From: Propioniferax innocua
Lineage (GTDB): Bacteria; Actinomycetota; Actinomycetes; Propionibacteriales; Propionibacteriaceae
Direction: 5' to 3'
Assembly (NCBI RefSeq): GCF_006716235.1
Contig: NZ_VFOR01000001.1
Location: 1,054,001 to 1,118,000 of the forward strand
Length of the DNA stretch: 64,000 bases
Shown here: one piece after another, positions 1 through 64,000 of the stretch
Layout: each line of letters begins with the position of its first letter
Position numbering within the stretch: the first letter of the stretch is position 1
Notes under the pieces: model-generated
What the model saw: the letters and a program-made list of their open reading frames with translations, nothing else
Database searches by the model: none
Told to the model about the DNA's origin: nothing
Program-made: the position numbers and the translations under genes

Positions 1-796
1 CGAGTGCGACGAGGACGGACCCCAGCACGAGCCCGGCCTTCCCCCAGCGCGTTGCCGCCAGCATGGCCAGGGTGACAAGAGCGACCATGCCCGCATCGTT
101 GTGGGCACCTCCGATGAAATGGATGACGACCAGCGGGTTGAGGACCCCCACCCACAGGGCCGTACGTGGATCGGCCCCATGGGCACGAGCCAGACGCGGC
201 ACCGCCCAGGCCATGACCGCCACGGCCAGCAGCACGGGGATGCGCATCGCGATCACCGACCAGTAGGCATGGAACCCGGTGGCCCATGCGACCACATACT
301 GACTCAGCAGCGCCAACGGCGGATAGACCGCAGTGGTCCCCTTCCAGACCGGATGCACGTTCTCGGCGAACGGTCCGCCCATCTCCGCCAAAGGCGAGTA
401 GTAAGGATGCTCGCCGAGATGGATGATCCATCCCTGATCGGCGTACAGGAAGGCATCGGAGCTGAAGACGGGCGGCACGACGAGCATCGGCAGCGCCCAC
501 AGCGTCAGAACTCGCCCAAGACGCAGCGTCGGATCAGCGGCCGGGCGGACCAGCACCCATCCGCGGAACAACAACACCAGGCCGACAGCCATGACAACGC
601 GGCCGACCTGCAGATCGAGGACGACACGCAGCCACCGCAGGGGTGTGCTGCGGTCAAGGATGTCATTCGGAACGAACCCTGGCGTCAATACCGCGATGGA
701 GATCAGGACCGTGCCCAGAAATCCAGAGAGCACACCACGCCGACGCCACCACGGCATGGCCGCAGCGGACGCCGCTGACGCATCGTTGTGTGCCAC
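1..796 (-). CDS. MptB-like polyprenol-phosphomannose mannosyltransferase, truncated by the window edge
   Basis: The minus-strand frame is open from 796 to the left edge (265 codons, no stop), so the C-terminus lies outside. The translation is a multi-spanning membrane protein with an N-terminal TM segment (VLISIAVLTPGFV), then SSDAFLYADQG and GGAHNDAGMVAL, motifs typical of the GT-C alpha-1,6-mannosyltransferases of lipomannan synthesis (MptA/MptB). These use polyprenyl-phosphomannose on the outer face of the membrane. An in-frame TGA just upstream limits the start to GTG 796, which has a GAGG at suitable spacing, or ATG 757 (MPWWRRRG), which has none. The family assignment rests on motif memory and the exact paralogue is uncertain. 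Confidence 0.7.
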   Translation of the reverse strand, partial: MAHNDASAASAAAMPWWRRRGVLSGFLGTVLISIAVLTPGFVPNDILDRSTPLRWLRVVLDLQVGRVVMAVGLVLLFRGWVLVRPAADPTLRLGRVLTLWALPMLVVPPVFSSDAFLYADQGWIIHLGEHPYYSPLAEMGGPFAENVHPVWKGTTAVYPPLALLSQYVVAWATGFHAYWSVIAMRIPVLLAVAVMAWAVPRLARAHGADPRTALWVGVLNPLVVIHFIGGAHNDAGMVALVTLAMLAATRWGKAGLVLGSVLVAL

Positions 797-996
797 GCGG
801 CCTCATTTCTGCATCGGACGGTCGGGGTCTGGCGGTCCAAGGGCGATCCATCGCCCCGGACATCGTAGTGCTTTCGCACATGAACCATGCGCCGAGGCAG
901 TAACGACATCACTACGAAGAGACCGCACGAGGCTCGACCTGCGGAGATTGCCGACACACGGCCACCGCGACGCGCGATCCACCTGCCCCTCACGGC

Positions 997-1110
997 ATGT
1001 CAGGAGCACCACAACCGTGGCGACATGTCAGGAACACCACAACCGTGGCGACAAGGTCAGGAACACCACAACCGTGGCGACAAGGTCAGGAACACCGCGA
1101 TCGTGGCGAC
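997..1110. repeat. 28/29-bp tandem repeat, four copies, at the 3' end of the YwiC-like gene
   Basis: Copies begin at about 999, 1027, 1056 and 1085, so the period is 28, 29 and 29. The shared core is gtcaggaacaccacaaccg followed by tggcgaca. The first and last copies carry substitutions. The stop codon of the YwiC-like gene (1057-1059) lies inside the third copy. There are no unique spacers, so this is not a CRISPR array. The rest of 797-1056 contains no gene that I can see and probably holds the promoter of the mannosyltransferase. Confidence 0.9.
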
Positions 1111-1854
1111 GATCTCCCCCACTCCGATGATCATGGCCCACCGCTTGGCGCGAACTCCCGCCACGGCCGACGCCCGCGCCCGGAGCACGGGAACCATTCC
1201 GGCACGGATGGCGAGGAGCACCCAGACCACGATGTGAGCCGCCCCGGTGAACCCCGCCGCGGCAGCGAACGCCGCAGCCATGATGCCGCCGACGTGGTAG
1301 AGCACCGACCCGATGAGCCAGGCCCTCGAACCCCGTTCACGAATGTTCGTCTTCACGTAGGGAACGGTGCCGAGGAAGTACGCGGCGAGCAATCCGCTGA
1401 GCACCCAGACCCCACCGGAGATCTGCCAAGGAGCATCACCGGTCCCCGCGGTGAAGACAACCGGGGCCATGAGTCCGGCCGCAAGAACGGTGACGGTGTC
1501 GTTCACCACGCCGCGGTCACGACGGCATCGGGACTCGTTGATCGCAATGGACACCAAGGGCAGATAGGCGATGGCCCACCAGCACAATTCGGGCGCGGCG
1601 ACCACGCTCACCAAGACCAGCAGGGCCGTCGCCACACCGAGATTCCGAAGGGGCACGCCATTGCGCCGCCCCTTGGAGGCAAGCCACTGCGTCAAGGAGA
1701 AATAGGCGAAATAGCCGACCCACCAGGCAGCCAACAGCGGCAGATGGATCCACGACGCCCCACCGAGAACAATCCCCAACAACGGCGGAGCAGCCACCAT
1801 CGCCCACGCACCATGCTGGTTCGGAACCCATGACCGACGTTTACCCTTCGCCAT
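1057..1854 (-). CDS. YwiC-like family integral membrane protein
   Basis: 265 residues. It begins MAKGKRRSWVPNQHGAWAM; the PNQHGAWAM signature near residues 11-19 is characteristic of the YwiC-like family, whose function is unknown. About seven to eight hydrophobic segments follow, with a polar loop containing NESRCRRDRG near residues 105-115. The C-terminal codons and the stop lie in a tandem repeat, so the last ten or so residues may be strain-variable. It precedes the mannosyltransferase on the same strand with a gap of about 260 bases and follows groEL, which has its own terminator, so it probably has its own promoter. Confidence 0.8.
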   Translation of the reverse strand: MAKGKRRSWVPNQHGAWAMVAAPPLLGIVLGGASWIHLPLLAAWWVGYFAYFSLTQWLASKGRRNGVPLRNLGVATALLVLVSVVAAPELCWWAIAYLPLVSIAINESRCRRDRGVVNDTVTVLAAGLMAPVVFTAGTGDAPWQISGGVWVLSGLLAAYFLGTVPYVKTNIRERGSRAWLIGSVLYHVGGIMAAAFAAAAGFTGAAHIVVWVLLAIRAGMVPVLRARASAVAGVRAKRWAMIIGVGEIVATIAVFLTLSPRLWCS

Positions 1855-1937
1855 GGAAGAATTTTCTCATATTTCAGCAAGAGTTTTTCTGGTCACCACC
1901 GAAGGGCCGTTCAACGCAAAAACCAGGGCGAACGGCA

Positions 1938-1975
1938 AAGGCCCCGGCCGACGCGAACGCGCCGACCGGGGCCTT
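1938..1975 (-). terminator. intrinsic terminator of groEL
   Basis: A GC-rich inverted repeat with arms aaggccccggccg and cgaccggggcctt (one mismatch) lies 30 bases past the groEL stop. Read on the minus strand, the hairpin is followed by a short T stretch (TTTGCCGTT). Confidence 0.75.
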
Positions 1976-2006
1976 CACTGATTCCAGTCAGAATCAGACG
2001 ATTCGC

Positions 2007-3608
<1,602 letters not shown>

Positions 3609-3634
3609 TCAGAGGATTCGAATGATCACGTGGT

Positions 3635-3715
3635 GACGTGCGGAACTCAGCGTCACTTGGCGACGTGCAGAACTCAGCGTCACTTTGCGACGTGCGGAAC
3701 TCAGCGTCACTTTGC
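3635..3715. repeat. 27-bp tandem repeat, three copies, between groES and groEL
   Basis: Units starting gacgtgcggaactcagcg occur at 3635, 3662 and 3689, with a fragment at 3716; each ends in cactttgc or cacttggc. The groES stop and its last two codons (Ala-Lys-stop, gcaaagtga on the minus strand) are part of the unit, so the array looks like an amplification of the 3' end of groES into the groES-groEL intercistron. Confidence 0.9.
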
Positions 3716-4003
3716 GACGACGGCGAGGATGTCACGGGCATTGAGGAGCAGGTACTCCTTGCCGTCGTACTTGACCTCGGTGCCGCCGTACTTGGAGAAG
3801 ATGACGACGTCATCCTCCTTGACATCCATCTCCACACGCTTGCCGTTGTCGTCGATGCGGCCGGGGCCGGTCGCAACGACCTTGCCCTCCTGCGGCTTCT
3901 CCTTCGCGGTGTCCGGGATCACCAGACCCGAAGCGGTGGTCTGCTCGGCCTCGAGCGGCTCCACGAGGACACGGTCCTCGAGCGGCTTGATCGTGACTGC
4001 CAC
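3707..4003 (-). CDS. groES: co-chaperonin GroES (10 kDa)
   Basis: 98 residues, full family length, starting [20 protein letters not shown]. The mobile-loop region [18 protein letters not shown] (about residues 20-37) contacts GroEL, and the [15 protein letters not shown] beta-barrel end is intact. It forms the heptameric lid of the folding chamber. It is the first gene of the groES-groEL operon; the start at 4003 lies about 75 bases downstream of the first CIRCE element. The stop codon falls inside a 27-bp repeat array. Confidence 0.98.
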
Positions 4004-4075
4004 GACAAACCCCTTTCTGTTCGTTCACTACGTATGTCAGGTGCCCGTGGCGTCGTCGCGGGTGCCGCCCGAGCG

Positions 4076-4102
4076 TTGGCACACTCCGTGGTGGAGTGCT
4101 AA
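4076..4102 (-). promoter_or_regulatory. CIRCE operator 1 (HrcA site) of groES-groEL
   Basis: On the minus strand the site reads TTAGCACTC, nine bases, GTGTGCCAA. The left arm matches the CIRCE consensus (TTAGCACTC-N9-GAGTGCTAA) fully and the right arm at seven of nine positions. It lies just upstream of groES. HrcA repression is inferred; hrcA is not in the window. Confidence 0.88.
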
Positions 4103-4109
4103 CGCGAAT

Positions 4110-5447
4110 CTAGCCCCTGTTCTGGCACTCGTTCAAGTGGAGTGCCAAATGCGGGTCCTGGCTCCGCTCGACGACCAGAACGCTGGTTCGACCCGTGGTG
4201 GGTGTGATGATCAGCGTCGCGGCACCAGGCCCCCTGGGCCGCAACGATTTCCGTAACGCGGCGGGATCGGCGTCCACTCCGCGTTTCTTGATCTCGAGGG
4301 TGCCGACCCGGTTCTCCCGAACCCACGCCTTCAGGTCTTTGACCCGGAAGGGCAGCACTTCGCGGACCTCGAACCATGTCAGCCCCGGATGCTCCACGCG
4401 CCTCTCGCCGGTGAGGTAGGCGATGTCGGGAGCAATTCGCCCCAACCCGGTGGCAGCGGCCACGGCTCCCAAGGCGCCGGAGCGGATCAGTGCGGGATCA
4501 GGCTCAGCGACCCAATCCCCCAAGTCCCGGACGGGGGCATGCATGGCATCGGCGAAGACGCGGGTGGCTCCGGCGTCATCGAGCAGCAACGCCGCGCGGC
4601 CGGAGCCCGGACTCAGCAGGACCTCCACCAGGTCGCCGTCATGCTGGATCCATTCGGCCGAGCATCCCTCGGGGATCTCCCGGTGCGGCAACCCCGGGCC
4701 GAGCTTGGCCCAGGCCCCACGCTCGAGATGGGAACGCACGAACTCCCACCCAGGAATCAGATCCTCGAGCCGCCATGACCTGCCCCGAGCACCGCGACGT
4801 GCCGGATCGAGGAAGACGGTCTCGTCGTCATCCGGGGTGAACGTCGTGGCATCGGCCAAAATCACCTCGGCACGCCCCGGCACGGCACCATCGGCATCGG
4901 CATCGGCATCGGCATCGGCATCGGCATCGGCTGAGTCTTCCCACACCCCCACTGCCTCGACCTCTCCAGCCTTCGAGCCCGAAGAATCTGAATTCACAGT
5001 CGGCTCATCGACGTTCTGCGATCTGTTGACCGCGAGATTGACCTCGGCGAACACTGCCGTCGCAGGGTCAAGTTCGAGGGCCCGCACGTCGATACCGGCC
5101 TGCATCATGGCTCGCGCATCGAGACCAAGACCGCAAGTGAGGTCAGCGACCCTCCGCACACCGGCGTCCCACATCATCTGTGCCCGCACCCGAGCGACCG
5201 CCGGCCGGGTGGCCTGTTCGAGCCCGTCCGCGGTCAGGAAAAGCGTCCCCGCATCGGCCCCCAGCTTGCCTCGGGCTCTGCGCCGAAGCGTGACCTGCTC
5301 CAACGCCGCCGCCGCGAGTTCCGGGGCGAAATCACGTCGCAGCGCCGTCGCAGCGGCCAGCGAACCGGGATCGGCCTGGCGCTCGGCCAGCTCCAATGCC
5401 TTCGCACCCTCGGGCCCCACTAGTCGTCGTGCCAGATCTGCGTCCAC
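4110..5447 (-). CDS. class I SAM-dependent methyltransferase with THUMP-like C-terminus
   Basis: 445 residues. The central VADLTCGLGLDARAM block (about residues 99-113) is a SAM-binding motif I, ALELDPATAVF follows as motif II, and FLDPARRGARGRSW (about 212-225) resembles the catalytic DPPR-type loop of RNA/DNA methyltransferases. The C-terminal third (GERRVEHPGLTWFEV... KRGVDADPAALRK) matches the THUMP-like tail of this actinobacterial family, so an RNA substrate is plausible but unproven. An acidic linker of Asp-Ala pairs is encoded by a perfect hexanucleotide repeat. The last codons overlap the second CIRCE site. The true start could be a little downstream of 5447. Confidence 0.8.
   Translation of the reverse strand: MDADLARRLVGPEGAKALELAERQADPGSLAAATALRRDFAPELAAAALEQVTLRRRARGKLGADAGTLFLTADGLEQATRPAVARVRAQMMWDAGVRRVADLTCGLGLDARAMMQAGIDVRALELDPATAVFAEVNLAVNRSQNVDEPTVNSDSSGSKAGEVEAVGVWEDSADADADADADADADGAVPGRAEVILADATTFTPDDDETVFLDPARRGARGRSWRLEDLIPGWEFVRSHLERGAWAKLGPGLPHREIPEGCSAEWIQHDGDLVEVLLSPGSGRAALLLDDAGATRVFADAMHAPVRDLGDWVAEPDPALIRSGALGAVAAATGLGRIAPDIAYLTGERRVEHPGLTWFEVREVLPFRVKDLKAWVRENRVGTLEIKKRGVDADPAALRKSLRPRGPGAATLIITPTTGRTSVLVVERSQDPHLALHLNECQNRG
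4122..4148 (-). promoter_or_regulatory. CIRCE-like operator 2, inside the 3' end of the methyltransferase gene
   Basis: Arms CTGGCACTC and GAGTGCCAA are separated by exactly nine bases, as in CIRCE, and lie 19 bases upstream of CIRCE 1. The site overlaps the last codons of the methyltransferase gene (residues ...NECQNRG), so operator and coding sequence share DNA. Tandem CIRCE sites upstream of groES are known in actinobacteria. Confidence 0.82.
4889..4930 (-). repeat. seven perfect hexanucleotide repeats (catcgg) inside the methyltransferase gene
   Basis: Seven copies of catcgg in a row encode alternating Asp-Ala on the minus strand. Slippage would add or remove two residues without shifting frame, so the linker length should vary between strains. 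Confidence 0.95.
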
Positions 5448-5514
5448 CGCCCCAGCATCACATGGAAGTGCAGGGCTTATGGAAGTGCAGGGCGTCGCGT
5501 TGCCGCCGATCCAG

Positions 5515-5696
5515 CCCCACCTCTACGTCCTGCCGAGCAGACACGGCACAACGTCACGCTGGGCCACACCACACCCACACTCACGCCCCACCTCTACGTC
5601 CTGCCGAGCAGACACGGCACAACGTCACGCTGGGCCACACCACACCCACACTCACGCCCCACCTCTACGTCCTGCCGGACAGACGCGGCACAACGC
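5515..5696. repeat. 71-bp tandem repeat, about 2.6 copies, downstream of tsaD
   Basis: Units begin ccccacctctacgtcctgcc at 5515, 5586 and 5657, exactly 71 bases apart. The first two are identical over the full unit; the third diverges after about 40 bases. The array fills most of the gene-free stretch 5448-5742 between tsaD and the methyltransferase start. No convincing ORF or promoter was seen in it. Confidence 0.92.
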
Positions 5697-5742
5697 AGAG
5701 GTGAGGCACAGCCGAAGCGGGCCGTCCGAGCAGGGCGTCGCG

Positions 5743-6807
5743 TCAGACGAGCACCGTGGAGACAGGAAGGCTGGAGTGAGCCGAGAAGTCAAGGGGCGAG
5801 GGCGGCAGGTCGGCTTGCACCACGGCCGAACCGAGAGCTGCGATCATCGCGCCATTGTCGGTGCACAGCCCCGGGCGGGGGCGACGCAGCTCGACGCCGA
5901 TCTCGCGCAGACGGTCTTCCAGAAGTGTGCGCAGACGCGAGTTCGCCGCCACACCACCACCGAGCACGAAGTGTTCGAGCCCGTCACGTCGGCACAGATC
6001 GACGGCCTTCGCGGTGAGCACATCCGCCACCGCTTCTTGGAAGGACGCACACACGTCAGCGACGGGGATCTCGCATCCATCGCGCTCGGCCTTCTCGACC
6101 CACCGCGCCACTGCGGTCTTGAGACCGGAGAACGAGTAGTCGAAACGGTGCTTCTCGAGGTCATGGCGGGCGGTGAGCCCCCGCGGGAACCGGATCGCCT
6201 TGGGATCGCCCTCGGCAGCCATCCTGTCGATGATCGGCCCACCGGGATACGACAATCCGAGCAGACGTGCGACCTTGTCGTAGGCCTCCCCGGCGGCATC
6301 GTCGATGGTCTGGCCGATCATGGTCACATCACGTGCCACATCGTCGACGCGCAGCAGCGATGTGTGGCCCCCCGAAACGAGCAGAGCCCCGGAAGGTCGA
6401 GGCAAAGCCCCGTGCTCAACGGTGTCGACGGCGACATGCCCGACCAGATGGTTCACCCCGTAGAGCGGCTTCCCCGTGGCGAGTGCGAGCGTCTTGGCTG
6501 CGGAGATACCGACCACGAGGGCGCCCATGAGCCCCGGGCCCGCGGTGACGGCGATGGCGTCCAACTCCGAGACGTCGACATCGGCAGAAGCGAGGGCCCG
6601 CTGTAGCGTCGGCGTCATGGCCTCGAGGTGCGCCCGGGCTGCGATCTCGGGGACCACCCCGCCGAACCGCATGTGTTGCTCCATCGACGAAGCCACCTCA
6701 TGCGCGAGGAGTTCGTGGCCGCGGACGATACCGACCCCGGTCTCGTCACACGAGGTCTCGATCCCCAGGACCAACGGCCCCCGGTCATTGGTTTTCGTCA
6801 TCGTCAT
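5743..6807 (-). CDS. tsaD: tRNA N6-adenosine threonylcarbamoyltransferase TsaD
   Basis: 354 residues. It transfers the threonylcarbamoyl group to A37 of ANN-decoding tRNAs, acting with TsaB and Tsa[16 protein letters not shown] (residues 14-28) is the ASKHA phosphate-binding start, the metal-binding HxxxH is H120/H124 in GVNHLVGHV, and SGGHTSL and the late [11 protein letters not shown] motif are present. The start overlaps the end of rimI by 23 bases, so the two are co-transcribed. The stop is followed by a 71-bp tandem repeat. Confidence 0.97.
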
Positions 6808-7336
6808 CCTCCTCGGCCAGTTCGAGCCGCAGCACCACGGCGTCCACGCCCGTGCCGTAGTAATCCGTGCGGCGCGCTATCTCGGTGAACCCCGCCCGCG
6901 CGTACAGAGCGTGTGCGGCCCGGTTGTCGTGCCGGACCTCCAACAGCATCTCGTCGGCCTCGGCTGAGTTCGCGTCTTCGATCCCGGCCCGGAGCAGCTC
7001 CGCACCCACACCGTGTCCACGCATCTCCGGCGCCACGATGATGCGGTTGAGATCCGCCACTCCCCCGATGATCTGCACCGTGATGACCCCCAGGATCCCG
7101 CTCGCCCCAGGGCACTCGGCCACCTGCACCCAGCGATTGTCCGCTTCGAGCTCGTGGAACCAGGCATCCCTGCTCCACCGTTCCCTGACGGGGAAGGCTT
7201 CTTCGAGAGCGACGATGGCATCAAGGTCATCAGGAGTGGCGAACCGCAGGGATGCTCGCACAAACGGCCTCTCCACGGACTCAAGAGGGAAATCTTCCCT
7301 CAACGGTTCGCTGAAGCGGGGGTTTTGCGCGCCCAT
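6785..7336 (-). CDS. rimI: RimI-type ribosomal-protein S18 alanine N-acetyltransferase (GNAT)
   Basis: 183 residues with one GNAT fold. The acetyl-CoA pyrophosphate loop is [11 protein letters not shown] (about residues 105-115), followed by [19 protein letters not shown], the conserved RimI C-terminal block. It lies between tsaB and tsaD, the usual place for rimI in actinobacteria. An extra 25-residue N-terminal segment and an acidic tail (EEDDDDEN) are present; the tail codons overlap the tsaD start. Confidence 0.9.
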
Positions 7337-7950
7337 CAGCGCGTACCCCCGGCCGGAAGCACAAGACCGGGGACGAGCGCCGATTTACGGCGGGTCGGCA
7401 CCTTCGCATCAGGGTCCCGCAGGTACAAGGCCTGCGGTGGCATGACCGGGAAGTCGCCAGTGGCGAGCACGACCGGATCAAGATGACCCACATGACCTGC
7501 GCCCTCGACGACCGGCCCCACATGCGGTCCGGGAACCACATCGGGCACCGAGACAGCAGGCTCGCCGATACGTTCCCCCGCCGCATAACGGGCGTGATAC
7601 CACTCCCCACGCCGCGCATCGGTGACCACACTGAACTCACCGTCACACGACACCTGCTTGGCGAGCACATCCAACGAGCACACCGCCACCAACTCAGCGC
7701 CATGCAGGAACGCCAGTACCTGTGCCGCAGCGATCCCAACCCGAAGCCCAGTGAACGGCCCGGGCCCGATCCCCACCACCACGCGCGTGATCTGGGGCCG
7801 ACCCGCCTCTTCGAACGCCTCATCCAGCAGCGGGGTCAACTGCTCGACATGGGCGCGAGGGTCTTCGAATCCTCGTGTGGCAAGCACATCGGCGCCGTCA
7901 CAGACGGCGACACGCACATCCAGCGAGGTGTCCAGCGCGATCGTGACCAT
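7336..7950 (-). CDS. tsaB: tRNA threonylcarbamoyladenosine biosynthesis protein TsaB
   Basis: 204 residues from the start MVTIALDTS at 7950. TsaB is the non-catalytic partner of TsaD. The inactive ASKHA fold shows in IALDTSLDVRVAV and GIGPGPFTGLRVGIAAA (about residues 63-79). The frame stays open well upstream to 8526, but that part is antisense-type translation of tsaE, so I place the start one base after the tsaE stop. The stop overlaps the rimI start. Confidence 0.95.
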   Translation of the reverse strand: MVTIALDTSLDVRVAVCDGADVLATRGFEDPRAHVEQLTPLLDEAFEEAGRPQITRVVVGIGPGPFTGLRVGIAAAQVLAFLHGAELVAVCSLDVLAKQVSCDGEFSVVTDARRGEWYHARYAAGERIGEPAVSVPDVVPGPHVGPVVEGAGHVGHLDPVVLATGDFPVMPPQALYLRDPDAKVPTRRKSALVPGLVLPAGGTR

Positions 7951-7951
7951 G

Positions 7952-9004
7952 TCAGCCTTCCTCCTGGCTCGGGGTGTTCTCACCCGGGATGTTCTGGCCC
8001 GGAGTGTTCTCGCCCGGGGCTTTCTGGTGCTGCTCCACGATTGCCCCACTCGGGAATTCGTGGAGTCCATACCCGCTCGGTGGCGTGAGCCCCAGTGCTT
8101 CCTCGAGATCGATTGCCCAGCGATCGCCGTGCCCATCGAGCACCACGATGCGTTCATCGGACTGCGAAGAACGATCGATGACAACCCACAGCCGGTCCTG
8201 CGCCAAATGCTCGGCTTTGCCCTCGCCCCACTCGATGAGGAACACCTGCTCGGTCGCACTGCTGGCAAGATCGAGATCATCGAGCTCGTCGGCATCGGCC
8301 AACCGGTAGGCATCGACGTGAACGAGGTCGGGACCATCCGGCGCTGCGTGCACATGGGAAAGGACGAACGTCGGTGAAGTGATCGGTGCGGTGATGCCGA
8401 GCCCTGCACCGAAGCCCTGCGCGAATGTGGTCTTGCCTGCTCCAAGCTCACCTTCGAGCATGATGAGGTCACCACTGCGCACGATCGCGGCCAGACGCCG
8501 GCCGAGACCGCGCATGGCATCGGCATCGGGGACGCGCACGATCACCGGGAGTTTGCGTTCGAGGTGATAGAGCAGGTCGTCGGTACGCACCACGTGATAC
8601 CCACAGCGCTGCCACCATGCGAGCAACCCAGGGAATTCCCGTCGGACCACCAAGGCACCGGCGCGACATCCCATGCTCGCCGCGATCTGGTCGGCGGCCG
8701 GAACCATCGCCGACGCCACACCAGCCTTCTGGAAGTCGGGATGCACCGACACCCGCCGCAGGGACGCACGCCTGCCGTCATCGGTCGCCACCAGGATCAC
8801 ACCCACGATACGGCCTGCGACGCGGGCCACCACTCCACTGCCTTCAGCGATCTCGGCAGCGATCGTGGCCGAGGTCTCGGCCAGCGCCGGAGGTGGTGGG
8901 GAAACCGATGCACGCGCGCCGAACGCAGCATGGATGACCCCGACGATGTCGTCGGCGTCTGTTTCGTGCGCACGCTCGATACGCAGGTCCTCGATGTGGG
9001 TCAC
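7952..9004 (-). CDS. tsaE: GNAT acetyltransferase fused to TsaE ATPase
   Basis: 350 residues. Residues 1-150 form a GNAT domain (VHPDFQKAGVASAM, then RCGYHVVRTDDLLYHLER). Residues 155-310 are TsaE, with Walker A GELGAGKTT at about 185-193, SPTFVLSHVH and VHVDAYRL, and IEWGEG. TsaE supplies ATP hydrolysis to the TsaBD complex. RimI is present separately, so the GNAT half probably acetylates something else. The last 25 residues are Pro-Gly-Glu-Asn-Thr-type pentapeptide repeats encoded by 15-bp tandem units. It is followed one base later by tsaB. Confidence 0.93.
   Translation of the reverse strand: MTHIEDLRIERAHETDADDIVGVIHAAFGARASVSPPPPALAETSATIAAEIAEGSGVVARVAGRIVGVILVATDDGRRASLRRVSVHPDFQKAGVASAMVPAADQIAASMGCRAGALVVRREFPGLLAWWQRCGYHVVRTDDLLYHLERKLPVIVRVPDADAMRGLGRRLAAIVRSGDLIMLEGELGAGKTTFAQGFGAGLGITAPITSPTFVLSHVHAAPDGPDLVHVDAYRLADADELDDLDLASSATEQVFLIEWGEGKAEHLAQDRLWVVIDRSSQSDERIVVLDGHGDRWAIDLEEALGLTPPSGYGLHEFPSGAIVEQHQKAPGENTPGQNIPGENTPSQEEG
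7966..8025 (-). repeat. 15-bp coding tandem repeat at the 3' end of the GNAT-TsaE gene
   Basis: About four imperfect 15-base units (such as cgggatgttctggcc) encode PGENT, PGQNI, PGENT and PSQEE at the C-terminus. The frame is kept throughout. Confidence 0.8.
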
Positions 9005-9043
9005 CTGCCAATCCTACCGGGGCGACCCACACCGTTCACCTGT

Positions 9044-11179
9044 TCAGCCGCGGAACTGACGCCTGCCACCGGAGTGGCTCCGGGGACCGCCACGGCCACC
9101 GCGGCCACCGCGGCCACCGTGACCACGGCCACCATGACCGCCACGCCCACGTCCCTTGAAACCACCGGGGCCACGCTTGGGCCCACGCTCGGGTTTACGG
9201 GGCGCGATCAGCTTGAGGTAGTCGGTCTCGAGGATCGGCTCGGCGTGCGGGGCACGAGCACCGGTCATCTCGGCGAGCGCCTCATCGGTCGGGTGGGTTC
9301 GCATCGGTTCCACCTTGATCCCGGCGTCACGCAGCAGCCGATCGGTCTGGCGACGCTGATGCGGCAGCACGATCGTGGCCACCACACCGGCGTTGCCGGC
9401 GCGCGCGGTTCGACCCGCACGGTGCAGGTAATCCTTCGGCCCCATGGGCGGATCAACCTGCAGCACCAGTGACACGTCATCGACGTGGATACCGCGGGCG
9501 GCCACATCGGTGGCGACCAGCACCGGCACGCTTCCCTCACGGAACGCCAACAGCACGCGGCTGCGGGCTCCCTGCGTCAGACCACCATGCAGGGCGCCGG
9601 CCATCACACCGGCCTCCCGCAACTGACCGGCGACACGATCGGCTCCGCGCTGAGTCCGGACGAACACAACGGTGCGGCCCTCACGGTTGCAGATCGCCGC
9701 AGTGGCGGCGTTCTTGTCATGCGGCAGCAGGTGCAGCACGGCATGGGTCATGGTCGTGACCGACGCCTGGGCTGAATCGACCTCATGGGTGAGCGGATCG
9801 TTGAGGTACTTCTTCACGACCTTGTCGACGCCGCGGTCCAAGGTCGCCGAGAACAGCAGCCGCTGGCCACCGGCGGGAGTGGCGTCGAGGAGGGTCGTGA
9901 CATCGGGAAGGAAGCCGAGGTCGGCCATGTGGTCAGCCTCATCCAGCACGGTGATCTCGGCCTCGGTGAGGTCGGCGGCGTCCTGCTTCATGAGGTCGAT
10001 GAGACGGCCGGGGGTGGCCACCACGATGTCGACACCGGAGCGGAAGGCCTTGATCTGCGGCCCATAGGCCATGCCACCGGCAACCAAGATGACCTCGAGA
10101 CCGGCAGCCCGGGCCAGCGGGGCCACCACATCGGCCACCTGGAGGGCGAGCTCACGCGTCGGCACCAAGATGAGCCCGCGCGGCGAACGGCCACGACGCG
10201 CAGTCGCGGTGGTGTCCTCCATGAGTCGAGCCACGAGCGGGAGCCCGAAACCGAGCGTCTTGCCCGAGCCCGTGCGTCCACGGCCGAGGATGTCCCGACC
10301 CCGGAGCGCATCGGGAATCGTCGCCTCCTGGATGGGGAACGGATGCTCGATGCCACGAGCCGACAGCTCCGCAGCCAACACCGCAGGCACCCCGAGTTCA
10401 GTGAAGGTCGTCTCGGTGGTGGCCGCTGTCGTCGCCGGATTGACGTGATGCGAGGGCTCGGCGGTGTCCGGCGACCACGCCATCACGTCTGCCCCGTCGT
10501 CGAAAGCCTCCTGGCTGTCGAACGAACGGGCGTCCTCGAACGGACGCCCGCCACGTGACTCGCGACGGTCGTCCCGGTCACGGCGCGGGCCGCGATCGCT
10601 GCGGTTGCCCCATTCACGCTTGCCGCGATCATCACGGCCGCGACCGTCACGACCACGATCGCCCCACTCACGCCGCGGGCCACGGTCGTCACGAGACCGG
10701 TCGTCACGAGACCGATCACCGCCGAATCGATCGCCCTTCACGTGACGGTCACGTGATTCACGGCGTTCGTCGCTCCAGCGATCCTTGGGCCCACGGCCAC
10801 CCTTGTCACCGGCGGTCCTGTATCCCGACTTCTTGTATCCGGCCTGCTTGTATCTCCCCTGTTTTCCGCCGGTCTCCCTGCGTTCTGGTGAGTTACGACG
10901 CTCGTCCGAGCGCGGTGCGCTGCGATCTTCTGCTCCGTCGACGCCCCATCGCATGTTCTGGGGACGCTCGTCGGCACTGCGACCAGAGCTACGGCGGGGT
11001 GGACGCCCCTGCTGTTTGCGCTGTGACGCATTCCATCGCTTCTTCGGTGTGCCGTCAGCCTTGAAACTCTTGGGACCACGCCCACCGGGCTTGGGGGTGG
11101 ACGGGCGCTTCGCTCCAGACGCCGATGGGCGTCCGCTGTGGGTCGTGTTCTTCTTGCGTGGCCTGCTTGCGTATGCCAT
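9044..11179 (-). CDS. DEAD-box RNA helicase with long charged N-terminal and RGG C-terminal tails
   Basis: 711 residues from MAYASRPRKKN at 11179; an in-frame extension to 11269 has no family similarity. The helicase core spans about residues 265-640, with the Q motif (FPIQEATIPDAL), motif I GRTGSGKT, PTRELALQ, TPGR, DEAD (VLDEADHM), SAT and HRAGRTAR. The roughly 250-residue N-terminal region is dominated by Arg, Asp and Gly with RSRDD/RGRDD repeats, and the last 40 residues are Gly-Arg repeats. Both are probably disordered RNA-binding tails. RhlE/CsdA-type RNA unwinding is expected. It has no close operon partner. Confidence 0.95.
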   Translation of the reverse strand: MAYASRPRKKNTTHSGRPSASGAKRPSTPKPGGRGPKSFKADGTPKKRWNASQRKQQGRPPRRSSGRSADERPQNMRWGVDGAEDRSAPRSDERRNSPERRETGGKQGRYKQAGYKKSGYRTAGDKGGRGPKDRWSDERRESRDRHVKGDRFGGDRSRDDRSRDDRGPRREWGDRGRDGRGRDDRGKREWGNRSDRGPRRDRDDRRESRGGRPFEDARSFDSQEAFDDGADVMAWSPDTAEPSHHVNPATTAATTETTFTELGVPAVLAAELSARGIEHPFPIQEATIPDALRGRDILGRGRTGSGKTLGFGLPLVARLMEDTTATARRGRSPRGLILVPTRELALQVADVVAPLARAAGLEVILVAGGMAYGPQIKAFRSGVDIVVATPGRLIDLMKQDAADLTEAEITVLDEADHMADLGFLPDVTTLLDATPAGGQRLLFSATLDRGVDKVVKKYLNDPLTHEVDSAQASVTTMTHAVLHLLPHDKNAATAAICNREGRTVVFVRTQRGADRVAGQLREAGVMAGALHGGLTQGARSRVLLAFREGSVPVLVATDVAARGIHVDDVSLVLQVDPPMGPKDYLHRAGRTARAGNAGVVATIVLPHQRRQTDRLLRDAGIKVEPMRTHPTDEALAEMTGARAPHAEPILETDYLKLIAPRKPERGPKRGPGGFKGRGRGGHGGRGHGGRGGRGGRGGPRSHSGGRRQFRG

Positions 11180-11497
11180 CTGACTCAACTTTCGGGCCCA
11201 TGGGCCCCTCGCAGGCGCGTCACCGATGTCGGATCTGACCGACAGGCGGAATCGACGGCTCCACAGCACGAAATGCTCAAAATGAACCGGTGATCCGGAG
11301 AGGGGGGTGAACGATGACGAACCTCAACGCCCCCGATCGTGGGGGCTCGGCCCGAACTGCACTTCGCAGCCGGGAACTCGACAAGCCTACCTCATGCGGC
11401 CACGTTCCCCAGCCAGGTATTCATCGAGAAGCCGGAGAAGCATCCGTCGACCACTTTTCGTAACCCTGCGTTGTCCAACACGTTGCCTCCGTGGAAC

Positions 11498-12661
11498 ATG
11501 CCCGTCGACTTGATGGGTAAGTTGGATGACGTGCGTGTAGCGGTCGTGACGGAATCCTTCCTCCCGCAGATCAATGGGGTCACCCATTCGGTCATGCGGG
11601 TCCTCGAACATCTGCAGCGAGAGGGGCATGACGCGCTGGTCATCGCGCCGTCCCACTCGCAGGGTGTGCCCAAGGAATACGTGGGTTTCCCCGTCATCAC
11701 CATGCCGTCCTTCGCGCTTCCCGGTTACGCCGATGTGCGCGTCGGAACCACTGGCCAGTGGCGCTTCGAGCGGATCTTCTCCAACTTCCAGCCCGACGTG
11801 GTGCACCTCGCGGCCCCCTTCACCATCGGTGAGCGAGCCGGCGTCGCCGCCGACCGACTCGGCCTGCCCAGCGTCGCGATCTACCAGACCGAGGTGCCTT
11901 CCTACGCGGCCCGCTATGGCGTCCCGCAGGCGACCCCGCTGTTGTGGAAGTGGATCCGCAACATCCACCAGCTCGCCACGATGACGCTGGCCCCTTCCAC
12001 GTACGCCCGCAAACAACTCGTCGATCTGGGGGTCCAGCGCGTCGGGCTGTGGGGCCGCGGCGTCGACTCGACACGGTTCCACCCCGACAAACGTTCGGAG
12101 GAGTTCCGCGCCGAACATGCCCCCAACGGCGAGAGGCTCATCGGGTATGTGGGACGCCTGGCCACCGAGAAGCAGGTGGATGACCTCGAAGTGCTCGCCG
12201 ACCTTCCCGGAACCCGCACCGTCATCATCGGCAAGGGCCCCCGCCGCGAGGAACTCGAACGGATCCTGCCCCACGCGGTGTTCCTCGGCCAGCAAACCGG
12301 CGAGGACCTGCCCATCGCACTCGCGAGTTGTGATGTCTTCGTCCATCCAGGCGAGCTTGAAACGTTCTGTCAGTCCATACAGGAAGCGCTCGCATCGGGG
12401 GTTCCCGCCGTCGCACCCGCCCGCGGCGGCCCGATCGACCTGATCGACCCCTCCCACACCGGCTGGCTCTACGCCCCCGGTGACCTCGCAGGCATGCGTG
12501 GTTTCGTCCGCGACCTCCTGGGTGACGATCGCAAGCGCGCCACGTTCTCACGTCGTGCCCGCGAAGCGGTCGAGCACCGCACATGGGAGTTCATGTGCTC
12601 GCAGCTCGTGGACTACTACGAAGAGGCGATCGAGGCCAACAACGTCATCCGCGTCGCCTGA
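11498..12661 (+). CDS. family 4 glycosyltransferase, MgtA-like mannosyltransferase
   Basis: About 387 residues from ATG 11498 (MPVDLMGKLDD) or 382 from ATG 11513; neither has a strong ribosome-binding site and the frame runs open further upstream. The N-terminal domain starts RVAVVTESFLPQINGVTHSV, the first GT-B strand. The donor domain contains IGYVGRLATEKQVDDL and the E-x7-E motif ELETFCQSIQEALASG, then APARGGPIDLI. This matches GDP-mannose-dependent alpha-mannosyltransferases of glycolipid and lipomannan assembly (MgtA/PimB group). Substrate specificity is inferred. It faces the convergent hydrolase gene with 55 bases between. Confidence 0.85.
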   Translation: MPVDLMGKLDDVRVAVVTESFLPQINGVTHSVMRVLEHLQREGHDALVIAPSHSQGVPKEYVGFPVITMPSFALPGYADVRVGTTGQWRFERIFSNFQPDVVHLAAPFTIGERAGVAADRLGLPSVAIYQTEVPSYAARYGVPQATPLLWKWIRNIHQLATMTLAPSTYARKQLVDLGVQRVGLWGRGVDSTRFHPDKRSEEFRAEHAPNGERLIGYVGRLATEKQVDDLEVLADLPGTRTVIIGKGPRREELERILPHAVFLGQQTGEDLPIALASCDVFVHPGELETFCQSIQEALASGVPAVAPARGGPIDLIDPSHTGWLYAPGDLAGMRGFVRDLLGDDRKRATFSRRAREAVEHRTWEFMCSQLVDYYEEAIEANNVIRVA

Positions 12662-12716
12662 CGCCACCGGGCAAACCTGCCCTGTTCCTTCGTCCCTGCC
12701 TTCGGTGAGTGTGTCT

Positions 12717-13787
12717 TCAGCGGGCGCGTTCGGCGCGGACGATCAAGGAATCCAACAAGTCATTGACCGGTTCAGGGTTGCCGATGAAGTGCATATGCCC
12801 CTGCTTCGGATCGATCCACGACTCCGCGCCGGGCAACCGTTCGATGACAGCGTGTGTGTGTCGGACGGGAAGGATCTGATCACGTCTCCCCCCGACGACC
12901 ATGGATTCGACGCACTGGATCGCCTCCAGCCCGGCGCGTCCATCGAAATCAGCAAACGCCGGGTAGAAGTCCCCCATGACCTTCAGCGGCGTCGCCCCGA
13001 TCATCTGAACCATGAATTCCACCAGCTGGGGCGGCACTTCTGAGCCGTAGGCCATGCGTCGGGTGACCACATAGCCCACATCGGTCCCGACGCGTCGCGC
13101 CCGATCCCACAAGTGGGGGGCCCGGTTGATCGCGGCGATGGCATGGGGCGCGAGTGCGGTGAAGACCGGACCGGGCAGCCCGGGCACGACCGACAGGTTC
13201 GACAGGTCCCCCGCCGAGGTTGCGACAAGGCCAACTCCCCGGACCTTGCGTTCAAACTCCTCGGGGAAGATCCTCGCAAAATCCATGATCGTCATACCAC
13301 CCATGGAGTGCCCCACGAGGATGACCTTCTCGTCCGGGTCCGTCGTCGCCTCAAGGACCGCGTGGAGGTCGCGGGCGAGCTGGTCGACGCGGCAGCTGTC
13401 GGCGTCGGCGAGGTCGGAATCACCGTGCCCGCGTTGGTCGTAGACCACCACACGTCGCCGCCCCCGCACCGCCTGGCGCTGGTGATACCAGCAGTGGCGG
13501 CTGAGCACATACCCGTGGACGAACACCACGGTCAGCGCATCCTCCGGCGCTTCAGGAGCTTCATCCACCTCCGCGTGCAGCCGGGTGCCGTCGTCGGAGG
13601 TCACCGGCACCGGGTCTCCGGTCAGGGAGAAGTACTCCGACGCATCGCGCACGCTGGGGCGAAGCCGTCGTCGGATGATCTGACGCTCGAGCTCGAACCC
13701 GGTGGCGATGGCGCCGACCGTCGCCGCCGCGATGCCGGCGATCAGTCCGGCGGTGCGTGCCTCCCGTCGTTGCAGCCCGTTACTCAT
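12717..13787 (-). CDS. alpha/beta-hydrolase with N-terminal membrane segment
   Basis: 356 residues. One hydrophobic segment (AGLIAGIAAATVGAIATGF, about residues 13-31) probably anchors it in the membrane. The hydrolase fold shows FVHGYVLSRHCW (oxyanion region), YDQRGHGDSD, the nucleophile elbow GHSMGGM with Ser near residue 161, GRRDQILPV with the Asp and QGHMHFIG with the His. The substrate is unknown; lipase/esterase or proline-iminopeptidase-like activity is possible. Its start overlaps the end of alr by eight bases, so it is the last gene of an nnr-alr-hydrolase unit. Confidence 0.88.
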   Translation of the reverse strand: MSNGLQRREARTAGLIAGIAAATVGAIATGFELERQIIRRRLRPSVRDASEYFSLTGDPVPVTSDDGTRLHAEVDEAPEAPEDALTVVFVHGYVLSRHCWYHQRQAVRGRRRVVVYDQRGHGDSDLADADSCRVDQLARDLHAVLEATTDPDEKVILVGHSMGGMTIMDFARIFPEEFERKVRGVGLVATSAGDLSNLSVVPGLPGPVFTALAPHAIAAINRAPHLWDRARRVGTDVGYVVTRRMAYGSEVPPQLVEFMVQMIGATPLKVMGDFYPAFADFDGRAGLEAIQCVESMVVGGRRDQILPVRHTHAVIERLPGAESWIDPKQGHMHFIGNPEPVNDLLDSLIVRAERAR

Positions 13788-14931
13788 CGCCGTCCTCCAG
13801 CACCCGTGGCACCCGTCCGCCGATACGCGAGACGATCTCGTAGCCGATGGTGTCGCAGCCCTCGGCCCAGTCCTCCGCGCGTGGACCGTCGACCGCTCCG
13901 AAGAGCGTCACCTCATCCCCGACGGCATCGGGAGCATCCGGCCCCAGGTCGATCATGAACTGGTCCATGCAGACGCGGCCCACGATCGGCACCGTGCGGT
14001 TGCCGACACGGACCTTCACCCTGCCCGACGCCGCCCGCAGAATCCCGTCGGCGTAACCGAGGGGGACGAGTCCGAGGGTCGTGTCGTGGGGCGCGATCCA
14101 GGAATGTCCGTAGGAGACGCCGTCCCCCTCGTTGACATGGCGGACCGCCGCGAGCTGCGCGCGCAGACGCATCGCCGGCAGGAGTTCCACCCCAGCGCGG
14201 GTCGCACACCCGTCACCGGGATCGATCCCGTACATGGCGATGCCCAGACGCACCGCGTCGTGGTGGAGTTCGGGGTGGCCGAGGGCAGCGGCGGAGTTGG
14301 CCAGGTGGACGATCTCGGGTTCGAGGCCCACCGAACGGGCGTGGGCGACGGCGTCGGCGAAGGCGTCGGCCTGCTTCTGTGTGGCGGGGTGGTCCGGCTC
14401 GTCGGCGGTGGCGAGATGTGACCAGATGCCGGTGATCTTCACCGCGCCGGTCTGCTCACATTCGAGGGCGGCGCGGCACAGGTGGTCCCACTCGGCGGGG
14501 TCGGAACCGGCGCGGCGCATCCCCGAGTCGAGTTCGAGTTGGACGCGGGCGGTCTTCTCACAGGCCGCGGCTGCCATGAGGGCACTGGAGAGTTGGTCGA
14601 CGGTTCCGGCGGTCACGTCGATCCCGTCGGCGACCGCCGGTTCGTAGTCCTCCTCGGGTCCGTGGAGCCACGAGAGGATGGGGCCGGTGTCCCCGGCCTC
14701 GCGCAGCACGAGCGCTTCACCGATGGTGGCGATGCCGAGCCAGGGGGCGCCGGCCTCCCGTGCGACACGTGCGCAGGTCACGGCACCATGGCCGTATCCG
14801 TCCGCCTTGACCACGGCCATGACCTGCGCCGGTGCCACGTGGTGCGCGATGGCATCGATGTTGTGGCGCAGGGCGTCGGTGTCGATCGTGGCCGACGCGG
14901 TGCGGGGGTCGATCATGGAATGAGTGGTCAC
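13780..14931 (-). CDS. alr: alanine racemase
   Basis: 383 residues from GTG 14931, which has an AAGG about eight bases upstream; GTG 14937 and ATG 14916 are alternatives. The PLP lysine lies in AVVKADGYGHGAV near residue 42, and the catalytic Tyr region is GVSYGHSW with RVCMDQFMID downstream. It interconverts L- and D-alanine for peptidoglycan. Nnr-alr-(tsaE) is a standard actinobacterial order; here the tsa genes have been moved away from alr by the hydrolase, the GT4 and the helicase. Confidence 0.96.
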   Translation of the reverse strand: MTTHSMIDPRTASATIDTDALRHNIDAIAHHVAPAQVMAVVKADGYGHGAVTCARVAREAGAPWLGIATIGEALVLREAGDTGPILSWLHGPEEDYEPAVADGIDVTAGTVDQLSSALMAAAACEKTARVQLELDSGMRRAGSDPAEWDHLCRAALECEQTGAVKITGIWSHLATADEPDHPATQKQADAFADAVAHARSVGLEPEIVHLANSAAALGHPELHHDAVRLGIAMYGIDPGDGCATRAGVELLPAMRLRAQLAAVRHVNEGDGVSYGHSWIAPHDTTLGLVPLGYADGILRAASGRVKVRVGNRTVPIVGRVCMDQFMIDLGPDAPDAVGDEVTLFGAVDGPRAEDWAEGCDTIGYEIVSRIGGRVPRVLEDGDE

Positions 14932-14951
14932 GCCCACACCTTACGACGCGA

Positions 14952-16367
14952 TCACCGCTCGGCGAGCAGGGCTGCGAGGGTGTCCGGGAACCGCTCCGCG
15001 AGCCGTTCGGGTGGCCGCGGCCCGGGGTGGTCCGCGGCGGTGAGGGCCTGAAGGGAGGCGCCGAGCACCGCGGCGAGGGTGGCGTCGACGCCGGTGGCGA
15101 GGAGGGCCGCGCAGGCTCCGGCGAGGGTGTCGCCCGATCCGGCACGCGCCGTCCAGGCCGGCCCGGGAACGGGCATCTGCACGGTGGTCTCCCCCGGCGT
15201 CGCCACGTATTGCAGACCGCCCTTGAGCAGGATGGTCGCCCCGAAACGGTCCGCTGCCCGCCGCGCCGCATCCATGGGTTCGGCCTCCACCTCGGAGCGT
15301 TCGACGCCGAGCATGCGCGCCAGTTCTCCCGCGTGTGGTGTCAGCAGCGAATCGGACAGGTCCAGGCCGTCGAGCAGATCCGGTCGCAGGGCGTCGGCAT
15401 CGAGGACGCAGGGAGCGGTGTCGGTCCATTCGGTCAGGCGTGCGCGCGCTGCCCGAGTGTCACGGTCGCCCCAGCCGCTTCCTGCGAGGAAGGCCTGGCA
15501 TCGACCCTCGGCGAGCACGACGCTCGGGAACTCCGCGAGCAGGGACACATCGGCGTCGCCGAGGTGGCGGATCATGCCGGCGCCGGTGTTGAGGGCTCCG
15601 GCCAGCGCAAGTCGGGCGGCACCGGGGTAGGCCGCCGAACCGGCGTCGATGCCCACCACACCGCGGGTGTACTTGTGGTCATGACGAGTCGGCACCGGCC
15701 AGGCGGCTGCCACGTCGGCGGCCTCCCACTGGCGCAACGCGGGCGGGCCGGTGGCGTCGAGGTCGAGGCCGATCTCCACCAGTTCAGTGGGCCCGCAACG
15801 GTCGGGCTGGGTGAGGTGGGCGATCTTGTGTCCGCCGAAGGTGACTGTGAGGTCGGCGCGCAGTCCGCTGGGGGCGCACGAGTCGGACGCGAGCCCCGAC
15901 GGCACATCGACCGCGACGACGGGGGTGTCGCCGATGGCTTCGGCGATGGCACGATCCGGTTCGCCGGCCCGGCCCCCGATACCGAAGAGGCCGTCGATCA
16001 CGAGATCACAGGGCTGGTGAAGTCCTTCGACATCGGTCACGGTTCCACCGGCACGCAGGAGCGCCGCGAGCCCGGCCTCGTGGCCACGGCCGGTGAGCAG
16101 GTGGGCACGCACGCGCACGTTGCAGCGTCGCAGGAAGGCCCCGGCCCACAGGGCGTCTCCACCGTTGTTGCCGGGACCGACCAACAGATGCACCGTGCGA
16201 CCGGATGCCGGACGCAGTTCACGCAGCACCGCCGCCGCCAAACCTGCTGCAGCACGACGCATGAGGGTGCCGTCGTCTCCTGGCGCGACACCGGTCTGCG
16301 GGTCTGGCTCCCCCATGATCGTGGCTTCGGCGCGGCGGATCTGATCAACGGTCCACGCGGTCTTCAT
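14952..16367 (-). CDS. nnr: bifunctional NAD(P)H-hydrate epimerase/dehydratase Nnr
   Basis: 471 residues. The N-terminal YjeF epimerase domain (about 1-205) has VGPGNNGGDALWAG and DGLFGIGGRAGEPD. The C-terminal ribokinase-like dehydratase (about 220-471) has VLDADALRPD, TPHAGELARMLG and the AGSGDTLAGACAALLATG ADP-binding loop. The enzyme repairs damaged, hydrated NAD(P)H. The segment 15921-16292 of this gene is duplicated as a fragment about 1 kb upstream. Possible start at 16367, MKTAWTVDQIRRAE. Confidence 0.95.
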   Translation of the reverse strand: MKTAWTVDQIRRAEATIMGEPDPQTGVAPGDDGTLMRRAAAGLAAAVLRELRPASGRTVHLLVGPGNNGGDALWAGAFLRRCNVRVRAHLLTGRGHEAGLAALLRAGGTVTDVEGLHQPCDLVIDGLFGIGGRAGEPDRAIAEAIGDTPVVAVDVPSGLASDSCAPSGLRADLTVTFGGHKIAHLTQPDRCGPTELVEIGLDLDATGPPALRQWEAADVAAAWPVPTRHDHKYTRGVVGIDAGSAAYPGAARLALAGALNTGAGMIRHLGDADVSLLAEFPSVVLAEGRCQAFLAGSGWGDRDTRAARARLTEWTDTAPCVLDADALRPDLLDGLDLSDSLLTPHAGELARMLGVERSEVEAEPMDAARRAADRFGATILLKGGLQYVATPGETTVQMPVPGPAWTARAGSGDTLAGACAALLATGVDATLAAVLGASLQALTAADHPGPRPPERLAERFPDTLAALLAER

Positions 16368-16499
16368 GGGGCCATGGTTGCACGGTGGGTCGGCAGCTCT
16401 GCGCTAGCTACACCATGGGCGACACCGCGACGCCGGAAGATTCCGGCCAACTCTCCAGCGGGCGTTTTCGTGATCATGCCCCAGTTAGCATGCCCCCCC

Positions 16500-16931
16500 A
16501 TGACTTCAGCATCGAGCGCCGTCCCCCCACCTGAGGAAATCATCGAACGCATCCTCGCCGTCGCCGAAACCGACGAACCCGGCACCCCCGAAGAAATCGA
16601 CCACACCTTCCACACCGTCGGCATGCCCGAAGCCCCTACACTCCGCAAACTCCTCCTCCGAAGCCGATCCCTCCTATTCCCCAAAACAGAAGTCACCGTA
16701 TGGGGAACAGCCCACACCTACTCCGCCGGAACCTCTGACGAAAACGACCTCATCAGATTCTGCCGCCTCTACCCCGAATGCATCCCCATCGTCGGCATCG
16801 AATACGCATGGCACCGAGAAAAGCAATCCTGGTGCTACTGGAACCACACCTTCGACGAATTCTTCGAGTTCTACCCCGACGACGCTGCGATGCTCCACGC
16901 AGCCTTCGAACATCTCACCCCCGGACACTGA
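16500..16931 (+). CDS. small acidic protein of unknown function, copy 1 (possible immunity protein)
   Basis: 143 residues starting MTSASSAVPPPEEIIERIL. It has no signal peptide or membrane segment. A conserved core reads LYPECIPIVGIEYAWHREKQ and NHTFDEFFEFYPDD near the C-terminus. I do not recognise the family. The composition is acidic and rich in Trp, Tyr and Phe at the end, and codons use many GAA and AAA, unlike the GC-biased neighbours. It is about 80 per cent identical to copy 2; the changes cluster at residues 58-85. The location beside a SUKH-like and a YbaB-like gene suggests an immunity protein. That is inference only. Confidence 0.7.
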   Translation: MTSASSAVPPPEEIIERILAVAETDEPGTPEEIDHTFHTVGMPEAPTLRKLLLRSRSLLFPKTEVTVWGTAHTYSAGTSDENDLIRFCRLYPECIPIVGIEYAWHREKQSWCYWNHTFDEFFEFYPDDAAMLHAAFEHLTPGH

Positions 16932-16933
16932 TC

Positions 16934-16948
16934 ATGGCGAGAAAGACC
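16934..16948 (+). pseudogene. start of the small basic ORF, cut off by the duplication junction
   Basis: Three bases after the stop of copy 1, ATGGCGAGAAAG (Met-Ala-Arg-Lys) matches the start of the basic ORF that follows copy 2 (GTG GCT CGC AAA). The match ends after about four codons, where the nnr fragment begins. This places the right-hand duplication breakpoint inside that ORF. Confidence 0.7.
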
Positions 16949-17320
16949 GGGGGTGTCGCCGATGGCTTCGGCGATGGCACGATCCGGTTCGCCGGCCCGG
17001 CCCCCGATACCGAAGAGGCCGTCGATCACGAGATCACAGGGCTGGTGAAGTCCTTCGACATCGGTCACGGTTCCACCGGCACGCAGGAGCGCCGCGAGCC
17101 CGGCCTCGTGGCCACGGCCGGTGAGCAGGTGGGCACGCACGCGCACGTTGCAGCGTCGCAGGAAGGCCCCGGCCCACAGGGCGTCTCCACCGTTGTTGCC
17201 GGGACCGACCAACAGATGCACCGTGCGACCGGATGCCGGACGCAGTTCACGCAGCACCGCCGCCGCCAAACCTGCTGCAGCACGACGCATGAGGGTGCCG
17301 TCGTCTCCCGGCGCGACACC
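16949..17320 (-). pseudogene. nnr fragment (N-terminal epimerase part), pseudogene
   Basis: 372 bases nearly identical to 15921-16292 of nnr, equivalent to about residues 26-149 of Nnr in the minus frame. The first ~25 codons and all of the dehydratase domain are missing. The frame is still open but ends in unrelated sequence on both sides, so no functional enzyme is expected. It separates the two copies of the small acidic gene. The stretch 16932-17404 holds nothing else that I can identify except the upstream region of copy 2. Confidence 0.93.
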
Positions 17321-17404
17321 GCGACGCAAACACCGCGACGCCGGAAGACTCCGGCCAACTCTCCAGCGAGCTTTTCATGATCATGCCCCAGTTAGCATGC
17401 CCCC

Positions 17405-17824
17405 ATGACTTCAGCATCGAGCACCGTCCCCCCACCTGAGGAAATCATCGAACGCATCCTCGCCGTCGCCGAAACCGAAGAGCCCGGAACTCCCGAAGCG
17501 ATCGACCACACCTTCCACACCGTCGGCATGCCCGAAGCCCCCACACTCCGCAAACTCCTCCTCCGAAGCCGATCCCTGCGCTTCTCCAAAAACGAAATGA
17601 AAGTCTGGGGCCTCGGCGACACTGACAATGACGGCTACGACCTCATCACCTTCTGCGACCTCTACCCCGAATGCATCCCCATCGTGGACATCCAATATGC
17701 ATGGCACCGCGAGAAACAGGTGTGGTGCCACTGGAACCACACCTTCGACGAGTTCTTCGAATTCTACCCCGACGACGCCACCATGCTCCATGCCGCCTTC
17801 ACCCACCTCGCCGCAGGATACTGA
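17405..17824 (+). CDS. small acidic protein of unknown function, copy 2 (possible immunity protein)
   Basis: 139 residues, MTSASSTVPPPEEIIERIL. It is collinear with copy 1, with identical N-terminal (residues 8-57 nearly unchanged) and C-terminal blocks. The middle is replaced: SRSLRFSKNEMKVWGLGDTDNDG against the TVWGTAHTYSAGTS region of copy 1, with a four-residue length difference. The promoter region directly upstream (catgccccagttagcatgcccc) is almost the same in both copies. The family is not recognised. The following basic ORF starts two bases after the stop. Confidence 0.7.
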   Translation: MTSASSTVPPPEEIIERILAVAETEEPGTPEAIDHTFHTVGMPEAPTLRKLLLRSRSLRFSKNEMKVWGLGDTDNDGYDLITFCDLYPECIPIVDIQYAWHREKQVWCHWNHTFDEFFEFYPDDATMLHAAFTHLAAGY

Positions 17825-17826
17825 CC

Positions 17827-18066
17827 GTGGCTCGCAAAAGAGGACTGGACATCTTCAGGAAGATGGTCGCCCCCTACCTGAAGACATGGATGCGCTCCGG
17901 CGCACCTGCTCGCGGCGTCCTCAAGAAAAAAGTTTACGAGATGCCCGGCGTGCACTTCCGTCCTCTGAAATACACGAAACGCACCAAAGCAGATCGAAAA
18001 AGCCGCGACGTCAGTTCGACAACGGTGGCCGCCACCCGGCGGCGGTGCCCGCATCATCACCCCTGA
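17827..18066 (+). CDS. small basic protein of unknown function
   Basis: 79 residues from GTG 17827 (MARKRGLDIFRKM). It is strongly basic, with KKKVYEMPGVHF and KYTKRTKADRKSRD, and ends in RRRCPHHHP. It follows copy 2 of the acidic gene with a two-base gap, so the acidic and basic proteins may be a translational pair. An acidic-basic pair next to immunity-type genes could be an antitoxin/toxin or immunity/toxin-fragment pair. I cannot identify a toxin fold and the ORF may be a remnant. Confidence 0.45.
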   Translation: MARKRGLDIFRKMVAPYLKTWMRSGAPARGVLKKKVYEMPGVHFRPLKYTKRTKADRKSRDVSSTTVAATRRRCPHHHP

Positions 18067-18130
18067 CCGAGCCCACGACGATTCAGACCGACACCCCGAA
18101 TCCGCCAACCCCCACGACCAAGGAGGACCC

Positions 18131-18592
18131 ATGCGAGACATCGACGCCCTGCTCACCGAGATCGACGAGGACGAGGGCTTGGAGCCTGCCGCGACCGCCG
18201 CGGACATCGACGTCCTCACACCACGTTTCCGGGAAGTGTTCGGCATCGACCTGCCCGAGACGATCCGGAACATCTGGCTTCGCAGCGACGGCGTCTGGGT
18301 GAACGGCGTCCACCTGTACGGCACCCGCGATTTCGAAGAGGGCGAGCAGGGACGCAGCGTCGACACCCTCGGCATCCTCGAATCGAACGAGCGCCTGCTC
18401 GAAGGGGGTCACACGATCGACTCCCCGCTGCGGTTCATCGGTGACGTGGACGACCAGCTGCTGGCCTATGACACCAGCGACAACCGTTGGAAGTTGGTGG
18501 ACCGCACCGACTGGGAACCCGACGACGAGGAGGAAGACTCCCACGCCACGTGCGAGGAATTGATCCGCGACGTGCTGGAATCGCGGGTCTGA
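18131..18592 (+). CDS. SMI1/KNR4 (SUKH)-like family protein
   Basis: 153 residues with a clear aaggagg ribosome-binding site (18120-18126) ahead of ATG 18131. The sequence is acidic. ADIDVLTPRFREVFGIDLPETIRN followed by IWLRSDGVWVNGVHLYG is the usual SUKH opening (helix, then the short loop before the first strands), and LGDVDDQLLAYD-like strands follow. SUKH proteins are often immunity proteins against nuclease toxins; some are intracellular scaffolds. The gene is followed 13 bases later by the YbaB-like gene, so they are probably one operon. No toxin gene is in the window. Confidence 0.72.
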   Translation: MRDIDALLTEIDEDEGLEPAATAADIDVLTPRFREVFGIDLPETIRNIWLRSDGVWVNGVHLYGTRDFEEGEQGRSVDTLGILESNERLLEGGHTIDSPLRFIGDVDDQLLAYDTSDNRWKLVDRTDWEPDDEEEDSHATCEELIRDVLESRV

Positions 18593-18605
18593 TCCGCCAC
18601 CCGCC

Positions 18606-18908
18606 ATGAGTTTCGACCACATCTTCGACGAGCTGAGCGCCACGGCCAAAAGCGTCGAGGCCCAGCCGGTGCGGGTGCCCACGGTGGAAGCCGAAGGTGC
18701 CTGCTCCGACGACCTGATCGTGCTCACCATGAGAGGCGGGGAGTTCACCGATGCTCGCGTGGACCCTCGCGCGATGCGGAAGTCCAACGCCGATCTCGGC
18801 GATCTGATCATCGAGGCGGCCATGGGTATGACCGACGCCGATGGTGCCGCACAACACGTCATCCACGCCAACGAGGGATCCGCCGTCGAAGCGTTGCTCG
18901 GGGCCTGA
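18606..18908 (+). CDS. YbaB/EbfC-like small protein
   Basis: 100 residues, MSFDHIFDELSATAKSVEAQ. The central VLTMRGGEFTDARVDPRAM followed by SNADLGDLIIEA matches the strand-turn-helix core of YbaB/EbfC nucleoid-associated proteins. In actinobacteria such genes often stand next to WXG100 or polymorphic-toxin loci. The order here, after two unknown genes and a SUKH-like gene, fits that setting. DNA binding is not shown. It ends six bases from the convergent acpS. Confidence 0.6.
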   Translation: MSFDHIFDELSATAKSVEAQPVRVPTVEAEGACSDDLIVLTMRGGEFTDARVDPRAMRKSNADLGDLIIEAAMGMTDADGAAQHVIHANEGSAVEALLGA

Positions 18909-18914
18909 CGCGCC

Positions 18915-19265
18915 TCACCTCTCGGCCACGACGAATGCCATGGCCATGTCGCCATCATGGGTCAGCGAGACGTGCAGACGCTCGACGCCGAGCTCGGTCA
19001 TGCGCGCAGCGACACTTCCGGTGACGCCGAACGACGGGCGTCCGTACTCGTCGGTCTCGATCCAGGCGTCGTGCCAGCCGAGTCCCTGCTCGATGCGCAG
19101 TGCCTTGGCCAAAGCTTCCTTCGCCGCGAATCTCGCCGCCTGCGACTCCGGCGCCAGGTCTGCTTCGGCTGGCGTCAACCAGCGCTCCGCGAACCCGGGG
19201 CGACGAGCACATGCTCGACGCCACCGCTCCACCGAACAGGCGTCGACGCCGATACCGACGATCAC
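18915..19265 (-). CDS. acpS: holo-[acyl-carrier-protein] synthase
   Basis: 116 residues. It transfers 4'-phosphopantetheine from CoA to ACP. The Mg-binding Asp in [15 protein letters not shown] (residue 8) and the Glu in [12 protein letters not shown] (about residue 51) are present. The start overlaps the end of glmS by four bases, so the two are translationally coupled. Confidence 0.95.
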
Positions 19266-21106
19266 TCGACCGTGACGGACTTGGCGAGGTTGCGGGGCTG
19301 GTCGACGTCGTGGCCCATCTGCGTGGCGAGTTCGCAGGCAAACAACTGCAGGGCCACCGTCGCCACGAGGGGCTGGAACAGCGTCGACACCGGCGGCAGG
19401 GAGATGAACGAATCGGCGTAGCGCTCGGCCACGTCATCGCCCTCCTCGGCGAGCACGATGGTCTTGGCGCCCCGTGCCCGGATCTCCTGGATGTTCGAGA
19501 CGACCTTCTCGTGCAGTTGGTCACGGCCCCGCGGCGGCACCACCACGAACACCGGGAGCCCGGGTTCGATGAGGGCGATGGGCCCATGCTTCAGCTCACC
19601 GGCAGCGAACCCCTCGGCGTGGATGTAGGCGAGCTCCTTGAGCTTCAACGCCCCTTCGAGGGCCACGGGGTAGCCCACATGGCGCCCGAGGAACAGCACC
19701 GAGCGTCGGTTCTTGAGCTGCGCGGCCAGGTCGAGCACGGGCTGGGAGTCATCGAGAACCTGCTGGATGAGGCCCGGCATGCGCTCAAGCTCGCCCATCA
19801 TCGCCCGGATCTCGTCGCCGTACTTCATGCCGCGCACCTGCGCCAGGTACAGGCCCAGCAGGTAGCAGGCCATCACCTGCGTCAGGAAGCCCTTCGTGGA
19901 GGCCACCCCGATCTCCGGGCCGGCATGGGTGTAGATCACTGCATCGGACTCCCGGGGAATGGTCGCCCCGTTGGTGTTGCAGATCGCGATGACCTTGGCG
20001 TGCTGTTCGCGCGCGTGCCGGATCGCCATGAGGGTGTCGGCGGTCTCGCCGGACTGCGAGATCGTCACCACCAGCGTCATCGGATCGATGATCGGATCCC
20101 GGTAGCGGAACTCGGAGGCGATCTCCACCTCACAGGGCACGCGCGTCCAGTGCTCGATGGCGTACTTGGCCACGAGACCGGCATAGAACGAGGTGCCGCA
20201 GGCCACGATCACGATCTTGTTCACCCGACGCAGATCCTCCGGCGGGATACGGACCTCGTCGAGCGTCAGATCACCCTTCTCGGTGAAACGACCGAGAAGG
20301 GTGTTGGCGACCGCCTCGGGCTGCTCGAAGATCTCCTTGCGCATGAACCAGTCATAGCCATCCTTCTGCGCTGCCGAGAGATCCCAGTCGACGTGGAAGG
20401 TGCGGTAATCGGCGGGATTGCCTTCGAAGTCGGTGACGTACACCTCGTCGGCGGTGATCTCGACGATCTGGTCCTGCCCCAGCTCGATGGCCTCGCGCGT
20501 GTGCTCGATGAACGCGGCCACGTCGGAAGCGACGAAGTTCTCCCCATCACCGACGCCGACCACCAGCGGCGAGTTGCGACGCGCCGCCACGACGCGCCCG
20601 GCATCACCGGCCTCGATCGCGACGAGGGTGAACGCTCCCTCGAGTCGGTTGCAGACCGCGCGAAGGCCGCTGACGAGGCCGGAACCACGGTTGATCTCGC
20701 GGGCCAGCAGATGCGCTGCGATCTCCGAGTCGGTCTCGGAGGCGAACTCGACACCTTCGGCCTCGAGCTCGGCGCGCAGCGTCGCGAAGTTCTCGATGAT
20801 GCCGTTGTGGACGACCGCGACGCGGCCGTCGGCGGACAGGTGTGGGTGGGCGTTCACATCGTTGGGCGCACCATGCGTCGCCCACCGGGTGTGACCGATA
20901 CCGGTGCCCGACTCACTGGGGGTCTGGGCGTCGAGAACGCTCTGCAGGTTGGCGAGCTTGCCTTCCTTCTTGGCGTACTCGATACGACCGTCGTCGACGA
21001 CGGCCAGACCGCCGGAGTCGTAGCCACGGTATTCCAGACGGCGCAACCCATCCACGACGATCTCCCGCGCCCGTCGCGGCCCCACGTATCCAACGATCCC
21101 ACACAT
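19262..21106 (-). CDS. glmS: glutamine-fructose-6-phosphate aminotransferase (isomerizing)
   Basis: 614 residues from MCGIVGYVG at 21106; Cys2 is the glutaminase nucleophile after Met removal. The frame runs open to 22144, but that part is antisense to coaA and is not coding. The glutaminase domain (2-240) has [11 protein letters not shown] and HNGIIEN; the two SIS isomerase domains have [18 protein letters not shown] and the C-terminal end AKSVTVE. It makes glucosamine-6-phosphate for peptidoglycan. It overlaps acpS and diverges from coaA. Confidence 0.97.
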
Positions 21107-21223
21107 GGCGCACACGTTACTGGCACAGGCCCATTGTTCGCACCAGCAATGGCTGCAAGCCCCATCAGTTTTCAGATCCCGGGCGAACACACGCTGCGGG
21201 CGGAGCAGCGTACGATGCCCCAC

Positions 21224-22177
21224 ATGGCCTCCGAGGGATCGACGTCGACCAGCCCCTACGTCGAGATCGCCAGATCGGACTGGGCAGAACTCGCACATGC
21301 GACTCCGGTGCCACTGAGCGAACGCGTTCTCACAACCATGCGGTCCAGCAGTGACCCCATCGATCTCAACGAGGTCACCGAGGTCTACCTTCCGCTGACA
21401 CGGCTGATCAGCCTCTATGTGGAGCACGCGGGAAGACTCGCGGGTGCCAGCAATGAGTTCTTGGGGATGGACCGACGCCGCACCCCGTTCGTGATCGGCA
21501 TCGCCGGGTCGGTCGCCGTCGGCAAGACCACCACGGCCCGCGTCCTGCAGGCCCTCCTTGCCCGCGACCCACGCCACCCGAAGGTCGAACTCGTCACCAC
21601 TGACGGATTCCTGTGGCCCAACGCCGAACTGGACCGTCGCGGCATCATGCACCGCAAGGGTTTCCCCGAATCCTACGATCGACGCAGCCTGCTGCGCTTC
21701 ATCATCGGGGTGAAGTCGGGGCGCCCTGTCACCCAAGCCCCGGTGTACTCCCATCTCACCTATGACCGCGTCGCCGACGAGACCATCACCGTCGAACGCC
21801 CCGACATCCTCATCGTCGAAGGCCTCAATGTGCTCCAGCCCGCACAGCCTCGGGCCGATGGCACGACCGGGCTGGCTGTCAGCGACTTCTTTGACTTCTC
21901 GGTCTACGTGGACGCCGCCACCGTCGACATCAAGCGCTGGTACATCGAACGTTTCCGTCGGCTGCGCGTCACCGCTTTCCGCGACCCCCGCAGCTATTTC
22001 CGGAGATATGCCGACCTGAACGATGAGCAGGCACACCAGCGCGCGAGCGAGATCTGGGACAACATCAACGGTCCCAATCTGGCCACCAACGTGCTGCCGA
22101 CGCGGGGACGTGCCACAGCGATCCTCCGCAAGGGTGAGAACCACGAGGTCAAGTGGGTGCGGATCCGCAAGATGTGA
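21224..22177 (+). CDS. coaA: pantothenate kinase type I
   Basis: 317 residues from ATG 21224; ATG 21215 is also possible. It catalyses the first step of CoA synthesis. The P-loop is [16 protein letters not shown] (about residues 94-109), and [26 protein letters not shown] and [10 protein letters not shown] are typical of prokaryotic CoaA. It is oriented opposite to glmS and glmM, with the promoter in the 117-base gap to glmS. Confidence 0.96.
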
Positions 22178-22209
22178 CCCACACGGGCCCAGGACTGGGC
22201 CGAAACGTC

Positions 22210-23556
22210 TCAGAGCGCGCAGCGTTCCTTGACCACTCCGGCGAGGCGTTCGGCGATCTCCCGCGCTTGTTCCTGCGTGACGGCCTCCACCATCACCCGC
22301 ACCACGGGCTCGGTTCCGGAGGGGCGCAGCAGGACACGACCGGTGTCACCGAGCTCCTGATCGGCGGTGGTGACCTCATGCATGACGGTCGGATCGATCG
22401 CCGCACGCGTCTTGTCGACGCCCTTGACGTTGACCAACTCCTGCGGGAGCTTCGTCATCACCGCGCCAAGATCCTTGAGCGAGCATCCGGTCTCGACAAC
22501 GCGCGCCATCAGGTGCAGGCCGGTGAGAACACCGTCACCAGTGGTGGCGAATTCGCTCATGATGACGTGGCCGGACTGTTCCCCACCGAGGGTGAAGCCG
22601 TTGTCACGCATCGATTCGAGGACGTAGCGGTCACCGACCTTGGTCTGGTCGACGCGCAGTCCACGCTCGGTCATGGCGTTGAGGAATCCAAGATTGCTCA
22701 TCACGGTGGCCACGACGGTGTCATTGCTGAGTCGGTCCTGCTCGTGCATCGCCAGAGCGAGCACAGCCAATGTCCGATCCCCGTCGACGATGTCTCCATC
22801 GGCGTCCACCGCGATGCAGCGGTCGGCGTCACCATCAAGCGCCACACCGAGGGCGGCGCCATGGGCGACGACGGCCTCCTGCAGGTCCTTCGGGTGCGTC
22901 GAGCCACAGGCCTCATTGATGTTCAGCCCCGTGGGGTCGGCGTGGATCTCCACGACCTCCGCCCCGGCGGCTTCGAACACTGCACGGGCAGTACGGCACG
23001 AGGCACCGTTGGCACAGTCGACGACCACCTTCAGGCCAGCAAGATCGGTATCGATACTGCCTGCGATGTGGTCGATGTACTGCTGCACCAGATCGGGGCC
23101 TTCGGTGACGCGGCCGACGCCGGCACCCACCGGGCGCTGCCATTCGGCCCCAAGACGTTCCTCGATCGCATCCTCGAGAGTGTCATCGAGCTTGGTGCCA
23201 CCCCGCTGGAAGAACTTGATGCCGTTGTCGGGCATCGCGTTGTGGCTCGCCGAGAGCATGACTCCGAGGTCGGCCCCCGCCGAATTGACGAGATAGGCCA
23301 CGCCGGGGGTGGGCAGCACGCCGAGACGCACCACATCCACCCCCGCAGAGGCCAAGCCCGCCACCACGGCTGCTTCCAGGAACTCCCCCGAAGCTCGGGG
23401 GTCGCGGCCGACCAGGGCGGTCGGCTTGTGTCCACTGAACGCACCGGCTTCGCCGAGCACGTGGGCTGCGGCGACTGAGAGGTTGAGCGCCAACTCGGCG
23501 GTGAGCTCCTCGTTCGCCGTTCCGCGAACTCCGTCGGTTCCGAAGAGGCGGGCCAT
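22210..23556 (-). CDS. glmM: phosphoglucosamine mutase
   Basis: 448 residues from MARLFGTDGVRGTANEEL at 23556. It converts glucosamine-6-phosphate to the 1-phosphate. The phosphoserine loop GVMLSASHNAMPDNG is at about 99-112 (Ser104), the metal loop is DGDADRC, and the sugar-binding GEQSGH and the C-terminal RPSGTEPVVRVMVE phosphate loop are intact. It is the third gene of rplM-rpsI-glmM, four bases after rpsI. Confidence 0.97.
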   Translation of the reverse strand: MARLFGTDGVRGTANEELTAELALNLSVAAAHVLGEAGAFSGHKPTALVGRDPRASGEFLEAAVVAGLASAGVDVVRLGVLPTPGVAYLVNSAGADLGVMLSASHNAMPDNGIKFFQRGGTKLDDTLEDAIEERLGAEWQRPVGAGVGRVTEGPDLVQQYIDHIAGSIDTDLAGLKVVVDCANGASCRTARAVFEAAGAEVVEIHADPTGLNINEACGSTHPKDLQEAVVAHGAALGVALDGDADRCIAVDADGDIVDGDRTLAVLALAMHEQDRLSNDTVVATVMSNLGFLNAMTERGLRVDQTKVGDRYVLESMRDNGFTLGGEQSGHVIMSEFATTGDGVLTGLHLMARVVETGCSLKDLGAVMTKLPQELVNVKGVDKTRAAIDPTVMHEVTTADQELGDTGRVLLRPSGTEPVVRVMVEAVTQEQAREIAERLAGVVKERCAL

Positions 23557-23560
23557 CGGA

Positions 23561-24073
23561 TCAGCGCTTGCTGTACTGCGGAGCCTTGCGGGCCTTCTTG
23601 AGGCCGGCCTTCTTGCGTTCCTTGATCCGCGAGTCACGCGTCAGCATCCCGGCCTTCTTCAGGGCTGGACGCGATGCCTCGGCATCCACCGCGTTGAGTG
23701 CGCGGGCGATACCCAGACGCAACGCGCCGGCCTGACCGGAGCTGCCACCACCGCTGATGATGGCGACCACGTCGTAGGAACCGGCGACACCAGCGGCCTC
23801 GAACGGCTCGGAGATGAGCTGCTGATGGAGCTTGTTGGGGAAGAAATCCTCCAGCGTGCGGCCGTTGATCTTCCACTGGCCCGATCCGGGAAGGAGGCGG
23901 ACGCGGGCGATGGCCTGCTTGCGGCGTCCCACGGCCTGGCCGGGAGCCACGATGGCGGGACGGTCGCCCGACTCGGCAGCCGCACCCTCGGCTTCGGAAC
24001 GGTAGGCGATCTCGCGCTCGCCCTCGGTGAACGGGGTCGTGCCCGTCTCGATGGTCTCTTCGGTCTCAGACAT
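23561..24073 (-). CDS. rpsI: 30S ribosomal protein S9
   Basis: 170 residues from [11 protein letters not shown] at 24073. The core [35 protein letters not shown] and the C-terminal [17 protein letters not shown] tail, which reaches the P-site tRNA, are standard. The first 45 residues are an acidic extension found in actinobacterial S9. It is 14 bases downstream of rplM. Confidence 0.97.
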
Positions 24074-24087
24074 GAATTCTCCGGTGC

Positions 24088-24561
24088 TCACTTCGTGGTG
24101 GTGGGATTGGCACCCGCGACCTGCTCGATCTGGGTGAACGTGTAGGGCTTGGGCTGCTGAGCCTTGTGGGGGTGCTCGGGACCGGCGTAGACCTTGAGCT
24201 TCTTGATGAGCTGGCGGCCCAGACGGTTCTTGGGGAGCATGCCCCACACCGCAAGCTCGACGGCCTTACGCGGATTCTTCTCGATGAGCTCGCCGTAGCT
24301 GACCTCACGCAGGCCACCGGGAGTACCGGTGTGGCGGAAGGCCTTCTTGTCGGTGTGCTTCTTGCCTGTGAGGGCGATCTTCTCGGCGTTGATGACGACG
24401 ACGAAGTCACCGCCATCGATGTGCGGGGCGAACGTGGGCTTGTGCTTGCCGCGCAGCAGGGTCGCTGCGGTGGCGGCCAGACGACCAAGGACCACGTCCT
24501 CGGCGTCGATCACGACCCAATCGCGGGTGATCTCGCCGGGCTTCGGGCTGTACGTGGACAC
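24088..24561 (-). CDS. rplM: 50S ribosomal protein L13
   Basis: 157 residues. [28 protein letters not shown] and [22 protein letters not shown] are the family signatures. First gene of the rplM-rpsI-glmM unit. Its leader lies in the gene-free stretch upstream. Confidence 0.97.
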
Positions 24562-24922
24562 GTAGACCTTCTTCTCTCGTGTTCTGCGTGGTGGACGTGT
24601 TGTGACGCAGGCGAACGGGCGAGGATCTGCTCCGCTCCGAACCGATGGGCCCGTCTCGGCCCGAGTTCGGAAGGTGAGGGTTCGCGACCGCCCGGCTCAA
24701 CAGCGTTTCGAGAGACGCTGGATCCAGCGGCCGCTTCTCGAAGTCACTGCTTCGGTCGGACGGAGCGATTCGCGGTGAATCCACTCCCGTTTGCGCTGAG
24801 CGCAACGTGACAACAGTAGTGCACTCCCGCGCCGTGAGCCAAATCATGCCCTGCGGGCTGCCAGCCCCACGCGGGGAACGAATCAGCCAAGCTGGACGCC
24901 TGAGGAGCATCGAGAACCGAAC

Positions 24923-24955
24923 GAGGAGCCGCCCCCACTTGGAGAACGGCTCCTC
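24923..24955 (-). terminator. intrinsic terminator-type hairpin of gltA
   Basis: Perfect nine-base arms gaggagccg and cggctcctc with a 15-base loop lie about 50 bases past the gltA stop. There is no T-run on the minus strand, so termination may need Rho or be weak. Confidence 0.6.
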
Positions 24956-24956
24956 G

Positions 24957-24996
24957 CATCAGTCAGGTGATCGATGCATCAGTCAGGTGATCGATC
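24957..24996. repeat. 20-bp tandem repeat, two copies, after gltA
   Basis: catcagtcaggtgatcgatg occurs at 24957-24976 and again at 24977-24996 with a single change near the end. It lies between the gltA stop and its hairpin. Confidence 0.9.
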
Positions 24997-25005
24997 CGAA
25001 AAGGG

Positions 25006-26286
25006 TCACTTGCTCGGGTAGTCGCGCTCGGGCTCACCGATGTAGACCTGACGCGGACGCCCGATCTTGCCGGCAGGATCAGCGAGCTGCTCACGCCACT
25101 GCGCAATCCAGCCGGGCAGGCGTCCGAGCGCGAACAGGGCGGTGAAGTACGAGGTCGGGAAGCCCATGGCCTCGTAGATCAGGCCCGTGTAGAAGTCGAC
25201 GTTCGGGTAGAGCTTGCGCTCCACGAAGTAATCGTCCTCCAGCGCGATCTCCTCAAGCTCCAGAGCGATGTCCAGCAGCTTGTTGGACTTTCCTGCAGCG
25301 CTGAGGATCTCGTGCGCGTGCTTCTTGATGATCACGGCGCGCGGGTCGAAGTTCTTGTAGACGCGGTGCCCGAAGCCCATGAGCTTCACACCCGAGGACT
25401 TGTCCTTGACCTTGTCGAGGAAGGACTTGGCATCCAGGCCCTCGTCGCGGATATGGCCGAGCATCTCCAGAACCGCCTGGTTGGCACCGCCATGCAGCGG
25501 CCCGGAGAGCGCGTTCACACCAGCGGCCACCGAGGCGTACATGTTGGCCTGCGAGGAGCCCACCATGCGCACCGTCGAGGTGGAGCAGTTCTGCTCGTGG
25601 TCGGCATGCAGGATGAACAGCGTCTCGAACGCGCGCACCACGGCCGGGTCAAGCTCGTATTCCTCGGTCGGGTTGCCGAACGACAGACGGAGGAAGTTCT
25701 CCACGTAGCCCAAGCGGCGCTGCGGATACAGGAAGGGGTCCCCCACCGAGTTCTTGTAGGCGTAGGCGGCCAGCGTCGGCATCTGCGCGAGCAGACGGAT
25801 GGTGGCGCTCTCGACGTGTTCGGGATCGTGGGGATCAAGCGCATCGGCGTTGAACGTGGCCAACGCATTGACGCCCGACGCCAGCACCTGCATGGGGTGC
25901 GAACGACGCGGGAAGCAGCGGAACAGATCACGCATGCGCTCATCGAGCATCGACCGCGTGGTGATGCGGTCGGTGAACTCGCTCAGCTCGTCATCGGTGG
26001 GCAGCTGACCGTAGATGAGCAGGTGCGCGACCTCGAGGAAGGTGGCCTTCTCGGCCAGCTGGTCGATCGGGTAGCCGCGGTAGCGCAGGATCCCCTTGGC
26101 TCCATCGATGAAGGTGATCGACGACTCACAGCTCGCGGTGTTGGTGTAACCCGGATCAAGCGTGGTGTTACCGGTGGTCTTCATCAACGCACCGATGCCG
26201 TACCCATCGTTGCCGACAGTGGCCTTGGTGATCGGCAGTTCGAGCGTCGCGTCTCCGGCAGTGAGAACAGCAGCGTCCTTCGACAT
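25006..26286 (-). CDS. gltA: citrate synthase
   Basis: 426 residues. Condenses acetyl-CoA and oxaloacetate at the entry to the TCA cycle. Catalytic histidines lie in GPLHGGANQAV and GFGHRVYKNFDPR, and the late catalytic Asp is in YPNVDFYTGLIY. The N-terminal extension TLELPITKATVGNDGYGI is typical of type II (hexameric) enzymes. It is monocistronic, facing away from the neighbour YccF gene on the same strand. Confidence 0.97.
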   Translation of the reverse strand: MSKDAAVLTAGDATLELPITKATVGNDGYGIGALMKTTGNTTLDPGYTNTASCESSITFIDGAKGILRYRGYPIDQLAEKATFLEVAHLLIYGQLPTDDELSEFTDRITTRSMLDERMRDLFRCFPRRSHPMQVLASGVNALATFNADALDPHDPEHVESATIRLLAQMPTLAAYAYKNSVGDPFLYPQRRLGYVENFLRLSFGNPTEEYELDPAVVRAFETLFILHADHEQNCSTSTVRMVGSSQANMYASVAAGVNALSGPLHGGANQAVLEMLGHIRDEGLDAKSFLDKVKDKSSGVKLMGFGHRVYKNFDPRAVIIKKHAHEILSAAGKSNKLLDIALELEEIALEDDYFVERKLYPNVDFYTGLIYEAMGFPTSYFTALFALGRLPGWIAQWREQLADPAGKIGRPRQVYIGEPERDYPSK

Positions 26287-26553
26287 GTCCCTCCTTGTTC
26301 GGGATGTTTTCGCCCCCTACCAGCGATTCAGACAGGCTTCGGCGTCCGGGGGCTCGGGACCGCTCGTGGCACCGTTAGACGCACTGGGCCGCAGTGCCGG
26401 AACCTGTCACGCCAACACTAAGGGGTGCGCGAGACTTTTGCAGTCCGGCCCACGTGGCAGAACACCGCGGAGGCGCCAGCGACAGCGCCCGGGCCGATGA
26501 GATCGAGCCCCACAGCGACCTTCAAGTGACGAATATCACACAGGAGAGGTCGG

Positions 26554-26964
26554 TCACATGCGCGACAACGCCATGCCGTGGGGAACCTGACCGGACGGCA
26601 CGATGCGCTTGCCGAAGGGGAAACAGGTCACCGGGATCATCTTGAGATTGGCGATCGCCAGCGGGATTCCGATGATGGTCACCGCCTGCGCGATCGCGGT
26701 GCTGACATGCCCGATCGCGAGCCACAGGCCGGCGATGATGAACCAGATGACGTTCGCGACGCCGGAGACCACTCCCGCACCCTGATGGGCGGGAACCACC
26801 GCCCTGCCGAAGGGCCACAGCGCATAACCGGCCATGCGGAACGACGCCACTCCGATGGGGATGGTGACGATGAAGATGCAGGCGAGCACACCGGCCAGCA
26901 CATAACCGAGTGCCAGCCAGAGGCCACCGAAGATCAGCCAGATGATGTTGAGCAGTGTGCGCAC
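26554..26964 (-). CDS. YccF-domain membrane protein
   Basis: 136 residues from GTG 26964, which has a strong AGGAGG at good spacing; the longer open frame upstream (to 27186) is translated repeat and unlikely to be used. Two YccF repeats are visible: IIWLIFGGLWLALGYVLAG with IPIGVASFRMAGYALWPFG, then VIWFIIAGLWLAIGHVSTA with GIPLAIANLKMIPVTCFPFG. It is a small multi-spanning inner membrane protein of unknown function. Confidence 0.9.
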   Translation of the reverse strand: MRTLLNIIWLIFGGLWLALGYVLAGVLACIFIVTIPIGVASFRMAGYALWPFGRAVVPAHQGAGVVSGVANVIWFIIAGLWLAIGHVSTAIAQAVTIIGIPLAIANLKMIPVTCFPFGKRIVPSGQVPHGMALSRM

Positions 26965-27028
26965 GAGCCCTCCTGAATGTTCGCTCCGAACGGCCGGTGC
27001 CTGAACGACCGATTCGAGATCCGCCCCA

Positions 27029-27130
27029 GATGCCCAGCCAACCAGATGCCCAGCTGGGCAGCTGGGCAGCTGCCCAGCCAACCCGATGCCCAGCCAACCC
27101 GATGCCCAGCCAACCGGACGTCCAGTCAAC
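27029..27130. repeat. 16-bp tandem repeat, downstream of the amphi-Trp gene
   Basis: Units gatgcccagccaaccc occur at 27029, 27045, 27085 and 27101, with a degenerate copy after 27117. An internal stretch (27050-27078) is the short palindromic cagctgggcagctggg. It lies in the 300-base gap 26965-27265 between the YccF start and the end of the amphi-Trp gene, where I see no other feature. Confidence 0.88.
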
Positions 27131-27265
27131 CCGTTCCGACCGCCGTTTGCATCGGGGAAGCCCCGCAGGTCTCCACCGATCTGCACCGACCGCCTTCTCC
27201 ACCAGACCTGATCTCCACCAGACCTGCCATGCCGGATCAGTCACGCCGGCATCCTCACCGGGAAT

Positions 27266-27493
27266 TCACCAGGAGATGGTGACCTCGATCTCGTTCTTCC
27301 CGCCCGGCTCCACCTCGACCTCGAATTCGAAACCGACCTGGTCGGCCACCCGAACCGAGACCTCGCGGTCGCCGTGGTTGACGCGAACCTCGTTGTGCCG
27401 CTCCAGTTGATCGGCCAGTGCGCGGAGCCTGGCTGCGGCCTGTTCCCTGGTCATCATCGTCTCGGTTTCATGCTCGTACAGTTCCTCACCCAT
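27266..27493 (-). CDS. amphi-Trp domain protein
   Basis: 75 residues, MGEELYEHETETMMTREQAA. The helix TREQAAARLRALADQLERHNEV, the strands VRVADQVGFEFEVEVE and the final EIEVTISW are the amphi-Trp domain, a small module of unknown function named for its amphipathic strands and terminal Trp. It diverges from trmB. Confidence 0.85.
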   Translation of the reverse strand: MGEELYEHETETMMTREQAAARLRALADQLERHNEVRVNHGDREVSVRVADQVGFEFEVEVEPGGKNEIEVTISW

Positions 27494-27586
27494 GCCTCAA
27501 GCAAAGCAGCCCCGACGAAGCAGGTGGGAGCGGGGCTCGGTGCGTGACCCCGCGTTCTCCCGCCGCCGCGTCCTAGGATGACGCTG

Positions 27587-28348
27587 ATGAGTTCCCACGA
27601 CGCCGATCCCCCCAACCCGGGCGCCCCCGCAGTGCCGGACGCCGACCCCCGCCCCAGGCGTCGGGTCGTGTCCTACGTACGCCGCGGTGACCGCATGAAC
27701 CCGAGCCAACAGCGCGCGTGGGACGAACGCGACGCATGGATGGTGGAGGTCGCACGCGGCGAACAGTCCACGTCCGTCGCCGAGGGCGCCCGGGTCGACT
27801 GGCCCGAGCAGTTCGGTCGTGTCGCGCCGATGGTCGTGGAGATCGGTTCGGGAACCGGGGACGCCCTCGTGGCCGGCGCCCGCGCCCATCCGGACTGGAA
27901 CTTCGTGGCCTTCGAGGTGTTCCGCCCGGCCATGGCTTCCACGATGATCAAACTGCGCGCCGAAGGTCTCACCAACGCACGGCTGGTGGAGGCAGACGGC
28001 GTCGCCGCCCTGCGCGAACTCATCGAGCCCGGGCTCCTCACCGAGCTGTGGACCTACTTCCCCGACCCATGGCACAAGACCCGACATGCCAAACGTCGCC
28101 TCGTGCAACCCGAGTTCGGAGCGCTGGTCGCGAGCCGCCTCGGCGCCGATGGTGTCTGGCGCATCGCCACCGATTGGGCCGAATACGCCGAACATTGTCG
28201 TGAGGTTCTCGACGACCACCCCGATCTGGTCAACGTGCACGACGGACCCGCGCCCCGGACGCCCGAACGCCCCCTCACCAAATATGAACAGCGAGGGATC
28301 CGCGCTGGACGTGAGGTCACCGACCTGACCTACCGGAAGCGGACATGA
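27587..28348 (+). CDS. trmB: tRNA (guanine-N7-)-methyltransferase
   Basis: 253 residues from ATG 27587, which has AGGA nine bases upstream; ATG 27578 lacks one. Methylates G46 of tRNA with SAM. MVVEIGSGTGDALV (motif I), FVAFEVFRPAMA, ELWTYFPDPWHKTRHAKRR (the catalytic PDPWxKxxHxKRR signature) and LTKYEQRGIRAGREV are all present. It overlaps truA by four bases (ATGA). Confidence 0.96.
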   Translation: MSSHDADPPNPGAPAVPDADPRPRRRVVSYVRRGDRMNPSQQRAWDERDAWMVEVARGEQSTSVAEGARVDWPEQFGRVAPMVVEIGSGTGDALVAGARAHPDWNFVAFEVFRPAMASTMIKLRAEGLTNARLVEADGVAALRELIEPGLLTELWTYFPDPWHKTRHAKRRLVQPEFGALVASRLGADGVWRIATDWAEYAEHCREVLDDHPDLVNVHDGPAPRTPERPLTKYEQRGIRAGREVTDLTYRKRT

Positions 28349-29145
28349 CTCGACGCTTCCGGCTCGACATCGCCTACGAGGGCAGCGGGTTCCACGGCTG
28401 GGCGACCCAACCCGATCTGCGCACCGTGCAGGGAACGCTCGAGGAGTGGATCCCCAAGGTCCTGCGGCTCCCCCATCCGACCCCGCTCACATGCGCGGGG
28501 AGGACTGACACCGGTGTTCACGCACGCGGCCAGGTCGCACACGTCGACCTCCCTGCCGATACTGACGCTCCGACCCTCCAGCGTCGGTTGCGCCGCGTCC
28601 TGCCAAGCGATGTGGTCGTGACCGATGTGCGCCCCGCGCCCCCCGGTTTCGACGCCAGGTTCTCGGCGGTGTGGCGCCGCTACGTCTACCGGCTCGACGA
28701 TTCGGGCACACCCGATCCGCTGTACCGCAACATGGTGGTGGCCAGTGCCCCATTGGATGTCGACGCGATGCATGATGCGGCTCAGGAGCTGGTGGGCCTG
28801 CGGGATTTCGCACCGTTCTGCAAGCGCCGCGAGGGAGCGACGACGATCCGGACATTGCTGGAGGTGCGCTGCGAACGTGTCGGGCCGCTTGTGGAGTGCA
28901 CCATCCGCGCCGATGCGTTCTGTCATTCGATGGTGCGGTCCCTCATGGGGGCGTTCACCGCGGTGGGGTCGGGCCGACGCGATGCCGTGTGGTTACGCGA
29001 GGTGGCGACACTCGGCGAACGCGCCAATGCGGTGCAGGTGATGCCGGCCCACGGCTTGTGTCTGGAGGAGGTCGCCTATCCTGCGGACGCCGAACTGGCG
29101 GCCCGCGCCGAGCAGGCACGTTCGAGACGCGAGGAGACCGAGTGA
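28345..29145 (+). CDS. truA: tRNA pseudouridine(38-40) synthase
   Basis: 266 residues. The catalytic Asp is in CAGRTDTGVHARGQV (about residue 54). FDARFSAVWRRYVYRL, LVGLRDFAPFCK and FCHSMVRSLMGAF are the other TruA motifs. Translationally coupled to trmB and to the following methyltransferase. In many actinobacteria truA follows rplQ; here it has moved away. Confidence 0.96.
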   Translation: MTRRFRLDIAYEGSGFHGWATQPDLRTVQGTLEEWIPKVLRLPHPTPLTCAGRTDTGVHARGQVAHVDLPADTDAPTLQRRLRRVLPSDVVVTDVRPAPPGFDARFSAVWRRYVYRLDDSGTPDPLYRNMVVASAPLDVDAMHDAAQELVGLRDFAPFCKRREGATTIRTLLEVRCERVGPLVECTIRADAFCHSMVRSLMGAFTAVGSGRRDAVWLREVATLGERANAVQVMPAHGLCLEEVAYPADAELAARAEQARSRREETE

Positions 29146-29747
29146 GCCATTACTTCGACACCCCCGAGGGACCGGTGCGCGAGCGTGAGTTCGACGAGAC
29201 CATCTGGGGTCGGACCCACCGCTTCGTCACATCCAACGGTGTCTTCTCCTTCGACGGGCTCGATCTCGGTACATCGGTGCTGTTGCGTTCGATCGACGCT
29301 CCCCCAGCCGGCACCCGCGTCCTCGACCTGGGTTGTGGCTGGGGGCCGATCACCGTGGCGCTGGCGGATGCCGGCGTCCACGTCACCGCCGTCGATGTCA
29401 ACGAACGAGCGCTGGAGCTGTGCCGCCGCAATGCCGAGCGCGCCGGCGTCGGGGAGCGTGTGCAGGTGGTAACACCCGACGCGGTGGACCCCGAGGCCCG
29501 GTTCGACGAGCTCTGGTCGAACCCACCGATCCGCATCGGAAAGGCCGCCCTTCACGAGCTTTTGCTCACCTGGCTTCCCCGACTGGCGCCCGAGGGAACT
29601 GCATATCTGGTGGTCAGCAAGAACTTGGGCGCTGATTCGCTGCAGAAATGGCTCATCTCGCAGGGGTACTCATGTGAGCGTCGGGCGAGCGCCAAGGGGT
29701 TCCGTGTGCTCGTCGTGAGCTGGGCTACGGACTCCCCCGGGGCTTGA
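29142..29747 (+). CDS. class I methyltransferase, RsmC-like (16S rRNA m2G1207 type)
   Basis: 201 residues from GTG 29142, which overlaps the truA stop (GTGA). The SAM site is RVLDLGCGWGPITVALADAG and the substrate motif is LWSNPPIRIGK, the NPP(F/I) motif of N2-guanine methyltransferases. FVTSNGVFSFDGLDLGT is the family N-terminus. Function as a 16S rRNA methyltransferase is inferred from family. Confidence 0.9.
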   Translation: MSHYFDTPEGPVREREFDETIWGRTHRFVTSNGVFSFDGLDLGTSVLLRSIDAPPAGTRVLDLGCGWGPITVALADAGVHVTAVDVNERALELCRRNAERAGVGERVQVVTPDAVDPEARFDELWSNPPIRIGKAALHELLLTWLPRLAPEGTAYLVVSKNLGADSLQKWLISQGYSCERRASAKGFRVLVVSWATDSPGA

Positions 29748-29826
29748 ACGGACACGAAGGTGCCCTAGCGTGGGGACCTGCGGTTCGTCTCATTGTCGAA
29801 CCCGATCCATCGAGAAGGAGGGCACC

Positions 29827-30012
29827 ATGTCCACCGAAGACAAGATGAAGAACAACGCCGACCTGGCCAAGGGCAAGATCAAGGAAGGCATCGGCCGCGC
29901 AACCAACGACAAGGGCCTCGAGGGTGAGGGCAAGCTCGATCAGGGCAGCGCCGCCACCAAGAACAAGGTCGAGGACGCCAAGGACGCCGCCAAGGGCGGC
30001 TTCGCCGACTGA
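29827..30012 (+). CDS. CsbD family stress protein
   Basis: 61 residues. Begins MSTEDKMKNNADLAKGKIKEG, then IGRATNDKGLEGEGKLDQ and KVEDAKDAAKGGF, the standard CsbD pattern. It is highly charged and soluble. CsbD genes respond to general stress in other bacteria; the molecular role is unknown. A good ribosome-binding site (agaaggagg) lies at 29815-29823. The stop is followed by a 15-bp tandem repeat. Confidence 0.93.
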   Translation: MSTEDKMKNNADLAKGKIKEGIGRATNDKGLEGEGKLDQGSAATKNKVEDAKDAAKGGFAD

Positions 30013-30024
30013 CAGGCCCGATTG

Positions 30025-30149
30025 ACCCACAACACGGTCGACTCACGACAGTCGACCCACAACACGTGGGCTCACGACACGCGGCTCAGCTCACAACACA
30101 TGGGCTCACAACACATGGGCTCACGACGCGTGGGCTCACAACACATGGC
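30025..30149. repeat. 15-bp degenerate tandem repeat downstream of csbD
   Basis: Units of the type ctcacaacacatggg repeat about eight times; the last five are the most regular (30089-30149). The rest of the gap 30013-30268 before sodA is presumably the sodA promoter. Confidence 0.88.
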
Positions 30150-30268
30150 CGCCATCGGGAGCTGATGGGGAATAGCGATCACAACCCCCGTGTTCCAGCT
30201 CACACGTGTCGCCCTAAACTCGGTCCACAAAGCATGGCGACGAACAAGCCTGAAACTAGGAGTGAAGC

Positions 30269-30877
30269 ATGACCTACGTTCTGCCCGACCTCGACTACGA
30301 CTACGGCGCTCTCGCGCCGCACATCGCCCCCGAGATCATGGAGCTGCATCACAGCAAGCACCATGCCACCTACGTCAAGGGTCTGAATACGGCGACCGAG
30401 AAGCTGGCCGAGGCGCGTGCGAACGGCGACTTCGGCGCCATCCCGAAGCTCGAGAAGGATCTCGCGTTCAACCTCGGCGGTCACATCAACCACTCGGTGT
30501 TCTGGAAGAACATGTCACCCGAGGGTGGCGGCCAGCCCGAGGGTGAGATCGCTGCCGCGATCGATGAATTCTTCGGCTCGTTCGAGGGCTTCAAGGGCCA
30601 GTTCAACTCCGTGGCCACCACCCTGCAGGGTTCGGGCTGGTCGGTGCTGGCCTGGGACATCCTTGGCAAGAAGCTGAACATCATGCAGCTGTTCGACCAG
30701 CAGGGCAACCTCCCGGTCGGTCAGATCCCCGTCCTGCAGCTCGACATGTGGGAGCACGCCTTCTACCTGCAGTACAAGAACGTCAAGGCCGACTACGTCG
30801 ATGCCTGGTGGAACGTCGTCAACTGGAACGACGTCACCGAGCGCTTCAACAAGGCCAAGGCCGCCGACCTCATCTGA
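30269..30877 (+). CDS. sodA: superoxide dismutase, Fe/Mn type
   Basis: 202 residues. Metal ligands lie in [15 protein letters not shown] (His27), GHINHSVFW (second His) and [13 protein letters not shown] (Asp and His). Length and motifs fit the tetrameric actinobacterial Mn/Fe-SOD. No signal peptide, so it is cytoplasmic. Monocistronic, with its own terminator. Confidence 0.97.
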
Positions 30878-30900
30878 TCGGTCGCCGTAACGGTTCTCTC

Positions 30901-30935
30901 GAACGCGGCTGGGCCCCTGCGGCCCAGCCGCGTTC
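30901..30935 (+). terminator. terminator-type hairpin after sodA
   Basis: Perfect 14-base arms gaacgcggctgggc (30901-30914) and gcccagccgcgttc (30922-30935) with a seven-base loop, 24 bases after the stop codon. No T-run follows, because the next bases are copies of the repeated unit. Confidence 0.8.
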
Positions 30936-31042
30936 GTCGTCCCTGCGCCCAGCCACGCTCATCGTCCCTGCGCCCAGCCACGCTCATCGCCCCTGCGGCC
31001 CGGCCGCTCTCATCGCCCCTGCGGCCCGGCCATGTTCGCCAT
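30915..31042. repeat. 25/26-bp tandem repeat, five copies, made from the right arm of the sodA hairpin
   Basis: Units begin ccctgcgcccagcc or ccctgcggccc at 30915, 30941, 30966, 30991 and 31017. The first unit is exactly the loop plus descending arm of the terminator hairpin, so the array is an amplification of half the terminator. Confidence 0.9.
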
Positions 31043-31120
31043 GCCCGGGTCTTCTAAACTGAATCGCTCGCGCAGGTGTGTGCACACGCGGGAACAGTGT
31101 CAGCGACCGAAGGAGCCTCC

Positions 31121-32071
31121 ATGGCACAGAAGATCATCCTCGACTGCGATCCCGGGCATGATGATGCGGTCGCAATACTGCTGGCAGCCGGGAATCCGGA
31201 GATCGACCTGCTGGGCATCACGACCGTCGGTGGCAATCAGACTTTGGACAAGGTCACCTATAACGCCCGTCAGGTGATGACGATCGCCGGCGTCGACTGC
31301 CCCATCCATGCCGGCGCGACGCGTCCGCTCGTCAAGGATGTGGAGACCGCCGGCGACATCCATGGCGACACCGGTATGGAGATCCACGGATACGAACTTC
31401 CCACTCCGACGGTGGAGGTCGCCGACCAGCACGCGGTGGATTTCATCATCGAGACCGTCATGGCCAACGAGCCGGGCACGGTCACGCTGGTGCCCACCGG
31501 CCCCCTGACCAACATTGCCCTGGCCGTACGACTCGAACCGCGAATCGTCGAACGCGTCAAGGAAGTCGTCCTGATGGGCGGCGGCTATCACACCGGCAAC
31601 TGGTCGCCGGTGGCCGAGTTCAACATCAAGATCGATCCCGAGGCCGCCCACATCGTGTTCAACGAACCGTGGCCGCTCACGATGGTCGGGCTGGACCTCA
31701 CCCACCAGGCCCTCACCACCGCCGAGGTGGAGGCCCAGATCAAGGCGATCGGATCCGATGTCGCCGACTTCACAGTCGGCCTGTTCCATGCCTTCCGCGA
31801 CAACTACAAGGATGCCCAGGGCTTCGACGATCCGCCGGTGCACGATCCCTGCACCATCGCCTACCTCATCGACCCGAGCATCGTCTCGACGCAGAAGGTT
31901 CCGCTGGACGTCGAGCTCCAGGGTGCACTGACCACCGGCATGACCGTGGCCGACTTCCGCGCTCCCGCCCCGCCGGACTGCCACACACAGGTGGCTGTGA
32001 ACCTGGACCACAAGAGGTTCTGGGATCTGGTGACCGACGCGGTGCGCAGCGTCAGCAGCCGGTCGCGGTGA
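31121..32071 (+). CDS. nucleoside hydrolase (inosine-uridine preferring type)
   Basis: 316 residues from ATG 31121, with AGGAG six bases upstream. The Ca-binding N-terminal signature is IILDCDPGHDDAVAILLA (residues 5-22; Asp10, Asp14, Asp15). LVPTGPLTNIALA, EVVLMGGGYHTGNWSPVAEFNI and the late HDPCTIAYLIDP with the catalytic His/Asp are present. Hydrolyses ribonucleosides to base plus ribose for salvage. Which nucleoside is preferred cannot be read off. Confidence 0.94.
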   Translation: MAQKIILDCDPGHDDAVAILLAAGNPEIDLLGITTVGGNQTLDKVTYNARQVMTIAGVDCPIHAGATRPLVKDVETAGDIHGDTGMEIHGYELPTPTVEVADQHAVDFIIETVMANEPGTVTLVPTGPLTNIALAVRLEPRIVERVKEVVLMGGGYHTGNWSPVAEFNIKIDPEAAHIVFNEPWPLTMVGLDLTHQALTTAEVEAQIKAIGSDVADFTVGLFHAFRDNYKDAQGFDDPPVHDPCTIAYLIDPSIVSTQKVPLDVELQGALTTGMTVADFRAPAPPDCHTQVAVNLDHKRFWDLVTDAVRSVSSRSR

Positions 32072-32120
32072 GCCGTCTCGGTGGGTGACGCAGCCTTTCG
32101 GTGATGCGACAATCCACGAC

Positions 32121-32594
32121 ATGCCGAATGTTGACCGAGCACCGGTCGTCGCGAAGTCATGGGCCGAACTGACCCGCGATGAGTTCTACGACATAGTCCG
32201 GCTCCGAGCCGAGGTGTTCATCCGCGAACAGCGGATCGTGGACGAGGCCGAGATCGACGAAGTGGACCGTGCCCCGGACACGATCCATGTGTGGATCCCC
32301 GGCGATGCGGGCGCTCTTGCGTATCTCCGTGTCACGGGAACCACGCCCGATGACGCCGATATGCCACACATCACCCGCGCCTTCGGACGCGTCGCGGTGC
32401 ATCAGTCGGCACGCGGCACCGGACTCGCACAGCACTTGGTGCAATGGGTCATCGACACCCATGGCGACGAACCGATACTGATCCACGCTCAGGCCTACAT
32501 CGCCGCGTTGTACGAGAAGTATGGCTTCGAACGCATCGGAGAATTGTATGAGGAAGCCGGTATCCCCCACTGGCGGATGGTTCGAGACGGCTGA
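32121..32594 (+). CDS. ElaA-type GNAT acetyltransferase
   Basis: 157 residues from ATG 32121 (MPNVDRAPVVAKSWAEL); a GTG at 32085 is in frame but less likely. ELTRDEFYDIVRLRAEVFIREQ is the ElaA-like N-terminus, GRVAVHQSARGTGLAQHLVQW is the acetyl-CoA loop and ALYEKYGFERIGELYEEAGIPH is the C-terminal block. The substrate is unknown. Confidence 0.88.
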   Translation: MPNVDRAPVVAKSWAELTRDEFYDIVRLRAEVFIREQRIVDEAEIDEVDRAPDTIHVWIPGDAGALAYLRVTGTTPDDADMPHITRAFGRVAVHQSARGTGLAQHLVQWVIDTHGDEPILIHAQAYIAALYEKYGFERIGELYEEAGIPHWRMVRDG

Positions 32595-32690
32595 TTCAGG
32601 CGCAGGGCACTGGGCCGAGGCCCCGCGCCAGCCACAACAGCAGGGCCAGTCACAGGACGAACGCGTCGACGCTGCCGCCAATGCGCCCGG

Positions 32691-32838
32691 CCACAAAGCG
32701 TGGGCCAGACTGCTGACCAGGCCAGACGCCCAACTGCTCGGGACCGGCCACAAAGCATGCGCCAGACGGACTCTGTCACCTGCCTGTCTCCCACCTGTCT
32801 CCCAGCGCTGGCCCCGGCCACAAAGCATGAGTCAGACC
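32691..32838. repeat. interspersed 22/23-bp repeat, three copies
   Basis: ggccacaaagcgtgggccagac at about 32691, a variant (ggccacaaagcatgcgccagac) near 32744 and another (ggccacaaagcatgagtcagac) near 32817. Spacing is about 53 and 73 bases, so this is not a strict tandem array. Confidence 0.8.
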
Positions 32839-32878
32839 CTCCGTGCCAGACCACAAGGGCTTGGACGAGCGCTACCCC

Positions 32879-32969
32879 TACATACAAAGACCCGCTACAT
32901 ACAAAGAAAAACAGAATGTCCTCCGGCTGCATGCCGCACGCCTCGTACCCCCTACATACAAAGAAAAAC
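32879..32969. repeat. A-rich direct repeats tacatacaaaga, three copies
   Basis: tacatacaaaga occurs at 32879, 32896 and 32953. The second and third share a longer identical stretch, ctacatacaaagaaaaac (32895-32912 and 32952-32969). The last copy runs directly into the left arm of the hairpin. Confidence 0.9.
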
Positions 32970-33051
32970 GTTTAGGTCAGAATCTGGCCGCAAGCGGGGT
33001 GCTGCGGCGTGGAAGCGCCGCGACTGCGGTCAGATTCTGACCTAAACGTTT
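32966..33051. other. 86-base hairpin with 27-bp arms, possible mobile element remnant or structured RNA
   Basis: Left arm 32966-32992 (begins aaacgtttaggtcagaatct) and right arm 33025-33051 (ends agattctgacctaaacgttt) are complementary over 27 bases with one mismatch. The 32-base loop contains its own six-base stem (gcggcg/cgccgc). The arms start and end with the palindromic aaacgttt and are far less GC-rich than the surroundings. A miniature inverted-repeat element or a transcribed RNA are both possible. Confidence 0.8.
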
Positions 33052-33126
33052 CCGAACCTATAGAGGCGCTTCGCTCAGTTCCGCCCAGCGGCACAGTTCA
33101 CAGCATCGCCTGTGCACTGGGCTGAC

Positions 33127-33252
33127 CCGCACACCGGGCGGAGCCTGACCCGCACACCGGGCCCACCTACACACCGAGCCCACCTGCACACCGGGCTCAC
33201 CTACACACCGAGCCCACATGTGCACCGACCGCCACCTGCACACCGAGCTCAC
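33127..33252. repeat. 17-bp tandem repeat downstream of the transglutaminase-like gene
   Basis: About seven units alternate between cctgcacaccgggcccac-type and ctacacaccgagcccac-type sequence. Most are 17 bases long and two are 18 or longer. They lie about 80 bases beyond the stop of the minus-strand gene. Confidence 0.87.
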
Positions 33253-33332
33253 TCGCTTATCTGGTAGCCGCCCGTACACCCACGCCCTGCTCGCCGCTGC
33301 CCCAGCACAGCAGCACAGCAGTGAGTCGGCTC

Positions 33333-34004
33333 TCAGCTGCCCGACTCAGCAGGCTCCTCCACCAATTCACCGAATGGCCGGACGAGCCAACGCGGGAGGG
33401 GTTGCCCTGTCAGCAGCGACCGCCAAGCGCGGGCATAGATGAATGGCGTCATGCCGATGCGGGTGTTGCGCCTGGTGCGCTTCCCGAACGAACGCACCTC
33501 GGTCAGGGGCACGAACGAGACCTCGCCCGCAGGAGCGCTCCGGTCGAAGGCACATACATCACGGGTGCGCCCACCATGGGTGACGCGGACCCACGAATGC
33601 GCCGTGCGCCACCACGGTTCGGGCGTCGCACCAGAGCGGACACGCGTGGCGAATACCCGTTCGACCTCGAACCCGAGCGCTTCGAGGAGCAAAGCGAGCG
33701 CTCCGTTGTACTGGCTGGAATAACCGCGAGAGTTCCTGAATGATGAGGGGGCATTCTCCCACAGCGTCACGATCGTGTACTGCGAGTACTTGCGATGCAC
33801 GAGGATGCGGGCGTGCTCGACGAGCTCCCATCCCTCGAGGCCGGACGCCCGGCATGAAGCAATCGCATCGTCCAGGGTGTCGACGCCATCGGGAAGACGG
33901 GGCCGAGCCGGAGGGACGGCAGCGAGCACCGGCAACACCGTCGCCGCGGCCGCACCCAGTGCCGCTGGGACGAGCCACCACCGTGAAGGATTCCTGCAAG
34001 TCAT
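33333..34004 (-). CDS. transglutaminase-like fold protein, probably without the catalytic cysteine
   Basis: 223 residues. A hydrophobic segment (LVPAALGAAAATVLPVLAAV, about 11-30) suggests a signal anchor. RGYSSQYNGALALLLEALGFEVERV (about 93-117) resembles the helix that normally starts with the catalytic Cys, but the residue there is Gln, Tyr or Asn. AHSWVRVTHGG (His136) and RDVCAFDRS (Asp154) fit the rest of the triad. Other Cys residues (3, 51, 151) are not placed for catalysis. It overlaps the end of the upstream GT4 gene by four bases, so they are coupled. A structural or binding role is possible. Confidence 0.55.
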   Translation of the reverse strand: MTCRNPSRWWLVPAALGAAAATVLPVLAAVPPARPRLPDGVDTLDDAIASCRASGLEGWELVEHARILVHRKYSQYTIVTLWENAPSSFRNSRGYSSQYNGALALLLEALGFEVERVFATRVRSGATPEPWWRTAHSWVRVTHGGRTRDVCAFDRSAPAGEVSFVPLTEVRSFGKRTRRNTRIGMTPFIYARAWRSLLTGQPLPRWLVRPFGELVEEPAESGS

Positions 34005-35209
34005 CGCGCTGCCTTTCTACGCGGACCGGATGGACGCGGTTCAGATGGATGCGGGCCGGATGGACGCGGACCGAATGGACGCGGACCGAATGGACGCGGG
34101 CCAGATGGACGCGGGCCGGCAAGTTCGGAGTGGAGCTCAAGCATCCGCTGCACCGAGGCCTCCCACGTGTACTGCTCTGCCCGGGCACGTGCTGCGCGGC
34201 GGGTTTCGATCCTTGGCCTGGCGATGAGCCGTTCGACGGCGTCGGCTATCGACTCGGCATCGGGTGTCCCCCATTCACCGCAGGTGCCATCGACCAGTTC
34301 GCGGGCGCCGCCGAACGCCGCTGTCACCACCGGCGTGCCCGAGGCCAACGCCTCCAGCACGGCCAGGCCGAAGGTCTCCACCGGGCACACCGACAACGAC
34401 ACGTCAGCCGACGCCAGCGCCCGGGCCACGGCGTCACGGCCGTCAAGGTACCCCTCGAAGCTGATCGGGGCATCACCCGCGATGCCTTGGATCTCTTCGA
34501 GATCCGGCCCGGTGCCGAAGACCTTCATCTGCACCGGCAGGCCTCGCTCATACAGTTCCACCGCTGCTGCGACCGCTAGCTGCGGGCTCTTCTCGCGAGA
34601 CATGCGCCCCACATGGATGAGTTTGAGAGTGCCGTCATCCGCGGGCTGGCCGACATCGGGATGGAAGGTCTCGAGATCGACGCCGAGTGGCACCCGAACC
34701 AGTCGGGCTTGCGTGTTGGCAAATTCGTCGGCCGCGTACTGTGAGGTGACGACGACGGCGTCGAATGACTGCGCCAGACGTCGATTGAGGGCCCCCACCA
34801 CGGTCTCGACGCCGAACCGGCGACGCATCCAGCCGCTGAGCATGCCGTCGAGACGCTCGTGGCTGAACAGCACCGAGCCGATCCCCCGCTTGCGAGCCCA
34901 TCGTGCGGCCGGCGACAGCGTCCATTTGTCGGAGACCTCCACCGACGTGGGGTTGAAACGCGCGAGCGCATCGAGTGCACGCCACGGCTGGGCGATCATG
35001 CGATAGGCCGAATTGGGCAGATGCGGGGAGGCGACCTCCACCACGATCCCCTGCTCGGTCTCACGCCACGTGTCCTTCTCCCCGGGGACCACGAGGATGC
35101 GCTCACAGCCGGCATCGATGTACCCGGAACCGAGTTGGTCGATCGCACGACGCATACCGCCGGACACGGGCCCCACAAAGTTCGCGAGCTGGGCGATCCG
35201 GAGGGTCAT
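34001..35209 (-). CDS. family 4 glycosyltransferase with a Pro-rich repeat tail
   Basis: 402 residues from MTLRIAQLANFVGPVSGG at 35209. The GT-B fold shows VSGGMRRAIDQLG, LLIHVGRMSREKSP-type donor start (LKLIHVGRMSREKSPQLA), and CPVETFGLAVLEALASGTPVV, the EX7E motif. It resembles actinobacterial alpha-mannosyltransferases that work on lipoglycans. The last 30 residues are pentapeptide repeats GPRPS/GPRPF encoded by 15-bp units. The gene is coupled to the transglutaminase-like gene downstream. Confidence 0.87.
   Translation of the reverse strand: MTLRIAQLANFVGPVSGGMRRAIDQLGSGYIDAGCERILVVPGEKDTWRETEQGIVVEVASPHLPNSAYRMIAQPWRALDALARFNPTSVEVSDKWTLSPAARWARKRGIGSVLFSHERLDGMLSGWMRRRFGVETVVGALNRRLAQSFDAVVVTSQYAADEFANTQARLVRVPLGVDLETFHPDVGQPADDGTLKLIHVGRMSREKSPQLAVAAAVELYERGLPVQMKVFGTGPDLEEIQGIAGDAPISFEGYLDGRDAVARALASADVSLSVCPVETFGLAVLEALASGTPVVTAAFGGARELVDGTCGEWGTPDAESIADAVERLIARPRIETRRAARARAEQYTWEASVQRMLELHSELAGPRPSGPRPFGPRPFGPRPSGPHPSEPRPSGPRRKAAR
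34020..34120 (-). repeat. 15-bp coding tandem repeat at the 3' end of the GT4 gene
   Basis: About seven units of the type cgcggaccgaatgga encode GPRPS or GPRPF. The frame is preserved. Variants at the third, fifth and sixth units change single residues (GPHPS, EPRPS). Confidence 0.92.
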
Positions 35210-35300
35210 GACGCCAAGACTACGTGCTTCCCGAAGCCGAACCGGCCCCACAGGCCCACCCCGCCTCGACCAGAAGCACTCAACGTACGAAGATGTGTGT

Positions 35301-36749
35301 GTGCCCGATGAAGATCACAAGACCTCAGCTGTTCCACTCCCTCCACCGTCAGTGGTGTGGGGAGACGAGTCCGAAGCCGTCGCCGCCGCCCTGGAATGGG
35401 CCCGCGCGCGCACCGTACGGGCGTCCGACCCCAAGACCACGGCACGACCACCCGAAGAGCTCGCCGAAGAGGTCGCCGAAGAGGTCGGAGAGGTCATCAC
35501 CCCCGAAGGTATCGGCGCCCAGCGGGCGATGCAGATCTTCACCGAAATACTGGAGCCGGCAACCCGCTCACAAGATGATCCGATGAACCTCGCTTATATC
35601 CCCGCCGCTCCGACGCGGGCATCGGTGGCATTCGACGAGGCCGTGGCCAGCGCCAACATCTTCGGCGGACTGTGGGAAACCGGCGCCGGCGCGATCTTCG
35701 CCGAGAACCAGGTATTGACGTGGATCACTGACATGCTCGGATGGCCCCGCAGCTCGGGCGGATGTTTCGTTTCCGGCGGAACTGCCGGAAATCTTTCGGC
35801 AATCGCTGCGGCCCGCGAGAGTTGGCGTACTCGCCATGGCCGCCCCGAAGGCGGCTTCAAACTGGCCTGCAGTTCCACTGCCCATTCCTCGGTGCGCTCT
35901 GCGGCCCGGCTCCTCGACATGGAGGTGGTGCCGATCCCCGTCGACGAACGCGATCATCTGACCGGCGCAGCCGTGGCAGACGCCCTCGCCTCCGACCCGA
36001 GCATCGTCGCGGTGGTCGCTTCAGCCGGATCGACGAATGCGGGCGTCGTCGATGACATCGACGACGTGGCGGACGCTGCCCACGCACACGGCGCCTGGGT
36101 GCATGTGGACGGCGCGTACGGCGGGGCGGGATTGTGCGCCCCTTCGGCGCAAGACCGCTTCCGTGGTGTGGAGAAGGTCGATTCATTCACCGTGGACCCG
36201 CACAAGTGGCTGTTCGCGCCCTACGACTGCTGCGCGCTGGTGTACCGCAACCCGGCCCAGGCTCTGGCGACACACAGCCAACACGCCGAGTACTTGGACA
36301 ATGCCGAGCGCGGCAAACAGAACCCCGCCGACCTCGCCGCACACCTCACGCGTCGCACCCGAGGGCTGCCGCTGTGGTACAGCCTCGCAGTCCACGGGAC
36401 CGACCGTTACACCCAGGCTGTGGAGATGTCCCTCTCGACGGCGCGCGCGGTGGCTGCCGGGATCAAGGAACGGTCCTTCCTGCGGTTGCTGAGGGAACCA
36501 GAGCTGTCGATCGTGGTGTTCGACCGCCCAGGCTGGGATTGGGATGACTACGTGACGTGGTCCAACCGGTTGGCCCGTGACGGCGTGATCCTGTGCGTAC
36601 CTACACGGCACAAGGGTGCACCAGCGCTACGACTGGCCTTCGTGAACCCCGAGACGAAGGCCGAGCACGTGTTGGCGATCCTGGATTCCTTGGCGGGGAG
36701 CCCGGATGAGGCCAACGCATCACCGAAGCATGGCCCCGCCGGCGCGTGA
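35301..36749 (+). CDS. group II PLP-dependent decarboxylase
   Basis: 482 residues from GTG 35301; GTG 35295 is equally possible and the frame runs open upstream. The PLP lysine lies in SFTVDPHKWLFAPYDC. Earlier motifs are SGGTAGNLSAIAAARESW and VHVDGAYGGAGLCAP, typical of aromatic-amino-acid/glutamate decarboxylases. The substrate cannot be assigned: the family includes tyrosine, DOPA, tryptophan, glutamate and 2,4-diaminobutyrate enzymes. It starts 90 bases from the divergent GT4 gene. Confidence 0.88.
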   Translation: MPDEDHKTSAVPLPPPSVVWGDESEAVAAALEWARARTVRASDPKTTARPPEELAEEVAEEVGEVITPEGIGAQRAMQIFTEILEPATRSQDDPMNLAYIPAAPTRASVAFDEAVASANIFGGLWETGAGAIFAENQVLTWITDMLGWPRSSGGCFVSGGTAGNLSAIAAARESWRTRHGRPEGGFKLACSSTAHSSVRSAARLLDMEVVPIPVDERDHLTGAAVADALASDPSIVAVVASAGSTNAGVVDDIDDVADAAHAHGAWVHVDGAYGGAGLCAPSAQDRFRGVEKVDSFTVDPHKWLFAPYDCCALVYRNPAQALATHSQHAEYLDNAERGKQNPADLAAHLTRRTRGLPLWYSLAVHGTDRYTQAVEMSLSTARAVAAGIKERSFLRLLREPELSIVVFDRPGWDWDDYVTWSNRLARDGVILCVPTRHKGAPALRLAFVNPETKAEHVLAILDSLAGSPDEANASPKHGPAGA

Positions 36750-36796
36750 TACTCGACCGCAAGCGATGCCGCCCTGCCGAAGACGGCGGGTCCACT

Positions 36797-36826
36797 GCCT
36801 CGAGCCCGCTTGCCTCGAGCCCGCTC
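36797..36826. repeat. 15-bp direct repeat after the PLP decarboxylase
   Basis: gcctcgagcccgctt (36797-36811) is followed immediately by gcctcgagcccgctc (36812-36826). It lies about 50 bases past the stop codon. Confidence 0.85.
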
Positions 36827-36850
36827 GAATCACGCGCTCTGGCGGTCGAG

Positions 36851-37054
36851 TCAGAGGTGCTGGATCACCACACTGCCCACCCATGCGAGCAGGAACAGAC
36901 CTACGAAAGCCGCGATAGTCCACGTGATTTCGCTTGGGCTGGTGGTCTCATTTTCCTCATATGAGGGTTTTCTCGTTTCTTGGTCGCTTCCCCTCCGGAC
37001 CAACGCTTCACGCCGGCGCACACGGGGAAGCTGCAGCGTGCTCGTGTCATCCAT
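36851..37054 (-). CDS. small single-pass membrane protein of unknown function
   Basis: 67 residues from ATG 37054 (MDDTSTLQLPRVRRREALV); a second ATG lies nine bases upstream. The N-terminal half is basic and polar, then a C-terminal TM segment EITWTIAAFVGLFLLAWVGSVVI ends near the stop. A weak GGGGG precedes the start. It lies 60 bases after the hydrolase on the same strand and may be co-transcribed. I do not recognise a family. Confidence 0.5.
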   Translation of the reverse strand: MDDTSTLQLPRVRRREALVRRGSDQETRKPSYEENETTSPSEITWTIAAFVGLFLLAWVGSVVIQHL

Positions 37055-37122
37055 GACCCCCATCCTAGAGTCACGATTTCGTAACTTCCAAGCCGTGAAA
37101 GAGCCCTACCAGAAGTACGGAC

Positions 37123-38109
37123 TCAGGTCTGATCAGAAGGCCCCTCGCTCGGCTCTGGGTCCGAGCCAGAGGGCAGTTCCCGGCGCTGGATCAGCCCTTC
37201 TCGCACCAACGGATCGACCAGTGCGTTGACGGTGTCATCCACAGGAACCAAGCCATCTTCCTGAGGCCGACGAGAGAGGTACGTCGGAGACTTCGCGTGC
37301 CGCCACGGCCCTATCTCGTGACGCGTTATCCGGCCCTCGCGACGAGCCCGGTTGAACGACGACTCGGCGAACCACGGCCACCGCGCCGGAAATACGATCT
37401 GCCCCACATATGGAACACGATCGCGGGTCCCCTGGATGTGCCACAGATGTTTGATCCGATCGAGGCCGGGGTCTGACGAAAGCACCCCACCCAACGACAG
37501 CATGTAGACAGGGACCCCCACATCGGCGAGATACCAGGCTGCACCCACACAGATCTGTGCACCCCCGGACCAACCAAGCAGCACCACCGGGTCCCCCGAA
37601 CCCTGCCGATATCCGGCTTCACGCAGCTGCCGCCAGACGTGGCTGGCGAGGGCGAGGTTGAACATGGGCCCGTATCGGCGGTCCGCCGATACGAGCACCT
37701 GCAAGATGTTGTAGGCATTGATCGCCCACGGAAGCACAGGGAAGCGTCGATTCTGCAGCCGCTCCATCTGACGCCAGAACCACGAGCCGTCACGGTTCTC
37801 GGTGAGACCGTGATCCAACACCGAATACGGGTAAACACCTTCGACGAGCACCGCATCATCACCCAGTCGCGCCCGAAGACGCTCGAGCAGGGGCTTTTCG
37901 GGCTTGGGTGAGGAACCCGAGACCGCACCGATACCCGACATGTACACGATCCAACAGCTACCCTGGCTCTCCTTTGGCCCGGTGGGTGCGGCATTGACCC
38001 GTGTGCGAGGCTCCTCCTGCGCAGCCCACCACGTCAGTGTCTCCAATGGAGCAGTGATGAGCAGCAGGAGGATCAGCACCAGCACACCGACCACGACCTG
38101 TGCGATCAC
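37123..38109 (-). CDS. membrane-anchored alpha/beta-hydrolase-like protein
   Basis: 328 residues from GTG 38109, which overlaps the stop of the upstream gene (GTGA); a much longer open frame to 38484 is the other gene's shadow. The N-terminal TM helix (VVVGVLVLILLLLITAPLETL) is followed by a soluble domain. PVVLLGWSGGAQICVGAAWYLADVG holds a GxSGG nucleophile elbow near residue 172. Later DDTVNALV could carry the Asp; the His is not certain. Probably a membrane-bound serine hydrolase, substrate unknown. Confidence 0.65.
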   Translation of the reverse strand: MIAQVVVGVLVLILLLLITAPLETLTWWAAQEEPRTRVNAAPTGPKESQGSCWIVYMSGIGAVSGSSPKPEKPLLERLRARLGDDAVLVEGVYPYSVLDHGLTENRDGSWFWRQMERLQNRRFPVLPWAINAYNILQVLVSADRRYGPMFNLALASHVWRQLREAGYRQGSGDPVVLLGWSGGAQICVGAAWYLADVGVPVYMLSLGGVLSSDPGLDRIKHLWHIQGTRDRVPYVGQIVFPARWPWFAESSFNRARREGRITRHEIGPWRHAKSPTYLSRRPQEDGLVPVDDTVNALVDPLVREGLIQRRELPSGSDPEPSEGPSDQT

Positions 38110-38738
38110 CCCTCCATCTCCAGGATCCCCTCGATGTCCATGAGCTCGCGGCTGGAGCGACGCAGCTCGCGTCCGGTGAGCCGCCGCCACAGATTGTTGC
38201 GGACACGGCTCGCAGGGCCTCCGAGCACGGCCACCAGAGCCAGAGTGGCCACTGATGCCGCCAGACTCATCAGAAAAGCCATGGGGACATCCACACCGAA
38301 CACCTGCCCGGTGAGGCTCCACAGGATCAAGAAGCTCCAGGCCATGAGTCCGCGTGAGAGGAAAGGCCCCACTCCGGGCGCGATCACCACGAACGCGAAC
38401 ACCCCTGGTGATGCAGCAAGTGCCACTGCATTCGCCATCGTGCCGAACCCGACAACGACGCCGAGCGCCCACCCCAGCGACCACAGGATGCCTGCCAGCA
38501 AGCCCACGACCACCGCCACCGACACGACGGTGGTGAGCAACAGGAACAGGTACGACAGACCGCGAACTCGATTGATGGCCAACATCGCGCCACGTCCAGC
38601 CAGCATGGAAATCGCCACCAAGATGCCGATCGTGGTCGTGACGCCCCCAACAGAGGCCCCGCTGCCTGCGAGGTCGGGGCGCAGCATCAGAGCATCTCCG
38701 ATCGCGCGGCCAACCTGCTCGACGTACTCACCCAACAC
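38106..38738 (-). CDS. multi-spanning membrane protein of unknown function
   Basis: 210 residues, five or six hydrophobic segments (IGILVAISMLAGRGAML, YLFLLLTTVVSVAVVVGLLAG, VFAFVVIAPGVG, FLMSLAASVATLALVAVLGG among them), then a basic cytoplasmic tail NNLWRRLTGRELRRSSREL. It is coupled to the hydrolase by a four-base overlap, so they probably act together. I do not recognise the family. Confidence 0.65.
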   Translation of the reverse strand: MLGEYVEQVGRAIGDALMLRPDLAGSGASVGGVTTTIGILVAISMLAGRGAMLAINRVRGLSYLFLLLTTVVSVAVVVGLLAGILWSLGWALGVVVGFGTMANAVALAASPGVFAFVVIAPGVGPFLSRGLMAWSFLILWSLTGQVFGVDVPMAFLMSLAASVATLALVAVLGGPASRVRNNLWRRLTGRELRRSSRELMDIEGILEMEG

Positions 38739-39029
38739 GCTTCCATCAAATCATTGCGCGGCGCGGGGGGAAGCCCGCGACCGGCTGATCCGGTGCGGTT
38801 CACCGCCGAAGTGTGTCCGGTGTCGACAGTGACGCCGCCAGGGCATGCCGAATGCAGCGTTTGATCCATGATCATCGACGTGACGTCCACGGACCGCCGT
38901 GAACGTCTGCATTGCGCACGGCCTGCTTTTCAACTGTGGCCGCCCGCCCAGCCGAACCCACTTCTCCCCGGCATCCGGCACCTGCTGGAGATCAAGTACG
39001 CAATACCATGCGGCAGTTAGGCTGCCTCC

Positions 39030-39362
39030 ATGGGAATCTTCGGCAAGCTCTTCAGGGATGACTCCCCGAAACCGCCACCGATGCGGGCACACCACATCAA
39101 CGCAGTCCGCCGCATGGGTGCGCCTCTTCTGGATGTGCAGGATGTGTTCACCATCACCGGTCGGGGCATCGTGGTCACCGGCCGCCTCCGGCAACCGCTG
39201 AATATCGGCGAGACCCTGGAGGTCGCCACAACCCAGGACTCTCCCCTGCAGTTCCCCGACGGTGCCCGTGTCGCAAGGATCGAGCAGACCAGCAAGACGC
39301 TGCAGTCAGCCCAGACCGGCGACAAGGTCGGAGTGCTGCTCGCTGTGAACCATCTGTCCTGA
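39030..39362 (+). CDS. stand-alone EF-Tu domain-2-like protein
   Basis: 110 residues. After about 33 residues, APLLDVQDVFTITGRGIVVTGRL and RQPLNIGETLEV match the beta-barrel of translation GTPase domain 2, and VARIEQTSKTLQSAQTGDKVGVLL matches the domain's last strands (compare KTLDEAQAGDNVGLLL in EF-Tu). There is no G domain: no P-loop or NKxD motif. The protein may bind RNA or a ribosomal or nucleotide partner. It is convergent with rplQ across a strong terminator. Confidence 0.8.
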   Translation: MGIFGKLFRDDSPKPPPMRAHHINAVRRMGAPLLDVQDVFTITGRGIVVTGRLRQPLNIGETLEVATTQDSPLQFPDGARVARIEQTSKTLQSAQTGDKVGVLLAVNHLS

Positions 39363-39402
39363 GCACCCCATGGCCCTCACCACACATGCCCCACCAAACA
39401 AA

Positions 39403-39441
39403 GAACGGGGCACCCACCACGATGTGGTGAGTGCCCCGTTC
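39403..39441. terminator. bidirectional intrinsic terminator between the EF-Tu-like gene and rplQ
   Basis: gaacggggcac with ccaccac on the left pairs with gtggtg and agtgccccgttc on the right around a three-base loop; about 17 base pairs with one bulge. It lies 41 bases past the + gene and 16 bases before the end of rplQ. Confidence 0.85.
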
Positions 39442-39456
39442 AGGTGAACCTTCGAA

Positions 39457-40101
39457 TCAGGCGTTCTTCTCGTCAGTCTCATCGGCCTTGGCATCCGAAT
39501 CCTCAGCAGCCTTGACATCCGAATCCTCATCGGCCTTGGCGTCCGAGTCCTCAGCAGCCTTGACATCCGAGTCCTCGGCAGCCTTGTCACCAGCGGTGAC
39601 GTCCTCAGCAGCCTCTTCGGCGCTGGTGTCCTCGGTGTGGTCGGGGTCTGCGACCTCAGCCTCGGCGACAGCCTTCTGGATCTCTTCGGATGTGGGAGCC
39701 TTTGCGTCGGCATCGGCCTTGGGGGCCTTGGCCTTCTTCTCGACAGGCTCCTCGATGACCTCGATCATCGCCATGGGGGCATTGTCACCCTTACGGGGGG
39801 CGAGCTTGATGATGCGGGTGTAACCGCCGTCGCGTCCCTCCATCTGCGGAGCGATGTCGTGGAACAGCGTGTACAGCACGTCCTTGTCACGCACGTGCTT
39901 GGCAGCCATACGCACAGCGTGCAGGTCACCTCGCTTGGCCTTGGTGATCAGCTTCTCCGCCAGCGGACGCAGACGCTTCGCCTTGGCCTCGGTGGTCTTG
40001 ACGCTGCCGTGCTCGAAGAGCTGCGACGCCAGGTTGTCGAGGATGATCCGCTCATGGGCGGGCGAGCCGCCGAGACGCGGTCCCTTGGTGGGCTTGGGCA
40101 T
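39457..40101 (-). CDS. rplQ: 50S ribosomal protein L17 with a long acidic repeat tail
   Basis: 214 residues. The first ~120 are normal L17 ([24 protein letters not shown]... [13 protein letters not shown]). Residues from about 135 form an acidic tail with repeats [16 protein letters not shown] encoded by 24-bp units (39475-39590). The tail is extra relative to most L17 proteins and is probably disordered and solvent-exposed. Last gene of the alpha operon, 57 bases after rpoA. Confidence 0.95.
39475..39590 (-). repeat. 24-bp coding tandem repeat in the L17 tail
   Basis: Units of eight residues ([24 protein letters not shown]) repeat about five times with a 48-base higher-order pattern. The frame is preserved, and the array stops just before the L17 stop codon. 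Confidence 0.85.
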
Positions 40102-40158
40102 TGTTCGTTCTCCTGTGTTGACCCCGACACGGTGCAGACGTGCGGGGGCGCGGGTTGA

Positions 40159-41175
40159 TCAGTACTGCTCGGTCTCGACGAAATCGATGTCACCCTCGTC
40201 ATCATCGGAACCCATGACGGACATGGGGTCGAAACCGGGGGCGGAGTCCTTCAGCGACAGGCCCATCTCATGCAGCTTGACCTTGACCTCGTCGATCGAC
40301 TTGGAACCGAAGTTCCGGATATCCAGCAGGTCCTGCTCCGACCGCGAGACGAGCTCGCTGACGGTGTGGATGCCCTCACGCTTGAGGCAGTTGTAGGAAC
40401 GCACGGTGAGGTTGAGATCCTCCACCGGCAGGGCGAGGTCGGCGGCGAGCTGTTCATCGACCGGCGACGGGCCGATCTCGATACCCTCGGCCTCGGTGTT
40501 GAGCTCACGGGCCAGACCGAAGAGCTCCACCAAGGTGCCACCGGCCGAAGCCACAGCGTCACGCGGAGCCATGCAGGGCTTGGTCTCGACATCGAGGATG
40601 AGCTTGTCGAAGTCGGTGCGCTGCTCGACGCGGGTGGCTTCCACCTTGTACGACACCTTGAGCACCGGCGAGTAGATCGAATCCACCGGGATACGGCCGA
40701 TCTCGTTCTCCCCCGACTTGTTCTGCGCCGCCGAGACGTAGCCACGGCCACGCTCCACCACGAGCTCCATGTCGATCTTGCCTTCGTCGGCCAGCGTGGC
40801 GATATGCATCTCCGGGTTGTGCACCTCGACTCCGGCCGGCGGGGCGATGTCGGCAGCGGTCACCTCACCGGCGCCTGTCTTGCGCAGGTACATGATGACC
40901 GGCTCGTCCTCCTCCGAGGAGAGCACGAGGCCCTTCAGGTTGAGGATGATCTCGGTGACGTCCTCCACGACGCCGGGCAGCGTCGAGAACTCGTGCAGGT
41001 TGCCGTCGATCTTGATGCTCGTGACCGAGGCTCCGGGGATCGAGGACAGCAGCGTGCGACGCATCGAGTTGCCGAGCGTGTAGCCAAAGCCGGGCTCGAG
41101 GGGTTCGAGGATGAACCGTGAACGGTGATCGTCGATGACTTCTTCGGAGAGATTGGGACGCTGGGCGATCAGCAT
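40159..41175 (-). CDS. rpoA: DNA-directed RNA polymerase alpha subunit
   Basis: 338 residues. N-terminal dimerisation domain with [23 protein letters not shown] and the C-terminal domain ([21 protein letters not shown], then [17 protein letters not shown]), which contacts UP elements and activators. Standard position between rpsD and rplQ. Confidence 0.99.
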
Positions 41176-41260
41176 GAATGGTTCCTTTCGTGTCCCCCGC
41201 TATTTGAGGACATTCGATGGTTCCGCAAGAGACCTGCGGGATGCCGGGCAGACCCGGCGC

Positions 41261-41304
41261 GACCCGGGAGTCCCCCACCCATGATGGCGGAATCCTCCCG
41301 GGTC
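41261..41304. promoter_or_regulatory. GC-rich hairpin between rpsD and rpoA
   Basis: Perfect ten-base arms gacccgggag and ctcccgggtc separated by 24 bases, lying directly after the rpsD stop. No T-run follows on the minus strand. It could be a weak attenuator or processing site that adjusts rpoA expression relative to the ribosomal genes. Confidence 0.5.
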
Positions 41305-41311
41305 TTGGAAA

Positions 41312-41917
41312 TCACTTCGAGTAGAGCTCGACGATCAGCTGTTCCTGAACGTCGATGGTGATCTGCTCACGGGTCGGCAGCTGGTGCACGAAGATCTTCA
41401 TCTGCTCCGGGCGGGCCTCGAGCCAACCCGGAACCTCGCGCTCGGCGTGGGTCTCACGCGCCACGACCAGCGGATGCAGGTTCATGGACTTCTCCTTGAC
41501 CTGCACGATGTCGTGGGGCTCCACGCGGTACGAGGGGATGTTGACCTTCTTGCCGTTGACCAGGAAGTGGCTGTGCACCACGAGCTGGCGGGCCTGGCGA
41601 CGGGTCGACGCGAAACCTGCGCGGTACACCACGTTGTCAAGGCGAGATTCGAGAATCTGGAGCAGCATGTCACCGGTCTTTCCGCTGACGCGGTGCGCTT
41701 CCTCGTAGTAGCGGCGGAACTGCTTCTCGAGCACGCCGTAGGCGTAACGCGCCTTCTGCTTCTCACGGAGCTGCAGGGCGTACTCGGAGTCCTTGGAGCG
41801 ACCGCGACCGTGCATACCCGGGGGGTAGGGGCGACGCTCGAAGGCCTTGTCCCCGCCGACGAGGTCAGAGCCGAGTCGACGAGATTTCTTGGTGATTGGT
41901 CCGGTGTAACGAGCCAT
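41312..41917 (-). CDS. rpsD: 30S ribosomal protein S4
   Basis: 201 residues. S4 domain LDNVVYRAGFASTRRQARQLVVHSHFLVNGKKV. No CxxC zinc residues in the N-terminal part, so it is the C-minus form. Alpha operon. Confidence 0.98.
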   Translation of the reverse strand: MARYTGPITKKSRRLGSDLVGGDKAFERRPYPPGMHGRGRSKDSEYALQLREKQKARYAYGVLEKQFRRYYEEAHRVSGKTGDMLLQILESRLDNVVYRAGFASTRRQARQLVVHSHFLVNGKKVNIPSYRVEPHDIVQVKEKSMNLHPLVVARETHAEREVPGWLEARPEQMKIFVHQLPTREQITIDVQEQLIVELYSK

Positions 41918-41936
41918 GTTCTATCTCTCCTTCAGC

Positions 41937-42338
41937 TCAGACGCGACGACGCTTGGGCGGGCGGCAACCGTTGTGCGGCACGGGGGTGACGTCCGAAATG
42001 GCGCCGACCTCCAGCCCGATCCCACCGAGCGAACGGATGGCGGTCTCGCGACCCGAACCCGGGCCCTTGACGAACACGTCGATCTTCTTCATGCCATGCT
42101 CCATGGCGCGACGCCCGGCGGCCTCGGCAGCCACCTGGGCGGCGTACGGCGTCGACTTGCGCGAGCCCTTGAAGCCCACGGTGCCGGCCGAGGCCCACGA
42201 GATGACGTGGCCGGTCGGGTCGGTGATCGAGATGATCGTGTTGTTGAACGTTGACTTGATGTGTGCCTGGCCGGCGATCACATTCTTCTTTTCCTTGCGG
42301 CGCACCTTCTTGGCGCCACCGCGTCCTGCAGTAGCCAT
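41937..42338 (-). CDS. rpsK: 30S ribosomal protein S11
   Basis: 133 residues. [21 protein letters not shown] and the C-terminal [18 protein letters not shown] are the family signatures. Alpha operon between rpsM and rpsD. Confidence 0.98.
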
Positions 42339-42393
42339 GGGTCAGAAACTCCTGAAAATCGTTTCGGGTGGCGGGATCAGCGCTTGCGCGCGA

Positions 42394-42768
42394 TCACTTC
42401 GCCTTCTTCTTGCCGGCGACGGCCTTGCGCTTGCCCTTGCGGGAGCGGGCGTTCGTCCGCGTCCGCTGACCGTGAACGGGCAGTCCGGCGCGGTGACGAC
42501 GGCCCTGGTAGGAGCCGATCTCGATCTTGCGGCGGATGTCCGCGGAGATCTCGCGACGGAGATCACCCTCGGTCTGGTAGTTGGCTTCGATGTGGTCGCG
42601 GAGAGCGACCAGGTGGTCATCGTTCAGCTCGTGGACACGGAGGTCACCGGAGATTCCGGTGGCTTCCAGGGTCTCCTTGGCACGGGTAGCGCCGATGCCA
42701 AAGATGTAGGTCAGTGCAACCTCGAGGCGCTTCTCGCGCGGGAGGTCCACTCCGATGAGTCGTGCCAT
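42394..42768 (-). CDS. rpsM: 30S ribosomal protein S13
   Basis: 124 residues from [20 protein letters not shown] at 42768. [14 protein letters not shown] and the tail [23 protein letters not shown] are standard. It is separated from rpmJ by a gene-free 295 bases, more than usual in this operon; that gap contains a CCCGGG-type hairpin (about 42918-42936) and nothing else I can identify. Confidence 0.97.
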
Positions 42769-43063
42769 TGGCAGTGCTCCTTCGGTGTCGAGGCCCACCC
42801 GTCCCCTTCCACAGGAACGTCTTGGGTGGTGCTTCGCGGAGGTGTGGGCGTCAGGCGTCCGACTCGTTCGCACGGCATCGCACGGGGCGATATCGATAGG
42901 GAGCTCGCGTCGGCCCGGGCCTCCGACCCGGGGTGGGCTCATCGCTGGACCTCACTGGCTGTGAGCACCGGCGATGGATTGGCCTGACGTGTGGAGATTC
43001 AGTTGTGGTCGGGCCGGGTGATCCCGGCGGTGGAAACAGGTGCGTGGCAGCCCGTGCTGGTGA

Positions 43064-43177
43064 TCAGCCCTGTCGCTGCTTGTGGCGCGGGTTGGAGCAG
43101 ATCACCATCACGCGACCATGGCGACGGATCACCTTGCAGTTGTCGCATATCTTCTTGACGCTCGGCTGAACCTTCAT
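43064..43177 (-). CDS. rpmJ: 50S ribosomal protein L36
   Basis: 37 residues: [19 protein letters not shown], then [18 protein letters not shown]. The Cys11, Cys14, Cys27 and His32 zinc ligands are present. It is between infA and rpsM as usual. Confidence 0.97.
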
Positions 43178-43244
43178 CGAGCTTCTTTCTGGTCAATGGC
43201 ACGCCGGCATGAACCGGCGTCCCGGTGATGGATGGATCGTCCGG

Positions 43245-43466
43245 TCACTTGTGCCGGTAGATGATTCGGCCGCGATTGAGGTCGTAGGCAGAGATTTCGA
43301 CGACCACACGGTCGCTGGGAAGGATGCGGATGTAGTGCTGACGCATCTTGCCACTGATCTGGGCGAGCACGGTGTGACCGTTGGCCAGCTCAACGCGGAA
43401 CTGCGCGTTGGGCAGGGCCTCGACCACGGTGCCCTCCATCTCGAGGAAGCCCTCTTTCTTCGACAT
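43245..43466 (-). CDS. infA: translation initiation factor IF-1
   Basis: 73 residues. S1/OB fold: [46 protein letters not shown] and RGRIIYRHK. It is the first gene of infA-rpmJ-rpsM-rpsK-rpsD-rpoA-rplQ; its promoter is presumably in the 131-base gap 43467-43597. Confidence 0.98.
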
Positions 43467-43597
43467 GTACTCTCAATCTTGTTGCAGGCATGATTCGAAC
43501 CACCGGCATAGGTGACCGACGCTCGATGGTACGTCACCACGCCATGCCGGTCCAAATCCTCGACGACGTTGAGACTCCCCACTACAGGTTCGGCGCA

Positions 43598-44401
43598 TCA
43601 GCGTGGGCTCGCCGGTTCGGGGGCAGGGGCGTCGAACACAGCGACACGGGTGGTGCGACGCAGCACCCGCAGCAGTGGCGGACCAAGAACCGCCAACGCG
43701 ACCACATTGCTGATCGCGCGTCCCAGGTTCCACCCCATTGAAGTGGCGACGTTGTAGACCACGAACCGGTGCAGGTTCTCCAGGATCGGCGCTCCCGGCA
43801 CATAGGACGCCGCGGTGCCGGGCCCGAGCGTGAACGGCCAGAAAGCCAGATCCATCAACCACCCGTAGGTGAAGGCGGCCACGAGACCGAACGCGCAAAG
43901 CCACACGATCTCGGCGACGCCACGCAGATGCGGCAGCAGCCCGGCGCCCAGCCCGATGAAGCCTGCGGCGATCATCTGATACGGCAGCCAAGGGCCCACC
44001 CCACCGGTGATGAGCGCCGACGCCAGCATCGTGATGGCGCCGAGCAGGAACCCGAACGCCGGGCCGAACACACGTCCCCCCAAGATGATGAGGACGAACA
44101 CCAGCTCGACGCCGGCGGTCCCGGCCCCGAGCGGCCGAGCGAGGGCGCCCAGCGCCGAGAGCACGCCGAGCATGGCGAGGGCCCGCGGGGAGAGCCCGTC
44201 CGCAGAGAACTCCGCAATCGTGATGGCCAGCACCATCGGCAGCATCACGCCGAACAACAGGGGGCCCAGCGTGGTGCGGTCCATACCTTCGGCGGGCACC
44301 ACGAACAATGGCCAGGTGAACGCCACCAGACCTGCCAGGAGGGTCACCCCCAGCATGGCCACACGACGTCCGCGCCCCGACAGAACCGGCAGAACGCTCA
44401 T
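43598..44401 (-). CDS. ECF transporter substrate-binding (S) component, probably for cobalamin
   Basis: 267 residues from MSVLPVLSGRGRRVAML at 44401. About six TM helices, for example GRRVAMLGVTLLAGLVAFTWPLF and IILGGRVFGPAFGFLLGAITMLASALI; the last matches the S-component AxxxA contact region. It is translationally coupled (ATGA) to the ATPase gene and is last of an operon headed by a B12 riboswitch, so cobalamin or a cobalamin precursor is the likely substrate. Sequence alone does not prove it. Confidence 0.85.
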   Translation of the reverse strand: MSVLPVLSGRGRRVAMLGVTLLAGLVAFTWPLFVVPAEGMDRTTLGPLLFGVMLPMVLAITIAEFSADGLSPRALAMLGVLSALGALARPLGAGTAGVELVFVLIILGGRVFGPAFGFLLGAITMLASALITGGVGPWLPYQMIAAGFIGLGAGLLPHLRGVAEIVWLCAFGLVAAFTYGWLMDLAFWPFTLGPGTAASYVPGAPILENLHRFVVYNVATSMGWNLGRAISNVVALAVLGPPLLRVLRRTTRVAVFDAPAPEPASPR

Positions 44402-46122
44402 GTGTGCGGCGCTTCCGCGCGGTCTGTCACCGGGACGCCGCGATCGGCTCCAGCCACCACGCCGAGATCGGCTCGACCCACTGGGACGCCGAGATCGGCT
44501 CGCCCCACTGGGACGCCGAGATCGGCGATACCCACCACATCGGCAGGACGGAACACCTTGGCGAGCTGCGGCGCCTGCGCCGGGGATGACGAACAGATGA
44601 CGCGGGTGGGGCCGTCGGCGATCACATCCCCCTCGGCCAGCACCACCGTGCGTCGCGTCGCAACCGCGGCGAACTCGACGTCGTGGGTCGCGATGACCAC
44701 GCACACGCCCTGCGCGGTGAGCTCCGTCACGATCTGGCGCAGTTCGTCCTTGGCGGCGTAATCGAGACCACGTGTGGGTTCGTCGAGACAGATGACGGCC
44801 GGGCTCGCCGCAAGTTGGATGGCCAGGACCAGCGTCAACCGTTGTCCCTCGGAGAGGTCGCGGGGGTTCCGGTCCCCCGGCAGGTCGCCACCGAGTCGAC
44901 GCACGAGTGCGGCCGTCGTGCCCGGGGTCGCGTCCGATTCACGATCCGCCTGCTGACATTCGGCGTCGACGGTGGGCAGGTACAGCAGGTCGGCGGGGCT
45001 CTGCGGCACCAGACTGACCAGTTCCCGCGCCCTGGCGTCGGATGCTCTCCGTGGATCCTCGCCGCCGACCTCGACGCTCCCGGTGCTGGGAACCGCGCCC
45101 TGAAGCGCCCACAGCAACGAGGACTTACCCGACCCGTTGCGGCCCATGAGCGCCACCGATGATCCCGCGGCAAGATCGAGATCCACAGAGCGGACAGCCT
45201 GCACATCGCCGTAACGCACGCCGACCCGTCGCAGCCTCGCCATCGGATCATCGACCATGTCCGTGACGGCCTCGGTCAGCTCGGGTGCCTGCGGCAGATC
45301 CAGATGCGGCCCCTCCACCGCTATCCGACGCCTGGCCTCCCGCACACTCAACGGCACCTCGGCCCACCCGAGATGGCGGGACAGCTCCACAAGTGGTGGC
45401 GTCACATCGGCGACGCCGAGGACCTGAGCCGGTGACCCGGCGACGACACTGCCATCGCCCGGTAGCCACAGGACGCTGTCCGCAGCCTGCATGACGCGTT
45501 CGAGCCGGTGTTCGGCGAGCACCACCGTCAGACCGACATCATGGACGAGCGAGGTGATGGCGGCCAGAACGTCCTGGGCCGCGGTGGGGTCCAGAGCCGA
45601 GGTGGGCTCGTCGAGCACCAGGACTCGAGGCCCTGCGGCAAGAACAGCGGCGATCGCCACACGCTGCTGCTGACCACCGGAGAGCTCGGTGACGCGACGC
45701 CGACGCAGGGTGGCGATCCCCATCAGGTCGAGGGTCTCCTCGACACGTTTGCGCATGACCGACGGTGCGAGCCCGAGTTGCTCCATGCCATAGGCGATCT
45801 CGTCCTCGACCACATCAGCCACGAATGTCGCCGCCGGGTTCTGACCCACGTGACCGACCAGGTGGGCCAGATCCCTCGGACGGCACTCACGTGTGTCATG
45901 ACCCGCGACGGTGAGGTGCCCGCCCATCGTGGCGCCGGTGGTGTGCGGGACGAGGCCGTTGATGGTGCCCAGCAGGGTGCTCTTGCCCACGCCGGTGCGT
46001 CCGACCACAAGACACAGGTCACCCTCCCGGATACTGAGATCGACACCGGAAAGGACCGGAGTCCGGGCGCCCGGCTGCGTGATCGTCAGGTTCTGGGCGC
46101 GGACGGCCACGGCGTCAACCAT
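44398..46122 (-). CDS. ECF transporter ATPase, fused EcfA1-EcfA2
   Basis: 574 residues from ATG 46122, which has GGAGGTG seven bases upstream (an earlier ATG at 46137 is weaker). Two ABC domains: domain 1 has Walker A GRTGVGKST (about residue 42), LSGGQQQRV and VLVLDEPTSALD; domain 2 has GRNGSGKSS (about 332), LSEGQRLTLV (a less usual signature with Glu for the second Gly) and LDEPTRGLD. Near the C-terminus, ADLGVPVGR is repeated three times from a 27-bp tandem repeat. It powers the ECF importer. Confidence 0.92.
   Translation of the reverse strand: MVDAVAVRAQNLTITQPGARTPVLSGVDLSIREGDLCLVVGRTGVGKSTLLGTINGLVPHTTGATMGGHLTVAGHDTRECRPRDLAHLVGHVGQNPAATFVADVVEDEIAYGMEQLGLAPSVMRKRVEETLDLMGIATLRRRRVTELSGGQQQRVAIAAVLAAGPRVLVLDEPTSALDPTAAQDVLAAITSLVHDVGLTVVLAEHRLERVMQAADSVLWLPGDGSVVAGSPAQVLGVADVTPPLVELSRHLGWAEVPLSVREARRRIAVEGPHLDLPQAPELTEAVTDMVDDPMARLRRVGVRYGDVQAVRSVDLDLAAGSSVALMGRNGSGKSSLLWALQGAVPSTGSVEVGGEDPRRASDARARELVSLVPQSPADLLYLPTVDAECQQADRESDATPGTTAALVRRLGGDLPGDRNPRDLSEGQRLTLVLAIQLAASPAVICLDEPTRGLDYAAKDELRQIVTELTAQGVCVVIATHDVEFAAVATRRTVVLAEGDVIADGPTRVICSSSPAQAPQLAKVFRPADVVGIADLGVPVGRADLGVPVGRADLGVVAGADRGVPVTDRAEAPHT
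44434..44535 (-). repeat. 27-bp coding tandem repeat at the 3' end of the ECF ATPase gene
   Basis: Units beginning gacgccgagatcggctcg at 44434, 44458, 44485 and 44512 encode ADLGVPVGR or close variants. The first unit is three bases short. The frame is preserved. Confidence 0.9.
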
Positions 46123-47278
46123 GGTGGGCACCTCCATTCGGTACGGGAAGGGCGGCCGCCGCGGGCAGGACGGCCACCAGAGGCAGGATCACCGCAGGTG
46201 CGGTGAGCGTCGGCCAACCGGAGGGACGCAGGTCTGTCGGCGCACCCCACGCGCTTCCCCACCAGCAGGTGAGCACCACGAGGGAGACAGCGAGCGCGAG
46301 CAGTGCCCACTCCGCTCGTGCCCACGGTTGCGGCCGGTAACGGGTGACTGCGAGCCGGCGCCCGGAACGTAGGAGGCTCACCACACCCACGGCGGTCCCT
46401 GTTCCCAGCAGGGCCAGACCGATCCACTGCTCGATGCCCACACCCAGGACGCGTCCCGAGGTCGGTGCGACCCCAAGGAGCCAGAACACCCCGATCACCA
46501 TGGCCAAGGCCGCACCCACGAGGGCCAGGCCGGTGCCGCGTCCAACGCTGCGTTGCTCACGCGTCCTGCCGAAACCACGCGCCTCCATCGACGTTGCCAG
46601 AGCCATGGCTCCCTCGACGGCGTCCTCGAGCACGGGAACCAGCGTGGCCGCCACGGCTCGGAGCCCCCTGCTGTTCCGCCCGCGGAGACGGCGTCCCCGA
46701 TTGATGCGGAAGGTCGATGCGATGAGTTGCGGCAGAACGGTGAGAGTGATGACGATCGCGACCGACACATCATGCAGAGCCGCAGGAACCGACCTCAGGG
46801 CGGTCCGTGGATCGGCCAGACAGTTCGCCGCCCCAAGCGCCAGAACCAATACGGCCAGGCGGGCGGCATCGGTCAGGGTGAACTGCAGCTCCCCCAGCGT
46901 CAAGGGGCCGCCGATGCTGATGCCTGCGGCCCATTCGGGCAGCTCGAGCTCGGGCAGATCAAGCAGGACCGGTCCAGAACCGGTACCACCGAGCACGATG
47001 CGGAAGACCAGTCGCATCGCGATGATCACCCCGGCCAATGCCAGATAGAACCCCAGACCACGGCGCCACGCCTGCGGGCCACGGTTGGCCAGCACCACCA
47101 CGAGGATCGCGGCCGCGAGCAGGCTCAGAAGTAGAAGGTTGCCGACGAGGTTCGCCAGCACCGCACATGCCAGAGCCCACGACCACCACGCCCACGGATG
47201 CAGATCGGTCCGCGACACGGTGTCGGGATCGTCCGCGTCGGGCATGACATCGGTCGGACGTGACAGGAGACGGGGCAT
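46115..47278 (-). CDS. ECF transporter transmembrane (T) component
   Basis: 387 residues. About six to eight TM helices with the coupling motif SMEARGFGRTREQR (the ARG signature of EcfT) after VEGAMALAT. A pair of basic stretches (RINRGRRLRGRNSRG) precedes it. Its C-terminus is extended by two TM helices relative to classical EcfT. Eight-base overlap with the ATPase start and a one-base overlap (TGATG) with the upstream DUF4430-like gene. Confidence 0.9.
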   Translation of the reverse strand: MPRLLSRPTDVMPDADDPDTVSRTDLHPWAWWSWALACAVLANLVGNLLLLSLLAAAILVVVLANRGPQAWRRGLGFYLALAGVIIAMRLVFRIVLGGTGSGPVLLDLPELELPEWAAGISIGGPLTLGELQFTLTDAARLAVLVLALGAANCLADPRTALRSVPAALHDVSVAIVITLTVLPQLIASTFRINRGRRLRGRNSRGLRAVAATLVPVLEDAVEGAMALATSMEARGFGRTREQRSVGRGTGLALVGAALAMVIGVFWLLGVAPTSGRVLGVGIEQWIGLALLGTGTAVGVVSLLRSGRRLAVTRYRPQPWARAEWALLALAVSLVVLTCWWGSAWGAPTDLRPSGWPTLTAPAVILPLVAVLPAAAALPVPNGGAHHG

Positions 47279-47931
47279 CAGCGTCCGCCCACGGCTCCGT
47301 CATCCGAGCGACCACGGGATCGAAGCACGAACACGATCACGGCCACGAGGGCGATGGCGGCGACCACACCCCCACCGATGGCCCATGGGCTGACGCCGCT
47401 CTCCTCGTTCGACTCCTCGCCGGCAGGCTTCACCTCGGGCCGAGACTGTGCGGCGTGTTCGGACATCGCCTCCTGTGCAGGCGGCGTGCACTGTTCCTCG
47501 CCCTCGGCGTTGTAACACCAGGCCTCGATGGTCCCCGGTTCGATCTGGTGTTCAGCCGCACCGGTCATGGACATCTCCCAGTCCTGCCCCTCGGCACCGT
47601 GGTAGTAGTGCCAGTACTGGCCGTTGAACGTGGCAGGGCACGGCTCGGGGTGCCCACCGATGCTGCAGATGAACCCGCCGTCGTCATGCTGGATCTCCAC
47701 ACCGGTGGCGGCCAATGCATCCTCGCCGTTCCCGGTGGGTTCGATGCATTCATTGGCCAGGTACTCACCTTCCTCGGTGACGACGCTGACCCAGACCTTC
47801 TCCTCAACCAGGCATTGACCGACGGCTCCCCCGTCACCCTCCGCATGCGCCGAAGCGCCACCTGCGGTGAGGACCACCACGATGAGGGCGAACACCGCGC
47901 CCCAGATCGTCGAACGTCGCATGTGCTCCAT
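47278..47931 (-). CDS. secreted, membrane-anchored DUF4430-like protein, probably a surface cobalamin-binding protein
   Basis: 217 residues from ATG 47931 (ATG 47922 possible). A signal peptide (about 4-30, VFALIVVVLTAGGASAHA) leads to a soluble domain (31-150) with six Cys (40, 62, 89, 98, 139, 148), probably three disulfides. GFICSIGGHPEPCP, QYWHYYHGAEGQDWEMS and IEPGTIEAWCYN match the DUF4430 fold found in the C-terminal domain of intrinsic factor and transcobalamin. A TM helix (about 183-203) anchors it. It is first in the ECF operon behind the B12 riboswitch, which supports a role in capturing cobalamin. Confidence 0.75.
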   Translation of the reverse strand: MEHMRRSTIWGAVFALIVVVLTAGGASAHAEGDGGAVGQCLVEEKVWVSVVTEEGEYLANECIEPTGNGEDALAATGVEIQHDDGGFICSIGGHPEPCPATFNGQYWHYYHGAEGQDWEMSMTGAAEHQIEPGTIEAWCYNAEGEEQCTPPAQEAMSEHAAQSRPEVKPAGEESNEESGVSPWAIGGGVVAAIALVAVIVFVLRSRGRSDDGAVGGR

Positions 47932-47984
47932 GCCTCTCCCTTCACGTGGATGGCACGGGCCCATGGCCGGCGCGCAGCTCCACG

Positions 47985-48100
47985 ACGCGTCTTTGCACCA
48001 TGCACGGCATTCCGACTCGGGCTGTGCCCTCACGGCTGCGGGTCAGTGCCGGATTCGCACCGGCTTCCCCGTACATGGTGTTCACAAGGTTCTGTGACCA
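47985..48100 (-). promoter_or_regulatory. cobalamin (B12) riboswitch upstream of the ECF operon
   Basis: On the minus strand, gggaagccggtgcgaatccgg-type sequence (gccggtgcgaatccggc) is followed by actgacccgcagccgtga, the conserved core of AdoCbl riboswitches. Flanking arms caccatgtac and gtgcatggtg (48071-48080 and 47996-48005) can close the structure. About 70 bases separate it from the first gene. No second B12-box consensus stretch could be placed exactly, so the 3' boundary is approximate. Confidence 0.88.
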
Positions 48101-48217
48101 AGCCATGGTACGCCGCCACCTGCGGTGGGTCCGTGGCCGCCCGACGCCGCTCTCAGGATCCGATGTCGGAAGCCCTCCCAGAGCTGGGGCGGCCGTTACG
48201 CGTGGACACCGTGGCGG

Positions 48218-48272
48218 CCCTGATGCTGACCACCGGCCCTGATGTTGACCACCGGCCCTGATGTTGACCCTG
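48218..48272. repeat. 19-bp tandem repeat, three copies, downstream of the diiron protein gene
   Basis: ccctgatgttgaccaccgg repeats about three times (48218-48272), the last copy partial. It lies just beyond the stop of the minus-strand diiron gene, within the gap 48101-48279, which contains nothing else that I can identify. Confidence 0.9.
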
Positions 48273-48279
48273 GGGCCGC

Positions 48280-49149
48280 TCAGGTCAACCCGCCACGTTC
48301 GCGGTACATGCTGAGGCTGTCGTGCAGGGCATCGAGCACGTATTGCGGATATTCCAACCCCTTGCGTCCGGCCCACAGCAGCCGGGCCTCGAGGCGTCCG
48401 ATCTCCTTGGCATAGGCCTCGAGCTGGGTGTCCAGCCCGAGCCCCACCATGACTCCACCCATGTCGCCCAGATAGCGCTTGCGTCCGTTCACGCCCACCA
48501 GGGTGTAGGAGAACGATCGCATCTCCCGCGCCAGGAACAACTGCCACGGGCTCAACACATTGTGCTGGATCAGGCTCGTGGCCGACATCTGATAGAACGC
48601 GAAATGCCCCGGTTCCTGCCGTTTGATGGGGGTGACGACGGTGTTCACCAAAGCGTCCTCCCCCAGCTCCTGAAGTCCCTTGTTGAGGGTGTTGTAGGCG
48701 AGGACGGCCTGCCGCTCAGTGGATGCACCGGTCAGGTAGTACAGCAGACGCGCGATGTCTTGGATCGCCGGGATGTGCGCAAGCGCACCCAACACCTTCA
48801 TGGACATCTGGATCTCCATGAGCGGCTCAGCCGCCGGCAGCCCCAGATCGAGTTGGACCCTGTCGAGGATCAGCCCGTGCTGGATCTCCTGAGGTTGCCA
48901 GACGTCCTCATAGAAGAAGCGATCGACCTCGCTCACCTCCGGCAGCAGCACCAGGAGCTCGAGGACATTGCGATCCACCTCGAGCTCAACCCGCGCGAGG
49001 TACTCCAGAACGTCCCCATAGCGATCACGGACGACATCGGGCCGGTTGATGGTGCGATCGACGCTCCCCAGAGCCACTGGTGGATGCATCTCACCGAGGC
49101 GCTCGACATGCTCCTCGATCTTCTGCTGGGTGATCACATCGCGTGGCAC
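48280..49149 (-). CDS. ferritin-like diiron protein (acyl-ACP desaturase-like)
   Basis: 289 residues, mostly alpha-helical. Two E-x2-H motifs are in place for a diiron centre: EIQH (Glu88, His91) and EPGH (Glu179, His182), with Glu58 and Glu146 as likely further ligands. FFYEDVWQPQEIQHGLILDR is close to the acyl-ACP desaturase group. Which substrate it oxidises is unknown. It is an isolated gene between the riboswitch region and the DUF1707 gene. Confidence 0.75.
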   Translation of the reverse strand: MPRDVITQQKIEEHVERLGEMHPPVALGSVDRTINRPDVVRDRYGDVLEYLARVELEVDRNVLELLVLLPEVSEVDRFFYEDVWQPQEIQHGLILDRVQLDLGLPAAEPLMEIQMSMKVLGALAHIPAIQDIARLLYYLTGASTERQAVLAYNTLNKGLQELGEDALVNTVVTPIKRQEPGHFAFYQMSATSLIQHNVLSPWQLFLAREMRSFSYTLVGVNGRKRYLGDMGGVMVGLGLDTQLEAYAKEIGRLEARLLWAGRKGLEYPQYVLDALHDSLSMYRERGGLT

Positions 49150-49267
49150 ACCGCCTACGGTAGCCGAGCAGGAAACTTCTCGATGAGGCGATCCTCACAG
49201 AATCAAGGTTTGTGGGTCCGCGAAGAAGTACGGGTGCAGAGAATCTCGGAAACCGCAGATCGGCAGG

Positions 49268-49642
49268 TCAGAGAAACACCAACAGCATCATGACCACGAT
49301 GAGAGCGGCCACCACGCCGATGATGCCACCCACGATCGCGAGCTGCGTTCCGGCGGACGGCGACTTGATCTCGCTCACCTCGCCGGGGGCCAGGCGTCCG
49401 TCCTGCTGGACGATGGAGGGTTCGCTGTAGGTCTGGGGCTTGCCCAGCGCCTCGACCGCAGGCACCAGATCCCCCAGACGCTGGGCGCCGAAAATGGTGT
49501 TCAGATGCCCGTCGAACTCCTCCTGCGACAGGTCGCCACGTGTGAAGGCCGCGTTGAGCTGTTCGCTCAGCTGCTGGCGCTCGCTCTCGGGGACCGGGTC
49601 GTTCGGTCGCGAGTGATATTTGGATGAGATCGGAAGGCTCAC
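49268..49642 (-). CDS. DUF1707 (SHOCT-like) domain protein with C-terminal TM helix
   Basis: 124 residues from GTG 49642; ATG 49675 is possible. ESERQQLSEQLNAAFTRGDLSQEEFDGHLNTI matches the DUF1707 N-terminal domain. The last 25 residues (LAIVGGIIGVVAALIVVMMLLVFL) are a TM segment. Function is unknown; such proteins are common membrane-associated small proteins in actinobacteria. Confidence 0.85.
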   Translation of the reverse strand: MSLPISSKYHSRPNDPVPESERQQLSEQLNAAFTRGDLSQEEFDGHLNTIFGAQRLGDLVPAVEALGKPQTYSEPSIVQQDGRLAPGEVSEIKSPSAGTQLAIVGGIIGVVAALIVVMMLLVFL

Positions 49643-49717
49643 ACCGCCACTGTAGCGCCGCACCCCATGCCGAACCATTCACGCAAGCCAGCGACGCAGC
49701 ACCGCACGGGTGGTGAA

Positions 49718-50551
49718 TCAGTCGGCGAGCGGGCCGAACGGGACGCCGAGTTCGTTGAGAATCTCCTCGCCCCCGTCGAGTGCGGTGAGAACCCAGACGC
49801 CATGCTCGGTGACGGTGATGGTGTGCTCCCAGTGAGCTGCCACCGACCTGTCGAGGGTGACCACGGTCCATTCGTCCTCGAGCGTCACATTGTCGGGGGC
49901 ACCGAGCGTCAGCATCGGTTCGACGGCAAGAGCCATGCCCTGCACGATGCGCGGAGTACGTCCGCGCACACGGTAGTTGTGCACGTCCGGCGGCTGGTGC
50001 ATGGCCGAGCCGATGCCGTGGCCCACGAACTCTTCGATGATCCCGTACTCGCCGGAGGCGTCCTCCACCGCGGCGGAGATGTCGGCGACGCGTCCGTCCA
50101 AGCGGGCTGCGGCGATACCCGCCCACAACGCACGCTTGGTGGTGGCGCTCAGCTCGGCCACCTCGGGGCTGATCTCCCCCACCGCGAACGATCGGGCCGA
50201 GTCACCATGCCAACCATCGAGGATGGCCCCACAGTCGACGGAGATGAGATCCCCCTCGGCCAACGTGCGGTCCGACGGAATGCCGTGCACGATCTCCTCG
50301 TTCACCGAGGCGCAGATCACTCCGCTGAAGCCACCGGTGCCGTCGGGCCGAGCCCCGTAGCCCAAGAAGGATGGCAGAGCTCCTGCGGCGGCGATCGTTT
50401 CGGCGGCCACATCATTCAGCTCCGCGGTCGTGACGCCGGGGCCGATGGCTTCGCCGACCGCGGTCAACGCGCGTTCCACCACCAGTCCGGCGCGACGCAT
50501 CGCGCAGATCTGTTCGGGCGTCTTGATCTCGACGCCCCGCGAGGACCTCAC
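49718..50551 (-). CDS. map: methionine aminopeptidase, type I
   Basis: 277 residues. Metal ligands lie in [20 protein letters not shown] (two Asp), [21 protein letters not shown] (His), AVEPMLTLG (Glu) and [11 protein letters not shown]. Removes initiator methionine. It overlaps adk by four bases in the secY-adk-map unit. Confidence 0.97.
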
Positions 50552-51123
50552 TTGGCCAGGGCGTCCGCGATGCGCTGGCTCACCTCGTCCACCGTCCCCA
50601 TTCCGTCGACCTCGAAGAGCAGTCCACGCTCGCGGTAGATGGCCAGCAGCGGTTCGGTCTGTTCCCTGTAGGTCTCCTGGCGGGTGCGGATGGCGTCCTC
50701 GGTGTCATCTTCGCGGCCCTCGATCTCAGCACGCTTGAGCAGACGCTGCACGAGCTCGTCGGTGTCGGCGGTCAGCGAGACCACGGCATCGAGCTGCTGG
50801 CCCTTCTCGGCCAGGTGAGCATCCAGCGCTTCGACCTGCCCGGTGGTGCGCGGGTAGCCGTCCAGCAGAAAACCGTTGGTGGCGTCGGGCTCGGCGAGAC
50901 GCTCGGCAACGATGCCGTTGGTGATGTCGTCGCTGATGTAGCCACCGCTGTTCATGATCTGCTTGATCTCGAGAGCCAGCGGGCTGGCCTTCTCCGGATC
51001 GGCCTTCGCGATACCACGGAAGATGTCCCCGGTCGAGATCGCCGGAATCGAGTAACGCTCTGCGATGCCCTTGGCCTGCGTGCCCTTGCCGGCCCCCGGC
51101 GGGCCCATGATCAGCATTCTCAT
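50548..51123 (-). CDS. adk: adenylate kinase
   Basis: 191 residues. Walker [15 protein letters not shown] at residues 6-19; the LID region is short ([16 protein letters not shown]), so no zinc LID. Overlaps secY and map by four bases each. Confidence 0.98.
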
Positions 51124-52415
51124 GAGAGGAATCCTTCGTATTCGCGTTGCTGGAGCTTGCTCTCCATCCGCCTAACAGTATCGAGGCCCACACCCACGAT
51201 GATCAGCAGGGAGGTGCCGCCGAAGGGGAAGTCCTGGTTGGCGTCGAAGAGGATGAAGGCGACCGTCGGCAACAGTGCGATGAGCGCCAGATACAACGAG
51301 CCCGGCGCGGTGAGGCGCGAGAGCACGTAGCTGAGGTACCGGACGGTCTGACGCCCGGCGCGCACGCCGGGGATGAACCCGCCGTACTTCTTCATGTTGT
51401 CGGAGACCTCTTGCGGATTGAACGTGATCGAGACGTAGAAGTACGTGAACGCGATCGTCAACACGAAGAACGTCACCAGGTACACCGGGTGGTCACCCTG
51501 CACGAAGTGTTCGTTGATCCACCTGCCGTACTCACTGGTCGGGTTGAACTGTGCGATCAACGCCGGCAGATACAGCATCGAGGACGAGAAGATCACAGGG
51601 ATGACGCCGGCCTGGTTGACCTTCAGCGGGATGTAGGTGGTCGAGCCACCGAACATGCGTCGGCCCACCATCCGTTTGGCGTACTGCACCGGGATACGAC
51701 GCTGCCCCAGCTCGATCGCGAGCACCGCGGCCATGACCATGAGGCCCACCACGAGCACGAGCACGAACGGGAGAAGGCCCTTGGCCTGACGCACACCCCA
51801 CAGAGCGGTCGGGAAGGTCGCGGCCACCTGCGTGAAGATCATGACCGACATGCCGTTGCCCAAGCCGCGTTCGGTGATGAGCTCACCCATCCACATGACC
51901 AACGAGGTGCCGGCGGTCATGACCAGCACCATCACCACGATCGGGAACACGTCGGTGGAGTGCACGATCTGGCCACAGCCCGGCATCAGGCCGCCGCTGG
52001 CGGCCAGCGTCACGAAAGCGGTGGAGTTGAGCACCGCGAGCACCAGCGTCAGGTAACGGGTGTATTCGGTGATCTGCTGCTGACCGGTGCCACCCTCCTT
52101 CTTGAGGGCCTCCAGGCGTGGAACCACCACGGTCATCAGCTGCAGGATGATGCTCGCGGTGATGTAGGGCATGATGCCCAGCGCGAACACCGCCAGACGC
52201 AGCAGCGCACCACCGGAGAACAGGTTGATGAGGGAATAAAGACCGGCCTGATCGGTCTCGGCCAGACCGGCGCGGCACTGATCGATCGCGGCGACATCGA
52301 CGTTGGGGACGGGAACGACCGATCCCAGACGGAACACCGCGAGGATGAGGAGCGTGAACAGGATCCGCTTCCGGACATCGGCCGTACGGAAGGCCCTTCC
52401 GAAGGATGAAAGCAC
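51120..52415 (-). CDS. secY: protein translocase subunit SecY
   Basis: 431 residues from GTG 52415 with AAGGAG upstream; the frame runs open to 52481 but without support. Ten TM helices; [24 protein letters not shown] and [22 protein letters not shown] are SecY signatures. Forms the channel of the Sec translocon. It is separated from rplO by a + strand gene and a terminator. Confidence 0.98.
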
Positions 52416-52581
52416 CGAGGGCTCTCCTTGTAGTTCGAACGTGCGCACCACGCGCTTGTGACAACCGGTGCAGCGTATCAACCTATCCCGCGATACCAGA
52501 ACTTCGCAGGAAATCGACGCTCGGTTTGGTGTCTCGAAGTCGTATTGTCAGGGCACACCACCCATGGGGAACAATGGGGGC

Positions 52582-53040
52582 ATGTCGACAGGTCCCGACC
52601 CCCGCCAAGAACGTTCTCACCCGGAGAGAGGTGAGTGGCCGGTCTACGACCCCGACCGCCCCGGCGATGCCATCGAGGAGCCTCATCAGTACGGAGGCCC
52701 GGGAGGTTACGGATCCTCGGTCCAGGGTCACTCCCCCTACTCGATGCCCCACGATGATTCGCCCTACGGCATGCAGAAACATGATCCTCAGGGCCGAGGA
52801 AGGCCGAGCCCCTATGACATGCCTCGCTCCCACAACCACCCGTATCGGAGCTCGAACTCCTGGAACGGGCATGGCGGTTCGGGGCCTCGCTCCTCGCGCG
52901 ACCTCGTCAGATTTCTCTGGGTGATTCCGGTCGCGATCATCGTGCTGAACTCGCTCCTCTTCGACGGACGTTACGGGTCCATAGCCGGGCCGATGATCTT
53001 CGCCGTGGTCATCATCGGGTGGATCCTGCGTCGACGCTGA
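52582..53040 (+). CDS. small Pro/Gly-rich protein with two C-terminal TM segments
   Basis: 152 residues from MSTGPDPRQERSHPER at 52582; an earlier ATG at 52564 is possible. About 110 polar residues (rich in Gly, Pro, Tyr, His, Ser) precede FLWVIPVAIIVLNSLLF and IAGPMIFAVVIIGWILRRR. Function unknown. It lies on the + strand between secY and rplO, which is normally tight within the operon. Confidence 0.8.
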   Translation: MSTGPDPRQERSHPERGEWPVYDPDRPGDAIEEPHQYGGPGGYGSSVQGHSPYSMPHDDSPYGMQKHDPQGRGRPSPYDMPRSHNHPYRSSNSWNGHGGSGPRSSRDLVRFLWVIPVAIIVLNSLLFDGRYGSIAGPMIFAVVIIGWILRRR

Positions 53041-53078
53041 TGTGACAGGCCCGGCGCGCACCGCGCACCCCGCGATGC

Positions 53079-53116
53079 AGAACGAGGATGACCCCGGGCG
53101 GGGTCATCCTCGTTCT
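53079..53116. terminator. strong bidirectional intrinsic terminator
   Basis: Perfect 17-base arms agaacgaggatgacccc (53079-53095) and ggggtcatcctcgttct (53100-53116) around a four-base loop. It lies between the small + gene and the end of rplO, so it can stop transcription in both directions. Confidence 0.92.
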
Positions 53117-53171
53117 GTCGTTCGTCGATGCGATTCCTCGTGGGCCTCTGAGCCCATCGGGTTCCGCAGGG

Positions 53172-53627
53172 TCAGGCGTCGTCACCCGGTGTGACCACCG
53201 AGCCTCCGGCCTTTTCGACCTTGGCCTTGGCGCTGGCGGAGATCTTGTCGACCTTGAGGTCGACCTTCACCGTCAGCTCGCCGGTGCCGAGCACCTTCAC
53301 CGGGTATCCGGCACGGACGAGGCCCTTCTCCACGAGGGCGTCGGCGTCCACCGAACCGCCCTGGGGGAAGTGCTTCTCGATACGGTCCAGGTTGATCACC
53401 TGGTATTCGACGCGGAACGGGTTCTTGAAGCCGCGAAGCTTGGGAACACGCATATGCATCGGCATCGAGCCACCCTCGAAGTACTCGGGCACGTTCTTGC
53501 GTGCACCGGTGCCCTTGGTGCCGCGGCCAGCGGTCTTGCCGCCCTTGCCCGCTTCACCACGGCCCACACGGACCTTGGACTTCTTGGCGCCGGGAGCCGG
53601 CTTGAGGTCATGGATCTTCAAAACCAT
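53172..53627 (-). CDS. rplO: 50S ribosomal protein L15
   Basis: 151 residues. [34 protein letters not shown] is the family N-terminus and [20 protein letters not shown] follows. Next to rpmD, then a terminator before the operon continues to secY. Confidence 0.98.
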
Positions 53628-53628
53628 G

Positions 53629-53814
53629 TCAGTTCACCTCCTCAACCTGAACAAGGTGGCGGACGGTGTTGATCATGCCCACGATCTCGGGACGGTCCTC
53701 CTGGACCACCGAGTCGCCGACCTTGCGCAGGCCGATGCTGCGCAGCGTCGCACGGTGGTTCGGCTTGGTACCGATGGGAGACCGGAGCTGGGTCACCTTG
53801 AGCTGTGCCATCAC
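53629..53814 (-). CDS. rpmD: 50S ribosomal protein L30
   Basis: 61 residues. [33 protein letters not shown] is the family signature. It overlaps the end of rpsE by four bases. Confidence 0.98.
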
Positions 53815-54665
53815 TCGCCGCCCTTCGTGTCGTCGGCCTTCTTCTCGTCAGCCTTCTTCTCGTCGGCCTTCGTGTCGTCAGCCTTCTTCTCGTCGGCCTT
53901 CGTGCTCTCGGATTCAGCCTTCTCGGCCTTCTCCTCGTTCGAGCTGTCCAGACCGGCCTTCATGTCTCCGACCTTGATGTCGGACGGCTTGGCATCGACC
54001 TCGGGCTTGTCGGCCTTGGCCTCCGCCTTTTCGTTGACGGCCTCGACGATGGCGTCACCGGACTCGTCGACCTTGCCCTGCTGAGCGCGCAGCAGAGCGG
54101 CCGGAGCGACATCCTCGACCGGGCGCGTGCGGCGGCGGGCCACCGCATGCGGGTCCTCGAGCATCTGCAGCGCCTCGACGGTGGCCTGGACCACGTTGAT
54201 GACGTTGGGCGAACCGAGCGACTTGGCGAGCACGTCGGTGATACCGGCGCATTCGAGCACCGCACGCATGGCGCCACCGGCGATCACGCCGGTACCGGGC
54301 GAAGCCGGACGCAGCATGGCCACACCGGCGGCCTTCTCGCCCTGCACGGAGTGCGGGATGGTGCCCTGAATCAGCGGAACGCTGAAGAAGCTCTTCTTGG
54401 CCACCTCGACGCCCTTGGCGATCGCTGCGGGAACTTCCTTGGCCTTGCCGTAACCGACGCCGACCATGCCCTTGCCATCGCCCACGACGACCAGGGCGGT
54501 GAAGCTGAAGCGCCGACCACCCTTGACGACCTTGGACACGCGGTTGATGGTGACCACGCGCTCGAGATACTGGTTCTTCTCCTCGCGCTGGCCTCCACGA
54601 CGATCGTCGCGACCGCGCCGCTCGCCGCGGCCGCCGCCGCGGTTCTGAGTAGCGGTTTGAGTCAT
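53811..54665 (-). CDS. rpsE: 30S ribosomal protein S5 with a long lysine/aspartate repeat tail
   Basis: 284 residues from [18 protein letters not shown] at 54665; the frame runs open well upstream but that is rplR antisense. The S5 fold covers about residues 31-190 ([21 protein letters not shown], then [26 protein letters not shown]). The last ~90 residues are extra: Glu/Lys/Asp-rich with [21 protein letters not shown]. The repeat is encoded by 15-bp units at about 53820-53905. Confidence 0.96.
53820..53905 (-). repeat. 15-bp coding tandem repeat in the S5 tail
   Basis: Five-residue units KADEK and KADDT repeat about five times before the S5 stop; the frame is preserved. Confidence 0.85.
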
Positions 54666-54685
54666 CGAATTCTCCTTCTCGTCTC

Positions 54686-55069
54686 TCAGAGGTCCAGCCC
54701 GCCGGAGCGGGCCCCGTCGGCGAGGGCCGCGACGCGGCCGTGGTACTTGTTGCCGGCACGGTCGAGGACGACCTTTTCGATGCCAGCGGCCTTGGCCCGC
54801 TCGGCGACGATCTCGCCGACCTTCTTGGCCTTCTCCGACTTGTCGCCGGCCAGGGCGCGCAGGTCGGATTCCAGCGTCGACGCGCTCACGAGCGTCTTGC
54901 CCAGAGTATCGTCGATCACCTGTGCGGTGATGTGCTTCGCCGACCGGGTGACCACCATACGGGGCCGTTCCGGAGCGCCGAAGATCTTCTTGCGGCCACG
55001 GACCTGGCGACGGATGCGCGACGCCTTCTTCGCGGCCATTCCCTTGTTCTGTGACAGTGAAATACCCAT
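54686..55069 (-). CDS. rplR: 50S ribosomal protein L18
   Basis: 127 residues from [39 protein letters not shown] and [21 protein letters not shown] are the family signatures. Binds 5S rRNA. Between rplF and rpsE. Confidence 0.97.
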
Positions 55070-55071
55070 GG

Positions 55072-55614
55072 TCACTTACCAGCCTTTCCGGCCTTGCGGC
55101 GCACGTGCTCACCGGCGTAGCGGATTCCCTTGCCCTTGTAGGGCTCGGGCGCACGCAGTGCACGGATGTTGGCGGCCACCTGGCCCACGACCTGCTTGTC
55201 GATGCCCTGCACCGTCACCTTGGTGGGGCCATCGACCGCGAACGTGATGCCCTCGGGCGCATCCACGATGATGTTGTGCGAGTAGCCGAGGTTGAACTCG
55301 AGCTGCTTGGGCCCCTTGGGGACGACGCGGTAGCCGACGCCCTGGATTTCGAGCTTCTTCTCGAATCCCTCGGTGACGCCGAGCACCATGTTGTTCACCA
55401 AGGTGCGGGTGAGGCCGTGCAACGAGCGGTTCTCACGCTCGTCATCGGGGCGCTGCACCTCGATGTTGCCCGACTCCGCCTTGGAGATGGTGATGGGTTC
55501 GGGAACGACGTGATCCAGAGTGCCCTTGGGCCCCTTGACCGCGACCTTCTGTCCGTCCAGTGTGATTTCGACGCCCGAGGGGATCGTGATCGGATCCTTG
55601 CCAATACGCGACAT
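55072..55614 (-). CDS. rplF: 50S ribosomal protein L6
   Basis: 180 residues. [21 protein letters not shown] and the C-terminal [24 protein letters not shown] are the family signatures. Confidence 0.98.
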
Positions 55615-55638
55615 GTCGTGTGTCTCCTCTCGGTCTCG

Positions 55639-56046
55639 TCACCAGACGTAGGCGAGGACTTCCCCACCCACGCTCCTGGAGTTGGCATCCCGGTCCGTCA
55701 GGAGACCCTGCGAGGTCGAGATGATGGCAATTCCCAGACCACCGAGCACCTTGGGAAGGGCGGTGGACTTCGCGTACACGCGCAGACCCGGCTTGCTGAT
55801 GCGGCGGACGCCGGCGATCGAGCGTTCACGGTTCTGGCCGTACTTCAACGTGATCTTGAGGGTCTTGCCGACCTCGCCCTCGGCGGCGTCGGCAACCTCG
55901 TAGTCGGAGATGTAGCCCTCCTCGCGCAGGATCTCGGCGATCCCTGCCTTGATCTTGGAGTGCGGCATCGTGGTCTCATCATGGAACGCCTGATTGGCGT
56001 TACGCAGACGCGTCAGCATGTCTGCGATCGGGTCGGTCATCGTCAT
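55639..56046 (-). CDS. rpsH: 30S ribosomal protein S8
   Basis: 135 residues (first ATG) or 133 from the second. [18 protein letters not shown] and [26 protein letters not shown] are the family signatures. Regulates the spc operon in other bacteria. Confidence 0.98.
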
Positions 56047-56137
56047 GACGTCTGGCCTCTTTCTCGCAGTGGTTTCGCCATCGGGCTGCGATGGGACCTA
56101 CTGCGTTGGGAAATGAAGATGTGGGGGTCGGTGGGGT

Positions 56138-56323
56138 TCACCAGCTCGACTTGGTCACACCCGGGAGTTCACCGGCGTGAGCCATCTGGCGCAGGCAGAC
56201 TCGGCAGAGGCCGAACTTGCGGTAGACCGACTTGGGTCGGCCACACTTCTGGCAGCGGGTGTATGCGCGCACAGCGAACTTCGGCTTGCGCGACTGCTTC
56301 ACCTTCAGGGCTGTCTTCGCCAT
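56138..56323 (-). CDS. rpsN: 30S ribosomal protein S14, type Z
   Basis: 61 residues from [20 protein letters not shown]. Zinc-binding [20 protein letters not shown] identifies the zinc-dependent short form, not the longer zinc-independent paralogue. Confidence 0.98.
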
Positions 56324-56330
56324 CAGAGCC

Positions 56331-56948
56331 TCACTTCTTCTTCCGTGCGTAGTACGCCGGGCCGCGCTTGGCCTTGACCGGCTTCGGGTTGTCGTTGAAC
56401 GGGAAGCCGAGGTGACGCAGCAGCGCCCGACCCTCGTCATCATTGGTGGCGGTGGTCACGAACGTGATGTCCATGCCGCGGCTGCGATCGATCTTGTCCT
56501 GATCGATCTCGTGGAACATGACCTGCTCGGTGAGACCGAACGTGTAGTTCCCCTGGCCATCGAACTGCCACTGGTTGAGACCGCGGAAGTCGCGGATACG
56601 CGGGAGAGCGAGCGTCAGCAGACGGTCGGCGAACTCCCACATACGGTCGCCACGCAGCGTGACGTGGCAGCCGATGGCCTGCCCCTCACGCAACTTGAAC
56701 TGGGCGATGGACTTGCGCGCCTTGGTCACCGACGGCTTCTGGCCGGTGATGGCGGTGAGGTCCTTGATCGCTCCCTCGATGACCTTGGAGTCACGAGCGG
56801 CGTCGCCCACACCCATGTTCACCACGACCTTGACCAGGCCGGGGATCTGCATGACGTTGGCGTACTTGAACTCGTCCTGCAGGGCAGGCTTGATCTCTTC
56901 GCGGTAGCGCTTCTTGAGGCGCGGGATCTCACGGGTTTCGACGCTCAT
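56331..56948 (-). CDS. rplE: 50S ribosomal protein L5
   Basis: 205 residues. [21 protein letters not shown] and [21 protein letters not shown] are the family signatures. Contacts 5S rRNA. Confidence 0.98.
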
Positions 56949-57325
56949 CAGATCTCCTCCCCCGTCTTACGGGCGATCCGCACGCTGCGGAACCCGGTGT
57001 ACTCAGTGCCGTCGGGGCGACGCTTGGTGACCTGCTCACGCTTGAACCCAACGCGCGTGGTCACCTCCTCGCCATCGACGGTGACGACGAGAGCCACGTT
57101 CGACACGTGGATCGGCGCCTCTGCGGACACGATGCCGCCCTCGGTCTGGCCGCCCTGAGCAGTGGGCATCGGGCGACGGTGGCGCTTGACGATGTTCACG
57201 CCCTCGACGGTGACCTTCTCGGCCGCGGGATCGACGGCGATGATCGAGCCGACCACGCCCTTGTCCTTGCCCGAGATGACCTTGACGCGGTCGCCCTTGC
57301 GAACATGAAGGGTCTTGGCAGTCAT
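56948..57325 (-). CDS. rplX: 50S ribosomal protein L24
   Basis: 125 residues. The KOW motif lies in [21 protein letters not shown] and [20 protein letters not shown] follows. One-base overlap with rplE. Confidence 0.98.
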
Positions 57326-57694
57326 TCAGATCACCTCCGGGGCGAGCGAGACGATGCGCATGAACTTCTTCTCTCGCAGCTCACGGCCGACGGGGCCGAA
57401 GATGCGGGTACCACGCGGGTCGCCGTCCTGCTTGAGGATGACGGCCGCGTTCTCATCGAAGCGGATGTAGGAACCATCGGCGCGGCGACGCTCCTTGGTG
57501 GTGCGCACGATCACGGCCTTGACGATCTCGCCCTTCTTGAGGCCGCCACCGGGGATGGCGTCCTTGACCGTTGCGACGATGGTATCGCCGATGCCGGCGT
57601 AGCGGCGTCCCGAGCCACCGAGAACACGGACGCAAAGGATTTCCTTGGCCCCCGTGTTGTCGGCGACCTTGAGCCGCGACTCCTGCTGGATCAT
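57326..57694 (-). CDS. rplN: 50S ribosomal protein L14
   Basis: 122 residues. [40 protein letters not shown] is the family N-terminus. It is the first gene of the operon here: rpsQ and rpmC, which usually precede rplN, are not directly upstream, so the S10 part of the cluster must lie elsewhere. The 220-base gap to 57914 contains a CCCCGG-type hairpin at about 57813-57836 and probably the promoter. Confidence 0.98.
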
Positions 57695-57913
57695 TAATTT
57701 CTCCTGTATGTCGCACCGGTTCCCCTCCGCAGGGCAAGCTCATGAGGAGCCAACCTGCAGGTGGGCCTGGTGGAACGGACATGTATCGGTCGAACAGAAA
57801 AGGTCCCCCGGTGCGTGAGAAACCCGGGGCTCAGATCTGAGCAACCGTGCCATCGTAGTACACCGCACGCGATAGGCCCAATCAGGAGAAGGCACCCAGC
57901 AGGGCGCCGGCAG

Positions 57914-59248
57914 TCACAACCGCCAGCAACTGTTCAACGGTTGATCGCCACGCAATCGGGCAGCGGTGAAGGTGCTGATGTGGGGTGCTGCCTCAATGTA
58001 GCCGCCGATGTGCGTGGGCGTCAGGAGAGTGTGGAACAGCACCGTGCCGCCACGATCGCAGTAATCCTCGGCCAGACCGCGTCCGACGTGGAAGGGGATC
58101 ACGTCGTCGGTCAGCCCCTGCTGCACGAAGACCGGGAAGTCGGGCGCCTGCGTCCCGAGCCGCTGGGCCTCGATGGCCTCCCGGTAGCCATCGCGCTGCA
58201 TCAGCTCTGCGAGGGTTTCACCGGTCTTGGTCCATGAGCTGCTGTGGGTACCGGCGAAAGCGGCGATGGCTTCGATGGTGCACATGTCGGCGACCTGCTC
58301 CATGGCCCTGCGCCCGGACTCGTTGAGATCGTCCTCGACGCCGAGGTCGAAGGCGGCGTTCTGCCCGGCCAGGGCGAACAGCATGAAGCCGACATAATTA
58401 CCGCCGTCAAGACTCTCAAGCTCCATGAGGTCGGCCGGCGGAGCGCCCATGGAGGCACCGACGATGTCGAGCTCGGGCGCGTACTCCCCAGCCAGCTCCG
58501 ACGCTGCGGCCGTGGCTCCACCCCCCTGCGAGTAGCCCACGAGCGCCACCGGGTTCTCGGCCTCGATGCCCTCTGCTCCGAGGTTCTGGGCTGCACGCAC
58601 CGCGTCCAGCGTGGCGTTGCCGGTCGCGACGCGATCCATGTAGGTGTGCAGCCCCGGCGTGCCGAGCCCCTCGTAATCGGGAACGGCGAGCGCATAGCCC
58701 TGCTCGAGCAGTGTCGTTATCACCGGCCCCTCGTACTGCTGCCCCAACGCGAGGGTCTTGGACGGGGCGCAGTCATCGCCGAGGCCCTGCGTACCGGGCG
58801 CGTATCCGATCAGCGGCCGGGGCCCATCCCCGCGCCAGGGCTTGTTCGAGACCAGAACAGTCCCGGTGCTGGCGATCCTCTCCCCCGCCGAGTTCGTCGT
58901 CGTGTACATGACGCGCGTCGCGGCGGCGTCCACCTCGATCAGCTTGACCGGATCGAGGTAGAACTCCATCGGCTCCGATCGCACGATCTGCCCGGGACCA
59001 TCGGGCAGGGACCCCGGCGGCTGGTAGAACTCGCCGCCGGTCTCGTCGGCGGCCGCCTGCAACGCCGTCGCACGCGTCGCATCACCTGGTTGGACGGCTT
59101 GATTCTCGACACTGGCCGCCTGTTGCGCCTCGGTCCCCGGTTCGGCATGCGCCATCACCGGCATACCCAGGGTGAGCCCCGCGACAAGAGCGGCGGTGAC
59201 GGTGGCGGCCAGAATCATCTTCGCCGGCCGGAACATACGTCTCATCAT
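57914..59248 (-). CDS. secreted lipase-family alpha/beta-hydrolase
   Basis: 444 residues, with a signal peptide (about 12-36, ILAATVTAALVAGLTLGMPVMAHA). The secretory lipase fold shows LIGYAPGTQGLGDDCAPSK, LAVPDYEGLGTPG, the nucleophile elbow GYSQGGG (Ser near residue 240), DDVIPFHVG for the Asp and PTHIGGY for the His. Several Cys (near 162, 317, 392 and 441) may form disulfides. Substrate unknown. Divergent from the second B12 riboswitch and its operon. Confidence 0.85.
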   Translation of the reverse strand: MMRRMFRPAKMILAATVTAALVAGLTLGMPVMAHAEPGTEAQQAASVENQAVQPGDATRATALQAAADETGGEFYQPPGSLPDGPGQIVRSEPMEFYLDPVKLIEVDAAATRVMYTTTNSAGERIASTGTVLVSNKPWRGDGPRPLIGYAPGTQGLGDDCAPSKTLALGQQYEGPVITTLLEQGYALAVPDYEGLGTPGLHTYMDRVATGNATLDAVRAAQNLGAEGIEAENPVALVGYSQGGGATAAASELAGEYAPELDIVGASMGAPPADLMELESLDGGNYVGFMLFALAGQNAAFDLGVEDDLNESGRRAMEQVADMCTIEAIAAFAGTHSSSWTKTGETLAELMQRDGYREAIEAQRLGTQAPDFPVFVQQGLTDDVIPFHVGRGLAEDYCDRGGTVLFHTLLTPTHIGGYIEAAPHISTFTAARLRGDQPLNSCWRL

Positions 59249-59424
59249 CGTGTCCTCATTGCCCTCGAAATTGACCTCGAAGGGGTGGGTCGGTCACTAC
59301 GGACACATCATTGTGAACCGCGCAACCGTACGACTGGCGTCGTCCAAGCGAATCTAATCCAGCGACACCACTACTGCCAAGGGCAGACACCGCCGGGGCC
59401 AGGACGCTGCCGAGCCGTGCTACG

Positions 59425-59520
59425 GTGGTGCCGTTCCAGGTGGGGAAAGTCCGGTCAAAATCCGGCGCTGACCCGCAACGGTGGGCCGCATCAGCGGTAA
59501 GCCCGATCACCTGCCTCGAA
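59425..59520 (+). promoter_or_regulatory. cobalamin (B12) riboswitch upstream of the btuFCD-type operon
   Basis: ggggaaagtccggtcaaaatccgg, cgctgacccgcaacggtg and cccgatcacctgcc (the B12-box region near 59501-59515) form the conserved core of AdoCbl riboswitches. Arms caggtg (59437-59442) and cacctg (59508-59513) close the structure. About 90 bases separate it from the start of the substrate-binding protein gene. The rest of the stretch 59249-59612 is promoter for the two divergent genes. Confidence 0.93.
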
Positions 59521-59612
59521 CGTTGAGTTTCCATCCGTCGAGGTCTGCGGATCGGGGCATGGCGTGGGAATCGCGTCCGGCTCGCGGACCACAAGTGTCT
59601 GCGAGGAATCAG

Positions 59613-60599
59613 ATGCTGAAGCAATTCGCCACCGTCGTCGTCAGCCTCGTCCTGTCGGTCTCCCTGACCGCCTGCGCCACGTCGAAGGGCGCCTCACCGC
59701 AGGAACCCGGCGTCGAGCAAGCCCTCGACGAACCGGTCACTTTCACCAACTGCGGCGAACAGCTCACCTTCAACAGCGCGCCGCAACGCATCATCACGAT
59801 GAACGACCACGTCACCGAAGTGCTCCTCGAACTCGGGCTCGGCGACCGCATCGTCGGCATGGGCTACGGCAAGGCCGAGCCCCGCCCAGACCTTGCCGAA
59901 CAGTGGGCCCAGATCCCCTCTCTTGCGGACGAGTATCCCTCCATGGAGCAGATCCTCGACGCCAACCCCGACCTCGTGGTCGGCGGCATGGCGAGCGCTT
60001 TCAACGAGAAGGAAGGACGCTCCCGCGAAGCCTTCGCCGAACACGGCATCCCCACCTTCCTGTTCACCGAATACTGCAGCGAGGAGTCCTTCAGCCTCGA
60101 TGCCCTCAGCACCGACTACACCCAACTCGGCCAGGCGACCGGAACCGAGGACGCAGCCGCCGGGCTCGTCGAACAGGTCACAAGCGACCTGGATGAGATC
60201 TCTGATGCCGTGGCCGAGGACGACCCCATCCCGACCTTCCTCTACGACTCCGGTGATGCGGAGCCCCTGACCGTGGGCGGGGTGGGAGTCGGGAACCTCA
60301 TCGTCGAGAATGCCGGTGGCACCAACCTCTTTGCCGACAGGGAACGGCCATACACGCAGACGTCGTGGGAGCAGGTGGCAGAACGCGCACCCGAGGCCAT
60401 CATCGTCCTCGACTACGGCGACAGGACCGCCGAGCAGAAGATCCAGTTCCTCACCGAACACCCACTCATGAAGACCACTCCGGCAGTGGAGAAGGGGCGC
60501 TTCGTGGTGGTTCCCTTGGACGACTTCTTCGAGAGCCCCCGTCTGGTCGATTCCACACGCACGATCGCCCGCGCACTGCACCCCAACGCGGAGATCTGA
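59613..60599 (+). CDS. btuF: cobalamin ABC transporter substrate-binding lipoprotein (BtuF-like)
   Basis: 328 residues from ATG 59613 with GAGGA seven bases upstream; the longer open frame from 59481 lies over the riboswitch. The lipobox LTAC gives the lipidated Cys21. RIITMNDHVTEVLLELGLGDRIVGMGYG (about 57-84) is the periplasmic-binding-protein core of the BtuF/FhuD group, and ILDANPDLVVGGMASAF and the C-terminal FFESPRLVDSTRTIARAL follow. Substrate assignment to cobalamin is from the riboswitch. Confidence 0.88.
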   Translation: MLKQFATVVVSLVLSVSLTACATSKGASPQEPGVEQALDEPVTFTNCGEQLTFNSAPQRIITMNDHVTEVLLELGLGDRIVGMGYGKAEPRPDLAEQWAQIPSLADEYPSMEQILDANPDLVVGGMASAFNEKEGRSREAFAEHGIPTFLFTEYCSEESFSLDALSTDYTQLGQATGTEDAAAGLVEQVTSDLDEISDAVAEDDPIPTFLYDSGDAEPLTVGGVGVGNLIVENAGGTNLFADRERPYTQTSWEQVAERAPEAIIVLDYGDRTAEQKIQFLTEHPLMKTTPAVEKGRFVVVPLDDFFESPRLVDSTRTIARALHPNAEI

Positions 60600-60630
60600 T
60601 GGCCGCCGAACGACGACCAACGGAACTGCC

Positions 60631-61704
60631 ATGAGCGACGCGGCACTGCGCACCAGGCCTGGGACCCGATTCACAAGATCCCGAGTGCCACTCACCCTGT
60701 GGTGTCTGGCCCTTTCGTTGGCCCTGATCGGCGTTCTCGTGTGGGCAGTGGGGTCGGGATCGGTGCACATTCCCTCTGGAGATGTGTGGGCGATCGTCTG
60801 GCACCACATCACCGGGTCGGTCACACCGTGGTGGACCGCTGCCCGTGAGTCCATCATCCTCGAATCGCGGCTCCCACGAGCCATCACCGCGGCCGCCGTC
60901 GGCGCGAGTCTCGCTGTGGCGGGTGGTTCCGCTCAAGCCGTCACCCGAAACGCCCTCGCCGATCCGTACCTGCTCGGGGTCTCGTCCGGCGCCGGGTTCG
61001 GCGTCGTGTGCGCATCGGTGCTCGGGTGGACAGCGGGCGTCTCAGGATGGCTCGTGACGCCTGCCGCCGCGTTCATCGGCGGCCTGGCCCCCATGGCCGT
61101 GGCCCTACTGGTCTCCACCGCGGTCCGCACCCCCGCCGCGATGATCCTCACCGGCGTCGCCACGGGACAGGTGTTCTCGGCGCTCATCACGTTCACGCTG
61201 TTGGTGGTGGCCCGCGACCAACAGCTCTCCGGAGTGCTGCATTGGATGGCCGGTGGTTTCGGGGATGCACGCTGGCGTTCCGCAATCATCCCGTTGACGG
61301 CACTGCTGACCATGGGAACCGCCCTGGTGGTCGCCGGACGCCAACTCGATCTGCTCCACGTCGGCGAGGACGGTGCCCGTGCCCTTGGGCTTCCGACCCA
61401 TGCTTTCCGGATCGCCGTCCTGCTCGCGGTGTCACTCCTGGCGGGTTGTTCGGTGGCCGTGGCCGGAGGCATCGGTTTCGTCGGCCTGCTCGTGCCCCAT
61501 GTGGCGGCGATGCTGGTGGGCGCGCGGGCCCGACGGCTCCTCCCGGTCGCAGCCCTCGTGGGTGCGATCGCCCTGGTGGCCGCCGACACCTTCGCTCGTT
61601 CGGCCTCGCAACGGGTGGAGCTTCCTGTCGGCGTCGTCACGTCACTGGTGGGCGCCCCGATCTTCGTCATCATGCTGTGGCGCACCCAACGGAGGGCGAC
61701 ATGA
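60631..61704 (+). CDS. btuC: cobalamin ABC transporter permease (FecCD/BtuC family)
   Basis: 357 residues, ten TM helices. ILESRLPRAITAAAVGASLAVAGGSAQAVTRNALADPYLLGVSSGAG is the FecCD signature, here given in parts: LPRAITAAAVGASLAVAGG and NALADPYLLGVSSGAGFG. The coupling region is GFVGLLVPHVAAMLVG. ATGA overlap with the ATPase gene. Confidence 0.92.
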   Translation: MSDAALRTRPGTRFTRSRVPLTLWCLALSLALIGVLVWAVGSGSVHIPSGDVWAIVWHHITGSVTPWWTAARESIILESRLPRAITAAAVGASLAVAGGSAQAVTRNALADPYLLGVSSGAGFGVVCASVLGWTAGVSGWLVTPAAAFIGGLAPMAVALLVSTAVRTPAAMILTGVATGQVFSALITFTLLVVARDQQLSGVLHWMAGGFGDARWRSAIIPLTALLTMGTALVVAGRQLDLLHVGEDGARALGLPTHAFRIAVLLAVSLLAGCSVAVAGGIGFVGLLVPHVAAMLVGARARRLLPVAALVGAIALVAADTFARSASQRVELPVGVVTSLVGAPIFVIMLWRTQRRAT

Positions 61705-62480
61705 ACGCCGGGCTGAGGATCGAGGAACTCTCCCACGCCTTCGGCACGCACCCGGTGCTGAGCAATGTGCTGCTGGATTCCCGCCCCGGGGAGATCACCG
61801 GGCTCGTGGGACCGAACGGTTCAGGAAAGACCACGCTGCTGCGCACCTGCTACCGAGCATTGCGACCGGATTCGGGCCACCTGTGGCTCGGAACCGATGA
61901 CGCCGACACTCTCAGCCGCCGAGCCGTGGCGCAGCGCCTCGGCGTCTCTGTTCAGGAGCCGGCCCCGACGCTGGGGCTGACGGTCCGGGAATCGGTGGGC
62001 CTGGGACGCACACCGCACCGCCCCTGGCTGGGCGCGGAGACCCCCCAGGACGTCGAACTGATCGACGCCGCCCTCGCCGACACCGGGCTGTCCTCCCTCG
62101 CGGACCGCGATGTCACACACCTTTCCGGCGGTGAGCGCCAGCGTGTCTCACTGGCCAGGGCCCTGTGCACCCGTGCTCCCATCCTGCTGCTCGACGAACC
62201 GTCGAATCACCTCGATCTTCAACACCAGATCGCGGTGATGGATCTCCTGCGATCTCGCGCCGATGACGGAACCACCGTGCTGCTGACCCTGCACGACCTG
62301 CGGTTGGCGGCCGAAGCCTGCGATCAACTGGTGGTGCTGCATGCCGGACGAGTGGCCGCCCATGGTGAGCCCACCCAGGTGCTCACCACCGAGCTGTTGG
62401 CCGAGGTCTTCGGGATCCGCGGCCGCCTGGTCATCGATGATGACGGCCCCCGCCTCGTGGTCTCGGGGAGGGCGCCATGA
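61701..62480 (+). CDS. btuD: cobalamin ABC transporter ATPase (BtuD-like)
   Basis: 259 residues from ATG 61701. Walker [12 protein letters not shown] (about residue 37), signature [15 protein letters not shown], Walker [13 protein letters not shown]. The frame runs open upstream but that is btuC coding sequence in another frame. Overlaps the FhuF-like gene by four bases. Confidence 0.92.
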
Positions 62481-63166
62481 CGCTCAGCCCCATCGCCCCG
62501 CAAGAACGTGAGTGGATCGCCCGCCGCATCGACGACACCGCCCGACGCTGGGGCTCGGGCGATGCCCGTGTGAACGCCACGCTCTGGTGGTACGCGGCTT
62601 CGAGCACCACCGCAGGCCCACCGGTGCATGCCTTCGTGGCGCAGCGTCCCATTCCACGCCCGGTACCGACCATCGGCAGGCTCGGTGAGAACGGTTACCT
62701 GGGTGGGTTGGAACATGACGGCACTTGGACTCGAACCGAGTTCCCGAAGGCCTTCATCGAGATGGTGTCCCCCATGATCGAAGCCCTGGCCGAGGCCGGT
62801 TCGGCATCACCACGTGCCCTGTGGGCGATCCTCACCGATTCGATCGCCAACCAGGCACTCTCCACACCGAACGTCACCGTGGCCACGGCCTCGAGCGCCG
62901 CCACCGACATCGTCGACGCCATGCGCGCCCACGCTCCCCTGCCCCGTGCGCGTTTCCAGGATGTGTCCACCGACGGCACCCTCCATGACGCCGACCCACT
63001 CGCCCCGCCACCACAGGGAACACGTCGGGCCACGCGGCGAGCATCCTGCTGTCTCATCCACAAGACCACCTCGACACCGGGGGAACCCGCTGGCATGTGC
63101 GCCAGCTGTCCCCGGCTCGGAAGAGCCAGGGGCAGACGGATGGCCGACGCGCTGCACCGGCTCTGA
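62477..63166 (+). CDS. FhuF-like (2Fe-2S) protein in the cobalamin operon
   Basis: 229 residues. The C-terminus has CC-x15-C-x2-C (Cys191, 192, 208, 211), the arrangement of ferric siderophore reductases of the FhuF type, although the CC-to-C spacing is longer than usual (typically about ten). [11 protein letters not shown] and MCASCPRL are the relevant blocks. The N-terminal half ([20 protein letters not shown]-like [14 protein letters not shown]) also fits FhuF. In this position it may reduce the cobalt of incoming cobalamin or help release it; that role is inferred. Confidence 0.75.
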
Positions 63167-63239
63167 CACGTCCGGTCGAGCCAACTGCCCTCCTCTCACC
63201 CCACACACACGGAGCCCCCTCTCTCACCCCGCCTCAGCG

Positions 63240-63256
63240 GTACCCCCTGGGGTATG
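63240..63256 (+). promoter_or_regulatory. CsoR/CstR-like operator
   Basis: taccccctggggta (63241-63254) is a palindrome with six-base arms TACCCC/GGGGTA and a two-base centre. It lies about 80 bases before the MBL-fold gene. CsoR and CstR family repressors bind such C4/G4 palindromes. The regulator is not in the window. Confidence 0.65.
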
Positions 63257-63329
63257 CCACGTTAGGGTGAAGAAGCAGCCCGTCAGAGCAATGATCCCGA
63301 CCCGGGATCGCCCAAGCAGGAGCACGACG

Positions 63330-64000
63330 ATGATCTTCACGCAGTACTACTTGGACTGCCTCTCGCAGGCGTCCTATCTGATCGGCGACGAGACCACCGG
63401 CCGAGCCGTCGTGGTCGATCCTCGCCGCGACGTCGAGGAGTACCTCGCCGACGCCCAGGAGCAAGGCCTCACCATCGAGGGAGTCATCCTCACCCACTTC
63501 CACGCTGACTTCGTCTCCGGCCACCTCGAACTCGCCCGAGCAACCGGTGCGTGGATCGGCATGGGCGACGCCGCCGACCCCGAGTTCACCGCCCAGCCAT
63601 TGCAGGATGGTGAACGCATCGACCTCGGCGAAGTGGTCCTCGAGATCATGAGCACTCCCGGTCACACCCCAGAATCCATCAGTGTCATCGTCCACGAGCA
63701 TCCAGATGACGCCGTGCCCCACAGCGTCCTGACCGGAGACTGCCTGTTCATCGGCGACGTCGGGCGTCCCGATCTGTTGGCCTCGGTGGGCGTCAGCCAG
63801 GAAGAACTCGCCGCGATGCTGCATGACTCGGTCCAGAACAAACTGATGTCCCTACCCGACGAGACCAAGGTCTTCCCAGCCCACGGCGCGGGGTCCGCAT
63901 GTGGCAAGAACCTCTCGACCGAGAAGTCGTCGACCATCGGCAATCAGCGCATGATGAATTACGCTGCGGTTCCGATGCCGCAGGAGAAGTTCATCGCCCT
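63330..64000 (+). CDS. MBL-fold sulfur enzyme (persulfide dioxygenase/sulfurtransferase type), truncated at the right edge
   Basis: At least 223 residues from ATG 63330, with AGGAG seven bases upstream. Metal ligands THFHADFVSGH (His56, His58, Asp60, His65), STPGHTPES (His), and GDCLFIGDVGRPDL are typical of glyoxalase II-like persulfide dioxygenases, often fused to rhodanese domains. The C-terminus (which may contain the rhodanese domain) lies outside the window. The CsoR/CstR-type operator upstream supports a role in sulfide or persulfide handling. Confidence 0.88.
   Translation, partial: MIFTQYYLDCLSQASYLIGDETTGRAVVVDPRRDVEEYLADAQEQGLTIEGVILTHFHADFVSGHLELARATGAWIGMGDAADPEFTAQPLQDGERIDLGEVVLEIMSTPGHTPESISVIVHEHPDDAVPHSVLTGDCLFIGDVGRPDLLASVGVSQEELAAMLHDSVQNKLMSLPDETKVFPAHGAGSACGKNLSTEKSSTIGNQRMMNYAAVPMPQEKFIA

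What the first reader, a model, noticed from the sequence alone, without database searches (positions are those of the whole stretch)
15921..17824. Tandem duplication in which the passenger DNA is unchanged and the small gene has diverged
372 bases of nnr are copied almost base for base, yet the two copies of the small acidic gene downstream differ at about a fifth of residues, clustered at residues 58-85, while their promoters and outer thirds are nearly identical. Equal age cannot explain this. Either the acidic genes came from different alleles by recombination or selection diversifies the middle of the protein. The pattern is typical of immunity or antitoxin genes.
Basis: partly seen in the sequence, partly recalled or inferred. 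Interest (0 to 1): 0.65.

Follow-up and report, generated by a model that had tools for sequence, protein, structure and literature searches.

The report
Two alleles stacked beside broken toxin
An actinobacterium carries two different versions of a small acidic gene, probably protective, side by side next to the wreck of a secreted DNA-cutting toxin, and the repeated scrap of a housekeeping gene between them looks like the scar of the recombination event that brought the second version in; it is a well-preserved example of a known way in which bacteria collect immunity genes.

Summary
The duplication is real: 374 bp of nnr (15920-16293) recur at 16948-17321 with one silent difference. The two acidic genes (16500-16931, 17405-17824) are 81% identical. 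'Outer thirds nearly identical' is only half right. Leader and codons 1-57 are about 95% identical, but from codon 58 to the end silent and replacement sites both diverge (silent 24/49, against 5/44 in codons 1-57 and 1/105 in nnr). The break at codon 58 is sharp (0 of 500 permutations). dN/dS is 0.29 overall and 0.48 in the middle, so diversifying selection is not shown; joining of two pre-existing alleles fits better.

They lie in a 2.5 kb insertion between acpS and nnr, which adjoin in 26 of 29 relatives' loci. It also holds the N-terminus of an HNH toxin that has lost its nuclease part, a SUKH/YrhA immunity-like gene and a YbaB-like gene. Relatives such as Granulicoccus keep intact toxin-SUKH-WXG modules. 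Both acidic genes end 2 bp before a toxin start; copy 1's toxin is cut after five codons by the nnr repeat.

Best reading: immunity-allele capture by homology-anchored illegitimate recombination, as proposed for Vibrio T6SS arrays. The immunity role of the acidic gene is inferred; no relative of it was found.

The parts
14952..16367 (-). nnr (NAD(P)H-hydrate epimerase/dehydratase), intact; source of the repeated segment
   Evidence: Carb_kinase 9.9e-30 and YjeF_N 1.5e-27
15920..16293 (-). segment of nnr present twice (copy 1)
   Evidence: 373/374 identical to 16948-17321
16422..16499 (+). leader of acidic gene A, 96% identical to the leader of gene B (17330-17404)
   Evidence: alignment
16500..16931 (+). 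acidic gene A, 143 aa, putative immunity gene
   Evidence: intact ORF; 81% identical to gene B
16673..16673 (.). divergence break at codon 58: 4.4% mismatch before it, 23.7% after it
   Evidence: change-point LR 42, 0/500 permutations
16934..16948 (+). first five codons (MARKT) of a toxin-gene allele, cut off by the nnr repeat
   Evidence: same 2-bp spacing and same MARK start as at 17827
16948..17321 (-). nnr fragment (copy 2) without start or stop: footprint of the joining event
   Evidence: one difference from copy 1; about 129 bp around the nnr start missing
17405..17824 (+). acidic gene B, 139 aa, putative immunity gene
   Evidence: intact ORF
17827..18066 (+). remnant of a WXG-module HNH toxin: N-terminal part only (79 aa), nuclease part absent
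   Evidence: 41% over 51 aa, E=3e-9 with the 189-aa HNH toxin of L048 (HNH domain); only 304 bp to the next gene
18131..18592 (+). SUKH/YrhA-family gene, likely cognate immunity gene of the lost toxin
   Evidence: NF038335 E=9.4e-14, 51.5 bits against cut-off 55; SMI1_KNR4 0.013; 43% identical to the SUKH gene next to the L048 toxin
18606..18908 (+). YbaB-like gene, 100 aa, shorter than its relatives (131-143 aa)
   Evidence: 42% identical to the YbaB-like gene of the WXG cluster L066, E=8e-11; the gene in this place in L049 matches YbaB_DNA_bd
16368..18914 (.). insertion between nnr and acpS
   Evidence: acpS lies directly beside nnr in 26 of 29 relatives' loci

Best explanation
The window holds a decayed toxin-immunity module of the WXG (type VII-like) kind, inserted between acpS and nnr, whose 5' part is present in two different alleles. 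The acidic genes A and B are alleles of one polymorphic gene that sits 2 bp upstream of the toxin gene and most likely protects against the toxin; they diverged before they were brought together. Proposed history: a strain with acidic allele B plus toxin took up DNA from a strain with allele A. The incoming DNA paired through nnr, which is nearly the same in both strains; its other end, five codons into its own toxin gene, was joined without homology to the recipient's nnr. The product is nnr - allele A - toxin stub - nnr fragment - allele B - toxin - SUKH - YbaB, which is the order seen. At some point the start of the second nnr piece and the nuclease part of the toxin were lost, leaving immunity-type genes without a working toxin. 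Shown here: the geometry, the three tiers of divergence, the toxin remnant and the module in relatives. Inferred: the recombination route, its direction, and the protective function.
For: Three tiers of divergence with sharp edges: nnr 1/105 silent differences, leader plus codons 1-57 about 4.5% of sites, codons 58-143 about 24%. Both acidic genes end 2 bp before a MARK start, and copy 1's toxin start is interrupted by the nnr repeat. The basic ORF is the N-terminus of an HNH toxin. Toxin then SUKH in G009, G002 and G211; SUKH with YbaB and WXG genes in G064, G068 and G070. acpS and nnr adjoin in 26 of 29 relatives' loci, so the whole block is an insertion. The acidic genes and toxin remnant have 59-60% GC against 72% for nnr and 65.6% for the window. 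[quoted passage not shown]
Against: No second strain or species with either allele was found, so the donor and the polymorphism are inferred. Immunity genes usually lie downstream of their toxin, while the acidic gene is upstream and the SUKH gene already takes the usual place. None of the related loci has an acidic gene of this family upstream of the toxin. The pattern could also come from an old duplication in which the nnr pieces were kept alike by gene conversion.
Confidence: 0.5

Rival explanations
1. Recent tandem duplication of nnr-acidic-toxin start within one genome, followed by replacement of the 3' part of one acidic gene (from codon 58) plus toxin by ordinary homologous recombination with another strain.
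For: A sharp break at codon 58 is what a crossover would leave, and the nnr copies are nearly identical.
Against: It leaves the middle tier unexplained: leader and codons 1-57 should then be as identical as nnr, but differ at 11 of 246 sites and 5 of 44 silent sites. It needs two events instead of one.
Confidence: 0.2
2. Old duplication with ongoing gene conversion: nnr fragment and 5' part of the acidic gene are kept alike by conversion while the 3' part drifted.
For: Divergence rises with distance from nnr.
Against: The second nnr piece is a dead fragment next to a 129-bp heterology, and nothing obvious selects for keeping it identical. The step at codon 58 is abrupt rather than graded.
Confidence: 0.15
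3. Diversifying selection on residues 58-85 after a recent duplication.
For: Replacement changes and the indel do cluster at 58-85.
Against: Silent sites are equally diverged from codon 58 to the end (dS about 0.8), dN/dS in the middle is 0.48, and nnr is unchanged. A recent duplication cannot give that many silent changes.
Confidence: 0.05
4. On function: the acidic gene is not an immunity gene but an export partner or chaperone of the WXG-type toxin, varying with the toxin it serves. (This is a rival to the function, not to the joining of alleles.)
For: It lies upstream of and 2 bp from the toxin start, while the SUKH gene already fills the usual immunity place.
Against: Both acidic genes stayed intact although the toxin is broken. 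No partner gene of this type precedes the toxin in the related loci. Weak profile similarity to SUKH.
Confidence: 0.25

Closest known systems
Orphan immunity-gene arrays of Vibrio cholerae T6SS clusters (PMC5361080)
   Same: Incoming module anchored by a conserved stretch, illegitimate joining on the other side, old immunity gene kept, effector lost
   Different: Here the anchor is a housekeeping gene (nnr) and leaves a visible repeat; the module is of WXG type in an actinobacterium; both genes are alleles of one family
Polyimmunity loci with tandem SUKH genes (PMC3482391)
   Same: Several immunity-type genes in a row on one strand without an intact toxin
   Different: Only two acidic genes and one SUKH gene, separated by toxin pieces and an nnr fragment; that paper says genes of polyimmunity loci are never interrupted by toxin genes or cassettes
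WXG-module HNH toxin locus of Granulicoccus phenolivorans (L048/L052)
   Same: Toxin N-terminus (41% over 51 aa) followed by a 43% identical SUKH gene
   Different: There the nuclease part and two WXG-type genes are present, and no acidic gene precedes the toxin
Transformation-made merodiploids of Streptococcus pneumoniae (PMC3784515)
   Same: Uptake of DNA produces a tandem duplication that can hold two versions of one region
   Different: Those are about 100-900 kb and arise between repeats; here the unit is 1,028 bp and one end has no long repeat

Membership tests
SUKH superfamily (acidic proteins) | Match to a SUKH/SMI1-KNR4 profile | tested here: not met
   No SUKH match in Pfam, NCBIfam, PHROGs or PADLOC
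SUKH superfamily (acidic proteins) | Profile-profile similarity beyond chance | tested here: inconclusive
   hhalign probability 21%, E 0.0011; 7% with a larger profile, above all 200 shuffles; gene B top of about 210 unrelated segments (23.9 against 20.1), gene A alone within the background
SUKH superfamily (acidic proteins) | SUKH fold | tested here: inconclusive
   AF2 pLDDT 39.5 alone, 49.3 with SUKH rows added; Foldseek found nothing significant; models too poor to judge
SUKH superfamily (18131-18592) | Match to a SUKH/YrhA profile and place after the toxin | tested here: met
   NF038335 E=9.4e-14, slightly under the curated cut-off; same place in G009, G002, G211
WXG-module HNH polymorphic toxin (17827-18066) | Shared N-terminal region | tested here: met
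   41% over 51 aa, E=3e-9
WXG-module HNH polymorphic toxin (17827-18066) | Intact C-terminal HNH nuclease | tested here: not met
   ORF ends at 79 aa; only 304 bp available; no match to the L048 toxin in this genome at E<=1e-5
WXG-module HNH polymorphic toxin (17827-18066) | WXG genes next to it | tested here: not met
   None between the YbaB-like gene and acpS; WXG genes lie elsewhere in the genome
Immunity array made by homology-facilitated illegitimate recombination | Homologous anchor on one side, joint without homology on the other | tested here: met
   nnr anchor; the sequence left of the joint at 16948 (toxin codons) is unrelated to that left of 15920 (nnr). A plain tandem-duplication joint would look the same
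Immunity array made by homology-facilitated illegitimate recombination | The same alleles occur with their toxins in other strains | tested here: inconclusive
   No homologue found in the sampled genomes; no other species of the genus is held
Immunity protein (acidic genes) | Neutralises the cognate toxin | not testable with these tools
   needs an experiment

The most novel reading that the evidence does not exclude
The acidic genes belong to an unrecognised immunity family of WXG-type nuclease toxins whose specificity sits in residues 58 onward, and the housekeeping gene next door (nnr) acts as a ready anchor by which strains stack alleles of it, so that the acpS-nnr gap is a hot spot for immunity capture in this genus.
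Probability: 0.2. Interest if true: 0.55.

Novelty: new member of a known kind. Interest (0 to 1): 0.36.

Why it matters
If right, the locus preserves the joint, the anchor repeat and both alleles of one immunity-capture event, which can be read like a scar. It would extend to actinobacterial WXG systems a route argued for Vibrio T6SS arrays, and offers an orphan protein family to test as a second immunity factor beside SUKH. Dual immunity to one nuclease has recently been shown in Pseudomonas (PMC13392607).

Tried and rejected
Homologues of the acidic protein: none in 58 relatives, and only chance-level hits (E 0.016-0.1, short) in 199 family genomes; the best of these (L003) lies among unrelated genes. 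None in 393 order and 395 class genomes (overlapping samples), plasmids, phages, viral contigs or the peptide-pattern scan of 85,000 species.
Pfam, NCBIfam, PHROGs, PADLOC and PDB sequence searches gave only chance matches.
Structure: both AF2 models are below pLDDT 50 and the Foldseek list is noise. The second model used an alignment with SUKH rows mixed in, so even success would have been biased.
Acidic genes as antitoxins of a type II TA pair: set aside because the basic neighbour is the N-terminus of a larger HNH toxin.
Other copies in this genome: none of the acidic gene, the toxin-remnant DNA or the SUKH gene.
Promoter and terminator scan: nothing. Literature search for YbaB with WXG100 in actinobacteria: no paper.

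Full report
WHAT IS THERE. The repeat unit begins inside nnr at 15920 and recurs at 16948. 374 bp match with one silent difference at 16281. In copy 2 about 129 bp that hold the nnr start and its upstream region are missing, between short GCGACACC repeats, so the second nnr piece has neither start nor stop. After it comes in each copy a leader and an acidic ORF: A, 16500-16931, 143 aa; B, 17405-17824, 139 aa; 81% identical. Each acidic ORF is followed after 2 bp by a start codon and the residues MARK. In copy 1 this frame runs into the nnr repeat after five codons; in copy 2 it continues for 79 codons.

DIVERGENCE. Silent differences are 1 of 105 in the nnr segment, 5 of 44 in codons 1-57 and 24 of 49 in codons 58-143. 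The leader differs at 3 of 75 sites. A change-point search puts one break at 16673, codon 58: 4.4% mismatch before, 23.7% after, likelihood ratio 42, none of 500 permutations as good. dN/dS is 0.29 over the gene, 0.48 in codons 58-85 and 0.15 in codons 86-143 (from the values). Selection limited to the middle does not explain strongly diverged silent sites to the end of the gene. Two older alleles brought together do.

NEIGHBOURHOOD. In 26 of 29 loci from relatives acpS lies directly beside nnr; here 2.5 kb separate them. The insertion has, in order along the + strand, acidic A, the nnr fragment, acidic B, the toxin remnant, a SUKH/YrhA gene and a YbaB-like gene. The SUKH gene matches NF038335 at 9.4e-14, just below the curated cut-off. 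Its closest relative in the family, 43-45% identical, is in genome G009. G009 contig 3 has the length of NZ_KE383974.1, Granulicoccus phenolivorans, which a separate scan returned for the same SUKH search. From that I take the window's family to be Propionibacteriaceae (own knowledge of Granulicoccus); the species itself was not identified. In G009 the SUKH gene follows a 189-aa gene with an HNH domain (PF01844, 3.8e-5) and is followed by two WXG-type genes, one matching WXG100_2 at 3.6e-12. The window's 79-aa ORF matches the N-terminus of that protein (41% over 51 aa, E=3e-9); the stretch up to the SUKH gene is too short to hold the nuclease. G002 and G211 also have HNH toxin then SUKH-like gene; G064, G068 and G070 have another gene in the toxin place, then SUKH, YbaB, WXG-type and WXG100_2-type genes. 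The host genome has WXG clusters elsewhere, one with a related YbaB-like gene between rpmA and obgE, but no match to the HNH toxin at E<=1e-5.

HOW IT PROBABLY WORKS. The geometry fits one event: incoming DNA with allele A paired through nnr and its other end, five codons into its toxin gene, was joined without long homology to the recipient's nnr. That gives nnr - A - stub - nnr fragment - B - toxin in one step, makes the nnr copies as alike as nnr is between two strains, and makes A and B as unlike as two alleles of a polymorphic gene. The same route was proposed for Vibrio T6SS immunity arrays (PMC5361080). A plain tandem duplication with later replacement of the 3' part needs two events and leaves the 4-5% tier unexplained. 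Gene conversion of an old duplication remains possible. Without other strains these cannot be told apart for certain.

IS IT AN IMMUNITY GENE? Position, low G+C, survival of both acidic genes beside a dead toxin, and the SUKH neighbour argue for it. Against it stand the upstream place and the absence of such a gene in the related loci. Profile comparison hints at a remote SUKH link: the score beats all 200 column shuffles and gene B ranks first among about 210 unrelated segments, but the probability is only 7-21%, gene A alone is within the background, and structure prediction failed. I treat SUKH membership as not established. The export-partner reading stays open.

NOVELTY. The process and the module are known kinds. 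New here are the setting, the preserved anchor repeat and an orphan protein family. The finding is real and well preserved, and of moderate interest.

Noticed in passing
L066 8166-9519 (G000:C2, about 252-253.5 kb): WXG-type, WXG100_2 and YbaB-like genes stand between rpmA and obgE, again inside a housekeeping gene pair; no toxin gene beside them
   Followed up: partly
L065 8044-10086 (G000:C4, about 52-54 kb): A second trio: WXG-like gene, a 423-aa Gly/Met/Pro-rich gene with a WXG100_2 stretch, and a third small gene
   Followed up: no
L067 8183-13095 (G000:C1, about 1.276-1.281 Mb): Two small WXG100 genes beside a gene that reads like a type VII secretion component (my reading, not tested)
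   Followed up: no
L049 4503-5354, L051 6920-7759: Genes in the toxin place carry tandem repeats of the type GTYGTHAGSSGPRASE; the one scanned (L049) matches no Pfam family. L050 5124-5807 is a shorter relative
   Followed up: no
L056 6131-7960 (G211): 609-aa HNH toxin with a long N-terminal region, followed by a SUKH-like gene
   Followed up: partly
window 17317-17345: A small ACACCGCGACGC direct duplication with an AA spacer at the deletion joint of copy 2
   Followed up: no
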